Assembly: GCA_902622875.1 (NCBI GenBank)
Contig: CACNRW010000008.1
Location: 1 to 64,000, forward strand
Direction: 5' to 3'
DNA: 64,000 nt
DNA from: an uncultured SAR116 cluster alpha proteobacterium
GTDB taxonomy: Bacteria > Pseudomonadota > Alphaproteobacteria > Puniceispirillales > Marisalimonadaceae
In this document: positions 1 to 64,000 of the stretch, piece after piece
Layout of the letters: each line of letters starts with the position of its first letter
Numbering within the stretch: position 1 is the stretch's first letter
Notes under the pieces: generated by a model
Told to the model about the DNA's origin: nothing
Database searches by the model: none
The model's input: only the letters and a program-made list of their open reading frames with translations
Program-made: the position numbers and the translations under genes

Positions 1-96
1 AACAATGGTCAATGGTCAGGGGGTGATCTTCCCATTGACCGTAGTCCATGGAACACGGACCAGGGTTCATTGATGGGTTGGTGGAGTTGGTGTTAG
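1..96 (+). CDS. 3' end of an unidentified gene (partial)
   Basis: Frame 1 is open from the window edge to a TAG at 94-96 and encodes a tryptophan- and glycine-rich tail ending GWWSWC. This stretch is visibly richer in G+C than the DNA after it. I do not recognise the peptide. It could be the C-terminus of a gene starting outside the window or chance readthrough. It also contains a hairpin-capable inverted repeat (7-40), so an RNA or terminator role is possible. Confidence 0.3.
   Translation, partial: NNGQWSGGDLPIDRSPWNTDQGSLMGWWSWC
7..40. repeat. Perfect 9-bp inverted repeat
   Basis: GGTCAATGG at 7-15 is the exact reverse complement of CCATTGACC at 32-40, with a 16-base loop. CAATGGT also repeats directly at the very start. 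No T-run follows, so this is not a standard intrinsic terminator. It may be part of a larger repeat or mobile sequence cut by the window edge. Confidence 0.45.
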
Positions 97-125
97 GAAG
101 TTTAGTTTAAAATTTATACTTTTGT

Positions 126-236
126 TTAATTAATCTCGTCATCTTCAAATAATCTTGCCGCCTCCATGACTGCTGCAACAATTGCTAACAATTTTCTTTC
201 CGTGAAATCTTTAAAATAATGTAAAATAAATGAAGT
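126..236 (-). pseudogene. Possible decayed small ORF
   Basis: A minus-strand frame is open for 36 codons and ends at a TAA at 126-128. Its translation has a plausible amphipathic helix and acidic tail (TERKLLAIVAAVMEAARLF, then EDDEIN). There is no ATG, GTG or TTG at its 5' end, only an internal ATG. It could be the remnant of a truncated gene. The rest of 97-303 is AT-rich and holds the thiO ribosome binding site GGAG at 297-300. I see no TPP riboswitch here. Confidence 0.2.
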
Positions 237-303
237 TTAATTATAATTAATTATTGTAATATTTATATTTAAAATGAATTATTAAAACATTATTTCGGAG
301 TAT

Positions 304-1308
304 TTGTTGTTTCAAATTAAAATTATAGGTTCAGGCGTAGCTGGATTGTGTGTTGCCAAGGAACTTATAGAAAAAAAAACTAATATAACAGTAATAGATA
401 AGTGTAATGTACCCGGTCCTGAAAGTTGTTCATGGTGGGCTGGAGGAATGCTTGCGCCTTGGTGTGAGGGAGAATCTACAGAGAAAATAATTGTTGATCT
501 TGGCCAAGAGTCTATTCCTTGGTGGTCTAAAAATGTTAAAAATGTAGTTCAAAATGGCTCTTTAGTTGTAGCTTTATCAAGAGATGAAAGAGAACTTAAA
601 AGGTTTCAAAGAAGAACAGAAAATTATGATATTCTTGAAAATGAAGGAGTATGTGAATTAGAGCCAGATCTAGGGAAAAAATTTAATAAGGGTCTTTTTT
701 TTAAAAATGAAGCACACCTGTCTCCAAGGGATTCACTCTCTGAACTTAAAAATGATCTTATTAAAAATGGGGTTGAATTTGTTAATGAAGAATTTCAATT
801 TGATGAGAACACATATGATAAAAAAGAAATTATTATTGATTGTAGAGGTTTAGCTTCCAAAGATGAACAAAAGAGCCTTAGGGGGGTTAAGGGCGAGATG
901 TTAATTATTGAATGTCCAGAAATTAATTTTACACGCCCTATAAGGTTATTACACCCAAGAATTCCATTATATATTGTTCCAAGAGGTAAAGGAATATACA
1001 TGCTTGGTGCAACTATGATCGAAAGTAATGATAATAAAAATATTTCTGCTAGATCTCTAATGGAATTGTTGAATGCTGCGTATGCAATTAACCCTATTTT
1101 TGGAGAGGCGAAAATTAAAGAAATAGGCGTAGATGCAAGACCTTCTTATCCTGATAATATACCTAGTATAAGAAGGAAAGATAATGTAATTTCAGTAAAT
1201 GGACTTTTTCGTCATGGTTTCCTTCTTGCTCCTGCTTTAGCTAGAATGGTATCAGAACTTATATTTGAAAATAAAGTACCGGAGATTATAAGTGAATATA
1301 GTAGTTAA
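304..1308 (+). CDS. thiO: Glycine oxidase ThiO (thiamine thiazole synthesis)
   Basis: FAD-dependent amine oxidase of the DAO family, 334 residues. ThiO oxidises glycine to the iminoacetate used by ThiG to build the thiazole of thiamine. The N-terminal Rossmann motif IGSGVAGLCVAKEL binds FAD, and the C-terminus carries the family block GVDARPSYPDNIPSIR followed by NGLFRHGFLLAPALA. The start is a TTG six bases after GGAG. It is the first gene of a tight operon and its 3' end overlaps thiS by 17 bases. Using glycine oxidase rather than ThiH suits an aerobic organism. Identification is firm from motifs and context. Confidence 0.93.
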   Translation: MLFQIKIIGSGVAGLCVAKELIEKKTNITVIDKCNVPGPESCSWWAGGMLAPWCEGESTEKIIVDLGQESIPWWSKNVKNVVQNGSLVVALSRDERELKRFQRRTENYDILENEGVCELEPDLGKKFNKGLFFKNEAHLSPRDSLSELKNDLIKNGVEFVNEEFQFDENTYDKKEIIIDCRGLASKDEQKSLRGVKGEMLIIECPEINFTRPIRLLHPRIPLYIVPRGKGIYMLGATMIESNDNKNISARSLMELLNAAYAINPIFGEAKIKEIGVDARPSYPDNIPSIRRKDNVISVNGLFRHGFLLAPALARMVSELIFENKVPEIISEYSS

Positions 1309-1489
1309 TGGTGAAAACAAAAAAATTACAAGTTTAAATTTGCAGCAAGCTATGAGTGAACTTGGCTATAAGAAAGTAAAATGTGCAACAGCTTTGAATG
1401 GTCAATTTGTGTCTGTAGAAGATAGAAATATTACCACTTTAAAAGAAGGTGATAAAATAGAGGTAGTATCACCACAGCAAGGTGGATAA
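1292..1489 (+). CDS. thiS: Sulfur carrier protein ThiS
   Basis: Small ubiquitin-like protein of 65 residues ending in the diagnostic Gly-Gly (SPQQGG). Its C-terminus is adenylated by ThiF and turned into a thiocarboxylate that donates sulfur to ThiG. It starts with GTG inside the thiO 3' end, which suggests translational coupling, and ends four bases before thiG. Length and C-terminus match the family. Confidence 0.95.
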   Translation: MNIVVNGENKKITSLNLQQAMSELGYKKVKCATALNGQFVSVEDRNITTLKEGDKIEVVSPQQGG

Positions 1490-1493
1490 TTAG

Positions 1494-2276
1494 ATGAAAA
1501 AATTTTATGGAGTAGAGATTGAAAGCCCATTGATGTTAGGCACAGCACAGTACCCTTCTCCATCAATTTTAATTTCATGTTTTAATAAAAGTAAAGCTTC
1601 AGTTGCAACAGTCTCCCTAAGAAGAGAAAGCAGTACTAGTCAATCAGGTAATAATTTTTGGTCAATAATTAAAAAACTGAATGTCCGAATTCTTCCAAAT
1701 ACTGCTGGCTGCCATACTGTTAAAGAGGCAATTACTACTGCACATATGGCCCGTGAAATCTTTAGCACTAAATGGATAAAATTAGAAGTTATAGGAGAAG
1801 AAGATACTCTACAACCAGACGTTTTTGGATTAGTTGAGGCTTCTAAAATACTTTCAGATGAAGGTTTTGAAGTTTTTCCATATACAACTGAGGATCTTGT
1901 AGTTGCAGAAAAACTATTAAATGCTGGATGCAAAGTTTTGATGCCATGGGGCTCACCTATTGGATCTGGTCAAGGATTAAATAATATTTTTGGATTAAAA
2001 GCATTAAGGTCTCATTTCCCAGAAATACCAATGGTAATAGATGCTGGAATTGGTGTACCATCTCATGCTACAAAAGCAATGGAATTAGGCTTTGATGCAG
2101 TCCTATTAAATACAGCAGTTGCTAAAGCTAGAGACCCTATAATGATGGCAGAGGCTTTTTCTTATGCAATTTTATCTGGATCTTTAGGCAAAAAAGCTGA
2201 TCCTATGGAGCCAAGAGAAATGGCAGTTCCCTCAACCCCAATTTTTGGCAAGGCGTTCTTAGACTATGATCAGTAA
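1494..2276 (+). CDS. thiG: Thiazole synthase ThiG
   Basis: TIM-barrel enzyme of 260 residues that condenses deoxyxylulose 5-phosphate, the ThiS thiocarboxylate and dehydroglycine into thiazole phosphate. The block [16 protein letters not shown] contains the lysine expected to form the Schiff base, and [12 protein letters not shown] and [17 protein letters not shown] are the conserved phosphate-binding loops. It overlaps thiE by 11 bases. Full length for the family. Confidence 0.96.
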
Positions 2277-2865
2277 ATTTTATCCAATCTTTGATTCCTC
2301 TCTTTGGTTAAAAAAACTAATTCCAGGTGGGATAAAGTTTGTACAACTTAGAATAAAAAACCAACCTAAAACTAAAATTAGGTATGAAATCCAAAAAGCA
2401 AAATTAATCTGTGATAAGTATGACGCCATTCTAGTGATAAACGATTATTGGGAAATGGCTTTAGAGGAAAATTGTAGCTTTGTTCATATAGGCCAAGAAG
2501 ATTTACTAAGTTGTGATATTAAAAAATTAAAATTAAATAGTATTAAAATTGGTATTAGTACACACGATCAAGATGAGTTAGAAACAGCACTTTCGAATTC
2601 TCCTGATTATATTGCGTTAGGACCCATATACCCTACCATTCTAAAAAAAATGAAATGGGGACACCAAGGAGTAAGAAAATTAACAGACTGGAAAAAGCAG
2701 ATTGGGGAAATTCCATTAGTTGCAATTGGCGGGATGACGCCGGAGAGATCATTAGAGGCTTTTGATGCAGGAGCTGACATTGTTTCAGCTGTAACTGACA
2801 TAACGTTAAATGAAAATCCAAAAAATAGAGTAATAAAGTGGTTGGAAACAGTAAATAATGTTTGA
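2266..2865 (+). CDS. thiE: Thiamine phosphate synthase ThiE
   Basis: TIM-barrel enzyme of 199 residues that joins hydroxymethylpyrimidine diphosphate to thiazole phosphate to give thiamine phosphate. Visible family motifs are the early VQLRIKN, the [10 protein letters not shown] and VHIGQEDL segments, and GPIYPT followed by GVRKL, plus the phosphate-binding VAIGGMTPE. It overlaps thiG and thiF at its two ends, so the five genes are probably one transcript. thiC and thiD, which make the pyrimidine, are not in the window. Confidence 0.93.
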
Positions 2866-3853
2866 GAGATATATAAGACAGCTAATGGTACCAGAAGTAT
2901 CAAAAAATGGACAGTCTCTTTTAAATGATACTAAAATTTTAGTAGTAGGTGCAGGGGGGCTTGGCTGTTCTGCCCTTCAATTTTTAATAGGAGCAGGTTG
3001 TTGTAATATTACAATATGCGATAAAGATCTAATCAATCAAACTAATCTTCATAGGCAAACTTTATACAACGAAACTAATATTGGTTTAAAAAAAGTTGAA
3101 GTTGCCAAATCAATCCTAAGTAAATTAAACTCAAATTGCAAAATTACCATCGTAGATGACAATATTAATTCTGAAAATGCTTTTGAAATTATTGAAGATC
3201 ATAGCGTTATAATTGATTGTGGAGATAGTTTTTCTTTAAGTTACATCCTTTCAGATGCATGTTATAAGCTCAAAAAACCATTTTTTACCTCGTCTGCAAT
3301 AAGGTTTGAAGGTTATGTTGGTGGTTTTTGTGGTGGTGGCCCTTCCCTAAGAGCAGTTTTTCCAGACCTTCCTGACAATATTGAAAATTGTAATACTGCA
3401 GGTATCCTTGGCCCAGTTGTTGGTGTGCTAGGATCAATGCAAGCACAAATGGTTATAAATTATATTCTTAATTTAAGTCCAAACCCTATCGGTCAAATGA
3501 TTTCTATAAATCTTAAAAATTATCAATTTTCATCCTTCAGATTTGATAATGCATCTGAACCCAAAAAATCTAACTTTAAATTTATAAGTCTCAATCAAAT
3601 CCAAAAGGATGACATAGTGATTGAATTAAGAGATGACAAAGAAATGCCTGTTAACCGAACTAACAATATTATCAGAATTCCAATAGCAAATATTGAAAAA
3701 AGAATTTCAGAGTTTGATAAAAACAAACACCTAATCTTCATGTGTAGAAGTGGAGTACGTGCCTGGAAAGCAGCAAAATCAATAGAAGATAAATGGAATA
3801 ATAAAATTAGTTTAATTGCTGATAATGAAATTATTTCTAGTTATGGAAAATAA
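2858..3853 (+). CDS. thiF: ThiS adenylyltransferase ThiF with C-terminal rhodanese domain
   Basis: E1-like enzyme of 331 residues. The N-terminal domain has the nucleotide motif VVGAGGLGCSALQFL, the Asp after it (CDKDLINQTNLHRQ), and ENCNTAGILGPVVGVLGS around the conserved cysteine. From about residue 245 a rhodanese-like domain follows, with the active loop CRSGVRA. This fusion would combine adenylation of the ThiS terminus with sulfur transfer. The position typical for the first zinc CxxC is GGGPSLRAVFPD here, so the structural zinc site appears absent. MoeB is the alternative name, but the operon favours ThiF. Confidence 0.88.
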   Translation: MFERYIRQLMVPEVSKNGQSLLNDTKILVVGAGGLGCSALQFLIGAGCCNITICDKDLINQTNLHRQTLYNETNIGLKKVEVAKSILSKLNSNCKITIVDDNINSENAFEIIEDHSVIIDCGDSFSLSYILSDACYKLKKPFFTSSAIRFEGYVGGFCGGGPSLRAVFPDLPDNIENCNTAGILGPVVGVLGSMQAQMVINYILNLSPNPIGQMISINLKNYQFSSFRFDNASEPKKSNFKFISLNQIQKDDIVIELRDDKEMPVNRTNNIIRIPIANIEKRISEFDKNKHLIFMCRSGVRAWKAAKSIEDKWNNKISLIADNEIISSYGK

Positions 3854-3893
3854 ATAGACATTTATATGTAAAATTTATTAAGAAAACACTCCG

Positions 3894-3922
3894 CTGATAA
3901 GTTTATTATTTTTTGTTATAAT
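3894..3922 (+). promoter_or_regulatory. Putative promoter giving a leaderless mRNA
   Basis: A perfect -10 TATAAT lies at 3917-3922, with a weak -35-like CTGATA at 3894-3899 (17-base spacing). The ATG of the next gene is at 3930, so transcription would start at or within a base or two of the start codon. No ribosome binding site precedes that ATG, which fits leaderless translation. Confidence 0.4.
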
Positions 3923-3929
3923 AAAACCC

Positions 3930-4304
3930 ATGTTCGGTGAAATTCAAAAGGTAACAAAAAGCAACCTTTTAAAAGGTATACCCTGGCGTTTTGGACCTAA
4001 CTGGTCAGGTAAAAGATGTGAAGCAAAAACTAGAAACGGTACACCTTGTCAACGCCCCGCTAAACTACCAGTCGGTCGGTGCAGACTTCATGGAGGTGCC
4101 AGCACAGGACCAAGAACTGAAGAAGGCCTAAAAAGATTAGCCGCTTCCAAAACGAAACATGGACGCTTTACAAAAATTGAAAGAGAAAAAGCTAGAGCTA
4201 GAGCAGAGCAAGGGCGAATAATTAGAAGTGAATTAAAAGAACTAGAAGCATGGTTCATTGACCATGGCCATTTGAAAAAGAATTGGCGAAAAGATTGGGC
4301 ATAG
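3930..4304 (+). CDS. HGGxSTGP-motif protein of phage/mobile-element type
   Basis: Basic protein of 124 residues with a Cys/His cluster (RCEAKTRNGTPCQRPA, then GRCRLHGGASTGPRTEEG), a signature of a small family common in phages and integrated elements; the cysteines and histidine could bind zinc. The C-terminal half is helical and Arg/Glu-rich. Its function is not established. Codons are richer in G+C than in the thi operon upstream. It faces the primase gene convergently with 96 bases between them, and both probably belong to one element beside tRNA-Phe. Confidence 0.7.
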   Translation: MFGEIQKVTKSNLLKGIPWRFGPNWSGKRCEAKTRNGTPCQRPAKLPVGRCRLHGGASTGPRTEEGLKRLAASKTKHGRFTKIEREKARARAEQGRIIRSELKELEAWFIDHGHLKKNWRKDWA

Positions 4305-4318
4305 TAAAATGCAATAGA

Positions 4319-4407
4319 GGTGTAGAGGTGTAGATTATTTTCCTTAAAAATTTGTTCAATGTTAGTTTTTAAAAAAGTTTTTAAGATTATATCTGCACCC
4401 CTACACC
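4319..4407. repeat. GGTGTAG repeats forming a long inverted repeat
   Basis: GGTGTAGAGGTGTAG at 4319-4333 is a tandem repeat. CACCCCTACACC at 4396-4407 is the inverted copy, matching GGTGTAGAGGTG at 11 of 12 positions. Inside lie CTTAAAAA and TTTTTAAG arms. The element sits between two convergent genes and its right arm covers the primase stop codon. It could be a bidirectional terminator, or iterons of a replication origin used by the primase-helicase. Confidence 0.5.
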
Positions 4408-6668
4408 AACTGCTTGTATCTGATATAGTTAGAATGTTTGTCCCTACCCATTTCAAGCTCTACATCATCCCTAACTAATTGCCTAATCCTTTGTGCAAAT
4501 CGATTTCTAGTTGGAACATATTGACCATCTCCTATTTCTTCCATGTGTGTTTTAAATTTTGAATATGCATCAGTAATTCCTACTTTTTTATTTTTACGAG
4601 CATCTAACAATTCATGAAGATAATTTTCCTTAAACCAATATAATATTGAGTCTGAATCTTCAAACCATTGAGTTGTAGACTGTTCAACTACACTTGGGAT
4701 GATGAAACCTTCATTTTCGATAACATCCAATGCCCCTTTTATAGCGAACTTAAACAATTGATCTTTTTCATATAAAACTATTTTTTCAGCAATTCTTGGC
4801 ACTCTCTCTTTCATAGGAATAGATCGATCGAATGGTATAACTTTTACCCTTCTATTAATTCCTTCATCTACTCCTCCCTTGAAATTAGGGAGAACATTGG
4901 TTGCAAATATGTGGATCGCATTTGGTTTAAATGAACATACTGGTTTATAAACCTTTTTACCTGACACGGTATCACCAGTTACAACTGCTTTAAGTTTGTC
5001 TGATCTTATTGCATTAGCCCCCGATAATTCGTCAGATAAATTTGCCATTTTACCAACTAATTCTATTAAATACTGTTCTTTGCCTAAATCAGCTGGGGGT
5101 ATAGATGAACAAGCATCCTTAGGAAGAAGAGACCGTATTAATTCTAATATCTGTGACTTACCATTAGATGCAGAGGGGCCATATAAAACAAAACATATTG
5201 GAGTTGACAATTTTGTTGCAATCCCAGTTATACTTACCCCTAATATTTGTTGAATGAGTCTTATCAGTTGGGTTTTGATGATTTCATCTAAACTCATAAA
5301 ACAACCGTTGATTAGTTTCCTGAGATAACCAGGAAATACAAAGTCTTCATCATTCCATTTGGCATCAAATACAAATCTTTGTTTATGATTTGGATCATGA
5401 TCCAACAACTTTGGTTTTTTATCGTAAGACATCTGTAAAAAACCATTCTTACAGTTTACACCCATCGGTTGGTCTTCAAAAAATCTTGGCTCTGAGCACA
5501 TTGACATTAATTCGTGAAGGCAACCATCTATGAACTGTTTACTTACTTGAATCAATTTGCCAGATTTGGTTTTCTTTTGATCTAGTTCGTGGACTAACTG
5601 TCTTAAGTCGCTATCAGGGATAATCTTCCAACATAAACCATTATATCTCCAAAGTTCCCCCTCATCGTAGACTGGTATTGGACCTTCTAATTCAAATTGC
5701 TTTTTTAGGTATTTTGCTATTGAAGTATGTGTATTACTCTCAATTTCAAAGATACCCCCTCCTTGCCAACCATTTTGGGTTGCAAGTTTAAATATATATC
5801 TTTTGTCAATTTTTTGTGGATTGAATGAATTCCATTTTTCTTTGTTAAACTCTTTATTTTGATAATTAGGACATGGAGAACCATCTATTTTATATTTTGA
5901 CCAATCATCAAAGATTTCAAACCCATCTCCTTTAAAAGTTTTTTTAAGAGCATGGCCTATATTTACCCATGTATTATAATCTTCAGGATCTATATAGCTT
6001 AAGGCACTCCGTACTAAAGGAATATCCTTAATACCCTCTTCCCTTTTGTGTTCATTTATAGATGTCTTTATTGTTGATATTATAACTTCTTTTTGTACAA
6101 CATGGTTTTGTAATAGCGTTTCAGATTGAGTAATAATATTTTTCACTTGTTTAAGGGTTACACATGGAAGATCCTCACTGTGCACCTCTAAGGGACTTTC
6201 ATCAATCCATTGATAAGATTGTTTTGTTTCTGGGTGAGTTCCAAAAATTATACATTGTGTGCCACTAGCTAATACTTCTAATTGAGCTTTTCCTTTTTCA
6301 AGATTAAAAATTTTAGTAGATTTTTTTCTAAATTCATCTCCACTTCTTCTATAAAACAATGCTCTCTTTGGAAATTTTCCAATTCTTTCTATCGTATCAC
6401 CAAGTTCACGAATAATTATGTCTCTAATAAAAAGGCTTTGTTTGTCATCTAGAATATCTATATCAAATACGATTAAATCATTTAATAGTACACCCACACC
6501 TGCATGTAGATATTCTAAGGAAAGTTTCTCAATTTGGTCATAATCATTCTTGATGCTTGACCAATTTTTAATGCTTGGCCTTTTTGTTGCTGGAATGATT
6601 GGGATTGGAATATAGCCATTTTCATGCAACTTTAAAGCTGCATTGCCGTAAGACTGTAAAGATAGCAT
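4401..6668 (-). CDS. Phage/satellite-type primase-helicase (P4 alpha / D5 family)
   Basis: Replication protein of 755 residues. The N-terminus is a primase-polymerase-like domain with the acidic motif VFDIDILDD near residues 66-74 and a later LEVLASGTQCIIFG block. A primase C-terminal segment (RSALSYIDPEDYNTWVNIG) follows. The C-terminal superfamily-3 helicase has Walker A GPSASNGKS near residue 495, an acidic motif ANLSDELSG, and sensor FATNVLPNF. Such proteins start replication of P4-like satellites and some plasmids. It overlaps the upstream AlpA-like gene by one base (TAATG). No integrase or structural genes are nearby, so the element looks minimal or decayed. Confidence 0.88.
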   Translation of the reverse strand: MLSLQSYGNAALKLHENGYIPIPIIPATKRPSIKNWSSIKNDYDQIEKLSLEYLHAGVGVLLNDLIVFDIDILDDKQSLFIRDIIIRELGDTIERIGKFPKRALFYRRSGDEFRKKSTKIFNLEKGKAQLEVLASGTQCIIFGTHPETKQSYQWIDESPLEVHSEDLPCVTLKQVKNIITQSETLLQNHVVQKEVIISTIKTSINEHKREEGIKDIPLVRSALSYIDPEDYNTWVNIGHALKKTFKGDGFEIFDDWSKYKIDGSPCPNYQNKEFNKEKWNSFNPQKIDKRYIFKLATQNGWQGGGIFEIESNTHTSIAKYLKKQFELEGPIPVYDEGELWRYNGLCWKIIPDSDLRQLVHELDQKKTKSGKLIQVSKQFIDGCLHELMSMCSEPRFFEDQPMGVNCKNGFLQMSYDKKPKLLDHDPNHKQRFVFDAKWNDEDFVFPGYLRKLINGCFMSLDEIIKTQLIRLIQQILGVSITGIATKLSTPICFVLYGPSASNGKSQILELIRSLLPKDACSSIPPADLGKEQYLIELVGKMANLSDELSGANAIRSDKLKAVVTGDTVSGKKVYKPVCSFKPNAIHIFATNVLPNFKGGVDEGINRRVKVIPFDRSIPMKERVPRIAEKIVLYEKDQLFKFAIKGALDVIENEGFIIPSVVEQSTTQWFEDSDSILYWFKENYLHELLDARKNKKVGITDAYSKFKTHMEEIGDGQYVPTRNRFAQRIRQLVRDDVELEMGRDKHSNYIRYKQLV

Positions 6669-6876
6669 TATAAATCTCCATCATCACGTCTTATTTCCAT
6701 TTCCATAAGCCAATCATCTATTTCAGAACACCTCCATAATCTTGTTTTAGATGAGGGTTTAATAGGTTTTGGAAAATCTTTATTCTTCATCCAATCTTTA
6801 ATTGTTTCTGAAGTAACCCCAAAAAATTTAAGGATTTCTTTTCCATTTACATATGTTTATTTTCAAATAGTGCCAT
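6668..6876 (-). pseudogene. AlpA/Xis-like HTH regulator, frameshifted
   Basis: A good ribosome binding site (AGGAGG, five bases from ATG at 6876) opens a frame that stops after nine codons. A -1 shift in the A-rich stretch just after the seventh codon continues into an open frame with YVNGKEILKFFGVTSET, then IKDWM, and RLWRCSEIDDWL, the typical MerR/AlpA winged-helix pattern. Restoring one base gives a natural 69-residue protein. AlpA proteins activate excision or replication genes of satellites. Its stop overlaps the primase ATG. It may be a true mutation, a homopolymer sequencing error or a slippage site. Confidence 0.65.
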
Positions 6877-7232
6877 CGTGGCCTCCTTTTAATTAGATTA
6901 AAAAAAACAGGCATCGATTTTTTAAGATGAGATTCAACATCTACGATGTTAACTGAAGTTGTTGCATACTGATTACGCTAGTATGGCAGCGAGGTGCCCT
7001 CACCGAGCATTTATATTATATCAGGTCCAGAATCGCTCGAAAAGGCCCTATTTAGATTTTTTTTAATTTTTTTTTAAGTTATTTAATTTACTTAACTACA
7101 ACTTAAACAATATTTTATGTCGGTCACACCACAGTCACAATTATTTGACAAATCAGCTATAAATTGAGATTCTAGTTGTATTAACTTAAGAGGTGTGATC
7201 AACGGTTTATTTAAGTCTTGAAAAGAAAAACG
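6877..7232. other. Leader and junction region between alpA and tRNA-Phe
   Basis: No gene longer than a few codons is visible. On the minus strand a TATAAT (7015-7020) with a weak TTTTCG -35 could drive alpA-primase. The 140-base leader holds small hairpins: GGTG/CACC (6993-7004), CATAC/GTATG (6965-6985) and AACATC/GATGTT (6936-6950), then a T8 run before the gene. Between about 7110 and 7200 there are several TGTGAC- and GGTGTG-like words, including TTAAGAGGTGTGA at 7186-7198, shared with the tRNA-Thr island. Confidence 0.4.
7140..7200 (-). repeat. Island-associated repeat, tRNA-Phe copy
   Basis: Read on the minus strand this begins TCACACCTCTTAA and, after gaps, continues with AATACAACTAGA, AATT, TATAG and ATTTGT. 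A matching series occurs in the same order at 15697-15763 in the tRNA-Thr island. The 13-base start is identical in both. It begins about 34 bases from the tRNA 3' end, where arm-type recombinase sites would be expected. Confidence 0.5.
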
Positions 7233-7308
7233 TGGTGCCCGGGGGCGGATTCGAACCACCGACACGAGGATTTTCAGTCCTCTGCTCTACCTACTGAGCT
7301 ACCCGGGC
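7233..7308 (-). tRNA. tRNA-Phe (GAA)
   Basis: On the minus strand, GCCCGGG at the 5' end pairs with the CCCGGGC acceptor strand, and CCA is encoded. The anticodon arm is AGGACTGAAAATCCT with anticodon GAA, and the T loop is GGTTCGAATCC. All four arms fold. It lies beyond yacG in the conserved alphaproteobacterial cluster, and its 3' end faces the primase element, a typical integration target. I found no second partial copy within the window. Confidence 0.97.
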
Positions 7309-7368
7309 TTTTGTTAAATAATCTATAGCGTGAACATCAGATTATGTCTAGTTAACAACTATAAAAAA

Positions 7369-7545
7369 TCACATATCTTTTTTGTAATCATCTTCGTTAG
7401 ATTTAATTAAATATTTTTCTCGTAACCAATTATTTAAATCTATGTAACTACAACGCTTAGAACAAAACGGTTTTGTTTTTAAAGTTATGTCAAACTCTTT
7501 TTTACATGTAAGACATTTAGCTTTTTTAGATTTTGATATGGTCAT
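7369..7545 (-). CDS. yacG: DNA gyrase inhibitor / zinc-binding protein YacG
   Basis: Small protein of 58 residues with the family's zinc knuckle CLTC, then FCSKRCSYIDLNNWL. In E. coli YacG binds GyrB and inhibits gyrase. The ATG overlaps the TGA of the upstream RNase gene (ATGA), so translation is probably coupled. The order maf, RNase E/G, yacG is widely conserved in alphaproteobacteria. Confidence 0.9.
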   Translation of the reverse strand: MTISKSKKAKCLTCKKEFDITLKTKPFCSKRCSYIDLNNWLREKYLIKSNEDDYKKDM

Positions 7546-8564
7546 TTTTTTATTTCTATTAACTCGCCATGATCCTTTGAAAAATCCTCTCTTTCAACTA
7601 ACTTAATAAAAGTTGGTAATTTTTTACTTTTTAATTTATTGAACAAATTTGTCCCACATAAAAATTGAACATTATCTTTTGATTTTAGTTCTTTAGATTT
7701 TCTCCATAATGACCTTAAATGATTTTGAAAATTATATTTATTACTATCAACATAAAAACTTTCAAGTGAAGAAAAATTTCTTGGTATATACATTTCGTAA
7801 AGAACTAATCTTGAAAAACCAAGAAAACTACCTTCTAAAAAATATTGTTTTCCTATTTCAGTAATATGTTGATGAAGATTTTTTTTTCTATTATAAGACA
7901 TTCTTGGAAAATCTATAATGATCATCCCTCCAATATTTCTAAGTTTAATTTCTCTTAAACATCTAACAAATGTTCTTTTACAAAATTCAAACATTTCATC
8001 ATCAGATTTAATTAATAATTTATGTGTATCTATATCAATAATTGTAGCTGCTTTAGTTTTTTCAATCCATATAATTCCACCATGATTTAATTCTACCTTT
8101 GGTTGTAAAGCAGCGATAAATTGACTATCTAGGTCTAAAATATCCCAATAAATAGCATAAAGATCCTCAATAATTGGTATGTTTTTTGAAAAAAAAAGAT
8201 CAATTATTCTTTGGATTTCACCTAAGTTTTCATAATTTTTTGCGTTTGCAGGCAATATTCTAGCTTGGATCGGCTTGTCTTCAAATTTTTCGCTCGTAAT
8301 TACAATTTTTATTTTGTTATTTACATTTAAAGATTTTGAAACGCCTCTAACTGATAAAATTTTTTTATCTTCTATTTTTGCCCGTGCCAGGCCACCATTT
8401 AATTTTTTAATGATTATAGCTTCATGAATGCTCCCAATTAATGATGGAGACTTATCATACCAAAAAATAGTTTTAATAATTTTATATCCTAAAATTTCTA
8501 CTATTCTTGTTTGTTCCGCACATTTGTCGATTAAAATAAAATGATCATAAATTTTATCAATCAT
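7542..8564 (-). CDS. Ribonuclease E/G family protein (short form)
   Basis: RNase E/G-type protein of about 340 residues. The core is recognisable from GGIIWIEKTKAATIIDID and RNIGGMIIIDF, where the acidic residues should hold the catalytic magnesium. The C-terminal zinc-link CPxC and the degradosome scaffold are absent, as in the short alphaproteobacterial form at this locus. Role: endonucleolytic RNA processing. An ATG at 8564 overlaps the maf stop by eight bases; a TTG at 8582 in the same frame would add six residues. Confidence 0.85.
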   Translation of the reverse strand: MIDKIYDHFILIDKCAEQTRIVEILGYKIIKTIFWYDKSPSLIGSIHEAIIIKKLNGGLARAKIEDKKILSVRGVSKSLNVNNKIKIVITSEKFEDKPIQARILPANAKNYENLGEIQRIIDLFFSKNIPIIEDLYAIYWDILDLDSQFIAALQPKVELNHGGIIWIEKTKAATIIDIDTHKLLIKSDDEMFEFCKRTFVRCLREIKLRNIGGMIIIDFPRMSYNRKKNLHQHITEIGKQYFLEGSFLGFSRLVLYEMYIPRNFSSLESFYVDSNKYNFQNHLRSLWRKSKELKSKDNVQFLCGTNLFNKLKSKKLPTFIKLVEREDFSKDHGELIEIKK

Positions 8565-9156
8565 TATGAAATTGATATCCAATAGATAATAGAGCTCGAT
8601 ATAGTTCTGCTAATGGCAAACCTACAATATTGCTGTAAGAACCTGACAAAAAATTAATATAAGATGCCGCAAACCCTTGTATTGCGTAACCGCCAGCTTT
8701 ACCTCTCCATTCCTTTGATTTGAGATAATAATCTAGCTCTTCAGAATGAAATCTTTTAAACTTCACAATGGATTGTATTGTTTTGACTTTAAGAGGATAA
8801 TCTGGTGAGTACAAAGCAAAACTGGTTAAAACTTTATGTCTTCTTCCTGAAATCAAATGCAGACATTCTTCTGCCATTTTTTTATTCATTGCTTTGGGCA
8901 ATATTCTCCTTCCTAAAGATACTACCGTGTCTGCAGTAAGAATTATAGATTGTGAATATTTAGAATGAAAAACTTTATTTTTTTCAACAGACATTCTTCT
9001 AACATAATTTATGGGCAATTCTTTTGTATGAACAGTTTCGTTTATGCCTGGAGTTAATACCAAATCAGGTATTACACGTATTTGATTTAAAAGCTCAAGT
9101 CGTCTACTAGAACTGGAAGCTAGTATAAACTGTTTGTTTAATTTAGTTTTATTCAT
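8557..9156 (-). CDS. maf: Maf-type nucleoside triphosphate pyrophosphatase
   Basis: Protein of 199 residues with the Maf signature ILASSSSRRLELL at the N-terminus and TADTVVSLGRRILPKA and ISGRRHKVLTSF in the middle. The family hydrolyses modified or non-canonical nucleotides and is linked to control of septum formation. It lies 23 bases after infA and overlaps the RNase gene, consistent with one operon. Confidence 0.9.
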   Translation of the reverse strand: MNKTKLNKQFILASSSSRRLELLNQIRVIPDLVLTPGINETVHTKELPINYVRRMSVEKNKVFHSKYSQSIILTADTVVSLGRRILPKAMNKKMAEECLHLISGRRHKVLTSFALYSPDYPLKVKTIQSIVKFKRFHSEELDYYLKSKEWRGKAGGYAIQGFAASYINFLSGSYSNIVGLPLAELYRALLSIGYQFHND

Positions 9157-9179
9157 AAAAAAACGTTAATAAATAGATC

Positions 9180-9398
9180 TTATTTAAATCGAAAAGTAAT
9201 TCTTCCTTTTGTTAAGTCATAGGGAGTCATTTCTACATTAACCCTATCACCCAGCAAAACTCTAATGCGATTTTTTCTCATTTTACCACTAGTATGAGCA
9301 AGAACTTCGTGTTCATTGTCAAGTTTTACTCTAAACATTGCATTAGGTAAAAGTTCTTCAACAATACCCGAAAATTCAATTACACCTTCTTTTGCCAT
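9180..9398 (-). CDS. infA: Translation initiation factor IF-1
   Basis: Complete 72-residue S1/OB-fold protein ([19 protein letters not shown], ending KGRITFRFK), matching the universal IF-1 length. It binds the ribosomal A site during initiation. It is followed by maf, RNase E/G and yacG on the same strand. A 71-base gap separates it from hisD upstream. Confidence 0.97.
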
Positions 9399-9469
9399 TT
9401 GACCTCTTTTATATTTTTAAACTTAATCTGACTATTATGATTAATTAGTCAAGAATTTTATGAAATTAA

Positions 9470-10777
9470 TCATTTATTTAATCTTAATGATACAGACATA
9501 GCATGAGCATCAAGACCTTCTGCTTCAGCTAGAGTAACTACATGTTTACCTAATTCGTTGAGATTTTTCTTATTGAAGTTTACTATTGTTGTTCTTTTAT
9601 AGAAATCTAATACACCTAAACCACTGGAAAACTTTGCTGTTCCACTTGTTGGAAGAACATGATTGGGACCTGCAATATAATCCCCTACAGCTTCAGGTGT
9701 AAAGGGTCCTATGAAAACAGCTCCTGCATTTTTTACTTTATTAATAAAATTTTTGGCATCTTTGAAAATTAATTGTAAATGTTCTGGGGCAATAAAGTTT
9801 ACTAAATTAATGGCATCATTCATATCATCTACAAGAAGAATTGCGCCAAAATCTCTCCACGATGAGCTTGCTATTTTTGATCTAGGAAGTTTTCTGAGAA
9901 ATTTTTTTATTGAAGCTTCTACCTTCATTGCAAGTTCTTCATTATTAGTTATAAGAATAGATTGGGCTAGTTCGTCATGTTCTGCTTGAGATAATAGGTC
10001 AATCGCAACATGATCCGGGTTAGCAGACTTGTCACAGACTATTAAAACTTCGGAAGGTCCTGCAATTGAATCAATACCTACTTTACCAAATACTTGTCTT
10101 TTAGCTTCTGCAACATAAGCATTACCAGGTCCAACAATTTTATTTACTTGTGTTACTGTTTCAGTTCCATATGCCAATGCTGCTATAGCATGAGCACCAC
10201 CCATACAAATAAATTCAGTTACGTCAGCCACGTAAGCAGCAGCTAAGACAATAGATGATTTATTGAGATCTGTAACTGGACTTACTACAACTCTTCTTTC
10301 AACCCCAGCGACAAGTGCTGGAATAGCATTCATTAATACTGAAGACGGATAAATGGCTTTACCTCCAGGAACATAAAATCCAGCAGAAACAATTGGAGAG
10401 TATTTTAGTCCTAGCTTAACATCAATATTATCCCTATATTCAATATCTGCTGGTATTTGATGTGTATGGAACTTCTTAATTCTTTCAGCAGCAATGTTTA
10501 ATGCTTGTTTTTCTTTTTTCTTCAGACTATTATAAGCTTTTTTTAATGTATCTTTTTCAATATATAATTCTTCTACATTATTTATCTTCTTACTATCAAA
10601 TTTATTAACAAATTCAATTAATGCACTGTCACCTAATTTTTGAATATTCTCAATTATAGTAAAAACAGTATCGTAGATATTTAACTGGTTTTTCTGATCA
10701 AGTCTAATAAGAGCGTTCAATTTATTTTTAAAGTTTTTATCTTTAATATTTATAATTTTAGTTTCAGACTCAGCCAT
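9470..10777 (-). CDS. hisD: Histidinol dehydrogenase HisD
   Basis: Catalyses the last two steps of histidine synthesis, histidinol to histidine, with NAD and zinc. Family blocks seen are GLKYSPIVSAGFYVPGG, QVNKIVGPGNAYV, GPSEVLIV, LLSQAEHDELAQS and TPEAVGDYIAGPNHVLPT. I place the start at the ATG at 10777, which overlaps the hisG stop by eight bases and has GGAG upstream; an in-frame TTG at 10792 would add five residues. The length of about 435 is normal. Confidence 0.95.
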   Translation of the reverse strand: MAESETKIINIKDKNFKNKLNALIRLDQKNQLNIYDTVFTIIENIQKLGDSALIEFVNKFDSKKINNVEELYIEKDTLKKAYNSLKKKEKQALNIAAERIKKFHTHQIPADIEYRDNIDVKLGLKYSPIVSAGFYVPGGKAIYPSSVLMNAIPALVAGVERRVVVSPVTDLNKSSIVLAAAYVADVTEFICMGGAHAIAALAYGTETVTQVNKIVGPGNAYVAEAKRQVFGKVGIDSIAGPSEVLIVCDKSANPDHVAIDLLSQAEHDELAQSILITNNEELAMKVEASIKKFLRKLPRSKIASSSWRDFGAILLVDDMNDAINLVNFIAPEHLQLIFKDAKNFINKVKNAGAVFIGPFTPEAVGDYIAGPNHVLPTSGTAKFSSGLGVLDFYKRTTIVNFNKKNLNELGKHVVTLAEAEGLDAHAMSVSLRLNK

Positions 10778-11429
10778 GTATTGCATCTCCAACTTTATTA
10801 ATCCATGGCTGTATGATTTGTGAATTAGTTTTTAAATAACTTCTATTAACAGCTAATCTAGTAGACACCTCGCAAATTTCTTCAACTTCAACTAAACCGT
10901 TGGCTTTTAAAGTTGACCCTGTTTCTACCAAATCAACTATTCTTTTACATAAACCCATTGACGGTGCTAATTCCATTGCACCATTCAATTTTATACATTC
11001 TGCGTGAACACCTCTTGATTCAAAGTAATTTTGAGTAATGTTTGGATATTTAGTAGCAACTCTTACATGGCTCCAGGTCCTTGGATCTTCATTTTCAACA
11101 GTTTCTTTTTGAGCTGCAACTACCATTCTACATTGTCCAATATTTAGATCAAATGGCGAATAAACTTCAGTATGATTAAATTCACTTAGAACATCACTTC
11201 CTACAAAGGCCATTTGAGCAGCACCGTAAGCTAAAAAAGTTACTACATCAAATGATCGAACTCTGATAATATCAATATTTCTAATATTTGTATTAAATCT
11301 TAACTTACGGTCTTTATTATCAAAAAAAGTTTCTTCCGGCTCTATACCAATTTTTGATAAAATTGGTAAAACCACATCTAATATCCTTCCTTTTGGTAAA
11401 GCTATAGTAAATTTACTATTTTGTTTCAT
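10770..11429 (-). CDS. hisG: ATP phosphoribosyltransferase HisG (short form)
   Basis: First enzyme of histidine synthesis, joining ATP and PRPP. At 219 residues it is the short form that lacks the C-terminal regulatory domain and normally needs HisZ for activity and feedback control. Motifs include ALPKGRILD near the N-terminus and the PRPP-binding segment DLVETGSTLKANGL. hisZ is not adjacent. It overlaps hisD downstream. Confidence 0.94.
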   Translation of the reverse strand: MKQNSKFTIALPKGRILDVVLPILSKIGIEPEETFFDNKDRKLRFNTNIRNIDIIRVRSFDVVTFLAYGAAQMAFVGSDVLSEFNHTEVYSPFDLNIGQCRMVVAAQKETVENEDPRTWSHVRVATKYPNITQNYFESRGVHAECIKLNGAMELAPSMGLCKRIVDLVETGSTLKANGLVEVEEICEVSTRLAVNRSYLKTNSQIIQPWINKVGDAIHG

Positions 11430-11441
11430 TTTTAGTACCTT

Positions 11442-11873
11442 TTAGACAATGTGATTAGGTTTAAACTTAGTTGGCCAAGGGATGTCTATATCTTCAATTA
11501 ATACACTTATTTTCTTACATTTTAATATAATTTCTATTGATTTAGAAAAACTTAAGAAAATCTTATTTTCTCTATGTGTTATAGCTAAAAGATTAAGAAA
11601 CGTCATGTTAGAATTATAATTTTTGTAATTGATAACTTTCACATTTTTTATTTGTAACCCACAAACTACTCTATAATAAACTTTGTCTTTATTATTAGAT
11701 TTTGTACTTTCTTTTTCCCAACAATACCTAGATAAAGTTGCAACAAATAATTTTTTTTCTTTGTCAAAAAAAAATTCTTCTTTTGATAATATTGCATCCT
11801 GACACAAATGTGAAATTATATCTAAATCATCTTCTGTAGAAGCTAATAATTTAATTTTTTTATCAATAGTCAA
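11442..11873 (-). CDS. DUF2948 family protein
   Basis: Protein of 143 residues with the family start, an LLASTEDDLDIIS-type segment followed by LCQDAIL, and ISVLIEDIDIPWPT near the end. DUF2948 is an alphaproteobacterial family of unknown function, conserved between murA and hisG/hisD as here. It is 24 bases after murA and 12 before hisG, suggesting co-transcription. No catalytic motif is evident. Confidence 0.8.
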   Translation of the reverse strand: MTIDKKIKLLASTEDDLDIISHLCQDAILSKEEFFFDKEKKLFVATLSRYCWEKESTKSNNKDKVYYRVVCGLQIKNVKVINYKNYNSNMTFLNLLAITHRENKIFLSFSKSIEIILKCKKISVLIEDIDIPWPTKFKPNHIV

Positions 11874-11897
11874 AAAAATACCTATATTTTCTATAAT

Positions 11898-13187
11898 TTA
11901 TCTTGATCTTCGAATATTTGCACCAAGATCAGACAATTTGTTTTCTAAATTTTCGTACCCTCTATCCAAATGATATATACCATCTACTTCGCTTGTGCCC
12001 AATGCTACTAGACCACCTAAAATCAGACACATTGAAGCCCTTAAATCTGACGCCATTACCTTAGCTGCTTTTAGGTAATTAACACCTGTAACTGTTGCTA
12101 TTTGCTTGTTAACAGATATTCTTGCTCCCATTCTGATTAGTTCAGGTACATGCATGAATCTATTCTCAAATATATTTTCACTTATTTTACACTTGCCATC
12201 TGCTATTGTCATTAGTGTCATGTATTGTGCTTGAAGATCAGTAGGAAAACCTGGGTGTTCCTCTGTAAAAATATTATAGGGTATTGGTCTTTTAGAAGCA
12301 CAAATTTTTATTGCAGTTTTAGAAATTTCAACTTTACTACCTGTGTATTCTAGTGTTTTTAAAAACTTTTCTAAATTTTTTGGAATTATATTTTTTATTT
12401 CAATATCACCCATTGTTATACTAGCAGCGATTGCAAAAGACCCTGCTTCTATCCTATCTGCTACTACGTCATGTTGGAGCTTTTTCAATTTCTTTACTCC
12501 ATTTATAATAATTGTATTGCTCCCCTCACCCACAATATTTGCACCTGCTTTATTGAGGCAGGTCACAATATCAACAATTTCAGGTTCTTGAGCTGCATTG
12601 GAAATTATTGTTTGTCCTTTTGCTAGGACTGCAGTCATAATAGCGCTTTCTGTTGCTCCTACTGAAATTTTTGGAAAGTTTATTTTACCACCCCTCAAAC
12701 CTTCAGAAGGAACAGAACCAATTATAAAACCAGAGTCAAATTTTATATTAGCCCCTAATGCTTCCATAACCATTACATGCAAGTCAATTGGTCTGCTTCC
12801 AATTGCACAACCACCAGGAAGTGGAACTTTTGCAGAACCCTGCGAAGCTAGTAAAGGACCTAAAATAAGAATTGAAGCTCTCATTTGTCTTACTAGTTCA
12901 TATGAGGCTTCGTCCTTTTGAGCTACACCATTAAAATTAACTTGTCCATTATCCCAATTTGATTTTATGCCTAAATCGTCTAATAGTTTTAACATCAGCC
13001 TTGTGTCTGCAAGATCGGGAACGTTTGACAATCTAAAATCTTCATTAATGATAAGTGATAAAGCCATTAGAGGTAATGCCGCATTTTTAGCTCCACTTAT
13101 ATTAACATCCCCATAAAGTTTGTTGCCGCCAGTTATAAAAATTTTTTCATTAGAATTTTGATCAAAGTTATCCATATTAAAAATCAT
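11898..13187 (-). CDS. murA: UDP-N-acetylglucosamine 1-carboxyvinyltransferase MurA
   Basis: Transfers enolpyruvate from PEP to UDP-GlcNAc, the first committed step of peptidoglycan synthesis in the cytoplasm. The 429-residue protein has the early GGNKLYGDVNISGAKNAALP and the catalytic loop PLPGGCAIGSRPIDLH with the active-site cysteine (about residue 127), the fosfomycin target. EEHPGFPTDLQAQYM and DLRASMCLILGGL are also typical. Its ATG overlaps the stop of a small upstream ORF (TAATG). Confidence 0.96.
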   Translation of the reverse strand: MIFNMDNFDQNSNEKIFITGGNKLYGDVNISGAKNAALPLMALSLIINEDFRLSNVPDLADTRLMLKLLDDLGIKSNWDNGQVNFNGVAQKDEASYELVRQMRASILILGPLLASQGSAKVPLPGGCAIGSRPIDLHVMVMEALGANIKFDSGFIIGSVPSEGLRGGKINFPKISVGATESAIMTAVLAKGQTIISNAAQEPEIVDIVTCLNKAGANIVGEGSNTIIINGVKKLKKLQHDVVADRIEAGSFAIAASITMGDIEIKNIIPKNLEKFLKTLEYTGSKVEISKTAIKICASKRPIPYNIFTEEHPGFPTDLQAQYMTLMTIADGKCKISENIFENRFMHVPELIRMGARISVNKQIATVTGVNYLKAAKVMASDLRASMCLILGGLVALGTSEVDGIYHLDRGYENLENKLSDLGANIRRSR

Positions 13188-13348
13188 TAAGATTTGACAT
13201 TTAAATCTAACCCTGAAATACCAATTTTTTTTGTTCTTTTACCAATAATCTTTTTATTATCTCTATCTATAATTTGTTTTTTTCTCAATTTTAAATTATT
13301 TTTTAAAGATGCAGATAATACTTCATTTTTAATATCTTTTTTTATCAT
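13187..13348 (-). CDS. Small basic protein upstream of murA
   Basis: ORF of 53 residues, rich in lysine and arginine (KNNLKLRKKQIIDRDNKK). Its TAA shares one base with the murA ATG, so the two are probably translationally coupled. A short Lys/Arg-rich protein with a LxxNLxxRKxQ pattern upstream of murA is familiar from other alphaproteobacteria, but its function is unknown. The coupling and coding-like composition support it being real. Confidence 0.6.
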   Translation of the reverse strand: MIKKDIKNEVLSASLKNNLKLRKKQIIDRDNKKIIGKRTKKIGISGLDLNVKS

Positions 13349-13421
13349 GTGTAATAATGCATATCTATTTTAATTATGTAAAATAAGGACCTAAGATAAT
13401 ATTATATAATAATAAAAAAAC

Positions 13422-13449
13422 TTGTCATTAGTGAAAACATAATTAAGTT
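13422..13449 (+). promoter_or_regulatory. Weak putative promoter of tRNA-Thr
   Basis: TTGTCA at 13422-13427 resembles a -35 box, and TAAGTT at 13444-13449 follows after 16 bases. The tRNA begins 14 bases later. The -10 box is weak, so the assignment is tentative. Confidence 0.3.
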
Positions 13450-13463
13450 ATTATTTTGTAAGT

Positions 13464-13539
13464 GCCGTCATAGCTCCAGCGGTAGAGCGCGTCATTGGTA
13501 ATGACGAGGTCACTGGTTCAAATCCAGTTGACGGCACCA
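13464..13539 (+). tRNA. tRNA-Thr (GGT)
   Basis: GCCGTCA at the 5' end pairs with TGACGGC, followed by A and an encoded CCA. The anticodon arm GTCATTGGTAATGAC carries anticodon GGT, and GGTTCAAATCC forms the T loop. It is intact. Its bases from the anticodon stem to the acceptor are repeated 2.3 kb downstream, so it appears to be the integration target of an island. Confidence 0.97.
13489..13534 (+). repeat. Left att-like direct repeat inside tRNA-Thr
   Basis: These 46 bases, from the anticodon stem to the acceptor, match 15796-15841 at 44 of 46 positions in the same orientation. The two differences are C/T in the T loop and A/G in the acceptor strand. The intact copy is the functional tRNA, as expected when an element integrates at a tRNA gene 3' half. 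Confidence 0.85.
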
Positions 13540-13630
13540 TTTTTTGGTTACTCTAAAACATATATATTCACTAACGATTTTAACAGTTTATAAATTCTTG
13601 TTAATATTCTATTTTTATTTATGAAATTTA

Positions 13631-13657
13631 TGTGTGTCAAATTTGTGTCATGACACC
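13631..13657. repeat. TGTGTCA repeat cluster, left end of the island
   Basis: GTGTGTCAAATTTGTGTCA is followed by TGACACC and TTAATAA. Two TGTGTCA words and one inverted TGACACC lie within 27 bases. The right end of the island has a related block (15674-15711: GTGTGTCAGAACTGTGACA, CACACCTCTTAATA). They could be recombinase arm sites or operators. Confidence 0.4.
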
Positions 13658-13668
13658 TTAATAATTTA

Positions 13669-15633
13669 TTACTTAAACTTTACTAGCACTCTGTCTTTAT
13701 CACCTTGTAGTTCAGGAGTTTGTGAGCCACTTGATTGTTGGACCACGTTCTGTTTTACATATGCGTGTAGCTCACGTGCAGTAATTTTATTGTCCGAGTT
13801 AGTATCTGCATCACCTTCCATACCCTTCATTAAGAAGTATGAGAACATTCCATGTTTGGCTTCTTCTAGTGGTTTGCTTGTCTGATCACCTGCTGCAGCT
13901 GAAAATACAGTAAAGTTCTCAGGTATAGATTGTTCAATAGCACGTATAGCTATCGGTCTTGATGCTATCAGCACATCTGTGCCACGAGTTGTGCCTGAGT
14001 AGCAGGTGTCTAGGAATACAGTCACGCTAAGTGGGTTAGATTGTTGTATCTCTTTGAATAGTTCATCCCTTAATAATGCTGTTTTGTCTAACAGTCTTGG
14101 TCTGCCATCATAAGGTAATAAGTACATATTCTTACCATCATCTGATGCTAAACCATGTCCTGCAAAGAAGATGTATATGTCACTTTTATTTGCTTTAGAT
14201 GCTCTTCTTAACCAATCCTTAGTTGTTAAAAGTATCTCAGCATACTCAGCTTTATCATTTAACAGTGTCTTTATTCTATTATCAGGAATACCTAGTTTTT
14301 CTGACGCATAATCTCTAAACATCTTTGCATCTCTATCAGCGTATAAAGCATCTGCATTGGTATTTTCATATCCTTCTACACCAACAATAAGTGCTAATGC
14401 ATTGGAGTTACCCTTTACCCTTTTACCAAGTGGGTTTAACCTATCAAAAGTTATTGATGTAGACACAGTGCTATCATTACGTTGAAGGGATACTGTTTTT
14501 GATGATGTTAACCCTGCAAGGTCAGTTACCTGAATATTTAAAGTAATACCATCTGATGGAACAAAAGTAGAATATTTGAAATTACCGTTGCCACTTAGTT
14601 GAACAGCTTTACCATCTATAGTTACCTCTGCCACTTCAACATTATCACGTGCAATACCAGTTATAGTTCCACGTTTTCCTTTTGTTTTATTAGATAATAT
14701 TTCTAATAATGGCACACGAGTATCAGTATCAATTCTTTGACGTTCTTGTTTCTGCTTAGCCTCCATTGCAGCTAATTTACGTTCTAGTTCAATACGCTTT
14801 TGTCTTTCAGTTTCTGCAACGCGTTTGGAAGCTTTCAGCTCAGCTGACGATGAAGTGGATTTAGAATTTTGATTTGAAACTAAAGATTTGTTTCTACCTT
14901 TTATATGACGAAGGAGTTGGGCAATAGAATAATCATTTGATTTAAATGTAAAACCACTACCCGTATATGTATTATTAATTTTTATAGCAAATATAAATTT
15001 GGTATTTTTTTTATTTTGTAATTCAATTTTCGTAAAATCATCTAACTTTAAAACTGCATATTTTTTTCCAATAAAATTTCTAAAAGATATATTTGTGTTT
15101 ACCCAATTTAAATCTTTTATTTTTGGGGGAGTTTTTGGATTCCAGTTAGTGGTGGCATAAAAAGAGTTACTAATTTCCTGTTTTGCTATATCAAGAAATT
15201 TTTTATGTTTGCCGTGATAAAAAATATAACCATTTTGTAAATTTATTTTTAGATGACTACCAGATTTAACATAAAAGTCTAAATTGGAAATATCATTGAA
15301 AATTTTTAATAATATATCAGAATTTTTTGTTGAGTTTATTTTTTTTGTTTTGGGGTATACTTCAGCATAAATACCCTCGTCACCAGTTAATTTTATACAT
15401 TTTTCACGTGTCACACCTCTTCTTTTTAACTCCTTAATTAAAAGATTTAGATTATTTCTGTATAAACTAGTTTTTCCTTGTCTAAGTTTTTTGTACTGAC
15501 ATAATTCAGCATCAGTACTTATTGAATTGTCCATTTGTACTAACAGTTGATTGTTTTTAATAACCTCTCCAACGGGTGTGCAACCTGCAAGAATTAGAAA
15601 AAAACCTACCATCATTTTAAATGCATTTTTCAT
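13669..15633 (-). CDS. Caspase-family (C14) lipoprotein with EF-hand-like loop
   Basis: Protein of 654 residues. A lipoprotein signal peptide ends LILAGC with the lipid cysteine at 18, so it is exported. A unique N-terminal region (about 20-265) precedes a charged coiled coil (VAETERQKRIELERKLAAME), an Ig-like beta segment (about 300-395) and a caspase domain. The catalytic dyad is intact: His493 in FFAGHG and Cys544 in DTCYSG. DTNSDNKITARE (610-621) fits an EF-hand calcium loop. The first third is very AT-rich while the caspase part is richer in G+C, suggesting a mosaic gene. The substrate is unknown; roles in stress, cell death or envelope proteolysis are inference. It is the only gene of its island. 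Confidence 0.85.
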   Translation of the reverse strand: MKNAFKMMVGFFLILAGCTPVGEVIKNNQLLVQMDNSISTDAELCQYKKLRQGKTSLYRNNLNLLIKELKRRGVTREKCIKLTGDEGIYAEVYPKTKKINSTKNSDILLKIFNDISNLDFYVKSGSHLKINLQNGYIFYHGKHKKFLDIAKQEISNSFYATTNWNPKTPPKIKDLNWVNTNISFRNFIGKKYAVLKLDDFTKIELQNKKNTKFIFAIKINNTYTGSGFTFKSNDYSIAQLLRHIKGRNKSLVSNQNSKSTSSSAELKASKRVAETERQKRIELERKLAAMEAKQKQERQRIDTDTRVPLLEILSNKTKGKRGTITGIARDNVEVAEVTIDGKAVQLSGNGNFKYSTFVPSDGITLNIQVTDLAGLTSSKTVSLQRNDSTVSTSITFDRLNPLGKRVKGNSNALALIVGVEGYENTNADALYADRDAKMFRDYASEKLGIPDNRIKTLLNDKAEYAEILLTTKDWLRRASKANKSDIYIFFAGHGLASDDGKNMYLLPYDGRPRLLDKTALLRDELFKEIQQSNPLSVTVFLDTCYSGTTRGTDVLIASRPIAIRAIEQSIPENFTVFSAAAGDQTSKPLEEAKHGMFSYFLMKGMEGDADTNSDNKITARELHAYVKQNVVQQSSGSQTPELQGDKDRVLVKFK

Positions 15634-15673
15634 ATGATCACATTAACAATTTAATAATTGCTTGTGAAGTATT

Positions 15674-15708
15674 AGGGGTGTGTCAGAACTGTGACAATTC
15701 ACACCTCT
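15674..15708. repeat. Inverted repeat upstream of the caspase gene
   Basis: AGGGGTGTG (15674-15682) can pair with CACACCTCT (15700-15708), nine pairs including one G-T. The loop contains a TGTCA/TGTGACA pair. It lies 40-75 bases before the caspase start codon, so it could be an operator or a recombinase site. Confidence 0.4.
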
Positions 15709-15763
15709 TAATATATTAAATACGACTCGAGATACACCTAATTGATTATAATAGTTTATTTGT
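15697..15763 (+). repeat. Island-associated repeat, tRNA-Thr copy
   Basis: Begins TCACACCTCTTAA (15699-15711), identical to the minus strand at 7186-7198 next to tRNA-Phe. Similarity continues with gaps: AATACGACTCGA, AATT, TATAATAG and ATTTGT. Two more AGGTGTAT words (15729 on the minus strand and about 15770 on the plus strand) lie between it and the partial tRNA copy. Confidence 0.5.
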
Positions 15764-15795
15764 GGGTGTTAATAGGTGTATGAAGTGTCATTTGG

Positions 15796-15841
15796 GCGTC
15801 ATTGGTAATGACGAGGTCACTGGTTTAAATCCAGTTGGCGG
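15796..15841 (+). repeat. Right att-like partial copy of tRNA-Thr
   Basis: Copy of the anticodon-to-acceptor part of tRNA-Thr (44 of 46 identical to 13489-13534). It lacks the 5' half, the full acceptor and the CCA, so it cannot be a functional tRNA. This marks the right boundary of the island; pheT ends 33 bases beyond it. Confidence 0.85.
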
Positions 15842-15873
15842 TAACACTTTAACTTAAATTTCGAAGTTTAAAA

Positions 15874-18276
15874 TTATTTAGATCTTAGATATCCTGATAA
15901 TTTTGTTTCAATCACGTTAATCAGATCCGAACTAATTTTTTCCAGGTCATCATCAGTTAAGGTTTCTAGATTTGGTTGAATAATTACTTTAATTGCAATT
16001 GATTTTTTACCATCCGGAATATTTTCACCTCTATAAACGTCAAAGATTAAAACGTCTTTAATTAAATCCTTATTAATCGATTTAGCTATTTGAACTAATT
16101 TTTCTGCGTTTGTTATTTCATCTAGTACAAATGCAAACTCTCTTGTAAGTGATTGTAAGGGCGATGTTTTTAACATAGGCTTTGAAATTTTGAATTTTTT
16201 GGGGATTGGTATATTCTCATAAAAGATTTCAAAAGCTACAATAGATTTTTCAAATCCGTAGAAATCTGTTATACTTGGGTGTATTTCACCAATATTTGCT
16301 ATCAGTTTTTGTCCTATTTTTAAGACTGCACTTCTTCCTGGATGGAAGTAACTGGGTGTGTTTTCATAAGTTTGTAGAGAATTTATATTTACACCAATAG
16401 CTTCTAGAGTTTTTAAAACGTCCAATTTTACATCATAAAAATCAAAGTTTTCTGAAGAATTTTTCCAATCTCTTTTAACTTTACTACCTAATCTTAAGCC
16501 TGATATGGTGTTTATCTGATCATCTGGTTTGTCACCTTTAAAAATTGGACCTGCCTCGAAGAAAGATAAAGTATCTATACCATTATTTAAATTTCTTTGT
16601 GCAGCTATTAATAATGTTGGAATAACTGAAGGTCTCATATGAGTTAATTCTGAAGAAATTGGATTTACTAAAACAAGCTCTTTGATACAACCATTAAATT
16701 GTTTTGACATCACCTCATTTAAAAAAGAAAAGGTTATAACTTCATTATAACCTCTATTAGCTAATATTTTTGAAGCAATGGATATTTGTCTATGTTTTAT
16801 ATTCATTGCAGGTTTTGCAATATAATTCTTTCTTGGTAATTTTATAGAAGGTATACAATCGTAACCATTAACTCTAATAATTTCTTCAACTATATCTGAA
16901 ACACCATCTATATCAGATCTCCATGCTGGAGGAATAATACTCCAGAAATCCTTTTTATTGGTTATTAAAAATCCTAACTTTTCCAAAATTGATCTGGCCT
17001 GCTTGTTTTCTATTTCAACACCGGTTAATTTATAAGTGTTATTAGGATTAAATATAATTGGTCTAGTTTCTTTCATTAATTCAAATTTAACTATTCTACT
17101 GTAAGTACCTCCACATATTTTACTCACCATAGACGCAGCATAGTGCATAACCAGATCTGGTGAATCATAATCTAATCCTCTTTCAAACCTATATCTGGCA
17201 TCGGAATTTATATTCAACTTCCTACCTGTATTTGCGATTGAGATAGGGTCAAATATTGCTGCTTCCAAAAACATTTTAGTAGTATTTTCTGTTACTCCAG
17301 TCCTTTCTCCACCCATAATCCCAGCTAAGTCATCGATACCGTAATCATCAGATATGACCAACATACCTTGATCTAATTCATATTCATTACCATTGAGTGC
17401 AAAAAACTTTTCACCTTGTTTTGATTCTTTAATTGTAAGTGTATTTCCAACTATTTTCTCTGCATCATAGGCGTGTAAAGGTCTGCCTATATCAATCATT
17501 ATATAATTAGTTATATCAACTAATGATGAGATAGGTCGTTGATCTACAGCTAATAAGCGTTTCTTTAGCCAAGATGGAGAATCTACATTAAGTAGGTTTT
17601 TAAAAGACCTACCAAATATTTTAGGACAAAGATTTTTTTTATCTTCATTTAAATCTATTTTCCAATCAATTATACTTTCAAAATCACCTTCGATTTCTAT
17701 AACTTCTAAATCTTTTAAAACACCCATCCCAGCAGCAGCTAAATCCCTGGCAATTCCTCTTACGCCTAGGCAATCGCCTCTGTTAGGAGTAATCTCTATT
17801 TCAATAATAGGGTCAGTTAAATCCATAATATCTATAATAGACAGTCCAATTTTAGAATTCTTTGGGAGTTCTATTATACCTTCATGATTATCAGATAATG
17901 TTAATTCTTTTTCTGAACATAGCATTCCCTCAGAAGTCTCACCCCTAATTTTAGTTTTTTTTAATATCAAATTTATGCCTGGAACATAAGTCTCAACCTT
18001 AGCAAAAACACCAATCATTCCAGTTTTTACATTATTTGCACCACAAACTACACTAAATGTATTTTTCCCATCAAACACTTTACATATGTTTAGTTTATCA
18101 GCATTTGGATGCTTTTTTATCTCTAGTACTTTCACAGAGATAAATTCCTTGAGTTTTTCAGCTAGATTGATAACCGAAGAGACCTCCAAGCCTAGTTTAG
18201 GTAAAGTCTCTACTATATCATTTAAATTTTTGTCTGTTTGAAGATGGTCAAGTAACCAATACCATGTAAATTTCAT
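15874..18276 (-). CDS. pheT: Phenylalanyl-tRNA synthetase beta subunit
   Basis: Protein of 800 residues, full length. An N-terminal tRNA-binding OB fold (VLEIKKHPNADKLNICKV) precedes the B5 and B3/B4 editing domains (TPNRGDCLGVRGIARDLAA) and a C-terminal ferredoxin-like anticodon-binding domain (SPLQSLTREFAFV). With PheS it charges tRNA-Phe as an alpha2-beta2 tetramer. Its ATG overlaps the pheS stop by four bases. Confidence 0.96.
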   Translation of the reverse strand: MKFTWYWLLDHLQTDKNLNDIVETLPKLGLEVSSVINLAEKLKEFISVKVLEIKKHPNADKLNICKVFDGKNTFSVVCGANNVKTGMIGVFAKVETYVPGINLILKKTKIRGETSEGMLCSEKELTLSDNHEGIIELPKNSKIGLSIIDIMDLTDPIIEIEITPNRGDCLGVRGIARDLAAAGMGVLKDLEVIEIEGDFESIIDWKIDLNEDKKNLCPKIFGRSFKNLLNVDSPSWLKKRLLAVDQRPISSLVDITNYIMIDIGRPLHAYDAEKIVGNTLTIKESKQGEKFFALNGNEYELDQGMLVISDDYGIDDLAGIMGGERTGVTENTTKMFLEAAIFDPISIANTGRKLNINSDARYRFERGLDYDSPDLVMHYAASMVSKICGGTYSRIVKFELMKETRPIIFNPNNTYKLTGVEIENKQARSILEKLGFLITNKKDFWSIIPPAWRSDIDGVSDIVEEIIRVNGYDCIPSIKLPRKNYIAKPAMNIKHRQISIASKILANRGYNEVITFSFLNEVMSKQFNGCIKELVLVNPISSELTHMRPSVIPTLLIAAQRNLNNGIDTLSFFEAGPIFKGDKPDDQINTISGLRLGSKVKRDWKNSSENFDFYDVKLDVLKTLEAIGVNINSLQTYENTPSYFHPGRSAVLKIGQKLIANIGEIHPSITDFYGFEKSIVAFEIFYENIPIPKKFKISKPMLKTSPLQSLTREFAFVLDEITNAEKLVQIAKSINKDLIKDVLIFDVYRGENIPDGKKSIAIKVIIQPNLETLTDDDLEKISSDLINVIETKLSGYLRSK

Positions 18277-19388
18277 GAAAAAACACCGTTAAGGCCAAAA
18301 TGTAAACTTGGGTTATCTACAGGAATAAAACCATAATGTTTAAGCCATCTCAAATCACTATCATAAAATGGTCTTAAATCAGGAATACCATACTTCAACA
18401 TAGTTAATCTTTCTAAACCCATTCCAAAAGCAAACCCTTGATATATTGAAGGGTCTATTCCAACTCCTTCAAGAACACGAGGATGAACCATTCCTGATCC
18501 TAAAATTTCTAGCCAGTCTTCTCCACTACCTATTGATAAACTTCCATCTTTATCTTTTTTACAACCTATATCAACTTCTGCAGAGGGTTCAGTAAATGGA
18601 AAGTAACTTGGTCTGAAACGAACGGGTAGATCTTCTTTACTAAAATAAGTTCTACAGAAATCAATTAAACAACCCTTTAAGTGTCCCATATTAATATTTT
18701 TACCAAGAACCAGACCCTCACATTGATGAAACATTGGTGAGTGTGTCGCATCATGGTCTGATCTATAAGTTCTTCCAGGTATAATATATCTAATTTCTTC
18801 AAAATTTTCTAAATTGATTTTTTCCATTGTTCTAATCTGTACAGGACTTGTATGAGTTCTTAAAACTTTTCTTTTACCATATTCATCTGGTTGAAGATAA
18901 AAAGTATCATGTTCTTGTCTTGCAGGATGTTCATATGGAATATTCAATGCGGTAAAATTATAGTAATCTGTTTCAATATCTGGACCGTCTACAATTGAAA
19001 AACCCATGTCTGCAAATATTGCACACAACTCATCTATTGTTCTCGATAATGGGTGCAAAGTACCAGTTTCATTTTCATGAGGTGTTAAAGTAACATCAAT
19101 TTTTTCTGTTAATAATTTTTTATTTAGAATTTCAGTTTTAAAATAGGATTTCTTATCAATTATTAACTTATTAATTTTGTTTTTAATTGCATTAACTAAA
19201 CTTCCAATCTCTCTTTTTGAAACTTCGTCGTATTCTTTTAGATTTTTTAAATATGAAGTTATTGAGCCTTTTTTACCCAGACTATTTACCCTAATTTCTT
19301 CTATTTCATTTATATTTTTAGCTTCAGATATTAAATCAGAAATTACATCTGACAAATTTAAAAGTTTTGCTTTTAATTCAGAAATCAT
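18273..19388 (-). CDS. pheS: Phenylalanyl-tRNA synthetase alpha subunit
   Basis: Class II synthetase catalytic subunit of 371 residues. An N-terminal coiled coil precedes the catalytic core with motif 2 (YRSDHDATHSPMFHQCEGLV) and motif 3 (GFAFGMGLERLTMLKYGIPDLR). HTSPVQIRTM is also typical. It is slightly longer than many PheS proteins because of a C-terminal tail after motif 3. It precedes pheT. Confidence 0.96.
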   Translation of the reverse strand: MISELKAKLLNLSDVISDLISEAKNINEIEEIRVNSLGKKGSITSYLKNLKEYDEVSKREIGSLVNAIKNKINKLIIDKKSYFKTEILNKKLLTEKIDVTLTPHENETGTLHPLSRTIDELCAIFADMGFSIVDGPDIETDYYNFTALNIPYEHPARQEHDTFYLQPDEYGKRKVLRTHTSPVQIRTMEKINLENFEEIRYIIPGRTYRSDHDATHSPMFHQCEGLVLGKNINMGHLKGCLIDFCRTYFSKEDLPVRFRPSYFPFTEPSAEVDIGCKKDKDGSLSIGSGEDWLEILGSGMVHPRVLEGVGIDPSIYQGFAFGMGLERLTMLKYGIPDLRPFYDSDLRWLKHYGFIPVDNPSLHFGLNGVFS

Positions 19389-19454
19389 ATCTAATTTAAA
19401 ACCTAATTTAATGAAACTGCAATAATTTTAGTAATTTATACAATATATGTAAGA

Positions 19455-19811
19455 TTAAGCAGATGCGGATTTTGCTTTTGAAACAAGTTCTTCAAAAGCC
19501 GATGGTTCGTAAAAGGCTAGGTCTGACAAAATTTTTCTATCAATCTCAATACCTGCTAATTTAAGCCCATTCATAAATCTTGAATAGTTCAAACCATGTA
19601 AACGGGAACCAGCATTAATTCTCTGTATCCATAGGCCTCTAAAGCTTCGTTTTTTATTTCTTCGATCTCTATAGGCATACTGGCTAGCTTTCTCGACAGC
19701 TTGTGTGGCGACAGTAAATAAATTTTTCCTGGCACCATAATAACCTTTAGCTGCTTTTATAACTTTCTGGTGTCTTGAGTGAGTTGTTACACCTCTTTTA
19801 ACTCTAGCCAT
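19455..19811 (-). CDS. rplT: 50S ribosomal protein L20
   Basis: Basic protein of 118 residues starting [19 protein letters not shown], with [16 protein letters not shown] in the middle, matching L20. It binds 23S rRNA early in assembly; in some bacteria it represses the infC-rpmI-rplT transcript. It is 11 bases after rpmI. Confidence 0.97.
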
Positions 19812-19822
19812 AAAATAACTCC

Positions 19823-20020
19823 TTAAGCGTATGGTATAAATCGTTTAACGATTCTAGCGTCAGAATCATTAAGTATCATAGTACCACGTGCCTGCCTTTT
19901 CATTTTTTGAGATCTTTTTCGTAAATTATGACTTAAAAAAGCTGGACTTCCTTTAACTTTGCCTGTTGCAGTAAGGCTAAATCTTTTCTTTGCTCCACTT
20001 TTAGTTTTTAATTTAGACAT
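19823..20020 (-). CDS. rpmI: 50S ribosomal protein L35
   Basis: L35 of 65 residues ([20 protein letters not shown], ending KRFIPYA). I use the ATG at 20020, because the usual L35 N-terminus begins there; an in-frame upstream start at 20035 would add five residues not typical of the family. The order infC-rpmI-rplT is the standard bacterial arrangement. Confidence 0.95.
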
Positions 20021-20123
20021 AACATACTCTATCATTTATTTTTAAATATTTGTACTGCTTATACATAAGCAGTTGAAAGTTAGCAACATAAAGTTGAATT
20101 AAATTATATAAATTAAGTTATTA

Positions 20124-20657
20124 TTATTTTGGAGCCAAAATCATTACCATCTGTCTACCTTCCAACTTTGGTATTGTTTCAACTTTGCATAATTCTTCAG
20201 TATCTTCTTTTACCCTATCTAAAACTGTAGCTCCTAAAGTTTGATGAGCCATTTCACGTCCTCTAAACCTTAGGGTAATTTTTACTTTGTCACCATTATC
20301 TATGAATTTTTTAACTTGTTTCATTTTGATAATAAAATCATTATTATCTATATTTGGTCTTAATTTTATCTCTTTAACTTCAATAATCTTTTGTTTTTTC
20401 CTTGCTTCATTTTTTCGTTTTTGAGCTTCATACTTGAATTTACCATAATCAAGAATCTTACAAACTGGTGGCTCTACGTTTGGCTGAATTTCAACAAGAT
20501 CTAAATTGAGGTTATCCGCCAACTTTAAAGCCTCAAATATTGGAATCACACCCAATTGCTCTCCGTTTGCTCCAATACAACGTACATTTTCGGCTCTGAT
20601 TAACTCATTTATTCTTGGACCATCCTGACTTGGTGGGGCATTATTTAATCCAACTAT
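20124..20657 (-). CDS. infC: Translation initiation factor IF-3, AUA start
   Basis: IF-3 of 177 residues. The frame extends upstream of any ATG, GTG or TTG to an ATA at 20657, preceded by AAAGGAG eight bases away; this gives the normal N-terminus [19 protein letters not shown]. Internal TTG and GTG codons would delete conserved residues. infC is known for rare AUU/AUA/AUC starts, which let IF-3 repress its own translation. The C-terminal domain has [15 protein letters not shown] and ends [12 protein letters not shown]. Confidence 0.93.
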
Positions 20658-21079
20658 ATGGAAATCTCCTTTATTGTTTAATATCCAAATACTATTACAA
20701 CATTTTTTATAAATTTGTTAATAAATTTCAAAAAAAGTAGTTAACAAAGCAACAATCCTTATTTTTTGTATTATCTCCCTTACTAATACATTTTATTTTC
20801 TTGCTCTTGTTTACCTCAAGTTTTGGGCCATGAAATAAATCTTCACCAGAGTTCAATTGTAGTTAAATCCTCATCTTCTATTACGACTATATGTGCTTTT
20901 TCAAATATATCCAATGTAATATCAACATATACTATATACTGTTTTTTAGTTGACCAAAACACAAAGTGTTATAATCTTACTCATCTTTTCAAACAATATT
21001 TTTATGAGCACAAGTAGAGAAAAACTAATGAGAATTCAATTACAGTTCGACATAATCTTAAAAAAAGAGAGCCCGTAAT
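20658..21079. other. Divergent infC/thrS intergenic region
   Basis: This 422-base gap holds the infC promoter side, a possible frame-broken remnant on the minus strand (20728-20962), and the AT-rich 5' flank of thrS with a weak AGAGAG ribosome binding site. I see no T-box or other known riboswitch. A 64-codon plus-strand frame at 20823-21017 overlaps the remnant and does not look coding. Confidence 0.4.
20728..20962 (-). pseudogene. Possible frame-broken small gene
   Basis: One minus-strand frame (20962 to 20843, GTG start) reads protein-like: QYIVYVDITLDIF, then EKAHIVVIEDEDLTTIELW, and stops. A second frame, overlapping by a few codons, continues SGEDLFHGPKLEVNKSKK and runs to a stop at 20728. 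Joined by one frameshift they would make a single acidic-to-basic small protein. I do not recognise the family. It may be a decayed gene displaced when thrS arrived, or coincidence. Confidence 0.3.
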
Positions 21080-23011
21080 ATGATCACGATCACACTCCCC
21101 GATGGCAACACCCTTGATTTCCCTGCCGGAACAACAAGTCTAGAGGTTACTGAAAGTATTGCAAAATCCTTGGCAAAGGCAGCCATTGCAGTTGATTTGG
21201 ATAACAAGCTTCATGATCTGTCGTTTGGCATAGAACAAAATTGTACGATGAATATCATTACACGCGAAGATGATCGGGCGTTGGAACTGATTCGACACGA
21301 TGCAGCGCACGTAATGGCCGAAGCAGTACAAGAACTATTCCCAGGAACACAAGTCACAATCGGCCCGGCAATTGAAAACGGTTTTTATTACGATTTCTAC
21401 AGTGAAGAGCCTTTTTCAGCTGAAGATCTACCTAAAATCGAAAAGAAAATGCGTCAGATCATTAAACAAAATCACCCTTTCACCCGTGAGATCTGGAGCC
21501 GCACAGAGGCTATCGAATTTTTCAAAACTAAAGGCGAACACTTTAAGGTTGAACTCATCGAAGATCTTCCAGAAGACGAAACAATCACAATTTACAAGCA
21601 AGGCAAATGGCTAGATTTATGCCTTGGACCACATATGCCCAGCACTAACCATATTGGCACGGCCTTTAAACTGATGAAAGTTGCAGGAGCTTACTGGCGC
21701 GGTGATTCTAACAAGCCTATGCTCAGCCGCATTTATGGAACGGCCTGGCGTACTTATGAAGAGCTAGATGCGTATTTAAAACAGCTGGAAGAAGCAGGAA
21801 AGCGTGACCACCGTAAATTAGGCAAAGAAATGGAGCTATTTCATTTTCAGGATGAAGCACCAGGCCAGGTGTTCTGGCACCACAAAGGCTGGACGATCTA
21901 TACAGAGCTTCTAGCCTATATGCGTAGTAAAGTCCGCAACCATAACTATATCGAAGTAAATACGCCGCAAATGTTGGATTCCAGTTTCTGGCAAGCTTCA
22001 GGCCACTGGGACAAATACCGTGAAAATATGTTCATTATCAATGACGACAGCCAAGGAGAAAACGACAAAAATCCTTATGCTTTAAAACCGATGAGTTGCC
22101 CCGGTAATGCACAGCTTTATAATTACGGCGTTAAATCCTACCGCGACCTTCCTATCCGCATGGCAGAATTTGGGCGCGTGTTCCGGCAAGAAGCCTCTGG
22201 CGCACGCCATGGCCTTATGCGTGTTCAAGCCTTTACACAGGATGATGCACATATTTTCTGTTCAGATGAGCAACTTGAAGATGAGGTTATTGAGATGTGT
22301 AATCTTATCAAAGAAGTCTACACAGATCTTGGCATCGCCAAAAACATTGTAATCAATTTCTCAACACGCCCAGAAGAACGTATTGGATCGGATGAAGACT
22401 GGGATCGTGCCGAGGAAGCTTTGCAAAAAGTCTTAGAACGTCTCGGCATGAAATGGGTGATTAATGCTGGGGATGGGGCTTTTTATGCACCGAAGCTTGA
22501 TTTTATTCTCACTGATGCAATTGGTCGTCAGTGGCAATGTGGCACCATTCAAGTTGATATGAATATGCCAACCCGTCTTGAGATGAGCTATGTAGGCGAG
22601 GATGGCCAACGCCATACACCACACATGATCCACCGCGCTATTCTTGGCTCTGTCGAGCGTTTTATTGGCGTTTTGATTGAACATTATGCAGGAAAATTCC
22701 CACTCTGGCTAGCCCCAGTTCAAGTTGTTGTGGCCACCATAACCGGGGCTACTGAAGGCTATGCTTATAAAGTGAAAAATGCTCTAATTAAAGTTGGTAT
22801 TAGAGCGGAACTGGATTTGCGCAATGAGAAAATCGGTTATAAAGTTCGGGAGCATTCCAGCAAAAAAGTACCTATTATTTTCGTATTGGGTAAACAGGAA
22901 AGCTCAGAGAATAGCGTGGCCATTCGCCGCCTTGGTTCTCAGAGTAATGAAAGTATGAGCATGAAAGATGCTATAGCTGTAATGAAAAGTGAAGCAACTC
23001 CTCCTCTTTAA
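21080..23011 (+). CDS. thrS: Threonyl-tRNA synthetase, atypical composition
   Basis: Full-length ThrS of 643 residues: TGS domain (1-60), editing domain with HDAAHVMAEAV, catalytic core with GRVFRQEASGARHGLMRVQ (motif 2) and GSVERFIGVLIEHY (motif 3), and a C-terminal anticodon-binding domain (ELDLRNEKIGYKVREH). It charges tRNA-Thr and edits seryl-tRNA. Base use stands out: arginine is mostly CGT/CGC and third positions are often G or C, against AGA and A/T elsewhere. Sampled lines are roughly 43-62% G+C by hand count against about 32% in a neighbouring gene. Acquisition by transfer is likely. Confidence 0.95.
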   Translation: MITITLPDGNTLDFPAGTTSLEVTESIAKSLAKAAIAVDLDNKLHDLSFGIEQNCTMNIITREDDRALELIRHDAAHVMAEAVQELFPGTQVTIGPAIENGFYYDFYSEEPFSAEDLPKIEKKMRQIIKQNHPFTREIWSRTEAIEFFKTKGEHFKVELIEDLPEDETITIYKQGKWLDLCLGPHMPSTNHIGTAFKLMKVAGAYWRGDSNKPMLSRIYGTAWRTYEELDAYLKQLEEAGKRDHRKLGKEMELFHFQDEAPGQVFWHHKGWTIYTELLAYMRSKVRNHNYIEVNTPQMLDSSFWQASGHWDKYRENMFIINDDSQGENDKNPYALKPMSCPGNAQLYNYGVKSYRDLPIRMAEFGRVFRQEASGARHGLMRVQAFTQDDAHIFCSDEQLEDEVIEMCNLIKEVYTDLGIAKNIVINFSTRPEERIGSDEDWDRAEEALQKVLERLGMKWVINAGDGAFYAPKLDFILTDAIGRQWQCGTIQVDMNMPTRLEMSYVGEDGQRHTPHMIHRAILGSVERFIGVLIEHYAGKFPLWLAPVQVVVATITGATEGYAYKVKNALIKVGIRAELDLRNEKIGYKVREHSSKKVPIIFVLGKQESSENSVAIRRLGSQSNESMSMKDAIAVMKSEATPPL

Positions 23012-23059
23012 AACAAGGGAGCAACTTTAATTAATCAAATTATAGTTATATTTATACCA

Positions 23060-24211
23060 CTAACCTTTAGTCTTATATTCTGCAATACATTGCTTATATA
23101 AGGATAAAGTTAATTTACACATTCTATCATGGCTAAAGTTTTTAGATACAAATTTTTTTGAAAAAATTCCCATTTTTTCCCTTTTAGTTACTTGTAAAGA
23201 AAGAGCCAGTGATATTTTTTCTGCCAAACTCTTAATATTCAAAGGCTCAGCCAAAAACCCATTTTTTCCATTTATTATAGTTTCTGATGCTCCTCCATGA
23301 TCATAGGCTACAGGTATTTTACCTAAAGCTTGAGCTTCTAGTATAATTCTTCCAAATGGTTCTGGAGTAATTGAGGGCATTACAATAATATCACCTAATA
23401 TCAGTGAAGCTTGAATATCCATAGAAGAATTTACTAATTTGACTTTAGATTCTAGATTAAATTTAATAATGTACTTAATTAACATATCTTGGAATTTTTT
23501 GCTTCCATCACATGCGCCAATTAACACACATTGATAATTTTGATCTACTTTTGATAAAGCCTTTATGAGTGAAAGATAACCTTTCCACATAGCAGGGCGA
23601 GCTGCCATAATTATCACTGGCAAATTGTCTTTTAAATTTAAAAGCTGAGATTGGGCAATTATTCTAGCAGGGTTAATGTTAGTAGGATTAAAAAGATCTA
23701 AGTCAACACCTCTGTGAATGACTTTAATTTTATGACTTACTTTTGGAAAATATTTTTTTATGCTGTCTTCAATATGTTTTGATATAGCTATAATCAAACT
23801 TCCTTTAGTTAAAATACTATTATAATATTTTTTAATAAAGTTAGATTTTCTAAACCTCATATGAACTGATGTTATAACTGGTATATCCAATATAGTACCA
23901 AGTGGAAACGCAATCCAGGCAGGAACTCGAGAACAGACATGTATCAAATCTACCTTTTCGTTTTCTAATATCACCTTTAATTGACTACGAATTTTGGGCC
24001 ATTTAAATGGATTTTTTGTTTGTACATCAAGTTCATAATGAGTTGTGCCATTTCTTTTTAATTGAGGAACCATATATCCACCAGAGGATATAACAATAGA
24101 TCTGAAATCACTGTCCATTAAAGCTTTAGAAATTTCAATAACGCCTCTTTCTACTCCACCAGTATTTAATGCTGGTAAAATCTGAACTATAGTATATTTT
24201 TTTTTATTCAT
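23060..24211 (-). CDS. Glycosyltransferase family 4 protein
   Basis: GT-B fold glycosyltransferase of 383 residues. The N-terminus has the acceptor-side loop ALNTGGVERGVIEIS and the C-terminal domain carries the donor-binding ExxxxxxxE motif in EPFGRIILEAQALGK, with DHGGASETI after it. Such enzymes add sugars to lipopolysaccharide core or exopolysaccharide on the cytoplasmic face. The substrate cannot be told from sequence. It converges with thrS and is divergent from the hydrolase gene, 31 bases away. Confidence 0.85.
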   Translation of the reverse strand: MNKKKYTIVQILPALNTGGVERGVIEISKALMDSDFRSIVISSGGYMVPQLKRNGTTHYELDVQTKNPFKWPKIRSQLKVILENEKVDLIHVCSRVPAWIAFPLGTILDIPVITSVHMRFRKSNFIKKYYNSILTKGSLIIAISKHIEDSIKKYFPKVSHKIKVIHRGVDLDLFNPTNINPARIIAQSQLLNLKDNLPVIIMAARPAMWKGYLSLIKALSKVDQNYQCVLIGACDGSKKFQDMLIKYIIKFNLESKVKLVNSSMDIQASLILGDIIVMPSITPEPFGRIILEAQALGKIPVAYDHGGASETIINGKNGFLAEPLNIKSLAEKISLALSLQVTKREKMGIFSKKFVSKNFSHDRMCKLTLSLYKQCIAEYKTKG

Positions 24212-24242
24212 TGTAATTGACCTTGAATTGAATGGATCTTAA

Positions 24243-24989
24243 ATGACAAATTTTATTGATACTCCACATGGTAATACAATAGCATACAACCAATTCATAG
24301 GAAAAAACATAGGAATAGTTTTTCTAAGTGGTTTTAAATCTGACATGAGAGGTAATAAAGCCCTTTGTATAGAAGATTGGGCAATTAATAATAAGCACAG
24401 CTTTTTGAGATTTGATTACTCAGGTCATGGAGAATCATCTGGAAGAATAGATGAAAAATGTTTTTCAGATTGGTATATGGATGCTGAGTTTGTAATCAGA
24501 AAACTCACCAAGGGAAAACAAATTTTAATAGGATCATCAATGGGAGGTTGGGTAATGTTAAAGTTAGCCAAAAATCTTCAAAAAAAAATTTTTGGGATGA
24601 TTGGTTTAGCACCTGCACCAGATTTCCCCAAACGTTTAATTTGGGACAAAATGGACATTAATCAGAAAAAAAGTTTAATAAAGAATAAAAAAATTTCTTT
24701 TAATAATAATGATGGATCAGAAAATATTTTTTCATATAAATTCATAAAGGATAGCTTTAAAAACCTAGTACTATCACAAAATTTATACTTTGACGGACCT
24801 GTATATTTATATCATGGAATGGGGGATACTGACGTGCCTTACACTTTAAGTATAGATATTATGAAAAATATTGTTGGGACTCAAAATGTTAATTTATTAT
24901 TAGATAAAGAAGCTGGTCATAGATTATCTGAAGAGAGTCAGTTAAAAACAATTATTAATATAATAAACGAAATAAAAACCCAAGATTAA
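24243..24989 (+). CDS. Alpha/beta hydrolase
   Basis: Hydrolase of 248 residues. FLSGFKSDM forms the oxyanion region, GSSMGGW is the nucleophile elbow with the catalytic serine, and a late aspartate (GDTDVPY) and histidine (EAGHRLSE) complete the triad. The overall look is that of serine aminopeptidase-like or acylglycerol-lipase-like hydrolases. Substrate unknown. It is divergent from the glycosyltransferase and its stop abuts the convergent GST gene. Confidence 0.8.
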   Translation: MTNFIDTPHGNTIAYNQFIGKNIGIVFLSGFKSDMRGNKALCIEDWAINNKHSFLRFDYSGHGESSGRIDEKCFSDWYMDAEFVIRKLTKGKQILIGSSMGGWVMLKLAKNLQKKIFGMIGLAPAPDFPKRLIWDKMDINQKKSLIKNKKISFNNNDGSENIFSYKFIKDSFKNLVLSQNLYFDGPVYLYHGMGDTDVPYTLSIDIMKNIVGTQNVNLLLDKEAGHRLSEESQLKTIINIINEIKTQD

Positions 24990-25658
24990 TTAAATATCTA
25001 TTAATCCATATTTTTCGTCAGGATTTAATCCAACTATTCGATCTTTCAATAATGTTTTAAACGATGGTCTGGATTTCAGTTTAAAATACCAATCTTTAAT
25101 ATTATCATTATTTTCAAAGCCTAGTAATCCAAGATAATCTAATATAGACAAATTTGCTGAAGCCAGAAAATCTAAGTAAGTTAAATTATTAGTAACAATA
25201 TAATCCTGGTTTTTTAATAAAAAATCAAAATAGTTGATGTGAAAACCTAAGTTTTGTATGGCTGCCCTAATATTTGAACTGTTTGGCGTTATATTCTCAA
25301 CAACCCTTGAAAATACTTTTTCGTAAATAATTGGATCTAAAACTTCTTTTTTGAATAAAGTTTCAAACCAATGATATAAACGGTATATTTCTGCCTTATC
25401 TCTATAATTTTTACCTACTAAATCCGGTTTCAAATTTAAATCCTTAAAATATTCCAAACATGCATTTGAGCCTATGATTGGGTAGTTTTCTTCATTAACA
25501 AGCATAGGTAAATGACCTGCTGGGTTGATTTTTAAAAAATCCTTTTGTGGTTTCCAATAATTTTCAAGCTGCACACTATATTTAATCTTGTGCTCTTCTA
25601 AAATTAACCTAATAAACCTAGAAGATGGACAAAGATAATAATGATGAAGAGTGAACAT
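24990..25658 (-). CDS. Glutathione S-transferase family protein
   Basis: GST-like protein of 222 residues. The N-terminal thioredoxin-fold domain has CPSSRFIRLILEEHKI, NPAGHLPMLV with the cis-proline, and IGSNACLEYF for the glutathione gamma-glutamyl contact; an all-helical domain follows, with TYLDFLASANLSILDYLG. Likely a cytosolic conjugation or reductase role. The conserved serine or cysteine near residue 10 could be catalytic. Substrate unknown. Confidence 0.82.
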   Translation of the reverse strand: MFTLHHYYLCPSSRFIRLILEEHKIKYSVQLENYWKPQKDFLKINPAGHLPMLVNEENYPIIGSNACLEYFKDLNLKPDLVGKNYRDKAEIYRLYHWFETLFKKEVLDPIIYEKVFSRVVENITPNSSNIRAAIQNLGFHINYFDFLLKNQDYIVTNNLTYLDFLASANLSILDYLGLLGFENNDNIKDWYFKLKSRPSFKTLLKDRIVGLNPDEKYGLIDI

Positions 25659-25776
25659 ATATTTTATTTATTTTAAAAGTAATGTGTTAAATTTGTTCTT
25701 TAATAAGCTCGGATTATAATTTTAATTCAGAATAATGAATTATAATTAAGAAAAGGTCCAAAATAAATAATAAAAA

Positions 25777-27219
25777 TTATCTTGGTAAATCCGATTTACC
25801 CATAAGAAACTCATCAATTGATTTTGCACATTGTCTACCTTCTTTAATAGCCCATACGACTAGGGACTGACCGCGTCTTGAGTCACCTGCTGCAAAAAAT
25901 TTATTAACTGATGTTTGATATTTAGTATCATTGGCTTCTAAGTTTCCAACTGGTGTTAATTTAACCCCTATTTGTTTAATTAAACCCTCATGTATTGGAT
26001 GCACAAAACCCATTGCTAGTAAAACAAGATCGGCTTCAAAAGAGAATTCAGAACCTTTGATTTCTGTCATTGTCAATCTATCATCATCACCCTTTTTCCA
26101 CTCAACATTTACACAATTAAGCTTTGATACATTGCCATTTTCACCTTCAAATGATTTTGTTAAAACTGACCAGTTTCTTTCACAACCTTCTTGATGAGAA
26201 GTTGAGGTCCTCAATTTCATTGGCCAATTAGGCCAAGTTAAAGCTTTATCCTCTTTTTCAGGTGGTTGATCAAGCAATTCAAGTTGTGTAACAGATTTAG
26301 CTCCTTGCCGGTTTGATGTTCCAACACAGTCAGACCCGGTATCACCACCACCAATAACAAGAACATTTTTACCTTTGGCTAATATTTCAATTTCAGAATT
26401 AATAGTTTTACCTGATACTCGGTCATTTTGCTGTGACAGAAATTCCATTGCAAAGTAGACACCCTTTAATTCTCTTCCTTCAACGGGAAGATCTCTTGGG
26501 TGTTCAGAACCACCACAAAAAGCAATAGCATCAAATTCATTATTTAACTCTTCTATGCTAATATTATTACCAACGTGACTATTAACTCTAAATTCAACAC
26601 CCTCTAGTTCCATTTGTGACATTCTTCTATCAATGAGTGTTTTTTCCATTTTAAAGTCGGGTATCCCTATTCTAAGCAATCCCCCTATTCTGTCATTTTT
26701 CTCAAAGACCACAATAGAATGTCCCGCTCTAGCTAATTGCTGGGCACAGGCTAGTCCCGATGGTCCAGAACCAATGACTGCAACTTTTTTATCAGATTTT
26801 TTTAAGGGTATTTGGGGCTTTATCCAACCTTCTTCCCATCCCCTATCTACAACAGAACATTCGATTGTTTTAATAGCTACTGGGTTATCTGTAATATTTA
26901 ATGTACATGATGCTTCGCAAGGTGCAGGACAAATCCTACCGGTGAATTCAGGAAAGTTGTTTGTAGAATGTAATAAATCTAAAGCTTCTTTCCACCTGTT
27001 ATTATAAACCATGTCATTCCAATCAGGTATTAAGTTGTTAACCGGACAACCTTGATGGCAATATGGTATTCCACAATCCATACATCTTGCACCTTGATTA
27101 GAAACTTCTTTGGGATCTAATGGTATTAAAAACTCTTTAAAATGTTTAACCCTATCCTCGACAGGTTCGTAATCCCTTTCTACACGATCTAGCTCCATAA
27201 ATCCTGTTGATTTTCCCAT
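25777..27219 (-). CDS. gltD: Glutamate synthase small subunit GltD
   Basis: NADPH-dependent flavoprotein of about 480 residues that passes electrons to GltB for glutamate synthesis. The N-terminal cysteines for the 4Fe-4S clusters are visible ([19 protein letters not shown] and [13 protein letters not shown]), then an FAD site ([17 protein letters not shown]) and an NADPH site ([15 protein letters not shown]). I take the ATG at 27219, one base after the gltB stop; an in-frame TTG at 27234 would overlap gltB. Confidence 0.95.
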
Positions 27220-27220
27220 T

Positions 27221-30200
27221 TTATTCTCCAGCAATTCTATTGGGTGTGTTATTTTTTAATTTTAATTTTTCTTTTTTTTCAATTAATGCTCTTTTAAAAT
27301 CAAAAGGAGTGATTTTATGAAAAAACCTAATATATCTATTCCAATCATCCAAAATAATTTTGGCCTTTTTACTTTTAGTAAACTTAAAATGCTTTTGTAT
27401 TATTAATTTTAATCGGGCTTCATCGAAGTCTAACAAATCGCTATTTATATTTTTTAAAGAACTATATTTTGAACCTTCAAAACGAGATACTTTTTCTAAT
27501 TCAACCATAGACCTATTACAATTGGCTTCGAAGGTATTATCCTCATCAAGGATGTATGCAATGCCCCCAGACATTCCCGCTGCAAAATTTCTACCTGTTT
27601 TTCCTAAAACAATAACCACACCACCTGTCATGTATTCACATCCGTGATCGCCACATCCTTCAACAACAGCCGTTGCTCCTGAATTTCTTACTGCAAAACG
27701 TTCACCTACAACACCACTCAAGTAACATTCTCCAGAAATAGCTCCATACAAGAGTGTATTTCCTGCAATTATATTATCTTGGGCAATAATTGAACTATTT
27801 TCTTGTGGATAAATTGATATCCTACCTCCTGATAAGCCTTTACCAACATAATCATTAGCATCTCCTTCTAGATAAAAGGAAACACCTTTAGCTAGCCATG
27901 CACCAAAGGTTTGACCAGCATTCCCAGAAAAATTTATTTTTATTGTATCATTAGGCAACCCGTTGTGACCATATTTTTTAGCGATAACACCAGACAGCAT
28001 TCCACCAACTGATCTGTTTGTATTAACAATTTTTGATTTAAAGTTAACTTTACTTTTATTAGATATCGCATCCTTTGATTTTGAAATCAAAAAATTATCA
28101 AGTGCAAGCTCTAATCTATGATCTTGCTTTTTAGAGTTAAAAAAACTTTGGTTATTTTCTTTGGACAAAGGAACAATTAGTCGCGCTAAATCAAGTCCAT
28201 GTGCTTTCCAATGTTCTTCTGCACCGTGAAAATCAAGCAAATCCCTTCTACCAATTAAATCATTAAAGTTTTTAATACCTAGTTGTGCCATTATTTCTCT
28301 AACTTCGTTAGCTATAAAAACAAAAAAATTAACAACATGATCAGGTTGACCTGTAAAGTTTTTCCTTAATTCGGGATCTTGAGTTGCAACTCCGACCGGA
28401 CAGGTATTTAAATGACATTTTCTCATCATAATACATCCTTCTGAGATTAAAGCTGCAGTAGCAAAACCAAACTCATCTGCACCTAACATTGCCCCTATCA
28501 CTACATCTCTACCTGTTCGTAACCCACCATCAACCTGCACAGCTATTCTTTCTCTTAAACCATTCATTACAAGTGTTTGATGTGTTTCAGCTAAACCTGT
28601 CTCCCATGGTCCTCCAGCATTTAATAATGAAGTAATTGGACTTGCTCCAGTACCTCCATCATTTCCTGAAATTGTAACATGATCTGCATATGCCTTACTT
28701 ACTCCCGCAGCGACAGTCCCAACCCCAATTTCAGAAACAAGTTTAACAGATACCCTGGCTTTCGGATTAACATTTTTTAAATCATGTATAAGTTGCGCTA
28801 AGTCTTCTATAGAATATATATCGTGATGAGGTGGAGGAGATATTAGACCTACACCAGGAGTTGAATGCCTAATCTTTGCAATGAATTCGTCAACTTTACC
28901 ACCTGGAAGTTGGCCACCCTCTCCTGGCTTGGCTCCCTGAGCCATTTTAATTTGAATGTCAGTGGCATTCGAAAGATATTCAGTTGTAACTCCAAATCTG
29001 CCAGATGCTACCTGCTTAATTCTTGAATTCATAGAGTCACCATTTGACATGGGCTTAAACCTGGAAGTTTCTTCTCCACCTTCTCCAGTGTTAGATCTTC
29101 CACCAAGACGATTCATAGCAATTGCAAGAGTAGTATGTGCTTCAGTAGAAATAGAACCTAAAGACATAGCTCCAGTAGCAAATCTTTTTACAATTTCAGA
29201 GGTTGCTTCTACCTCATCTAAATTTATTGGATTAGACTTAGAGTTAAATTTTAAAAGTCCTCTTAAATTCTTTAGCTTAATTGAATGATCATTAATTTTT
29301 TTTGAGTATTTTTTAAAAGTGTTGAAGTTGGCACTTCTAACAGAATGTTGAAGCATTCCTATTGTTTCTGGTGTCCAAACATGTTCTTCACCTCTAATTC
29401 TATAACTTAAGTCTCCCCCAACATCTAAGTCATTAAGGAGTATAGGTGAGTTGCCAAAAGCTAATTCATGTCTATTTTCTGTTTCCTTTTGGATTTCGTC
29501 TAAATCAATACCTTCAACTTTAGAAGCAGTCCCACAAAAATATTTATCAATTAATTTTGAAGAAAGACCTACAGCATCAAAAATTTGTGCCCCTGAATAA
29601 GATTGATAAGTTGATATACCCATTTTGGACATTACTTTAAGCATACCTTTAGTAACTGCTTTAATGTATTTGGTGTAAGCATCACTTTCAGAAATGTTTT
29701 GATTATTATTTTTTATAATATTGGATAATGTATAAAAAGCTAAATATGGATTAATAGCTTCAGCTCCATAGCCTGCTAAAAGACATAAATCGTGAACTCT
29801 CCTAGCTTCACCAGTTTCAACAACCAAACCAACTTTTGTTCTTAAGCCTTTTTTGATCAAATGGTGGTGTATAGCACTAGTAGCTAGTAATGCAGGTATG
29901 GCAACATTATTTTTATCAAGGTCTTTATCTGACAAGATAATAATATTACATAAATTGTTATTAATTAAATTTTCAGCCTTTTCGCAAATCTCTTCAATAA
30001 AATCTTCAATTTTGAATTGTTTTTTTATTTTTTTATTATAACAAATACTGAGAGTAAAAGATTTTAAATCTCCCGATGAGAAGTTTTCAATTTTCCTTAT
30101 TTTTTCGATATCGTCGTTGTTTAATATAGGATGATTAACTTCAATTAATTTTTGATTTGCGCCTGACTTAGGATCCAATAGGTTAGGCCTTGGACCAATA

Positions 30201-31855
30201 AAATTCATTAGCGACATGACTAATTCTTCACGAATAGGATCAATTGGGGGGTTTGTTACTTGAGCAAAATTTTGAAAAAAGTAATCATACAATAAACGGT
30301 TCTTATCAGATAAAGCAGCTAAAGGAATATCTCGTCCCATGGAGCCAATTGGATCTTGCCCTTGTAAAATCATAGGTTCAAGAAAAAATTTTAAGTCTTC
30401 TTTATTATAGCCAAAGGCTTGTTGTAAATCTAATAAAACTCCCTCGTCAGGAAATTCTTTATTAGTTTTAATGTCAAAAGATTCAATTTTTAATTTAGAT
30501 GCTTTAACCCAACTATCATATGGAAAAGTATTGACTAGCTTATCTTTTAGTTCCTCATCAGATATTATTCTTTGTTCTTGTAAATCTACAAGAAGCATTT
30601 TACCTGGCTGTAATCGCCATTTTTTTATTATTTTATTTTCTGGTATATCCCGAAGTACTCCAACTTCGGAAGACATAATGACCAAATCGTCATTGGTAAC
30701 AACATATCTTGCAGGTCTAAGCCCATTTCGATCTAAAGTAGCAGCTATTTGCATGCCGTCAGTAAATGCCATAGCTGCAGGACCATCCCATGGCTCTATT
30801 AAAGCAGAATAATATTCATAAAATGACTTACGTTTAGGATCCATTAATGAATTATCTTTCCAAGCTTCTGGTATCATAAGCATCATAGCATGCGGTAATG
30901 AATAACCAGACATTACAAGTAATTCTAAAGCGTTATCAAATGTGGCTGAATCTGAAGGAGATTTTTCAATAATTGGCCATATTTTCTTTAAATCATCTTT
31001 TAATACGTCTGATGACATACTGTATCTTCTTGAATTCATCCAGTTAGTATTGCCTTTGACAGTGTTTATTTCTCCATTGTGACATAAATACCTAAATGGC
31101 TGCGCAAGTCTCCATGAAGGAAAAGTATTAGTAGAAAATCTTTGATGAAACAAAGCAATAGCTGTCTTAAAATTTTTGTTTTGGAAGTCAATATAAAATT
31201 TAGATAAGTTTGGGGCTAAAACCATTCCTTTAAATATAATTGTCCTTGAAGAGAGTGAAACAACATAAAAGTCGTCCCAGTCATCTTTTTCATTTTGGAG
31301 TAAAAAAAGACATTGTTTTCTGATAACATATAGTTTTCTTTGAAATTCCTGTTCTGTTGATGTAGCTTCGTCTTTTTTAATAAAAAATTGTTTTATAATC
31401 GGTGCATTATCTTTAACAGTTTTACCTAATACACTTTCATCTACAGGAACATCTCTCCAACAAATAAGTTCTTGATTTTCGTTTTTTATTGCCTTTTCAA
31501 CTGCTTTAACTGCTAATTCTGCCCTCTTTTTTTGAGATGGTAAAAACACCATCCCTACACCATAGCTTCCAACTTTGGGTAAATTTATATTGGAATTAAT
31601 TAAGGTTTCTCTAAAAAAGTCGTCAGGAATCTGTATTAATATCCCCGCACCATCTCCAGCTAATGGATCTGCTCCTATTGCACCTCTATGATCAAGATTA
31701 TGAACAATTTCCAAAGCTTGATGGACTATTTCATGTTTTGGTTCATTTTTAATATTCGCAATAAATCCAAAACCACAATTCTCGTGTTCGTTTTGAGGAT
31801 CATATAAACCATATTCCTTAGGAAAACCCATTTTGTTAATCTTGTTTATTTTCAT
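27221..31855 (-). CDS. gltB: Glutamate synthase large subunit GltB
   Basis: Protein of 1544 residues making glutamate from glutamine and 2-oxoglutarate. The N-terminal glutaminase has its catalytic cysteine at position 27 (ENCGFGFIA), so a short propeptide must be removed. The FMN-binding synthase domain includes [27 protein letters not shown] and [11 protein letters not shown], and the 3Fe-4S cysteines are in [14 protein letters not shown]. The C-terminal GXGXG beta-helix repeats are present. It forms an operon with gltD. Confidence 0.97.
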
Positions 31856-32019
31856 CCATTAATCCTTAGTATTATTTGGCTAATGTAGGTTATAGAGTGC
31901 AATTTGTTTATTAAGTAACACCTTAAGGGAAGTGGAACATAGTTAATATAACTATAATTGTAAAATGATTCATTATATGTCAGGTATGCATAAATTGCAT
32001 TTCAAAAATGATTAACAAA
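31856..32019. other. gltBD upstream region
   Basis: The 164-base gap between the LysR gene and gltB, both on the minus strand, should hold the gltBD promoter. It is AT-rich and contains one clear palindrome (31986-32000). No structured RNA is evident. Confidence 0.35.
31986..32000. promoter_or_regulatory. Putative LysR-type operator
   Basis: ATGCATAAATTGCAT has perfect 5-base arms and fits the LysR-family T-N11-A pattern (T31987 to A31999). It lies about 130 bases upstream of gltB and directly after the LysR gene, so this regulator could control gltBD, as GltC does in Bacillus. No -35/-10 pair was located with confidence. Confidence 0.35.
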
Positions 32020-32913
32020 TTAATTAATTGTTTCTGCTTCTTTTGTCATAAAATCTTTAAAAGCTTTTATTCTAGAGTCATTTCTTAATTCGTAATTAAA
32101 ACACAATGATATTGACATTTTAGGACCATCTAATTGTGATAAAACTTCCGTAAGTTCTATCATTTCAAATTCCATCCAATCAGGTAATGAGGCTATTCCC
32201 ATACCAACTTCAGTAGCTTTTGCGATGCCATAAATACTTGAAACTTCTAAAATTGGTTTTCTAGGTCTTTTATTTTCTTTGCCGATTGTTAACAACCAGT
32301 TTAACCTATGCCTATCAATTGGTGGTTGAGCATCTTCACCATAAGAAATAATTTTGTGGTTATCTAAATCACTACTGGTTTTAGGATATCCATTTTTCGA
32401 AATATATTCATTTGATGCAAATATCTTATATTTACAATCTGCCAACTTAATTTGAACATCATCTTGCGATAAGCTAGGTGTCATTCTAACTTCTATATCT
32501 GAATTAAAATTTGTAACCCTTGGCTCAGAGTCTCTAAGACTAAGTGCCACATTTATTTCAGGATACAAGGTTTTAAATTTAGACATCCTCGGTGCAACCC
32601 ATAAAGCTCCAAAAGCATTTGTTGCAGAGACATTTAATCTTCCAGAGGGGACATCCATATCTTCAAGCAACTGGTTATGTGTTTTACTTATATCAGACGC
32701 TAAAACTTGGACAGAAGACGACAATCTCATTCCTGCCTTGGTCAATGAAATACCATCAGAGTTTCTTAAAAAAAGCTTTACTCCTAATTCATTTTCAAGC
32801 GCCTTCATTTGTCGACTTAGAGCAGATTGACTTATATGTAATATATAGGACGCCTCAGTAATATTCCGTGTTTGAGCTACAATATTGAATAATCTTAATC
32901 TATCCCATTTCAT
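32020..32913 (-). CDS. LysR-family transcriptional regulator
   Basis: Regulator of 297 residues with a classic N-terminal winged helix-turn-helix (AQTRNITEASYILHISQSAL, then SRQMKALENELGVKLFLR) and a periplasmic-binding-protein-like effector domain (VSATNAFGALWVAPRMSKF). The target and inducer are unknown. It lies 38 bases after a CysJ-like reductase gene and before gltBD, all on the minus strand, so either sulfur or nitrogen assimilation could be its regulon. Confidence 0.88.
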   Translation of the reverse strand: MKWDRLRLFNIVAQTRNITEASYILHISQSALSRQMKALENELGVKLFLRNSDGISLTKAGMRLSSSVQVLASDISKTHNQLLEDMDVPSGRLNVSATNAFGALWVAPRMSKFKTLYPEINVALSLRDSEPRVTNFNSDIEVRMTPSLSQDDVQIKLADCKYKIFASNEYISKNGYPKTSSDLDNHKIISYGEDAQPPIDRHRLNWLLTIGKENKRPRKPILEVSSIYGIAKATEVGMGIASLPDWMEFEMIELTEVLSQLDGPKMSISLCFNYELRNDSRIKAFKDFMTKEAETIN

Positions 32914-32951
32914 TACTGTGTTCCTTAAGGCTAGAAAATTAAATTAAAAAT

Positions 32952-34073
32952 TTAATATACATCTAATAAATATCTTTTTTCTTTTTTTAAATTTTTAATG
33001 TATGCCAAACTTTTAGTTTCGTTACAATTAAGTTGCTCTTCTATAATTTTTCTCAATATACTATCTACATCTTTTGCCATTTTAAGTGCGTCTCCACAAA
33101 CATATAAAATAGCACCATCTTCAATCCATTGAAAAATTTCTGCTCTTGACTCATACATTCTGTCTTGCACGTATATTTTTTTTGATTGGTCCCTTGAAAA
33201 TGCCAAATCTAATTTTTGCAAAACATTATTTTTTTTAAAATTTAAAATTTCATTTTCATAAATAAAATCGTTAATTCTCGTTTGAGCACCAAAGAAAAGC
33301 CAATTTTTTCCAGAACTTCTTAAAAATTTTCTTTCTTGAAGAAAAGATATAAAGGGGGCAAGACCTGTACCTGGTCCAATCATTATTAAATCTTTTTTTT
33401 GATTTTTGGGTAATTTAAAAGTTCTATTAGGTATTAGAAAAACTTTTATTTTAGTACCCTTAATACATTTATCGGCTAGAAAGGTTGAACATACACCGTG
33501 GTAATCTCTTAAATTATTTTTCCATCTTTGTGTGGATACAGTAAGGTGAACTTTTTTTGGGTACGCATTATAGCTTGAAGTAATTGAATAAGCCCTATGC
33601 TGTAGCTGTTTCAAGAGAGTTAAAAATATATTTAAATCTATCATTAAGTTTTTATCTAGATTTATAAAGTCTAAAACATCCTTTCCATATTTAAATTGAT
33701 TTAATAAATTTTTATCATCACTTTTTACAACCTTGTTAAGATCATTATGTTTAATGTTTTCATTTATAAAATATATCAATCTATTTGTCGGAGTTAAAAT
33801 CTCATAATGTGATATGAGAAGTTCAAATAAAGAAGAATTTTGGCCATCTGGAATAATTGAAGGATTTACATCTAGTCTATCTATAATAGCTAAGACAAGA
33901 TTATGATCATTGGTTGGAATTACAGCTAAACTATCTCCTGGTTCATAGTATATTCCACTATCTCCTAGAGAAATCTCATAATGCATAATTTCTTTGTTAG
34001 AATATTTACCTGATAATAGCTTACTAGAAATGATTTCTGCTAAATATGGTTTTTTTCTATTCCAAATCATCAA
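32952..34073 (-). CDS. CysJ-like NADPH flavoreductase lacking a flavodoxin domain
   Basis: Protein of 373 residues related to the FAD/NADPH half of sulfite reductase flavoprotein. RAYSITSS binds FAD, GVCSTFLAD contacts the diphosphate, and MIGPGTGLAPFISFLQER with YVCGDALKMAKDVD forms the NADPH site. The end, EKRYLLDVY, is the usual family terminus with Tyr in the stacking position. The flavodoxin-like FMN domain of full CysJ is absent, so it probably passes electrons to a separate partner. No cysI is nearby. Confidence 0.8.
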   Translation of the reverse strand: MMIWNRKKPYLAEIISSKLLSGKYSNKEIMHYEISLGDSGIYYEPGDSLAVIPTNDHNLVLAIIDRLDVNPSIIPDGQNSSLFELLISHYEILTPTNRLIYFINENIKHNDLNKVVKSDDKNLLNQFKYGKDVLDFINLDKNLMIDLNIFLTLLKQLQHRAYSITSSYNAYPKKVHLTVSTQRWKNNLRDYHGVCSTFLADKCIKGTKIKVFLIPNRTFKLPKNQKKDLIMIGPGTGLAPFISFLQERKFLRSSGKNWLFFGAQTRINDFIYENEILNFKKNNVLQKLDLAFSRDQSKKIYVQDRMYESRAEIFQWIEDGAILYVCGDALKMAKDVDSILRKIIEEQLNCNETKSLAYIKNLKKEKRYLLDVY

Positions 34074-34184
34074 TTACTACATAAGCTAAAAGTTAAAATT
34101 TTTATAAAAGTATTAAGTTAATTTTTTATTAGATAATATGATTATATAAGTCTAATAATATTTATACAAATTAAAGAGTATAAA

Positions 34185-34976
34185 ATGGCTTTAGAAATAA
34201 TCATTATACTATCAATGGTACAGGGTATTACTGAGTTTCTTCCAATTTCTTCAAGTGCTCATCTAATAATTATTCCAGAAATATTTGGATCCATATCATC
34301 TAAGAGAAGTTTTGATGTCGCTTTACATTTTGGATCTCTTTTAGCAGTAATATTTTATTTAAAAAAAGATATTTCAAATATAGCTATTGATACTTTTTTT
34401 CTAAAAAAAAGTAATGAAGGGTTTATAACTTTTAAAAACTTGATTATTAGCACTATACCAATCGTTTTTGTCGGATTTTTAATACATTTATATGATTTCG
34501 ATATAATTCGTAATCTAGAAATTATAGGATGGTCAACCCTAGGTTTTGGAATTTTACTGGGGATAGCTGATACAAACCTTAAGATCAGAAAATTTATCAA
34601 AAGCTTAAATTTAAAAGATGCTTTCATCATAGGATTATTTCAAATTCTAGCTCTGATACCTGGTACTAGTAGATCAGGTATTATTATTACTGCAGGTTTA
34701 TTTATGGGCTTTAGTCGATATGATGCTTCTAAGTATTCTTTGCTATTATCAATTCCTGTAATATTTGCTGCAATGACATTAGAAAGTTTTTCACTTATTT
34801 ATAAAGAGGGTTTTTTCTTTAATGTTGAAATAATCATGGGGATTATTTTAAGCTTTTGTTCAGCATTTATAACAATTAAACTATTTATGAAATGGATAAA
34901 TACAGCCTCTTTGAAAATCTTTGTTTTTTATAGAATAGTTCTTGGTGTTGTGATTTTAATATACGCTTATTACTAA
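34185..34976 (+). CDS. uppP: Undecaprenyl-diphosphatase UppP (BacA)
   Basis: Integral membrane enzyme of 263 residues that dephosphorylates undecaprenyl diphosphate to recycle the lipid carrier of peptidoglycan and other polymers; overproduction gives bacitracin resistance. The two signature motifs are present: QGITEFLPISSSAHL near the N-terminus and LIPGTSRSGIIITAGLFMG in the middle. Several hydrophobic helices are evident. It converges with an NDUFA9-like gene seven bases away, a pairing common in alphaproteobacteria. Confidence 0.95.
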   Translation: MALEIIIILSMVQGITEFLPISSSAHLIIIPEIFGSISSKRSFDVALHFGSLLAVIFYLKKDISNIAIDTFFLKKSNEGFITFKNLIISTIPIVFVGFLIHLYDFDIIRNLEIIGWSTLGFGILLGIADTNLKIRKFIKSLNLKDAFIIGLFQILALIPGTSRSGIIITAGLFMGFSRYDASKYSLLLSIPVIFAAMTLESFSLIYKEGFFFNVEIIMGIILSFCSAFITIKLFMKWINTASLKIFVFYRIVLGVVILIYAYY

Positions 34977-34982
34977 CTAAAT

Positions 34983-35897
34983 CTATCGATAAATATTGAC
35001 TAGTTCTTTTTTCATGTCAGCTGGCTTGATACCCAACTCTTTTAAACCCGGCAAATTATTATCTAATATATTGTCTTTTTTTAAAAGTTTCATTTGATCA
35101 ACTGTAAAAGGTGGTTTTGGTAGTTGTTGTAAAAAGAATGCAGGTATCATCATCAATTTAGGATTAAGAGGAATTAAAATTCTCTTAATGTTTTTAATCT
35201 CTAATAAAATTTTTAAAAGCTCCTCGAAACTATAAATGAATTCTCCCCCAATTTCAAAAGTACTTTCTTTATATTTTGTACTTTTTAATAAGTTGATTAT
35301 TGCCTTTGCAACATCATCTACAAAAACAGGTTGAAATTTTGTAGTTCTTGAAATTAAAGGTAAAAAGGGTGATATGGAAGCCATTTCTGAAAATTGTCCA
35401 AAAAAATTGTCATCTTTTCCAAATAATAATGATGGTCTAATTATTTTTCCATTAGGAAAGTTTTCTAGGAGTTTTCTTTCGCCTATTGCTTTACTTCTTG
35501 AATATTTACTTTCTGAAAATTCTGAAACACCTAATGCAGAAACATGTATTAGTGAATCTAAATTATTTTGTGATGAGATCTTGCCTAAAAGAGCAGGGAA
35601 GTCTGAATGAATTCTAAAAAAATCATTCTTTCTACTCTCATATAAAATACCACATAAATTAATTATACAATCTGAGTTTGATATATTTTCTTTAATAAGT
35701 TCATAGTCAGTAAAATTCCAGTACACAATTTTTATATTTGGATTAGATTTATATTTTTGTATCGACTTACCTGAACTTGATACACGGGTAAACAAAATAA
35801 TTTCGGCATCCATTTTTAAGAGCAATCTAATTAACGAGTTTCCAAGAAAACCAGTTCCTCCAAAAATAAGAAATTTTTTATTTTTACGTTTTCCCAT
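34983..35897 (-). CDS. NDUFA9-like NAD(P)-binding protein (atypical SDR)
   Basis: Extended short-chain dehydrogenase-like protein of 304 residues with the N-terminal NAD(P) motif FGGTGFLGNSLIRLL. It lacks a clear catalytic YxxxK, as in the complex I NDUFA9-like group. FQPVFVDDVAKAIINLL and FEIGGEFIYSFEELL are typical of that group. In alphaproteobacteria this gene often sits beside uppP. A role in complex I assembly or quinone biology is suggested by homology only. Confidence 0.78.
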   Translation of the reverse strand: MGKRKNKKFLIFGGTGFLGNSLIRLLLKMDAEIILFTRVSSSGKSIQKYKSNPNIKIVYWNFTDYELIKENISNSDCIINLCGILYESRKNDFFRIHSDFPALLGKISSQNNLDSLIHVSALGVSEFSESKYSRSKAIGERKLLENFPNGKIIRPSLLFGKDDNFFGQFSEMASISPFLPLISRTTKFQPVFVDDVAKAIINLLKSTKYKESTFEIGGEFIYSFEELLKILLEIKNIKRILIPLNPKLMMIPAFFLQQLPKPPFTVDQMKLLKKDNILDNNLPGLKELGIKPADMKKELVNIYR

Positions 35898-36011
35898 ATT
35901 TCTTACCTTTATATAAAATTTAATGTATTATAATTTTTAGCGAAGGTGCTTATAATAGAGATAATATAATTTAAATAATATTTCCACTATTTAGAACTTA
36001 ATGGAAGACAA

Positions 36012-36635
36012 ATGAATTACTTTTTATACCAGGATGATATTCCTTCTAACATAGAGTTTGGTGACATTATTGCAATTGACACCGAAACTATGGGACTAAA
36101 TCTGCACAGAGACCGACTGTGTTTAATACAGTTGTCTAATGGCGATGGAAAAGCTCATTTAGTTCAAATTTCCAACAAAAGCCTAACTAATAAGAAAAGC
36201 TTTATAAATTTAAAAAAAATATTTAATAATCCAAGCTCCACTAAATTATTTCATTTTGCTAGGTTCGATATTGCTGTTATCGAAAAAAATATATGTAAAT
36301 TAAATGGACCAATATATTGTACAAAAATTGCTTCTAAATTATCAAGAACTTTTGGCGCTAGGCATGGGCTCGCAGATTTATGTAAAGATCTATTGGGTTT
36401 TGAATTAGATAAACAAAACCAAACGTCTGATTGGGGTTCAGAAAATTTAAATTCAGCACAACTAAACTATGCTGCCTCAGATGTTCTTTACCTGCATCAA
36501 ATAAAAATTGAGTTGGATGCAATACTTAAACGTGAGAGAAAAGAAAATATAGCAAAACAATGTTTTGAATTTATAAAAACTAGATCAAAATTAGATATAA
36601 TTGGATTTGATAATTTAGATATCTTTTCTCATTAA
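36012..36635 (+). CDS. rnd: Ribonuclease D
   Basis: DEDDy-type 3'-5' exonuclease of 207 residues. The four acidic residues are seen in IDTETMGLNL (motif I), FARFDIAV (motif II) and YAASDVLYLHQI (motif III with tyrosine). The alphaproteobacterial RNase D lacks the HRDC domains of the E. coli enzyme, as here. It trims tRNA and other stable RNA 3' ends. It begins the rnd-lptC-lptA-lptB block. Confidence 0.88.
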   Translation: MNYFLYQDDIPSNIEFGDIIAIDTETMGLNLHRDRLCLIQLSNGDGKAHLVQISNKSLTNKKSFINLKKIFNNPSSTKLFHFARFDIAVIEKNICKLNGPIYCTKIASKLSRTFGARHGLADLCKDLLGFELDKQNQTSDWGSENLNSAQLNYAASDVLYLHQIKIELDAILKRERKENIAKQCFEFIKTRSKLDIIGFDNLDIFSH

Positions 36636-36670
36636 GATTATAACTTAATTTATATTTTTGACTTTGGAAA

Positions 36671-37258
36671 ATGAAAATAATTAGCGGTAAATCAATCTTT
36701 GCATCATTTATATTAATAATAATTTTTAGCTTCATAATTAATAGTTTTTTAAGTGATAAAAGTATTTTGAATAACAAAGAAAAATTAAAAAATGTACTTT
36801 TAAATAAAGTTCCCAAAAAAAATAAAGATAAAATTCTCGGAGTTAAAATCCGTCAAGAAAATAAAAAGGGAGAAAAATTTTTAATAGTTGCAGAAAGTCT
36901 TATTGAAAGCGAATCTTTTGATAAAAAAATTATATTGGAAAATTCTTTGACAACCATTAATCAAAAAGGGATTTTAACAATCATTTCTGCTGGGCATGCA
37001 ATATTATCAAATAACTATGATAATTTCGACTTTTCGAATAAAGTTAAAATTACAAAAGAACTAAGAAAATTTGTTTTGAAAACAAATAGTCTAACTGGAA
37101 CCTTTGAAAAAGGTAATTATTACACGAATGAAGACGTATACATAGTATCAGGCAATACTAAAATCAAAGGAAAAGGTCTTGATGTCAAAAAAAATGGTCA
37201 ATACATAAAGATTAAAGGAAAAGCTACACTTAATATGCTTTTATATAATAAAAAATGA
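36671..37258 (+). CDS. lptC: LPS export protein LptC
   Basis: Protein of 195 residues with one N-terminal transmembrane helix (FASFILIIIFSFIINSF) and a periplasmic beta-rich domain. Sequence similarity within this family is weak, but position directly before lptA (ATGA overlap) and lptB supports the call. LptC connects the LptBFG transporter to the LptA bridge that carries lipopolysaccharide across the periplasm. Confidence 0.78.
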   Translation: MKIISGKSIFASFILIIIFSFIINSFLSDKSILNNKEKLKNVLLNKVPKKNKDKILGVKIRQENKKGEKFLIVAESLIESESFDKKIILENSLTTINQKGILTIISAGHAILSNNYDNFDFSNKVKITKELRKFVLKTNSLTGTFEKGNYYTNEDVYIVSGNTKIKGKGLDVKKNGQYIKIKGKATLNMLLYNKK

Positions 37259-38052
37259 CAAATATAAAACACTACCTATTTTCTCTAATTTTCTTAACAT
37301 CCCTATCATGTGCTGCCTTAGCAAAACAAGTAAATCAAGAAAATAGTACTGTTTTATCTGTAGAAGCAGATATTTCAATTGAATGGTTTGAAAAAGAAAA
37401 ATATTATTTAGCTAAAGGTAACGTTATTTTAAAAAAAAATGGAATAACATTAAAAGCAAATATTGTAAGAGCTGAATATGGTATAGAAAATGGTGAGAAT
37501 ATACTAAAAAATATAACTGCGAAAGAGAAAGTAATACTTACTAAAAACAAATCCATGGCAACAGGTCAATTTATGACATATGATATTGAAAAAAAACTTT
37601 TAATTATATCTGGGCCTTTTCAAACCTTCTCATCCCCAACAGGATATGTTGAGTCAAAAAAAATTATAATGTTTGATGATTTAAAAAATAAAGCAGTGGC
37701 TACAGGTAATGTAAAAATCATCTTATCTAACAAAAATGTAATTTTTGCTGATAGCGTTAAGGCAGATTTTACTGCAAAAGATAAGTCTTTACATAAAGCT
37801 ATTGCAAAAGGAAACGTTATTATAGAAAGTATGAAAAAAGGAAAAAAATCGAAAGCTGATCTAGGCATCTACAATTCATCAGATGGAATAGTAAGACTTT
37901 CAGGAAATGTGACAATAATAAATCAGAATTCTATTCTTAATGGATCTAAAGGAATAACAAATCTTAAAACTGGTATAAGTAATATTATTGGAAATCCAAA
38001 AAAGAAAGAAAGAGTTAAAGGTATTTTTTCTCCCATAAAAAAAAATAAATAA
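37255..38052 (+). CDS. lptA: LPS transport periplasmic protein LptA
   Basis: Protein of 265 residues with a cleavable signal peptide (hydrophobic core FSLIFLTSLSCAALA, then KQ). The mature part is made of OstA-type beta-jellyroll repeats: LAKGNVILKKNGITLKAN, VATGNVKIILSNKNVIFAD and AIAKGNVIIES. It forms the periplasmic bridge between LptC and LptD. It overlaps lptC by four bases and precedes lptB by 11. Confidence 0.88.
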   Translation: MTNIKHYLFSLIFLTSLSCAALAKQVNQENSTVLSVEADISIEWFEKEKYYLAKGNVILKKNGITLKANIVRAEYGIENGENILKNITAKEKVILTKNKSMATGQFMTYDIEKKLLIISGPFQTFSSPTGYVESKKIIMFDDLKNKAVATGNVKIILSNKNVIFADSVKADFTAKDKSLHKAIAKGNVIIESMKKGKKSKADLGIYNSSDGIVRLSGNVTIINQNSILNGSKGITNLKTGISNIIGNPKKKERVKGIFSPIKKNK

Positions 38053-38063
38053 AGGGGCTCAGA

Positions 38064-38900
38064 TTGAAAAGTTTAGAAGAAGAACTTATGAGGCTGAAAT
38101 CATCTTCTTTTCAAAGAAATGGAAATGATAATAAAATTCATGATTTTCAACTATCAAAAAGAAATGTTGAAAATGATATTAGCAAACAAGGTTTAGTTGT
38201 GAAATCTATTTCTAAAACATACGATAATAGAAAGGTTGTTAATAGGGTTTCCCTTGAATTAAAAAAAGGAGAAGCAGTTGGTCTTTTAGGACCTAATGGG
38301 GCAGGAAAAACAACATGTTTTTATATGATAGCTGGACTTATCAACACTGATGAAGGCGATATAATCCTCGATCAATCAAGAATTAACCACTTACCAATGC
38401 ATATTCGTGCCAAAAATGGCATAGGATATTTACCACAAGAATCGTCTATTTTTCGAGGATTAACAGTTGAACAAAATATTTTGTCAGTTTTAGAACTACA
38501 AAAAAATACAAGAAATGAAAAAATTCAAATTTTAGAAGAATTAATATCTGAATTTAATATTGGCAAAATAAGACATTCATATGGAGCTACCTTATCCGGA
38601 GGAGAAAGAAGACGCACAGAAATTGCTAGAGCTTTGGCTACAAAACCTAGTTATATACTTCTTGATGAACCTCTTGCTGGGATTGATCCCATAGCCATTG
38701 AAGATGTTAAAAGTTTAATTCATAAATTAAAATCAAAAAATATAGGTGTACTTATAACTGACCATAATGTCCGTGAAACATTAGGAATTATTGACAAAGC
38801 ATATATACTTTTTGAAGGATCAGTAATAATGTTTGGTGATCCTAATCAGATTAAATCTGATAAAAGGGTTCGAGACGTTTATCTAGGAAATAATTTTTAA
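38064..38900 (+). CDS. lptB: LPS export ABC transporter ATPase LptB
   Basis: ABC ATPase of 278 residues. Walker A is GPNGAGKTTCF, signature LSGGERRRTEIARALA, Walker B LLDEPLAGIDP, and the switch histidine is in ITDHNVRETL; the short SSIFRGLTVEQN segment is typical of LptB. The start is TTG at 38064 after AAAGGGG, giving an N-terminal extension of about 40 residues before the ABC fold. It powers extraction of LPS from the inner membrane. Confidence 0.93.
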   Translation: MKSLEEELMRLKSSSFQRNGNDNKIHDFQLSKRNVENDISKQGLVVKSISKTYDNRKVVNRVSLELKKGEAVGLLGPNGAGKTTCFYMIAGLINTDEGDIILDQSRINHLPMHIRAKNGIGYLPQESSIFRGLTVEQNILSVLELQKNTRNEKIQILEELISEFNIGKIRHSYGATLSGGERRRTEIARALATKPSYILLDEPLAGIDPIAIEDVKSLIHKLKSKNIGVLITDHNVRETLGIIDKAYILFEGSVIMFGDPNQIKSDKRVRDVYLGNNF

Positions 38901-38992
38901 ATAAAAATAATTACAATATAAACTTGACTGAATTCAAAGTTAATACTATTTAACTGTTCCTAATTATTTTGACTTATTTATTAAGGTATAAA

Positions 38993-39457
38993 ATGAATAT
39001 TATTAATATGATGTCCGATAAATCCTTTTTGGTTAATTTTGAAGCTAGCAGTAAAAAAAATGTTCTTGATGAGTTGACTAAATTAGCAGAAATAAATTTT
39101 AAAATTGATTCGCAGAAGCTGCTTGAAACTCTATTAAAGCGCGAAAAATTGGGATCAACAGCAGTCGGAAACGGTATAGCTATTCCTCATGCTAGTTGTC
39201 ATAATATTGATAAGCCAAAGGTTTTTGTAGCAATATTATCCAACAGTTTAGATTATAATGCTAATGACGATCAACCAGTTGATATTATATTTTTACTATT
39301 GGCACCAGATAATAGGGGTTCTGAACATTTGCAAGCTCTTGCTTTAGTTTCACGATTACTTAGAAATAAAGAACTAACGACTAAATTAAGAGGTTGTAAA
39401 AATACTGAAAGCGCTTTTGCTGTGATTTCACAATCAGTTCAAGAAAAAGCTGCTTAA
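38993..39457 (+). CDS. ptsN: Nitrogen PTS protein EIIA-Ntr (PtsN)
   Basis: EIIA domain of the nitrogen phosphotransferase system, 154 residues. The phosphorylated histidine is His66 in GIAIPHAS. I start at the ATG at 38993, which has AAGG seven bases upstream; an upstream in-frame ATG at 38969 is less likely. PtsN regulates potassium and nitrogen metabolism. In most alphaproteobacteria rpoN and hpf lie between lptB and ptsN; here only 92 non-coding bases remain. Confidence 0.9.
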   Translation: MNIINMMSDKSFLVNFEASSKKNVLDELTKLAEINFKIDSQKLLETLLKREKLGSTAVGNGIAIPHASCHNIDKPKVFVAILSNSLDYNANDDQPVDIIFLLLAPDNRGSEHLQALALVSRLLRNKELTTKLRGCKNTESAFAVISQSVQEKAA

Positions 39458-39460
39458 CCG

Positions 39461-40435
39461 TTAATTAACTTGGTTTGAAATTGGTTTATGATCAATAAAA
39501 TTTATTATTGAACCTATAGCTTCTGTTGCAATATCATTAAAACATTCATCAGTCCAACAAAGTGCATGAGGTGTAATTATTACATTATCGTATTTTAACA
39601 ATCTACTAGTTTTTGACAGGGGTTCTATATTTGTTACATCTAAACCAGCACCGGCAATCTTTTCATCTTCTAGTGCCTTTTCTAAATCAATTTCATTAAT
39701 TACAGGGCCTCTTGACAAATTAAAAATATATCCACTTCTCTTCATATTTGAAAAAAATTCTGAATTAATCATCCCTTTAGTAGAACTATCAAGATTACAA
39801 AGAACCACGACAAAATCAGATTTTGATGCTAACTCATGAATCTCAGTTTTAATTGCACCTTTTATAGAAATTTCTTCTTTCGATAAAAAAGGATCATAAG
39901 CTAATATGTTTTTAAAAAACGGTTTTGATAATTTAATTGTTTCTGTACCAATACTCCCTGCTCCTATAACACCAAGAGTTTTCCTACTTAGTCCAACTCC
40001 CATAAAATTAGTCCTTTGGTCCCAATTACCTGTTCTTACAAGATTATCTTTTTTTATGACTTTACTAGCTAAACCAAATATCATCGTTAATGCCGCAACA
40101 GCAACAGGTCTTCTAACTGCATTAGGAGTGTTTGTGACTATAATGTTTTTTCTTTTCATAGCCTCAATATCAACAGAATCAAACCCCACACCAAACCTAG
40201 CAATGATTTTTAATCTACATTCAGTATTGGAAACAGAATGAGCTTTTACTTTTGGTAAATTCAATAATATAGCGTCATAAATTGAAGTCATATCATGTGT
40301 TATTTCTGTTATAGTCTTATCCATCCAAGATATTTCTATATCATTTCTATTTTTTAAGAGTTCCAATGGACCATTACCAAAGCAAGGTTCGTTTTTATTG
40401 TTTAACAAATCTCCAGAAATTCCAACTTTAAACAT
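39461..40435 (-). CDS. D-2-hydroxyacid dehydrogenase
   Basis: NAD-dependent D-isomer-specific dehydrogenase of 324 residues. The nucleotide motif is GVIGAGSIGTETIK. Catalytic residues are seen as the arginine in NLSRGPVINE, the acidic residue in GLDVTNIEPL and the histidine in ITPHALCW. Likely substrates are glyoxylate, hydroxypyruvate or phosphoglycerate-type acids, but this cannot be settled. It is the last gene of a three-gene run with an aldolase and a second dehydrogenase, and converges with ptsN. Confidence 0.85.
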   Translation of the reverse strand: MFKVGISGDLLNNKNEPCFGNGPLELLKNRNDIEISWMDKTITEITHDMTSIYDAILLNLPKVKAHSVSNTECRLKIIARFGVGFDSVDIEAMKRKNIIVTNTPNAVRRPVAVAALTMIFGLASKVIKKDNLVRTGNWDQRTNFMGVGLSRKTLGVIGAGSIGTETIKLSKPFFKNILAYDPFLSKEEISIKGAIKTEIHELASKSDFVVVLCNLDSSTKGMINSEFFSNMKRSGYIFNLSRGPVINEIDLEKALEDEKIAGAGLDVTNIEPLSKTSRLLKYDNVIITPHALCWTDECFNDIATEAIGSIINFIDHKPISNQVN

Positions 40436-40464
40436 CTTAAACTCTCCATAATTATCATTCGAGA

Positions 40465-41211
40465 TTACTGCAATATTTGAGAAATTGATCTTGATAAGAT
40501 ACTCATTTCTGTACCAACAGCAATCATGTTGAAACCAAGATTGGAATACATATTAAGTTCATCACGATTATTTACCATAATTCCAAGACTCTTTTTATTT
40601 AATTTAGCAGCATCCACAACCCTATTTATAGCTTTTAAATAAATATCAGAGCTAAATTGACCCGGAATTCCCAAAAAGTTTGTTAAATCAAAATGCCCAA
40701 CCCATAAACAGTCTACTCCATCAATGGCAGCTATTTTCTCAACATTTTCTAGTGCTACTTTAGATTCTATTTGAATGATATTTGTTAGATTATTATTTGC
40801 CTTATCTATGTAATTTAAAGGGTCTTCATTCTTGTAATTATCATGAGAAAAACCAAAGCCAGCACCCCTTACTCCCATTAATGGATATTTAGATGAACGA
40901 ACAATTTTTAATGCTTCTTCTTGACTATTGACCATTGGTACCATAATCCCAGCAGCTCCCAAATCTAAAGCTCTTGCCACATAATTATAACTAACTTCGG
41001 GTATTCGGATTAGAGGAGAAATATTATTTGCATTACTTATGATTGCTAAAGTTTTAAATTGTTCTAAAGAAAGGCCACCATGCTCCATATCAAAAATTAT
41101 AAATTGACAACCCGCATTTTTTAAAATAATTGGTATTCCAGGGCTAAAGAATTCAAATATCATTGCACCTCGAATAGTATTTAATTCGCTGATTTGTTTT
41201 TTTAAGTTCAT
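40465..41211 (-). CDS. HpcH/HpaI-family aldolase
   Basis: Class II pyruvate aldolase of 248 residues. The family pattern is visible: FDMEHGGLSLEQFK with the catalytic histidine, GAAGIMVPMVNSQEEA around the metal-binding region, IESKVALENV with the metal-binding glutamate, and VGHFDLTNFLGIPGQF. Such enzymes cleave 2-keto-3-deoxy sugar acids or hydroxy-oxo-heptanedioate to pyruvate and an aldehyde. Between two hydroxyacid dehydrogenases it may belong to a sugar-acid or glyoxylate-forming pathway. Confidence 0.87.
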   Translation of the reverse strand: MNLKKQISELNTIRGAMIFEFFSPGIPIILKNAGCQFIIFDMEHGGLSLEQFKTLAIISNANNISPLIRIPEVSYNYVARALDLGAAGIMVPMVNSQEEALKIVRSSKYPLMGVRGAGFGFSHDNYKNEDPLNYIDKANNNLTNIIQIESKVALENVEKIAAIDGVDCLWVGHFDLTNFLGIPGQFSSDIYLKAINRVVDAAKLNKKSLGIMVNNRDELNMYSNLGFNMIAVGTEMSILSRSISQILQ

Positions 41212-41237
41212 GAAAGTCTCCTGAAATATTGTATATT

Positions 41238-42176
41238 CTAATAACCTAAATTTCGATCAATTGTATTAGGAGGTAACTTACCTATTTCTATGCAATTTAT
41301 TGCATTAGCTATCTGTTTAGCGGCTGTTTCTGGATTTGTTTCTGCAGCTACATGGGGCCAAATTCTAATATTTTTTTGCTTCCAAAATTTATGATCTTTT
41401 GGTAAAGGTTCATCTCTGTAAACATCCAAAATTGCGCTTGAGATATGACCAGATTTACATTTTTCAAGTAAATCATCTTCAACAACTTGATCTCCTCTTC
41501 CGGCATTTATAAAACAAGATCCACGTTTCATTTTAGCAAAAGTTAATGTGTTAAAAATATTTGTTGTTGATGGCGTTAGTGGTAAAAGACAAACATGGAT
41601 ATCACAGTTCTTTATTAATTTTTCAATGGAATTTTTTCCATAATAACTATTTACACCTTCAATTTCTTTTTTAGTTCTACTCCAACCCTCTACTGTAAAG
41701 CCTAAATTATGTAAATCTTTTGCTACAACACTTCCAATTGCTCCAACTCCATAAATTCCAATTTTTAAAGATAAAAAATTTAATTCTTTTCTAGATTTAT
41801 ATTGTTTATTTTTTTCCTGTTCGTAATACCCGTATGCATCTCTGACAAAATTTAGAATAGAAAGTATAACCCAATGACTCATAGATTTTGCCATGTAAGG
41901 ATCAACTATTCTAACAATTGGTAGATTTTTGGGAATTAAATTATATTTAAGAATATGGTCTACACCTTGGCCTAAAGATATTAACCCTTTGAGATTTTTT
42001 AAATTTTTCAATATTTCTAGAGGGGAATTCCATAAAAGAGCCGATGTTGCTTGTTCTGCATCTTTAGATAACAGTGGAACTAGCTTTACAGATGGCAAAT
42101 GCACCCGCAGTCTTTTTTCCCACTCGATTTGAAGTTCTAAAGTAGAATTTTTACTAAAAAAACCAACAATTGGCAT
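41238..42176 (-). CDS. Glyoxylate/hydroxypyruvate reductase A-like protein
   Basis: D-2-hydroxyacid dehydrogenase of 312 residues, of the GhrA type. NAD(P) motif GIYGVGAIGSVVAKDL; the catalytic arginine in NAGRGDQVVEDDLL, the acidic residue in LDVYRDEPLP, and histidine in WPHVAAETNP. It would reduce glyoxylate or hydroxypyruvate. It shares under 30% identity by eye with the other dehydrogenase two genes downstream, so the two are not a recent duplication. Confidence 0.82.
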   Translation of the reverse strand: MPIVGFFSKNSTLELQIEWEKRLRVHLPSVKLVPLLSKDAEQATSALLWNSPLEILKNLKNLKGLISLGQGVDHILKYNLIPKNLPIVRIVDPYMAKSMSHWVILSILNFVRDAYGYYEQEKNKQYKSRKELNFLSLKIGIYGVGAIGSVVAKDLHNLGFTVEGWSRTKKEIEGVNSYYGKNSIEKLIKNCDIHVCLLPLTPSTTNIFNTLTFAKMKRGSCFINAGRGDQVVEDDLLEKCKSGHISSAILDVYRDEPLPKDHKFWKQKNIRIWPHVAAETNPETAAKQIANAINCIEIGKLPPNTIDRNLGY

Positions 42177-42259
42177 ACAAGTACCTTTTGATTAAGAATT
42201 GTTGTGTTAATTACTGAAATTATTAGTGCTAGTATATATATGTCCTTTTCTTAAATAAT

Positions 42260-42335
42260 TGGTGGAGCTAAGCGGGTTCGAACCGCTGACCTCTACACTG
42301 CCAGTGTAGCGCTCTCCCAACTGAGCTATAGCCCC
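42260..42335 (-). tRNA. tRNA-Ala (GGC)
   Basis: On the minus strand the 5' GGGGCTA pairs with TAGCTCC, followed by A and an encoded CCA. The anticodon arm CTACACTGGCAGTGTAG has anticodon GGC, and GGTTCGAACCC forms the T loop. It lies 11 bases downstream of the TIGR02300 gene on the same strand, so the two are probably co-transcribed. No partial duplicate or inserted island is seen here. Confidence 0.97.
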
Positions 42336-42346
42336 TGAAATATTAA

Positions 42347-42769
42347 TTATTTTTCTTCATTAATAATTTCTTCCGTATCTTCATCAATAATCTCTTCCGT
42401 TTCACCATCATCTCCATTAATTTCATCTTCGTCAATAAAAGAAATATCGTCATTAATGTTTATTTCATCTTCAGCATCTGCATCTTGATTCTCTTTGTTT
42501 ATATCAAGTATAGGATCGTCATCTACTACAACTTCTTCGTTACTATCAGTGGCAATATCATCTATATTTGAAATATCTTCAGATATATTTTCATTATCTT
42601 CAGAAACTAATTTAGTTGATAAACTTTTACCTTTCTTACTTTTTAGATAAACATCTGGATCAAACTCAGTTCCACAAGATGGACAAATAATAGGAGATTT
42701 GTCAAAATCATAATATTTTGTATTACAGGCCAGACAAATTCTTTTTTTACCCCATTCAGGTTTTGCCAT
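42347..42769 (-). CDS. TIGR02300 (FYDLN-type) acidic zinc-ribbon protein
   Basis: Protein of 140 residues. The N-terminal zinc ribbon has CLACNTKYYDFDKSPIICPS followed by CGTEFDP; the rest is a long run of Asp and Glu. This is the alphaproteobacterial FYDLN_acid family, of unknown function, usually next to a tRNA-Ala and aroA as here. The acidic tail could bind basic proteins or RNA-binding factors, but that is only inference. Confidence 0.85.
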   Translation of the reverse strand: MAKPEWGKKRICLACNTKYYDFDKSPIICPSCGTEFDPDVYLKSKKGKSLSTKLVSEDNENISEDISNIDDIATDSNEEVVVDDDPILDINKENQDADAEDEININDDISFIDEDEINGDDGETEEIIDEDTEEIINEEK

Positions 42770-42909
42770 TATTTAACTCCCAACAAAATTTATTTTATAT
42801 GGGATTAGACTAAAAAAATTAATTCTGTCAAAAGATTTTTTAAGAATTTTATTAACTTTTGCTAAATTAGATATATATTGGCAATCTAGATAAGAAACGG
42901 CGAACTTTA

Positions 42910-44235
42910 ATGAATTCAATATCATCTAATAAATCTTCTTATCTCACTGGTAATTTGAGTGTTCCTGGAGATAAATCAATTTCACATAGATCTCTAATAA
43001 TTGGCTCTTTGGCAAATGGAAGAATTGAAATTAATAATCTTCTAGAAAGTGAGGACGTTATGGCAACAGCTGACGCCCTAAAAATTCTAGGTGTTAAAAT
43101 AAATAAGTTAAATGATAAATGGGAGGTCTTCGGCAGTGGAATAGGTAATTTTCACGGATCTAATTATAGACTTAATCTTGGTAATTCTGGAACTGGAGCT
43201 AGATTATTAATGGGTTTAGTAGCAGGTTCAGATATTGATGCTACATTCATTGGGGATGAATCATTGTCAAAAAGGCCCATGAAAAGAATAACCGAACCTT
43301 TAAAAAAAACTGGGGCAATAATAGATGGACAAACTAATAATTTACCAATCAAAATAAAAGGTAGTAAAATACCTTTACCAATCGAATATCAAAGCCCTAT
43401 CTCATCTGCTCAAGTAAAATCTAGTATATTACTTGCTGGTTTATCATCATTAGGAAAAACAACAATTATAGAGCCCTCACTGTCAAGGGATCATACAGAA
43501 AGAATGTTAAAGTTTTTTGGTGCTAATATTACTACATACCAATTAGATGATCTGTCATGGAAAATTACTTTAGATGGTATTCCAGAACTTAAATCATTAG
43601 ATCTAAATATTCCAGCAGATCCATCTAGTGCATCATTTCCGATAGTTTCGGCCATAATAACACCTAATAGCAAAGTTAAGGTTATGAATGTTTGCATTAA
43701 TGAGCTAAGGATAGGTTTGTATAAAACTTTAATTGAAATGGGTGCTAACATTGAGTTTACTAATAAAAGAGAAATGAATGGTGAATTAATTGCAGATATT
43801 ACGGCTTGTTCAAGTGATTTAAAGGGAACAACTGTTCCTAAATCAAGAGCTGCATCTATGATCGATGAATATCCTATACTTTCAATGGCTGCTACAAGAG
43901 CTTCGGGAGAGACTGTAATGGAAGGAGTTGAGGAACTGAGATATAAAGAAACTGATCGGATCAAAAATGTTTGTAACGGTTTACAAAAACTTGGAATTGA
44001 AACTTACGAAACTACTGACAGTATGACCGTAAAAGGTAAAGGTCCAAAAGGAATAATTTATGGAAATATAGAGATTAATTCTAATCTTGACCATAGGATT
44101 GCAATGTCTTTTTTATGTTTAGGATTAGTTACTGAAAAATCAATAATAGTAAGAGACACTGATACAATAAATTCCTCTTTTCCTTTTTTTATGGATAAAA
44201 TGAATGGTATTGGCGCGAAATTAAATCAAATGTAA
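42910..44235 (+). CDS. aroA: EPSP synthase AroA
   Basis: 3-phosphoshikimate 1-carboxyvinyltransferase of 441 residues, the sixth step of the shikimate pathway. Motifs: PGDKSISHRSLIIGSLANG, NLGNSGTGARLLMG, SKRPMKRI (class II type RPMxR), and GVEELRYKETDRI near the active site. The loop GNSGT keeps the glycine expected in a glyphosate-sensitive site. It begins the aroA-cmk-rpsA-ihfB block. Confidence 0.95.
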   Translation: MNSISSNKSSYLTGNLSVPGDKSISHRSLIIGSLANGRIEINNLLESEDVMATADALKILGVKINKLNDKWEVFGSGIGNFHGSNYRLNLGNSGTGARLLMGLVAGSDIDATFIGDESLSKRPMKRITEPLKKTGAIIDGQTNNLPIKIKGSKIPLPIEYQSPISSAQVKSSILLAGLSSLGKTTIIEPSLSRDHTERMLKFFGANITTYQLDDLSWKITLDGIPELKSLDLNIPADPSSASFPIVSAIITPNSKVKVMNVCINELRIGLYKTLIEMGANIEFTNKREMNGELIADITACSSDLKGTTVPKSRAASMIDEYPILSMAATRASGETVMEGVEELRYKETDRIKNVCNGLQKLGIETYETTDSMTVKGKGPKGIIYGNIEINSNLDHRIAMSFLCLGLVTEKSIIVRDTDTINSSFPFFMDKMNGIGAKLNQM

Positions 44236-44257
44236 ACTAACAAATAAGTATTTTTTA

Positions 44258-44914
44258 ATGATAGAAATAGCAATAGACGGAACTGCAGCTTCTGGTAAGG
44301 GAACGTTAGGAAAAAAACTCTCTAATAAATATAATTTTCCTTACTTGGATACAGGCATTTTATACCGTAAAATTGCTTCTTATATCATTAAAGAAAATAT
44401 AAATAACACTAGTGATTTAGAAAAACAATGTTGTGATTTTGCACAAAATTTAATTCTTGAAGAATTAAAAAATGAAAATTTAAGAACTGAAATTGTTGCT
44501 AAGCTTGCTGCAAAAATTGCTACTTTTCCTGATCTTAGAAAAATTTTAAATAACAAACAAAAAGAATTTAATAAGATTAACAAAAAAAAATATGGTGGTT
44601 GTATTTTAGATGGAAGGGATATTGGTACCATAATTCTTCCAAATGCAGATTTTAAGTTCTTCATTACTGCTTCATTAGAAGTAAGAGCCAAAAGAAGATT
44701 GTTAGAAAAAAATATATCTTTCTTGCATGAAAATGACGAAAAGTGTATGTTGCTCAATTTGATTAACAATATGCGTGAAAGAGACAAGTTAGATAGTATA
44801 AGAAAAATTTCGCCTTTAGTTCCTGCTAAAGACGCTTATATAATAGATACTAGCTTAATTAATGCTCAAGAGTTATTTTTTAAAGTATCTAATATTATTG
44901 AAGGTAAAAAATGA
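44258..44914 (+). CDS. cmk: Cytidylate kinase Cmk
   Basis: Phosphorylates CMP and dCMP. The 218-residue protein has the P-loop IDGTAASGKGTLGKKLS, YLDTGILYR, the DGRDIGTIILPNADFKFF substrate block and a lid region (NNMRERDKLDSIRKISPLVPA). It follows aroA by 22 bases and precedes rpsA, the usual arrangement in proteobacteria. Confidence 0.95.
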   Translation: MIEIAIDGTAASGKGTLGKKLSNKYNFPYLDTGILYRKIASYIIKENINNTSDLEKQCCDFAQNLILEELKNENLRTEIVAKLAAKIATFPDLRKILNNKQKEFNKINKKKYGGCILDGRDIGTIILPNADFKFFITASLEVRAKRRLLEKNISFLHENDEKCMLLNLINNMRERDKLDSIRKISPLVPAKDAYIIDTSLINAQELFFKVSNIIEGKK

Positions 44915-44930
44915 ATTGTCAGATAAACAT

Positions 44931-44973
44931 ATTTTTTAGCAAATTGATAAAACTAACTAAGATGCTAAAAAAT
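44931..44973. terminator. AT-rich 11-bp inverted repeat before rpsA
   Basis: ATTTTTTAGCA at 44931-44941 is the exact reverse complement of TGCTAAAAAAT at 44963-44973, with a 21-base loop. It lies just after the cmk stop and upstream of the rpsA promoter. It may end cmk transcription or be a regulatory site; the stem has few G-C pairs, so a classic intrinsic terminator is not certain. Confidence 0.4.
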
Positions 44974-44993
44974 ATAATAATCAAAATTATAGA

Positions 44994-45022
44994 TTGATTT
45001 CTTTTGTATGTATAATTATAAC
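44994..45022 (+). promoter_or_regulatory. Putative rpsA promoter
   Basis: TTGATT (44994-44999) and TATAAC (45017-45022) are separated by 17 bases. Transcription would begin about 45029, leaving a leader of about 35 bases before the TTG start of rpsA and its AGGAGT ribosome binding site. Confidence 0.45.
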
Positions 45023-45064
45023 CTCATCAAATTGCTTAAATTCAAACAAAAATAGGAGTAAATA

Positions 45065-46771
45065 TTGTCACAAGCTGATAGAACAGCCACCCCAGCTAAT
45101 GAGAGCTTTTTAGAATTATTAGATCAAAGCTTTCAAGAAATGACAAGCATTGAAGGTTCAGTAGTCGCTGGAACAGTTTTGTCAGTTGAAAAAGACATGA
45201 TATTGATCGATGTAGGGCTTAAATCTGAAGGAAGAGTACCTTTAAGGGAATTCGGGAATAATGAAGAAGATATTAAAATCAATCCTGGAGATATAGTTGA
45301 AGTTTATATTGAAAGATTGGAAGATATAAATGGTCATGCAATATTAAGTAGAGAAAAAGCAAGACGAGAAGAATCATGGGTAAACCTAGAAAAGGCTCTA
45401 GAAAAACAACAGAGAGTTAATGGCGTTATATTTGGTAAAGTTAAAGGTGGGTTTACGGTAGACCTTGAAGGAGCCACTGCTTTTTTGCCCGGGAGTCAAG
45501 TTGATATTAGACCAATCAAAGATTTAGGCGTCTTAATGGGCACTCCTCAACCATTTCAGATTTTGAAAATGGATAGAAGAAGAGGTAATATTGTAGTATC
45601 TAGAAGAGCTGTTTTAGAAGATAGTAGAGCGGAAGCACGCACTGAACTAGTTGCAAATCTTCAAGAAGGGCAAGTTTTGCAAGGCGTAATCAAAAATATC
45701 ACTGATTATGGAGCTTTTGTTGATTTGGGTGGTGTAGATGGCTTATTACATGTAACAGACATATCTTGGAAAAGAATTAACCATCCATCTGAAGCTTTGC
45801 AAATAGGCGAATCTGTTCAAGTTAAGGTTACAAAATTTAATAACGAAACACAACGAATTTCATTAGGGATAAAACAACTTACTGAAGACCCTTGGCTAAA
45901 AGTTTTTGAACGCTTCCCAGTAGGCTCAAAAATGTTAGGTATCGTAACTAACATTACAGATTACGGTTCATTTGTAGAATTAGAAGACGGTATTGAAGGT
46001 CTTGTTCATGTCTCTGAGATGAGTTGGACCAAAAAAAATGTCCATCCTGGAAAAATAGTTTCGACTTCTGAAAAAGTTGAAGTAATGGTTTTAGAAATTG
46101 ATGTTGAAAAAAGAAGAATATCTCTTGGAATAAAACAATGTATTGATAACCCTTGGGAAGATTATAAGTCAAAAAACAAAGTAGGAGACACAATTGAGGG
46201 ACAAATTAGAAATATAACTGAATTCGGTTTATTTATAGGACTTAGTGAAGATTTAGATGGTCTAGTACATCTATCAGATTTAAGTTGGGATGGAAATGGT
46301 GATGAATTAATTAAAACATATGCAAAGGGAAATTCTTTAAAAGCTAAAATTCTAGACATTGATGTAGAAAAAGAGCGTATCTCTCTAGGTATAAAACAAT
46401 TAACTGAAGACGTCACCGCATCAGAGATAGGTAATATAAAAAAAGGTTCAACAGTTACATGTACAATAGCAAATATCACGGATAATGGTCTTGAAGTAAA
46501 TGTTGGAGACAATATTAAAGGTTTTATAAAGAAAAGCGACCTATCACGTGAAAGAGCAGATCAAAAAACTGATAGATATGGTGTGGGTGACAAAGTTGAT
46601 GCTACTGTTACTAATATTGACAAGAAAGCTAAAAAAATTGCACTTTCAATCAAAGCAAAAGAAATAGAAGAAGAAAAAAAAGCTATGGCTGAATATGGTT
46701 CATCTGATAGTGGTGCAAGTTTAGGCGATATTTTGGGTGCTGCCTTAGCTAAAAAAGAATCAAGTTCTTAA
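45065..46771 (+). CDS. rpsA: 30S ribosomal protein S1
   Basis: Full-length S1 of 568 residues with six S1 RNA-binding domains; domain starts include GSVVAGTVLSVEKDMILID, LQGVIKNITDYGAFVDLGG, LGIVTNITDYGSFVELEDG and EGQIRNITEFGLFIGL. It brings mRNA to the 30S subunit. The start is a TTG five bases after AGGAGT. It is followed by ihfB, a common pairing. Confidence 0.96.
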   Translation: MSQADRTATPANESFLELLDQSFQEMTSIEGSVVAGTVLSVEKDMILIDVGLKSEGRVPLREFGNNEEDIKINPGDIVEVYIERLEDINGHAILSREKARREESWVNLEKALEKQQRVNGVIFGKVKGGFTVDLEGATAFLPGSQVDIRPIKDLGVLMGTPQPFQILKMDRRRGNIVVSRRAVLEDSRAEARTELVANLQEGQVLQGVIKNITDYGAFVDLGGVDGLLHVTDISWKRINHPSEALQIGESVQVKVTKFNNETQRISLGIKQLTEDPWLKVFERFPVGSKMLGIVTNITDYGSFVELEDGIEGLVHVSEMSWTKKNVHPGKIVSTSEKVEVMVLEIDVEKRRISLGIKQCIDNPWEDYKSKNKVGDTIEGQIRNITEFGLFIGLSEDLDGLVHLSDLSWDGNGDELIKTYAKGNSLKAKILDIDVEKERISLGIKQLTEDVTASEIGNIKKGSTVTCTIANITDNGLEVNVGDNIKGFIKKSDLSRERADQKTDRYGVGDKVDATVTNIDKKAKKIALSIKAKEIEEEKKAMAEYGSSDSGASLGDILGAALAKKESSS

Positions 46772-46796
46772 TAAAATACATTAAAGGGATATAATC

Positions 46797-47075
46797 TTGA
46801 ATAAGTCAGATTTAATTAAAAAAATTGCTAAATTTAATCCTGAATTGTTTCAAAAAGATGCAACTAAAATAGTTAACGTATTTTTTGATACTATAGGGAC
46901 TGCACTAGTAAAAAATGAAAGAATTGAATTAAGAGGGTTTGGGGTATTTGACATTAAAAAAAGGGATGCTCGTATTGCTAGAAATCCTAAAAATGGATCA
47001 ATTGTTGCAGTTCCCGCAAAACATATTCCTTTTTTTAGAATGGGTAAATTAATGAAAGATCGTATCAATAATTGA
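46797..47075 (+). CDS. ihfB: Integration host factor beta subunit (HU/IHF family)
   Basis: DNA-bending protein of 92 residues. The basic arm with GFGVFDIKKRDARIARNPKNG and the intercalating-proline arm typify the family, and its place right after rpsA favours IHF-beta over HU. It starts with TTG after AAGGG. IHF assists recombination and transcription, so it may also serve the tRNA-associated elements in this genome. Confidence 0.88.
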   Translation: MNKSDLIKKIAKFNPELFQKDATKIVNVFFDTIGTALVKNERIELRGFGVFDIKKRDARIARNPKNGSIVAVPAKHIPFFRMGKLMKDRINN

Positions 47076-47110
47076 TATCAATAGATCTATTCATTAACTA
47101 AATTTGGATA

Positions 47111-47752
47111 ATGAAACACTTATTTGAGATTAAGGTTTGTGGTATAAATGATCAAATTTCAATGAATGCTGCTATAAATGTTGGCGTTGATTACATAGGT
47201 TTAGTTTTTTATCAAAAATCTCCAAGGAATTTATCAATTATGAACGCTAAATTACTTGCAAAAGATAGGCTTGAAAAGTCTAAAATAGTAGCACTAACTG
47301 TAAATCCTGCCGATGACTTTTTATTCGAAATTAAAGAAAATATAAAACCAGACTTTATACAACTCCATGGAGAAGAATCTCCAAATAGATGTAAAAACAT
47401 TAAAGAAAAATTTAATATTCCAATAATAAAAGGGATTGGTGTTGAAAACGGTATGAATTTAAAAAAATTTGTTAAACCATATGAGGAAACGTGTGATATT
47501 TTGCTTCTAGATGCTCCATCTGATGAATTACCTGGAGGGAATGGAAAAAAATTCAATTGGGAAGTTTTAAAAAATTATAAATCTAAAAAAAAATGGATGC
47601 TTGCAGGAGGATTGAATATTAAAAATATAAACGTAGCTATTGAGATTGCTAAACCACCTGCAGTAGACATTTCTTCTGGACTTGAGACCAAAAAGGGTAT
47701 CAAAGATCCGCAGTTAATTAAAAATTTTGTGTTGAAATGTAGAAATTTGTAA
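47111..47752 (+). CDS. trpF: Phosphoribosylanthranilate isomerase TrpF
   Basis: TIM-barrel isomerase of 213 residues in tryptophan synthesis. The catalytic cysteine is in IKVCGI near the N-terminus and the general acid aspartate in [28 protein letters not shown] and GGLNIKNI are typical phosphate-binding parts. It is followed by trpB (11 bases) and trpA, forming an operon. Confidence 0.94.
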
Positions 47753-47762
47753 TGGATCAATA

Positions 47763-48983
47763 ATGTCAGAGATTAATTTAAATAGCTTGAAAAAAGGACC
47801 TGACTCCAATGGTAAATTTGGAATTCATGGTGGAAGGTTTGTTGCAGAAACATTAATGCCTCTAATTCTTGAAGTAGAAAATTCATATGAAAAAGCAATA
47901 AAAGATCAACGTTTTATTGATGAATTAGAAATGTATAGGAGAGATTATATAGGAAGACCTAGTCCTTTATATTTTGCAGAAAGATTAACTAATCACTTTG
48001 GTGGTGCTAAAATCTATTTAAAAAGAGATGAGCTTAACCATACTGGAGCCCATAAAATTAATAATGTAATAGGACAAATCTTATTAGCCAAAAAAATGGG
48101 TAAAAATAAAATAATCGCAGAAACAGGCGCAGGCCAACATGGTGTGGCAACAGCAACTGCATGTGCGCTGTTTGGATTTGAGTGTGAAGTTTTTATGGGT
48201 GCATTAGATATTGAAAGACAAAAATCAAATGTTCAAAGAATGCAATTATTAGGTGCTAAAATTAATCCTGTAACATCAGGAACTGGTACTTTAAAAGATG
48301 CAATGAATGATGCTTTAAGATTTTGGGTATCCAACGCAAATACACATTTTTATATTATTGGCACTGCTGCAGGACCCCACCCTTATCCAAAGATGGTTAG
48401 AGATTTCCAATCTGTAATTGGAGAAGAAGCAAAAAAACAAATTTTAGAAAAAGAAAATAGATTACCTGACGTTTTAGTTGCTTGTATTGGTGGTGGATCA
48501 AACGCTTTAGGATTATTTCATCCTTTTCTAGATGATAAAGAAGTAGAAATTTTTGGAGTAGAAGCTGCCGGCAAAGGTCTAAAAACTACTTTACACGCAG
48601 CATCTCTCTCAGCTGGAACACCAGGCATACTTCATGGTAATAGAACTTATTTGCTTCAAGATAATGATGGACAAATAGTTGATGCACACTCAATTTCTGC
48701 TGGCTTAGACTATCCAGGGATAGGTCCCGAGCATTCTTGGTTACATGACATTGGAAGAATAAAATATTTATCAACAACGGATGAAGAAAGTTTAGTAGCT
48801 TTTAAGCTGTGTAGTCGATTAGAAGGAATTATACCTGCACTTGAACCAGCTCATGCTTTACATATAACTGGCGCGCTTGCTGCTGAAAGAAAAGGACAGA
48901 TTATAATTATGAATATGTGTGGCAGAGGGGACAAAGATTTAACATCTGTATTACCATTAATAATGAAGAAAGAAAATTTTTAA
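47763..48983 (+). CDS. trpB: Tryptophan synthase beta chain
   Basis: PLP enzyme of 406 residues that joins indole and serine. The PLP lysine lies in [23 protein letters not shown] binds the cofactor phosphate, and [17 protein letters not shown] is the family block. It pairs with TrpA, encoded six bases downstream. Full length and intact. Confidence 0.97.
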
Positions 48984-48989
48984 AAGCAG

Positions 48990-49808
48990 ATGAACCGCAT
49001 TAAAGAAACTTTTGATCAACTTAAAGTTAATAATAAAAAAGCTGTTGGAATTTTTTTAACCGCTGGAGATCCTGACTTTGAAAGCTCTTTAAATCTTATA
49101 CAAAAATTGCCTAAAAACGGAGTGGATTTTATTGAAATTGGAATGCCTTTTTCTGATCCAATGGCTGATGGTCCATCAATACAATTATCAAGTCAAAGAG
49201 CTCTTAAATCAGGTATGAACTTAATAAAATGCTTATCTTTAGTAAAAAATTTTAGGAAAAAAAATTTTCAAACACCAGTTATCTTGATGGGCTATTACAA
49301 TCCCATATACAGATATGGCAAAGATAAATTTATAAAAGAATGCCTTGATTGTAGAGTAGATGGTTTAATTATTGTTGATTTGCCACCAGAAGAAGATGAA
49401 GAGTTTTATATTGATGCTGAAAGAAATAAACTGAGTATAATTAGGCTAGTTACACCTACTACAGACACTAAAAGACTAAATAAAATTCTATTGAATGCAA
49501 CAGGGTTTGTATACTATGTTTCAATAACAGGGATAACGGGTACACAAGCTCCGAATATAGAAGATGTATCAAGAAATCTTAAAAAAATAAAATCTGTCAC
49601 AGATCTTCCAGTAATCATAGGATTTGGGATAAGATCACCGTCACAAGCTTCTTTAATGTCGAACATTTCGGATGGTATAGTTGTAGGCTCTGCAGTAGTT
49701 GATTTAATAAAGTTATCACTAGATAGTAATAATAATGCTACAAAACATACACTTAACTCATGTTTAGATTTTATAAGTGAAGTGTCAGAAAGCGTTAAAC
49801 ATAATTAA
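48990..49808 (+). CDS. trpA: Tryptophan synthase alpha chain
   Basis: TIM-barrel lyase of 272 residues that releases indole from indole-glycerol phosphate. The catalytic glutamate is in FIEIGMPFSDPMADGP and the aspartate in GLIIVDLPPEE; YYVSITGITGT and IIGFGIRSPSQ form the phosphate site. It is followed by accD after 39 bases. Confidence 0.96.
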   Translation: MNRIKETFDQLKVNNKKAVGIFLTAGDPDFESSLNLIQKLPKNGVDFIEIGMPFSDPMADGPSIQLSSQRALKSGMNLIKCLSLVKNFRKKNFQTPVILMGYYNPIYRYGKDKFIKECLDCRVDGLIIVDLPPEEDEEFYIDAERNKLSIIRLVTPTTDTKRLNKILLNATGFVYYVSITGITGTQAPNIEDVSRNLKKIKSVTDLPVIIGFGIRSPSQASLMSNISDGIVVGSAVVDLIKLSLDSNNNATKHTLNSCLDFISEVSESVKHN

Positions 49809-49847
49809 GCCTTATTATTTAGTTAAGTTAAGATAAGGAGATTAAAA

Positions 49848-50702
49848 TTGAACTGGATTAAAGAAACAGTACTTCCTAAATTTAAGGCTTTTGTTAAAAT
49901 AAAAGAGCAAGATGAAATTTTATGGATTAAATGTAAATCATGTTCTCAGATGATATTTCATAAAGAATTTCGTGAAAGCAATAATGTTTGTAAATCATGT
50001 GGTTTTCATGATCATCTATCTGCTAGGGAAAGAATTAATTTTCTATTAGAACAAAACACAATACATGATATTATGATACCAAAACCAAAATTAGATCCTC
50101 TTAATTTTAGGGATAAAAAAAAGTATATTGATCGTGTAAAAGATGCACAATACAAAACAAAACTAGATGATGCATTGTTGGTTAGCTATGGTTATATTAA
50201 CAAAACACCAGTTATTTTAGCGTGTTTTGATTTTTCATTTATGGCTGGATCTATGGGGAGATATGTTGGAGACGGATTAATTATAGCTGCTGAAGAAGCA
50301 ATAAAGAAAAAGTGTCCTTTAATCGTAGTGCCGTCTTCGGGTGGAGCAAGAATGCAGGAAGGTATTTTTTCATTAATGCAAATGCCAAGAACTACTATTG
50401 CAATTAATAGAGTTAAGGAAGCTAAATTACCTTATATTGTTTTACTAGCCAATCCTACAACTGGAGGTGTTACTGCAAGTTTTGCAATGCTAGGAGACGT
50501 ACATATAGCTGAACCAGGAGCGATAGTAGGATTTGCTGGAAGAAGAGTAATTGAAGAAACTGTTAAAGAAAAACTTCCCGAAAATTTTCAAACAGCCGAA
50601 TATTTAAAATCTCACGGTATGATAGATATCGTCATTCCAAGATCTGAACAAAAACAAAAAATTTCAGATTTATTAAAAGCTTTAACTTTCTATATTAACT
50701 GA
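49848..50702 (+). CDS. accD: Acetyl-CoA carboxylase carboxyltransferase beta subunit
   Basis: Protein of 284 residues with an N-terminal zinc ribbon (CKSC then CKSCGF) and a crotonase-like carboxyltransferase domain (GGARMQEGIFSLMQMPRT, NPTTGGVTASFAMLGDV). With AccA it transfers CO2 to acetyl-CoA for fatty acid synthesis. It begins with TTG after AAGGAG. The trpA-accD-folC order is conserved in alphaproteobacteria. Confidence 0.95.
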   Translation: MNWIKETVLPKFKAFVKIKEQDEILWIKCKSCSQMIFHKEFRESNNVCKSCGFHDHLSARERINFLLEQNTIHDIMIPKPKLDPLNFRDKKKYIDRVKDAQYKTKLDDALLVSYGYINKTPVILACFDFSFMAGSMGRYVGDGLIIAAEEAIKKKCPLIVVPSSGGARMQEGIFSLMQMPRTTIAINRVKEAKLPYIVLLANPTTGGVTASFAMLGDVHIAEPGAIVGFAGRRVIEETVKEKLPENFQTAEYLKSHGMIDIVIPRSEQKQKISDLLKALTFYIN

Positions 50703-50729
50703 TAACACAGATTAATATAGTTTAATAAA

Positions 50730-51962
50730 ATGATATCAGGAATTAAATTAACAAATACATTACATAGAATGTTTTCAATTCACCCTAAGTTAATAGACTT
50801 TAATCTTTCTAGGTTAAAATTATTAATGAAAAAATTTAATAATCCTCAAAATAATTTGCAAAATGTGATTCATATTGCAGGCACTAACGGCAAAGGTTCA
50901 ACAGCCTCTTTTCTCAAGGAAATACTCGAATATCATAATCTAACAGTCAACTTATACACTTCACCTCATTTAATAAATTTTAATGAACGCATAAGAATAA
51001 AAAATCAATTAATATCAGAAGATAAATTAGTAAAGATTTTAGAAGAATTAGAAATAAAAAATGAGAATCTCCCAATTACATTCTTTGAAATAACCACTGC
51101 GGCAGCAATAATTGCTTTTTACAGAAATCCTAGTGATGTGAATATTATTGAAACAGGCTTGGGTGGTAGATTAGACGCCACAAATGTTATAGAAAATAAA
51201 AAACTATCTATTATAACTAAAATAGGTTTTGATCATATTGAGTTTCTTGGAAACAAGATTAGAAATATAGCACTAGAAAAAGCTGGAATTTTAAGAAAGA
51301 ATGTTCCTGTTATTATAGCAAAACAAAAAAATAAAACGGCACATAAAACATTAATAGAGTATGCAAAAAAATTAAAAAGTGAAATAATTGAAGTTGAGGA
51401 TATTTCATCAAATATATTGCTTGGACTAAGAGGTGATCATCAATACGAGAATGCTTCTACAGCGTATACTGCAGCAAAAAAATTAATTCCCATGATATCC
51501 ATACCAAAGACCAATTTGGCACTAAAACGAACAATTTGGCCAGGAAGAGTTCATCAGTTAGGACAAGGTAAAATTATAAATTATAGAGAAAATATTACAA
51601 TCTTAGACGGTGCACATAACGAAGATAGCGCATATGTCTTGGATCAATACCTACATAAAAAATCTTTAGGTAAATGGAATTTGATAATTGGAATGTTACG
51701 AAATAGAAACGTTAAAGATTTTGTAAATATATTTAAAAATCACATTAATGAAGTGTTTGCTATTTCTATACCAGAAATAGATAACTCATATTCTCCTAAT
51801 CAAATAATTGTAAAATTAAAAAAATCAGGGTTACAAGTGTATCCTGCTAAAAATTTAGAAAATGCTCTAATACTTGCTGATAAAAACTTACCTCTTCTAA
51901 TTACAGGTTCACTTTATTTGGCAGGATATACTTTAAAATTTAATCAAACAAAAATTAATTAA
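50730..51962 (+). CDS. folC: Folylpolyglutamate/dihydrofolate synthase FolC
   Basis: Mur-ligase-like enzyme of 410 residues that adds glutamate to folates. The P-loop is IAGTNGKGSTASFLKEIL, followed by YTSPHLINFNERI, ETGLGGRLDATNVI and the DGAHNEDSA motif. Its stop overlaps the convergent trxA stop by four bases. Confidence 0.93.
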   Translation: MISGIKLTNTLHRMFSIHPKLIDFNLSRLKLLMKKFNNPQNNLQNVIHIAGTNGKGSTASFLKEILEYHNLTVNLYTSPHLINFNERIRIKNQLISEDKLVKILEELEIKNENLPITFFEITTAAAIIAFYRNPSDVNIIETGLGGRLDATNVIENKKLSIITKIGFDHIEFLGNKIRNIALEKAGILRKNVPVIIAKQKNKTAHKTLIEYAKKLKSEIIEVEDISSNILLGLRGDHQYENASTAYTAAKKLIPMISIPKTNLALKRTIWPGRVHQLGQGKIINYRENITILDGAHNEDSAYVLDQYLHKKSLGKWNLIIGMLRNRNVKDFVNIFKNHINEVFAISIPEIDNSYSPNQIIVKLKKSGLQVYPAKNLENALILADKNLPLLITGSLYLAGYTLKFNQTKIN

Positions 51963-52279
51963 ATCGTATCATTAACCCAAGATTGAAGAGTTGACTTTGG
52001 TAATGCGCCCATTTTTTCAGAAATTTTTTTACCATTTTTGAAAATCATTAGAGCAGGTATGCTTCTTATACCATAAGCTTGTGAAGTTGATGGATTCTCA
52101 TCGACATTAATCTTTACTATTTTTAGTTTATTAGCCATTTCTTCTGACAATTCCTCAAGAGAAGGACCAATAGCTTTACAAGGCCCACACCACTCTGCCC
52201 AAAAATCAACTAAAACTGGTTCCTTTGATTCTAAAACATCTTCTTTAAATTTTTGGTCACTGGTTTTATTGGTAGCCAT
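51959..52279 (-). CDS. trxA: Thioredoxin
   Basis: Thioredoxin of 106 residues with the active site AEWCGPCK (cysteines at 31 and 34) and cis-proline RSIPALMIFKNGK. It reduces cytoplasmic disulfides. It converges on folC and is followed in its own direction by nothing; exonuclease I is 34 bases upstream. Confidence 0.95.
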   Translation of the reverse strand: MATNKTSDQKFKEDVLESKEPVLVDFWAEWCGPCKAIGPSLEELSEEMANKLKIVKINVDENPSTSQAYGIRSIPALMIFKNGKKISEKMGALPKSTLQSWVNDTI

Positions 52280-52312
52280 TTTTTTCTCCTAACTTTCTTC
52301 CTTGGTTTTTAC

Positions 52313-53722
52313 TTATTGATATTTTTTTTCAAGATCTTGAAGAAACTTGTCTAAGTTTTCTAAAAATAATAGTTTTTCATCATCACCTTGAATTTCATAT
52401 TGTTCTCTTAAAGTGTCTAACTCATGATAAGATTTTGGTATTGTATTCCATTTTTCATTATCAGTACTTAAAATTTGTTTTGCAATAATTTTATGAATAA
52501 ATTCATAATCAGATTTAGGAAGTACTAAGGGTGCTTCCTCATAGATTAATCTTTGAGAAAAATATTTATATCTTTGATCTCTAAATTGATTTGAAATATA
52601 AAACTTTTCTTCCCAATCAGATTTATGAAAATCTAACATTTTTGATTTATCATTCTTATCGGGAAATCCTCCAAAGTACAGACTATCTTCAGGTTGTACA
52701 TCGATCTGAGATTTAGTAATCTCCCTTTCCTCATTTTCTTCAATTAATATTCTTTGAATTTTATTTTTAAAATCAGGGTTATTTTTAATCTTTTTAGCCC
52801 TTTCAAGAATAACTTCTATACCAATAGTTTTGTAGATAGGTATTTTATTAATATGACTTGCATTTAATAATATAGGATTTTTATTATTTTTTATTTCTCT
52901 AATTAGTTTCGGTCTTTGTTTAATTTTAATTTTTAAATCTTTAATTGACATATCAAAATAATCAACAGGATCATGGAGCAAATCAAAACACTGGGGATAA
53001 TTAAAATGGTTTTTGCATAAGTACGTAACCACATGAGTATTGAATTTACCAAAATGATATTCGTCCATACAAACTACATCATTATTAATTAAAAAGTTAT
53101 CAACATCAATTTTATTGCTGCTATTCAAAGCAGAATTCCAAATTATATTCGCCTTATTTTGTAAAATTTTTGTAATTTCTATAGTAGCCTCTACATCACC
53201 CATTGCATCATGAGCATTATGAGCAATCTTATTCAACTCAGTCAAATTATCTAATTTAAATATTTGATTCCCTTTTTCATTCATACCAACTAATAAACAT
53301 TCCGGATAATAATACTTAGATGTTCTAGTAATTCCCAAAACATCTGCTCTTTTATTTCCATTAAATTGAGTTGTGTAAGGTTCTAGAAGTAATTTAAAAA
53401 AAGTTTTTCTAAGAAATTCTTCATCAAACGAAATAGTATTATATCCGATAAATATGGCTGGAGACCATCTTTTAAATTTATCGTGAAGTTTTTTTATCAA
53501 TTCATAATGTGATAAATTGACATTATTTAACATATCTATTGATGTTTTATTAACTAACAATGCACCAGGTTCAGGAACCAAGCCTGATCTTAGACGACAT
53601 CGACCTTCAAATCTTTCAAGTTCATTAAAATTTTTATCTACTAAAATTGCAGCAACTTGAATAATTTGATCCCAAGTAGAATTTCTTCCTGTAGTCTCCA
53701 AGTCATAAAAAATAAAATTCAT
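52313..53722 (-). CDS. sbcB: Exodeoxyribonuclease I (SbcB/XonA-like)
   Basis: Protein of 469 residues. The N-terminal DEDD exonuclease has FYDLETTGRNSTWDQIIQVA, FIGYNTISFDEEFLRKTF and HNAHDAMGDVEATIEI, and the C-terminal part fits the ExoI SH3-like and helical extension (ADVLGITR, YFGGFPDKNDK). It degrades single-stranded DNA 3' to 5' in recombination and mismatch repair. The conserved alphaproteobacterial neighbourhood (trxA to tsaE) usually holds addA/addB here instead. Confidence 0.87.
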   Translation of the reverse strand: MNFIFYDLETTGRNSTWDQIIQVAAILVDKNFNELERFEGRCRLRSGLVPEPGALLVNKTSIDMLNNVNLSHYELIKKLHDKFKRWSPAIFIGYNTISFDEEFLRKTFFKLLLEPYTTQFNGNKRADVLGITRTSKYYYPECLLVGMNEKGNQIFKLDNLTELNKIAHNAHDAMGDVEATIEITKILQNKANIIWNSALNSSNKIDVDNFLINNDVVCMDEYHFGKFNTHVVTYLCKNHFNYPQCFDLLHDPVDYFDMSIKDLKIKIKQRPKLIREIKNNKNPILLNASHINKIPIYKTIGIEVILERAKKIKNNPDFKNKIQRILIEENEEREITKSQIDVQPEDSLYFGGFPDKNDKSKMLDFHKSDWEEKFYISNQFRDQRYKYFSQRLIYEEAPLVLPKSDYEFIHKIIAKQILSTDNEKWNTIPKSYHELDTLREQYEIQGDDEKLLFLENLDKFLQDLEKKYQ

Positions 53723-53724
53723 AG

Positions 53725-54230
53725 CTATTTACATATATTCTTGTTCAGAGAAAGTTGTTTTACCCTATCCAACCAATTTATAGATCCAAACAGAGATAAT
53801 TTTCTAAAGTCTGAAAATTTCTTCTTATTACCATCAATAAATGAAATAGTAATATTAAGAGGATCAAAATTGTTAATTTCTAAATTAAATCTCGGCCATT
53901 CTAGCAAAATAATTTTTTTTTTAAATCTTCAAAAACTCCAATTTCTTCTACTTCTTCAAAATTATTAATCCTATAAAAATCACAATGCCATATCTCAGTC
54001 TCCTTATTCAAGGGATAAGTCTGAACGAGGTTAAATGATGGGCTTGGAACCTCTTTTATATCAGTAATAGCATTTATAATGGACTTACAAAGAAAAGTCT
54101 TACCAACTCCTAAATCACCTTCAAAAGTGATTAGATCAGTTGATTTCAACAATCTTGATATCAAACCACCAATGTTTTTCATTTCATTTTCAGATTTAAT
54201 AATTATTTCTAATAATGGCTTCATGCTCAA
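53725..54230 (-). pseudogene. tsaE: tRNA threonylcarbamoyladenosine ATPase TsaE, frame broken at A10
   Basis: The 5' frame (54230-53901) encodes the TsaE N-terminal part with P-loop FEGDLGVGKTFLCKS, SPSFNLVQTY and WHCDFYRINNFEEVEEIG, then stops just after a run of ten A. A -1 shift at that run continues IILLEWPRFNLEINNFD, the normal TsaE C-terminus (LxEWP), to a stop at 53725. Total length then matches the family. TsaE is needed for t6A tRNA modification and is usually essential, so rescue by slippage or a sequencing error in the run is more likely than true loss. Confidence 0.8.
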
Positions 54231-55618
54231 TATCTATAATCATCAGACTTAAATGGACCTTGAACTGGAACACCTATATAATCAGCCTGTTCATTTGATA
54301 ATTTAGATAAAGTTGCACCTACTTTTTCCAAATGTAATTTAGCAACTTTTTCATCTAGATGTCTTGGTAATGTATAAACCTTATTTTCATAGTTATTAGA
54401 ATTTTGCCAAATTTCTATCTGTGCTAAAACTTGATTGGTGAATGAAGCGCTCATTACAAAACTCGGGTGGCCAGTTGCACAACCCAAGTTAACTAATCTT
54501 CCCTTTGCTAACACAATTAAACGCTTACCATCTTGAAATTCAACCTCATCAACTTGAGGTTTAACTTCTGACCATTTCATATTTTGTAATGACTCAACCT
54601 GAATCTCAGAATCAAAATGACCTATGTTACAAACTATAGCTCTATCTTTCATATCTCTCATATGATCAACAGTTATAACATCTTTATTTCCAGTTGCGGT
54701 TACAAAAATATCTCCTCTTGGACAAGCTTCTTCCATTGAACATACTTCATAGCCTTCCATTGCAGCTTGTAATGCGCAAATTGGGTCGATTTCTGTTACA
54801 ATAACTCTTGCTCCACCCTGACGAAGGGAAGCAGCTGAGCCTTTGCCAACATCACCAAACCCCGCAACTACAGCTACTTTTCCGGATAACATAACATCTG
54901 TAGCCCTTCTAATGCCGTCAACTAAAGATTCTCTACATCCGTATAAATTGTCAAACTTAGACTTTGTTACAGAATCATTTACATTTATTGCAGGAAAAGG
55001 AAGATCACCCTTTTCAGCCATTTGATATAATCTTAAAACACCAGTTGTAGTTTCTTCAGTAACTCCTCTAATACTGTTTTTAACCTTCGTAAACCAACCT
55101 GGAGAAGATTTAAGTCTAGACATTATTTGATCTTTAAGCGCCTCTTCCTCTTCATTAGCTGGTGAAGCAAGCACTTTTTCTCCACTTTCAGCTTTAGATC
55201 CTAAAATAATGTAAAGTGTAGCATCTCCACCATCATCTAGTATCATATTAGCAAACTTATCATCAGACCATGTAAATATTTTATCAACATACTCCCAATA
55301 CTCTTTTAAAGTTTCACCTTTTTTAGCAAAAACTGGAATATTTTGCTCAGCTATAGCCGAAGCAGCATGATCTTGTGTTGAAAATATATTACAACTAGCC
55401 CATCTGACAGTTGCTCCTAGACTTACCAAAGTTTCAATGAGTACAGCTGTTTGTATAGTCATATGTAAACAGCCTGCAATTCTAGTCCCTTTTAATGGTT
55501 GTTCTTTCCCATACAATTCTTTACAAGCTACTAATCCAGGCATTTCTGTCTCAGCAATAGATATTTCTTTTCTTCCCCACTCGGCAAGACTAATATCTGA
55601 TATTGAATAATCTTTCAT
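54227..55618 (-). CDS. ahcY: Adenosylhomocysteinase AhcY
   Basis: S-adenosylhomocysteine hydrolase of 463 residues. NAD-binding motif [16 protein letters not shown], substrate blocks [16 protein letters not shown] and [19 protein letters not shown], and the C-terminal YRY with a lysine nearby, all as in the family. It includes the insert typical of the longer bacterial/eukaryotic form. It recycles the by-product of SAM-dependent methylation. Its stop overlaps the tsaE ATG. No SAH riboswitch is visible in the short leader. Confidence 0.97.
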
Positions 55619-55704
55619 AATAATCCCTAATAAATATTTATACTTCTATAGCACCTTAACTATAATTTGAAAACTGTGAATCAACTCATTTTAATTTTAT
55701 GCTT

Positions 55705-57303
55705 TTAAATTTCTAGAAAACTTACTTTTACAATACCTCCAACACATTCGTTATTTTGGTTAAATCTATTTAAAGCTTCAATGGTACCACCATGCGCAAG
55801 AACTATTTGTTTTGAAATGGATAAACCTAAACCAGAATGATTGCCAAACTTTTCATTCTTAGGTCTATCTGTATAAAACCTATCAAAAACTTTGTTTAAT
55901 GATCCATCTGTAAAACCTGGACCATTATCCTCAACTAAGACAATAACAAACTCTGAATTTTTTTCTAAACGTATGTTTATAATTTGTTTATCATTTGAAA
56001 AAGAAACTGCATTTTGTATTAAATTATCAAAAACCTGCGCAATCTTATTTTCATTCCCAAAAATATACATATCTTTGGAGTACTTTAAAAAGTTTATATT
56101 ACAATTAATCGTAGTTGATCTTATATCAATCAGAGTTTCAAGTAGATTTGAAATATTTATTTTTTTCATTTTTATTCTTGATAATTCTGAATCAAGTCTT
56201 GAAGCTGCAGAAATATCATTTATTAATCTATCAATTCTCTCAACATCATTTTGGATAACCTTAATTAATTTTTTTTGTTCACTTGTACTTCTGACTTTAC
56301 TAATTGTTTCTGAAGCAGACCTTACAGATGTTATAGGATTTTTTAACTCATGTGCAACATCCGCAGCAAATTCAGCTATGTGGTCTATTCTTTTTTGCAA
56401 TTCATTAGTCATTTTAAAAAACGACCTAGCTAGTTTACCTATTTCATCCTTTCTAAATCTGAATTCACTTAAATTAAAAGTTTTCATCATTTTATCTTCT
56501 GCTATTTTATCAGCCTCACTTGATAACTTTACTATAGGGTTGGTAATAGATCTTCCAAAATAAAGTGCTAGAGTTATAGTAGCTAGTAAAATTAAGCCAA
56601 ATGCCTTAAAAAGTTCAGTCTCCAAGTCCACTAATTCTTTTTCTATTTTATTGCCCGAAACTGATAGAAGGACTGCACCTCTTACCATACGAATGTTCTT
56701 GATAGGAATTGCAACTGATAAAAATAAATTACCACTCTGATCTTGTCTGAGGACTTTTGTGTTTTTACCTTTGAGAGCCATGACAACTTCTGGAAAATCT
56801 TCAAATGAAAATTTTCTGTTATCGACATACAAAGGAAGATTTAGTGGTTTTGATATAATATTTGAAAATAAAAATACAAAGTCAGTTAAATAAGTTTTTA
56901 AGGAAAAATCCTTATCTACGGATGGTAAAGGACTTACTTTAACAAATGGACTATATTTCATGTTTGCTTTTGTGTCGGCTATTAAGTTTCCATATATATT
57001 AAAAAGTCTCGCTCTTATATTAGATCCATAATTAACTTTAGGAATAAGACTTTGTAACGCAGGACTTGAGATTTGATTATTTTGAATTAGGCCATATTGA
57101 TTTTCTGCCAACGCAAGTGCTTTGGTAAGAGTAAGGCCTTGTCTTTCTATAGCTGCAAACTCAGATTTGATTAAAATTTCTTGATACTTGTTGAAGTAAA
57201 TTATAATGATGGGATACAATAAAACCGGTAACAAAATTATAAATAATATTCTCATTTTAAGAGGAAAATATAATCTCTTTATAATTCTAAAAAACTTTCT
57301 CAA
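55705..57303 (-). CDS. chvG: ChvG/ExoS-type sensor histidine kinase
   Basis: Membrane kinase of 532 residues. Two transmembrane helices flank a periplasmic sensor domain (about 40-235) of the ChvG stimulus-sensing type; a HAMP segment follows (FGRSITNPIVKLSSEADKIA). The phosphorylated histidine is His317 in DVAHELKNPITSVRSA. ATP-binding N, G1 and G2 boxes are NLIQNAVSFSN, VEDNGPGF and GNHSGLGLSISKQI. It is three bases after the response regulator gene. The usual signal in this family is acid or envelope stress. Confidence 0.85.
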   Translation of the reverse strand: MRKFFRIIKRLYFPLKMRILFIILLPVLLYPIIIIYFNKYQEILIKSEFAAIERQGLTLTKALALAENQYGLIQNNQISSPALQSLIPKVNYGSNIRARLFNIYGNLIADTKANMKYSPFVKVSPLPSVDKDFSLKTYLTDFVFLFSNIISKPLNLPLYVDNRKFSFEDFPEVVMALKGKNTKVLRQDQSGNLFLSVAIPIKNIRMVRGAVLLSVSGNKIEKELVDLETELFKAFGLILLATITLALYFGRSITNPIVKLSSEADKIAEDKMMKTFNLSEFRFRKDEIGKLARSFFKMTNELQKRIDHIAEFAADVAHELKNPITSVRSASETISKVRSTSEQKKLIKVIQNDVERIDRLINDISAASRLDSELSRIKMKKINISNLLETLIDIRSTTINCNINFLKYSKDMYIFGNENKIAQVFDNLIQNAVSFSNDKQIINIRLEKNSEFVIVLVEDNGPGFTDGSLNKVFDRFYTDRPKNEKFGNHSGLGLSISKQIVLAHGGTIEALNRFNQNNECVGGIVKVSFLEI

Positions 57304-57306
57304 TTT

Positions 57307-57996
57307 TTATACATCTCTATACCTATACCCAACACCGTACAAAGTTTCAATACAATCAAAATCTTTATCAAAAACTCTGAATTTTCTTCTCATTCTCTTT
57401 ATATGACTATCAATAGTTCTATCATCAACATATATAGTTTCTCCATATGCTGTGTCTATAAGTTGATCTCTATTTTTTACTAATCCTGGTCTAAGTGCCA
57501 ACGTATAAAGTATTAAAAATTCTGTAACAGTCAGTCTTATCTCTTGTCCTTTCCACTTACAGAGATGCCTGTCTGGATCAAGGGACAAATCATTTCTTTG
57601 GATCATTTTATCTGACGAATCTGAATTTTTAAATAAAGTTCTTCTAAGGACTGCTCTTATTCTTTCTATTAGTAGTTTTTGTGAAAATGGCTTAGTTATA
57701 TAATCATCAGCGCCCATTCGAAGACCAATTGCTTCGTCTATTTCATCATCTTTACTAGTTAAAAAGATAACTGGTACATCATTAGAACTCCTTAGCCGTT
57801 TTAAAAGTTCCATACCATCCATTTTTGGCATTTTAATATCTAAAACACCTATATCTGGAGAGTTTCTCTGTAATGCAATAAGTCCTTGTTCACTATCATT
57901 ATAAGTTTCAACTGACCAACCTTCTGCCCTTAAAGCAAGAGAAACAGAAGCTAATATATTACTATCATCATCAACAAGAATTATCTTTTCACTCAT
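57307..57996 (-). CDS. chvI: ChvI-type OmpR-family response regulator
   Basis: Response regulator of 229 residues. The receiver has the acidic pocket VDDDSNI, the phosphorylated aspartate Asp53 in [12 protein letters not shown] and lysine in FLTSKDDE. The C-terminal winged helix ([32 protein letters not shown]) binds DNA. It is the first gene of the pair with the sensor kinase and most likely its partner. Confidence 0.88.
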
Positions 57997-58094
57997 TATT
58001 TCACCTATATTAAAAATAATAATTAATCATCATTTGATGAGAAAATTTAGGTTTATTCAAGGCTAAATTAAGTTAATTTATATAAAAAATATTA

Positions 58095-60941
58095 TCAATG
58101 AGCTTCAGCCCAATTATTTCCAATACCTACATCTACTTTTAAGTTAACTTTCAAAGGTACCATCGGTAGATTCGCTGTTTCCATTATTGGTAAAATTACG
58201 TTTGTAAATTCTTCAATATTTTTATCTCTAATCTCAAATACCAACTCATCATGGACTTGCATCAGCATAGAAATTTCTTTTTTATTTAGTAACTGTTTAT
58301 GAATTTTAATCATCGCAAATTTAATAATGTCCGCTGCAGTACCTTGAATAGGAGCATTAATAGCTTGCCTTTCTGCAAACCCTCTATGCTTTTGATTTTT
58401 AGAATTACTATAATTAATATAAATACGTCTATTAAATAAAGTTTCTACATACCCATCACTATTTAAATTAGATTTAATTTGTTCCATATAATCCCTAATT
58501 TTTGGAAATCTATAAAAGTATGAACTAATAAAATCCTTTGCTTCATTTGCAGAACATTTCAACTGCTTTGCTAGACCATACGCTGAAATACCATAGATAA
58601 TTCCAAAATTAATTGTCTTTGCCTTTCTTCTAAACTCTGAAGTCATTTCTTTTATTGGTATTCCAAACACCTTAGAGGCAGTATCGGCATGGATATCTAA
58701 ATTATTATTGAACGCGTCCAACATCTTATTTTCATCTGCAATATGAGCAATCAACCTTAATTCAATTTGAGAATAATCCATTGAAACTAATTTGAAGCCC
58801 TGCTTTGGCTCAAAAGCTGTTCTAATTAATCTACCTTCTTCAGTTCTAATTGGTATGTTTTGTAAATTTGGATTTGAAGAAGACAGTCTTCCTGTACTTG
58901 CTCCAACCATAGAATAGTTAGTGTGCACTCTATGAGTCTTAGAGTTTATTTGTTCAACTAATGCATCCGTGTAAGTGCTTTTAAGTTTAGAAAAATGTCT
59001 CCAGCTCAAAATAACGTCTGCAATTTTGTATCCCATATCAGAGATTTTTTCTAATATTTCAACACTTGTTTGCCAGGAGCCATTTTTTGAGCGTTTGCCA
59101 CCTTCAATTTTCATTTTTTCAAACAAAATTTCACCTAACTGTTTAGGAGAACCTATATTGAAATTAGTTTCACTCATTTTGAAAATTTGATCTTCCAATT
59201 TATCGATCTGACTTGATAAATTTTTAGAAATTACTTTTAGTTTTTTAGGATTAATGATAATTCCTGTATTCTCCATTTCTAATAATACGTTTATCAATGG
59301 GTTTTCTAATCTTTTATAAACTGAAAATTTTTTGTCATTAATTATTCTTGGTAAAACTCTATTATAAATTGATAAAGTTATGTCAGCATCTTCAGCTGCA
59401 TAATTTAGAGCATCTAAAGGAGATAATTGATTAAATAAAATTTTATTTTTTCCTTTTCCACAAATATCTTCATATTTGATAGTTTCATAGTTCAATTCAC
59501 GTAATGCTAAAGCATCTAATTTGTGACTATCTACTCTTCCTGGATCTACTACATATGAAATACACATAGTATCGCCAACAGGATTTAAATTAATATTACC
59601 ATTATGTTCTTGTTTCATAACTAATGCGTCATATTTAATGTTGTGGCCAATTTTTAAGATTGAATTATCTTCGAGAAGCGGCTTAATTAAACAAATTACA
59701 TCATCAAATGGAATTTGTTTAAAAGATTTGACATTGTCAAAAACAAAACCCGACTGGTTGTTCTCCAAATTTATTCCATGTCTTAGGGGTATATAACAAG
59801 CCTCACCTTCTTCAAAAGACAATGATAAACCGACTAAATTAGCATTTTTAGCATTTAGGGAGTCTGTTTCACAATCCACGGCAATAGTAGATTTGTCGTA
59901 ACATCTATCTATAAAAAGTTTTAAATCTGATAAATTTTCAATTAAATAATAATTTTTTGAAATAGATTTAAATTCTTGGTCATGTTTAATAATATTTATA
60001 TTTGAAACTTTTGATTCTTCTTTGATTTTTTCTTTCTCAACATTTTCATATTTATTTAATAGACTTTTAAATCCGTACGCTTTTAAAAAAGGAATTAATT
60101 TATTAAGTTCTAAAATGGAATTTATTTTAAACTCATCAATTTTTATTTTAACTGGCACATCTTTTTTTAAGGTTACTAATGATCTAGATAATCTTGCTTG
60201 GTCAGCATATTCTATTAAATTTTCTCTTCTTTTATTTTGTTTTACTTCATTTGCTCTTGTTAAAAGTTGTTCTAAATCACCATATTGATTTATTAAATCC
60301 GCAGCTGTTTTAATACCAATTCCAGGAACGCCAGGTATATTGTCACTACTATCACCTGCAAGTGATTGAACATCGATCACTTTACTTGGGTAAACCCCAA
60401 ATTTTTCAAAAACTTGCTCATTATTAATCCAATATTGTTTCATAGGGTCAAATAAAATGGTGTTATCATCAACTAATTGCATAAGATCTTTATCACTTGT
60501 AATTATAATTACCTTTTTATTTGTTTTTCGGGCCATATTTGAATACGTTGCTATTAAATCATCAGCTTCAAAGCCTTCCATTTCAACAGCAGGTAAGCCA
60601 ATAGCATTAGTTGCTTCTCTAATTATTGAAAATTGGGGTATTAATTCTTCCGGAGGGTCAGATCTATTAGCTTTATACAAATTGTAAAGATCATTCCTAA
60701 ATGTTTTTCTCGCAACGTCAAATATAACAGCTACGTACATTGGTTTAAAATCATCAATCAGCTTGAGTAACATTTTTGTATAACCAAACACTGCATTGAC
60801 AGGCACCCCGTTTTCATTTGTCATAGTGGGTAACCCATAAAAAGCTCTAAAAATATACCCTGAACCGTCAATTAATATTAAATTATTCGGGTCATTGAGT
60901 TTTATATCTGGTCTTTTAGTGTGTTTTAAATTATCGCTCAT
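58095..60941 (-). CDS. polA: DNA polymerase I
   Basis: Full-length PolA of 948 residues. The N-terminal 5' nuclease (to about 300) has LIDGSGYIFRAFYG and SLAGDSSDNIPGVPGIG. The proofreading domain is probably active, with AVDCETDSLN, and the polymerase has motifs A (VSMDYSQIELRLIAHI), B (RRKAKTINFGIIYGIS) and C (MQVHDELVFEI). It removes RNA primers and fills repair gaps. Divergent from the ABC gene. Confidence 0.96.
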   Translation of the reverse strand: MSDNLKHTKRPDIKLNDPNNLILIDGSGYIFRAFYGLPTMTNENGVPVNAVFGYTKMLLKLIDDFKPMYVAVIFDVARKTFRNDLYNLYKANRSDPPEELIPQFSIIREATNAIGLPAVEMEGFEADDLIATYSNMARKTNKKVIIITSDKDLMQLVDDNTILFDPMKQYWINNEQVFEKFGVYPSKVIDVQSLAGDSSDNIPGVPGIGIKTAADLINQYGDLEQLLTRANEVKQNKRRENLIEYADQARLSRSLVTLKKDVPVKIKIDEFKINSILELNKLIPFLKAYGFKSLLNKYENVEKEKIKEESKVSNINIIKHDQEFKSISKNYYLIENLSDLKLFIDRCYDKSTIAVDCETDSLNAKNANLVGLSLSFEEGEACYIPLRHGINLENNQSGFVFDNVKSFKQIPFDDVICLIKPLLEDNSILKIGHNIKYDALVMKQEHNGNINLNPVGDTMCISYVVDPGRVDSHKLDALALRELNYETIKYEDICGKGKNKILFNQLSPLDALNYAAEDADITLSIYNRVLPRIINDKKFSVYKRLENPLINVLLEMENTGIIINPKKLKVISKNLSSQIDKLEDQIFKMSETNFNIGSPKQLGEILFEKMKIEGGKRSKNGSWQTSVEILEKISDMGYKIADVILSWRHFSKLKSTYTDALVEQINSKTHRVHTNYSMVGASTGRLSSSNPNLQNIPIRTEEGRLIRTAFEPKQGFKLVSMDYSQIELRLIAHIADENKMLDAFNNNLDIHADTASKVFGIPIKEMTSEFRRKAKTINFGIIYGISAYGLAKQLKCSANEAKDFISSYFYRFPKIRDYMEQIKSNLNSDGYVETLFNRRIYINYSNSKNQKHRGFAERQAINAPIQGTAADIIKFAMIKIHKQLLNKKEISMLMQVHDELVFEIRDKNIEEFTNVILPIMETANLPMVPLKVNLKVDVGIGNNWAEAH

Positions 60942-61073
60942 TTAAGATTATTTTAAAAAAATTACAGTTATTATATTGATATTATATTATAAATAAATTG
61001 ATGTAATTGTCATTAAATCATAAAAATCTGATATTTTTTTTGAATATGAGAAAAATAATTAGAAAGATTATAA

Positions 61074-62042
61074 ATGAATAAAAATTATTGGGAAATTCCA
61101 GATAATAAATTAGCCTTAGAAATTAAAAATCTTAATAAATTTTATGATGGAAACAGAAAAAATATTGCATTAAACAATGTATCTTTAAATATTCCAGTTG
61201 GAAGTATTTTTGGTCTTTTGGGGCCTAATGGTGCAGGTAAATCAACTCTGATAAATATTATTTCTGGAGCGGTAATTAAAAGTTCTGGCAAGGTAATTGT
61301 ATGGGGTTATGATATTGATAAACATAGAAAACAATCAAAACTAGCAATAGGTGTTGTTCCACAAGAGTTAAATATTGATGCTTTTTTTACTCCTCAAGAA
61401 ACTTTAAATTTACATTCTGGTATGTTTAATGTTCCTAAAAAATCTTGGAGAACAAATGAATTATTAAAGTTGATGGATTTAAGTAATAAAGCTAAGAGTT
61501 ATAGTCGAACATTATCTGGTGGAATGAGAAGAAGATTACTAGTGGCTAAAGCAATGGTTCATTCACCCCCAATTGTTATACTAGACGAACCTACCGCAGG
61601 GGTAGATGTAGAGTTAAGACAAAAATTATGGAAATATTTTAAAAAATTAAATAAACAAGGTGTTACTATAATATTAACTACACACTATCTAGAAGAGGCA
61701 GAAAATTTATGTGACCATATAGCTATTGTTAATAAAGGTGAAATTATTGCAAATGAAACTACAAATTCTCTTCTTACAAAATCAAAAAATAAAATTATTA
61801 AGATTACATTAAGTAAAAATGAGATTTCGGTAAAAGATAAAAAATTTCTTAAAAATATTGGACAAATAATAATTCATGAAAATAAAGTACAACTGCACAT
61901 TAATTCTAATAAAATATCTACAAAAAAAGTTATTGAAACCTTATATGAGTCCAACTTGGATATAATAGATTTATCTACTAAAGATGTTAGTCTTGAAGAT
62001 ATTTTCATTGATATGACAAACGAAAACGACCGTAAAATATAA
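61074..62042 (+). CDS. ABC transporter ATP-binding protein (orphan)
   Basis: ABC ATPase of 322 residues, of the CcmA/DrrA drug- or polysaccharide-export type. Walker A GPNGAGKSTLINII, signature LSGGMRRRLLVAKAM, Walker B VILDEPTAGVD, switch histidine in LTTHYLEEAENLCDH. The C-terminal 90 residues form the usual regulatory extension. The expected permease gene does not follow: the next ORF, starting after the stop, is a GIY-YIG protein. The permease may be elsewhere. Confidence 0.87.
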   Translation: MNKNYWEIPDNKLALEIKNLNKFYDGNRKNIALNNVSLNIPVGSIFGLLGPNGAGKSTLINIISGAVIKSSGKVIVWGYDIDKHRKQSKLAIGVVPQELNIDAFFTPQETLNLHSGMFNVPKKSWRTNELLKLMDLSNKAKSYSRTLSGGMRRRLLVAKAMVHSPPIVILDEPTAGVDVELRQKLWKYFKKLNKQGVTIILTTHYLEEAENLCDHIAIVNKGEIIANETTNSLLTKSKNKIIKITLSKNEISVKDKKFLKNIGQIIIHENKVQLHINSNKISTKKVIETLYESNLDIIDLSTKDVSLEDIFIDMTNENDRKI

Positions 62043-62297
62043 ATGATATGGTTTGTTTACATGTTAAGATGTAGAGATAATTCAATCTACACTGGCATAA
62101 CCAACAACTTAGACAAACGAATTGGAGCACATATGTCAGGAAATGGATCTAAATATCTTAGAGGAAAATTACCTGTTAAATTGATTTATAAAGAAGATTT
62201 TTCAACTAGAAGTAGTGCTAGTAAAAGAGAAATAGAAGTAAAAAAACTAAAGAAAAAAGAAAAAGAATTTTTAATAAAGTCTGCAAAACAACTTTAA
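62043..62297 (+). CDS. GIY-YIG nuclease superfamily protein
   Basis: Single-domain protein of 84 residues. The motif appears as VYMLRCRDNSIYTGIT, with the conserved arginine in DKRIGAHMSGNGSKY and glutamate in KREIEVKKL. Similar YhbQ-like proteins are widespread and their function is unclear; some cleave DNA structures in vitro. Its ATG comes directly after the ABC gene stop. Confidence 0.88.
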   Translation: MIWFVYMLRCRDNSIYTGITNNLDKRIGAHMSGNGSKYLRGKLPVKLIYKEDFSTRSSASKREIEVKKLKKKEKEFLIKSAKQL

Positions 62298-62307
62298 GGG
62301 AGAAAAT

Positions 62308-62652
62308 ATGTCTAAATCAAAATATATTTTTATAGTTTCTATGAATGTAAAATCTGAGTTTGAAAGTCTCTTTAATGAAATATACGACAAGGAACACATA
62401 CCTTATTTATTGGAAGTGCCAGGAGTTAATAAAGTCACAAGAGGTCAAGGAGTTCCTTTTATGTTCTCTATTGGAGGTAAAACTAAGTCAATGGATGCTC
62501 CAAGTCAAAAGTTTGTAGCAATGTATGAAATAGAAAATCCAGACGTAGTTAACAGTAGTGAATGGTCTATAGCCGTAGAAAAAGGTCGATGGAGTACTCA
62601 AGTAAGGCAACATACAAGCGAAAGGTCTCATTTTATGTATAAGTACTGTTAA
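62308..62652 (+). CDS. Unknown protein, dimeric alpha/beta-barrel-like
   Basis: Protein of 114 residues preceded by AAGGGAGA seven bases before ATG. The pattern FIVSMNVKSEFESLFNEIYD, then EHIPYLLEVPGVNKVTRGQG resembles the ferredoxin-like dimeric barrel fold of EthD/DUF4286-type proteins. FVAMYEIENPDVVNSSEW supports this. No catalytic residue can be named. It may be co-transcribed with the GIY-YIG gene 10 bases upstream. Confidence 0.55.
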   Translation: MSKSKYIFIVSMNVKSEFESLFNEIYDKEHIPYLLEVPGVNKVTRGQGVPFMFSIGGKTKSMDAPSQKFVAMYEIENPDVVNSSEWSIAVEKGRWSTQVRQHTSERSHFMYKYC

Positions 62653-62747
62653 CCTTTAAAATATAACAATAAAAATAATTTTTTTGACTTTATCAAAGAT
62701 ATTAGTTCATACTAATTTTAGTTAATTATACTTGGGGAGGTGTAAAG

Positions 62748-62978
62748 ATGACAAATATAATTGAAACAAAATTTGGAACCTTAGTTAATACAAGTAAAAT
62801 TGCTGCAGGTAGCGCGTCTAGCATAAAAAAAACTGGAGCTTTTTATAATTTTTCTATCAGAGTTAGCCAAGATGATATTCGTGAGTACTCCTTTACAGAT
62901 TTGGCCAGAGCTGAATATATGAGAAGAATTATGATAGGTCATCTGGAAGAAAAAATTAAAAAAGAGTCTAAAGGCTAA
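62748..62978 (+). CDS. Small hypothetical protein
   Basis: ORF of 76 residues with a good ribosome binding site (GGGGAGG, about eight bases before ATG). It has a polar, mixed alpha/beta profile (FYNFSIRVSQDDIREYSF) and a C-terminal basic helix (ARAEYMRRIMIGHLEEKIKK). I do not recognise it. The ribosome binding site and codon use suggest it is real. Confidence 0.55.
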   Translation: MTNIIETKFGTLVNTSKIAAGSASSIKKTGAFYNFSIRVSQDDIREYSFTDLARAEYMRRIMIGHLEEKIKKESKG

Positions 62979-63265
62979 TTAATAATATATTGTATAATAC
63001 AAAGACTTAATTTTATTTAATAACTCATTATAATAAATTATTTTTGTTAAAGATATTGTAGTTGATAGATATATGTCAGGTTTTTTAATATGATAAATAT
63101 TGTTAAATTATGAAACATTCATATAAATTGATTAATTTTTAATAACAAAAATAGTTTCTGCACAAATAAATTACATAAATCCAATTTGGATTGAAAAAAC
63201 TTTGAGAAACTTCAAATTTTGTTCAATATAATTTTAACCATGGGGGATAATCATGGAGAATAAAT
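62979..63265. other. Gene-free AT-rich region
   Basis: No convincing ORF is visible on either strand. One perfect odd palindrome occurs at 63178-63192 (AATCCAA, T, TTGGATT), about 75 bases before the next start codon, possibly an operator. A GGGGGA-type ribosome binding site and GGAG lie just before 63266. Confidence 0.3.
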
Positions 63266-63478
63266 ATGTTTTTTGCAATTATGTTAGTATGTTCGCCAAT
63301 GAACTTAATCTACCACGAAAAAGAATGTTTTGGGATTGAGGATACTAAAGGTTACTATTCAACAAAAGCTAAATGTAATAAAAGAATAAATGAAATGGAA
63401 AATGAATTATTACACTTTATAAATTATCCAGCAATTATTAGTAAGAATTGCATTAAGGTTAAATTAGAATATGTATAA
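63266..63478 (+). CDS. Small hypothetical protein, possibly exported
   Basis: ORF of 70 residues preceded by GGAG. The start MFFAIMLVCSPMNLIYHEKECF is short and hydrophobic and could be a minimal signal or anchor; two or three cysteines follow (ECFGIEDTKGYYSTKAKC, later KNCIK), which might form disulfides if exported. Similar short proteins occur in marine bacteria and phages. Function unknown. Confidence 0.45.
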   Translation: MFFAIMLVCSPMNLIYHEKECFGIEDTKGYYSTKAKCNKRINEMENELLHFINYPAIISKNCIKVKLEYV

Positions 63479-63608
63479 TTCTAACTTAAAGAATTAGAAT
63501 TTTTATTAAATTCATTAGATATAAACTCTTTTAATAGTATTAGTCTTGATAAATATTTGTTAATATGTGAATAGCTTTGCAAATAAGAAACGTAATACCT
63601 TATAATTT

Positions 63609-63719
63609 TCAACTAAACCAATTATCGTATTCTAGATAGGTTACAATAATTGCTAAAATAATATATGCACTAGCATACCATTTAAAAATATAGGTGTGTG
63701 GTTTACCATTTTTTTTCAA
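63609..63719 (-). CDS. Small single-span membrane protein
   Basis: ORF of 36 residues with a TTG start at 63719, six bases after AAGGA. It has a basic N-terminus (KKNGKPH) and one predicted helix (FKWYASAYIILAIIVTYL). It resembles short DUF6552-like membrane proteins of alphaproteobacteria by pattern only. It follows the 67-residue membrane protein by 27 bases on the same strand. Confidence 0.45.
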   Translation of the reverse strand: MKKNGKPHTYIFKWYASAYIILAIIVTYLEYDNWFS

Positions 63720-63746
63720 TTTGTGTCCTTTTAAAAAATATTGTTA

Positions 63747-63950
63747 TTAAAATATGTACCCTATGCCAAGACTAAGCAACCAAAAAGTACCGAATAAAAA
63801 ATGTAAAAAAATAGAAAAATAAATTGCTTTTAAAAACTTGTTTTTACCATCATCCCACCATCTGACAAATATGTATATAAGCTTTGAAAATTTATTATGT
63901 CCGTCATTCCACCAATTATTGAATTTTTTTTCTGTTAGCTTTTTGTTCAT
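63747..63950 (-). CDS. Small membrane protein with tandem WW(N/D)DG repeat
   Basis: Protein of 67 residues. Two similar segments occur in a row, NNWWNDGHNKFSKLIYIF and VRWWDDGKNKFLKAIYF, followed by a hydrophobic helix (FLHFLFGTFWLLSLGIGYIF). The repeats are amphipathic and could lie on the membrane surface. I do not recognise the family. An operon with the next small membrane protein is likely. Confidence 0.5.
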   Translation of the reverse strand: MNKKLTEKKFNNWWNDGHNKFSKLIYIFVRWWDDGKNKFLKAIYFSIFLHFLFGTFWLLSLGIGYIF

Positions 63951-64000
63951 AATTCATTTTAAAACAAGCAAAAAATATTATCAATTTTTAAAATTTGAGG

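Follow-up and report, generated by a model that had tools for sequence, protein, structure and literature searches.

A 2.3-kb interval beside the tRNA-Thr gene of an uncultured SAR116 cluster alphaproteobacterium is probably an integrated element of the tRNA-targeting, tyrosine-integrase type that carries no integrase, has kept its attachment sites and holds exchangeable cargo, in the manner of a cis-mobilizable element (CIME). The repeat that frames the interval is genuine and goes well beyond chance, and the island resembles a minimal mobile slot more than it does a fixed gene. New here is a slot bounded by tRNA sequence that has no integrase and retains its ends through changes of cargo; CIMEs and integrase-less islands are already known. 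Islands without an integrase are commonly taken for wreckage, whereas here the ends are kept and the cargo is replaced across species. The setting is that of streamlined ocean bacteria, in which gene exchange is poorly explained. Should such ends still undergo recombination in trans, searches that rely on an integrase gene to recognize islands would overlook a whole class of small units of gene exchange, and the conserved island ends offer a direct handle for finding more of them.

Structure and occupancy of the tRNA-Thr site

The window, that is, the whole stretch of 64,000 nucleotides that we analyzed, contains an intact tRNA-Thr(GGT) gene at positions 13464-13539 on the forward strand (ARAGORN call tRNA-Thr(ggt)). 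A sequence-only reading of the window had reported that the 3' half of this gene is repeated downstream, and repeat comparison confirmed it: the left attachment copy (13489-13534, forward strand) recurs in direct orientation as a partial tRNA-Thr, the right attachment copy, at 15796-15841 on the same strand, with 44 of 46 bases identical. A 34-base pattern of the repeat core, allowing up to three mismatches, matched the window's genome (1.96 Mb in 76 contigs, ~81% complete) only at these two positions; thus, the core is not a dispersed repeat. As the same reading had stated, the ~2.3 kb between the copies contain a caspase-like gene and no integrase. The ORF list and Pfam agree on this, with the sole long ORF (13669-15633, reverse strand) being intact and encoding a caspase-like (Peptidase_C14) putative lipoprotein of 654 aa.

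Just inside the left copy lies a 17-bp putative arm-type motif, GTGTCAAATTTGTGTCA (13634-13650, forward strand), a direct repeat of the form GTGTCA-N5-GTGTCA that is identical in all five islands described below. A diverged copy of the motif, GTGTCAGAACTGTGACA, is found toward the right end (15680-15696, forward strand), together with an inner-end block, ATTGATTATAATAGTTTATTTGTGGGTGTTA (15741-15771, forward strand), which at up to three mismatches picks out exactly the five island genomes among 64. The left neighbor (11898-13187, reverse strand), a conserved flank of the site, is presumably murA, as judged from its sequence. The right neighbor (15874-18276, reverse strand) directly follows the tRNA in genomes with an empty site; we take it to be pheT, as the sequence-only reading named it.

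We scanned the 3'-half pattern of tRNA-Thr over 61 genomes, and over 40 genomes of the genus (SAR116 cluster). The site was located in 28 of the 40, being empty in 23 and occupied in 5, while the other 12 of these fragmentary genomes gave no match and are uninformative on occupancy. At the empty sites, pheT starts ~8-28 bp after tRNA-Thr in 22 of 23 cases (~133 bp in G061), and murA lies on the opposite side in 20, with its position falling off the contig in the remaining 3. This junction was where the sequence-only reading had proposed to look among relatives, and the 23 empty sites are contrary to the outcome that it named as fatal to its interpretation, a feature fixed throughout the clade with no empty sites.

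Two tRNA-Thr copies, spaced 2273-2500 bp apart, are present in the window's genome (G000), G013, G034, and G035. The fifth island, in G022, is split between contigs, its left part ending C24 and its right part starting C5; as its interior could not be joined, statements on its cargo cover the assembled part only. No located site in the 40 genomes held a tRNA-Thr copy beyond two. All five islands fall within one close clade, formed by the seven closest genomes (G000, G013, G022, G032, G034, G035, and G062), in which G032 and G062 have empty sites. The partial tRNA copy is unchanged in G013, G034, and G035, has 2 of 46 bases changed in the window, and is decayed in G022.

Cargo and inner ends of the five islands

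The window's cargo protein matched Pfam Peptidase_C14 at 3.3e-18 and the PADLOC caspase model at 8.6e-7, while its match to the NCBIfam model for EACC1-associated caspases fell below that model's cut-off. It had no match in PHROGs at E 0.1 and none among solved structures. The His in FFAGHG and the Cys in LDTCYSG presumably form the usual caspase pair, and we read LAGC at residue 15 as a putative lipobox. Caspase-like genes are a multicopy family in these genomes, with matches in 22 of 61 and up to eight per genome, fragments included; the C-terminal half is common to them, the N-terminal parts differ, and leftover 3' ends also occur. The window's genome has further members at C3:48298, C22:18210-21056, and C27:575. 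We considered whether C-terminal scraps of caspase genes could be element ends, and inspected seven short matches in context. We rejected the idea: three sit at contig ends (G005:C64, G017:C37, and G005:C49), and the other four resemble leftover 3' ends of the caspase gene that could not be tied to attachment sites.

The related islands carry other genes. Those of G013, G034, and G035 encode a TRAP receptor, which in G034 matches Pfam DctP at 3.5e-44, along with a wHTH-like protein of 160-185 aa. In G022, as far as it is assembled, the island encodes a wHTH-like protein of 159 aa and has an 88-aa ORF that matched no family. The caspase gene is missing from the islands of G013, G034, and G035 and from the assembled part of that of G022, and no tyrosine recombinase is present in the window's island or in those of G013, G034, and G035, the G022 interior being incomplete. 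Since the related islands carry other genes, the window's island does not represent a single element pared down to the caspase gene; its cargo has been exchanged. We favor neither of the two origins offered by the sequence-only reading, an element reduced to one cargo gene or a satellite moved by a recombinase encoded elsewhere. No cognate recombinase was identified among the integrase loci described below. We do not call the wHTH-like gene MarR, as its Pfam MarR_2 match lies below the cut-off. In G035, the wHTH-like ORF (L070 3215-3772) terminates in a stretch that repeats part of the adjacent pheT product.

Despite the differing cargo, the inner ends of all five islands align. In the left motif, 17 of 17 columns are invariant versus 44 of 139 other left-end columns (Fisher p 2.5e-8), and in the right block 25 of 31 columns are invariant versus 55 of 174 others (p 3.7e-7), p values that are only a guide because alignment columns are not independent. 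Outside the motif, left ends are 49-85% identical in pairwise comparison. The right motif copy is less conserved than the left, with 12 of 17 columns invariant. That the left motif is so constrained suggests that a recombinase uses it today or did so until recently.

For the wHTH-like gene, third-codon identity between species is 85-93%, whereas the same pairs have 79-82% in pheT and 72-75% in hisD; at the protein level, its 86-93% is not clearly higher than the 87-90% of pheT. Its spread thus appears to postdate the divergence of the species. The dctP genes of G013 and G034 share 87.6% of third-codon positions, while that of G035 shares 67-69% with either, no closer than core genes. The G035 island is a mosaic, with a left end closest to those of G000 and G022 (77-79%) and a dctP in common with G013 and G034.

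When G022 was compared with its two empty sisters, the murA side was 93-98% identical and the first 1.2 kb of pheT 86-91%, although the sisters are 94-95% identical to each other in that tract. As the pheT flank is diverged and the murA flank is not, the island and the adjoining pheT tract appear to have been gained, or lost by the sisters, as one; this suggests homologous recombination for at least one such event. Homologous exchange is thus supported for some events, and we treat it and recombinase use as two routes of one element type. In G013 and G035 (L254 and L255), murA and its neighbor gene are strongly diverged (59-72% protein identity to the window); the tract ends near tRNA-Thr, the genes beyond are normal, and the pattern amounts to allele replacement of ~2 kb. 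We discarded the idea that these two genomes received pheT with the island, as their pheT is normal for the clade and the replaced part is murA and the next gene.

The motif at other loci and candidate helper integrases

The exact 17-mer occurs in 5 of 61 genomes, which are the five with tRNA-Thr islands. With up to one mismatch, there were 46 matches in 25 of the 61 genomes and none for a reversed control. We inspected 25 of the 41 other matches, three of which came from other genera of the order. As classified from ORF lists and a reading of the DNA, 16 lay on the integrase side, where six had an intact tyrosine integrase of 326-328 aa that starts 17-18 bp after the motif, six had a broken one, three had other content, and one was cut off by a contig end. 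The remaining nine lay on the far side, eight adjoining a partial tRNA-Arg and one without a recognizable copy.

A one-base variant of the motif is found at the ends of tRNA-Arg islands of this genus, ~70 bp past the tRNA and 17-18 bp ahead of a 327-aa tyrosine integrase (Pfam). This position relative to integrases suggests that the motif acts like an integrase arm-type site. In several tRNA-Arg islands, the integrase is broken or missing and the motif is retained. One such island, in G015, spans 1.9 kb and has both motifs and a tRNA piece that is 98.5% identical; its integrase, recognizable by eye from the first codons only, has given way to three small genes. The earlier description of the tRNA-Thr interval as the footprint of a site-specific element is borne out by the 23 empty versus 5 occupied sites, by ends shared whatever the cargo, and by this near-identical motif at integrase-bearing tRNA-Arg islands.

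The tRNA-Arg islands (L152 6062-8065 in G015, L149, L153, and others) are ~5-7 kb long and consist of the arm motif, a 327-aa integrase, and cargo; some adjoin further units, and the series extends from intact islands to ones without an integrase. Upstream of the intact tRNA-Arg gene, L148 (5001-5034, 91%) and L159 (3838-3871, 82%) have copies of its 5' half, as if another element had entered from the opposite side.

Among viral contigs, seven contain the exact 17-mer and two the variant. In three of these nine (L271, L272, and L277), no more than 50 bp separate the motif from a Pfam-positive integrase, and in others it sits within coding sequence. Given the three contigs with the motif beside integrases, GTGTCA-N5-GTGTCA may be a widespread arm-type signature. 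As the viral contigs yielded no exact match for the tRNA-Thr core and no match for the right-end block, we rejected them as a source of the island.

To look for a helper, we read 72 integrase loci selected from the matches listed, with at least a dozen listed matches falling outside this set. A tRNA gene was present at 53 (Arg 20, Ser 12, Gly 12, Val 6, Leu 2, and Pro 1), none of them tRNA-Thr, and the other 19 showed no tRNA; no integrase-bearing relative at tRNA-Thr was found for comparison. The sequence-only reading had suggested a search for a tyrosine recombinase in the rest of the genome. Five PF00589 matches are indeed present, all on contigs other than the window's, and we take three of them to be other than XerC/XerD: two are found at tRNA-Arg and tRNA-Gly, respectively, and the third lies on contig C22, where no tRNA was visible. 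The motif is absent from the 260 bp before the start of each of the three.

We hold a tRNA-Arg integrase to be an unlikely helper. The motif has opposite orientations relative to the tRNA in Thr and Arg islands, so the two are probably served by different integrases. Homologous 318-aa integrases at tRNA-Val in G035, G063, and G014 are separated from the tRNA by a stretch that includes the motif with one mismatch, oriented as in the window, and the T arm of tRNA-Val is much like that of tRNA-Thr. They count as a lead since G035 is itself an island genome, and they are weak candidates. A relaxed motif (one mismatch in 12 fixed bases) gave 10 matches in 333 kb of integrase-locus DNA versus five for the reversed control, near chance level and thus weak evidence. 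At three loci with a 316-aa integrase (L209, L213, and L217), the tRNA-Val that precedes it is missing the usual 3' portion of the acceptor stem and breaks off at the T arm, as if split by an element without restoration.

Origin of the island and relation to known elements

A model that would accommodate these data is that the island retains both attachment sites, each consisting of a tRNA 3' half with an arm-type motif just inside the end. The space between would serve as a cargo slot that has been refilled, with a caspase-like gene, with TRAP receptor and wHTH-like genes, or with a wHTH-like gene and the 88-aa ORF. The motif would bind an integrase, and its invariance would mean that the ends are present or recent substrates of a recombinase acting in trans. 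Homologous recombination through the shared ends, the tRNA, and pheT would be a further route by which cargo and island pass between closely related species. The part of this model that we infer from the ends is movement through a recombinase acting in trans; the diverged pheT flank in G022 can be explained without any recombinase, and the divergence of G035 dctP, with only the G013-G034 pair closer than core genes, argues against recent spread of whole islands.

These same observations make it a real possibility that the island is a dead remnant, whose integrase was lost in the ancestor of the close clade and whose cargo was afterwards swapped, or the island removed, by homologous recombination only. 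Such a history fits the confinement of all five islands to one clade of seven genomes, the diverged pheT tract, the mosaic structure and core-like dctP divergence of G035, and the changes in the partial tRNA copies of G022 and the window. However, neutral decay would not be expected to leave the left motif identical in five of five islands amid ends that vary as widely as these do, and three partial tRNA copies are unchanged. Those three copies, the constraint on left motif and right block, and the integrase-less versions at tRNA-Arg would instead fit a satellite whose cassettes are moved by the recombinase of a phage or other element, as MITEs are by a transposase from elsewhere. The tRNA-Val integrases would be its weak candidate for a helper, but the relaxed motif exceeded its control only 10 to 5, none of the 72 loci from the matches listed offered a helper at tRNA-Thr, and the viral contigs gave no exact match for the tRNA-Thr core and none for the right-end block. 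We regard active mobilization of this kind as conceivable, and hold it tentatively. The window taken alone would also allow a local duplication of the tRNA 3' half that captured a gene without any mobile element. The same ends framing other genes in four other species contradict this, as do the 23 empty sites, and we consider it very improbable.

The reading that we prefer, an integrase-less element with kept ends and exchangeable cargo, could be extended to a whole family of cassettes defined by their attachment sites alone and comparable, among tyrosine-integrase elements, to MITEs or integron cassettes. Each would consist of two arm-motif ends with a tRNA half and a 2-kb slot for one or two adaptive genes, carried between SAR116 species by integrases acting in trans, with a parallel process at tRNA-Arg. 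We think this extension rather unlikely.

Phage satellites (PICI, PICMI, and their kin) encode an integrase together with packaging or capsid-hijacking genes. The window's island, with one cargo gene and no PHROG match at E 0.1, does not share these features. In titles and abstract beginnings of the open-access literature, we found no description of such an island in SAR116.

In anatomy, the island matches the published definition of CIMEs, which have neither integration nor transfer genes and retain attL and attR (PMC5704250). It appears to retain both sites, as a 44/46 repeat with conserved inner ends, and has one long, caspase-like ORF and no genes for integration or transfer. However, CIMEs are described as ICEs or IMEs that have decayed and are moved through accretion with another element sharing their site, whereas no second element was seen at the tRNA-Thr sites located, and the main feature here is the change of cargo between kept ends. 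We therefore describe it as resembling a CIME that stays in circulation.

Other systems also bear comparison. Tycheposons likewise have a tRNA boundary and occur in small aquatic genomes, but are described with a tyrosine recombinase and lengths of 4-200 kb (PMC10872708), whereas the SAR116 island has no such recombinase and measures 2.3 kb. Islands at tRNA or tmRNA genes that have an integrase but no transfer genes are alike in their site, direct repeats, and lack of transfer genes; they differ in encoding their own integrase, which in jumbo-phage-transduced tmRNA islands is required for excision (PMC12595487), while the SAR116 island encodes none. MITEs and CALINs (PMC11389934) are alike only if the enzyme comes from elsewhere, an analogy only, as their enzymes and ends are different. 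In Dehalococcoides, 15 islands bounded by ssrA repeats likewise have no integration module (PMC3146451), but these are arrayed in tandem with islands that do have the module, all sharing a tmRNA gene as their site, and involve a serine recombinase.
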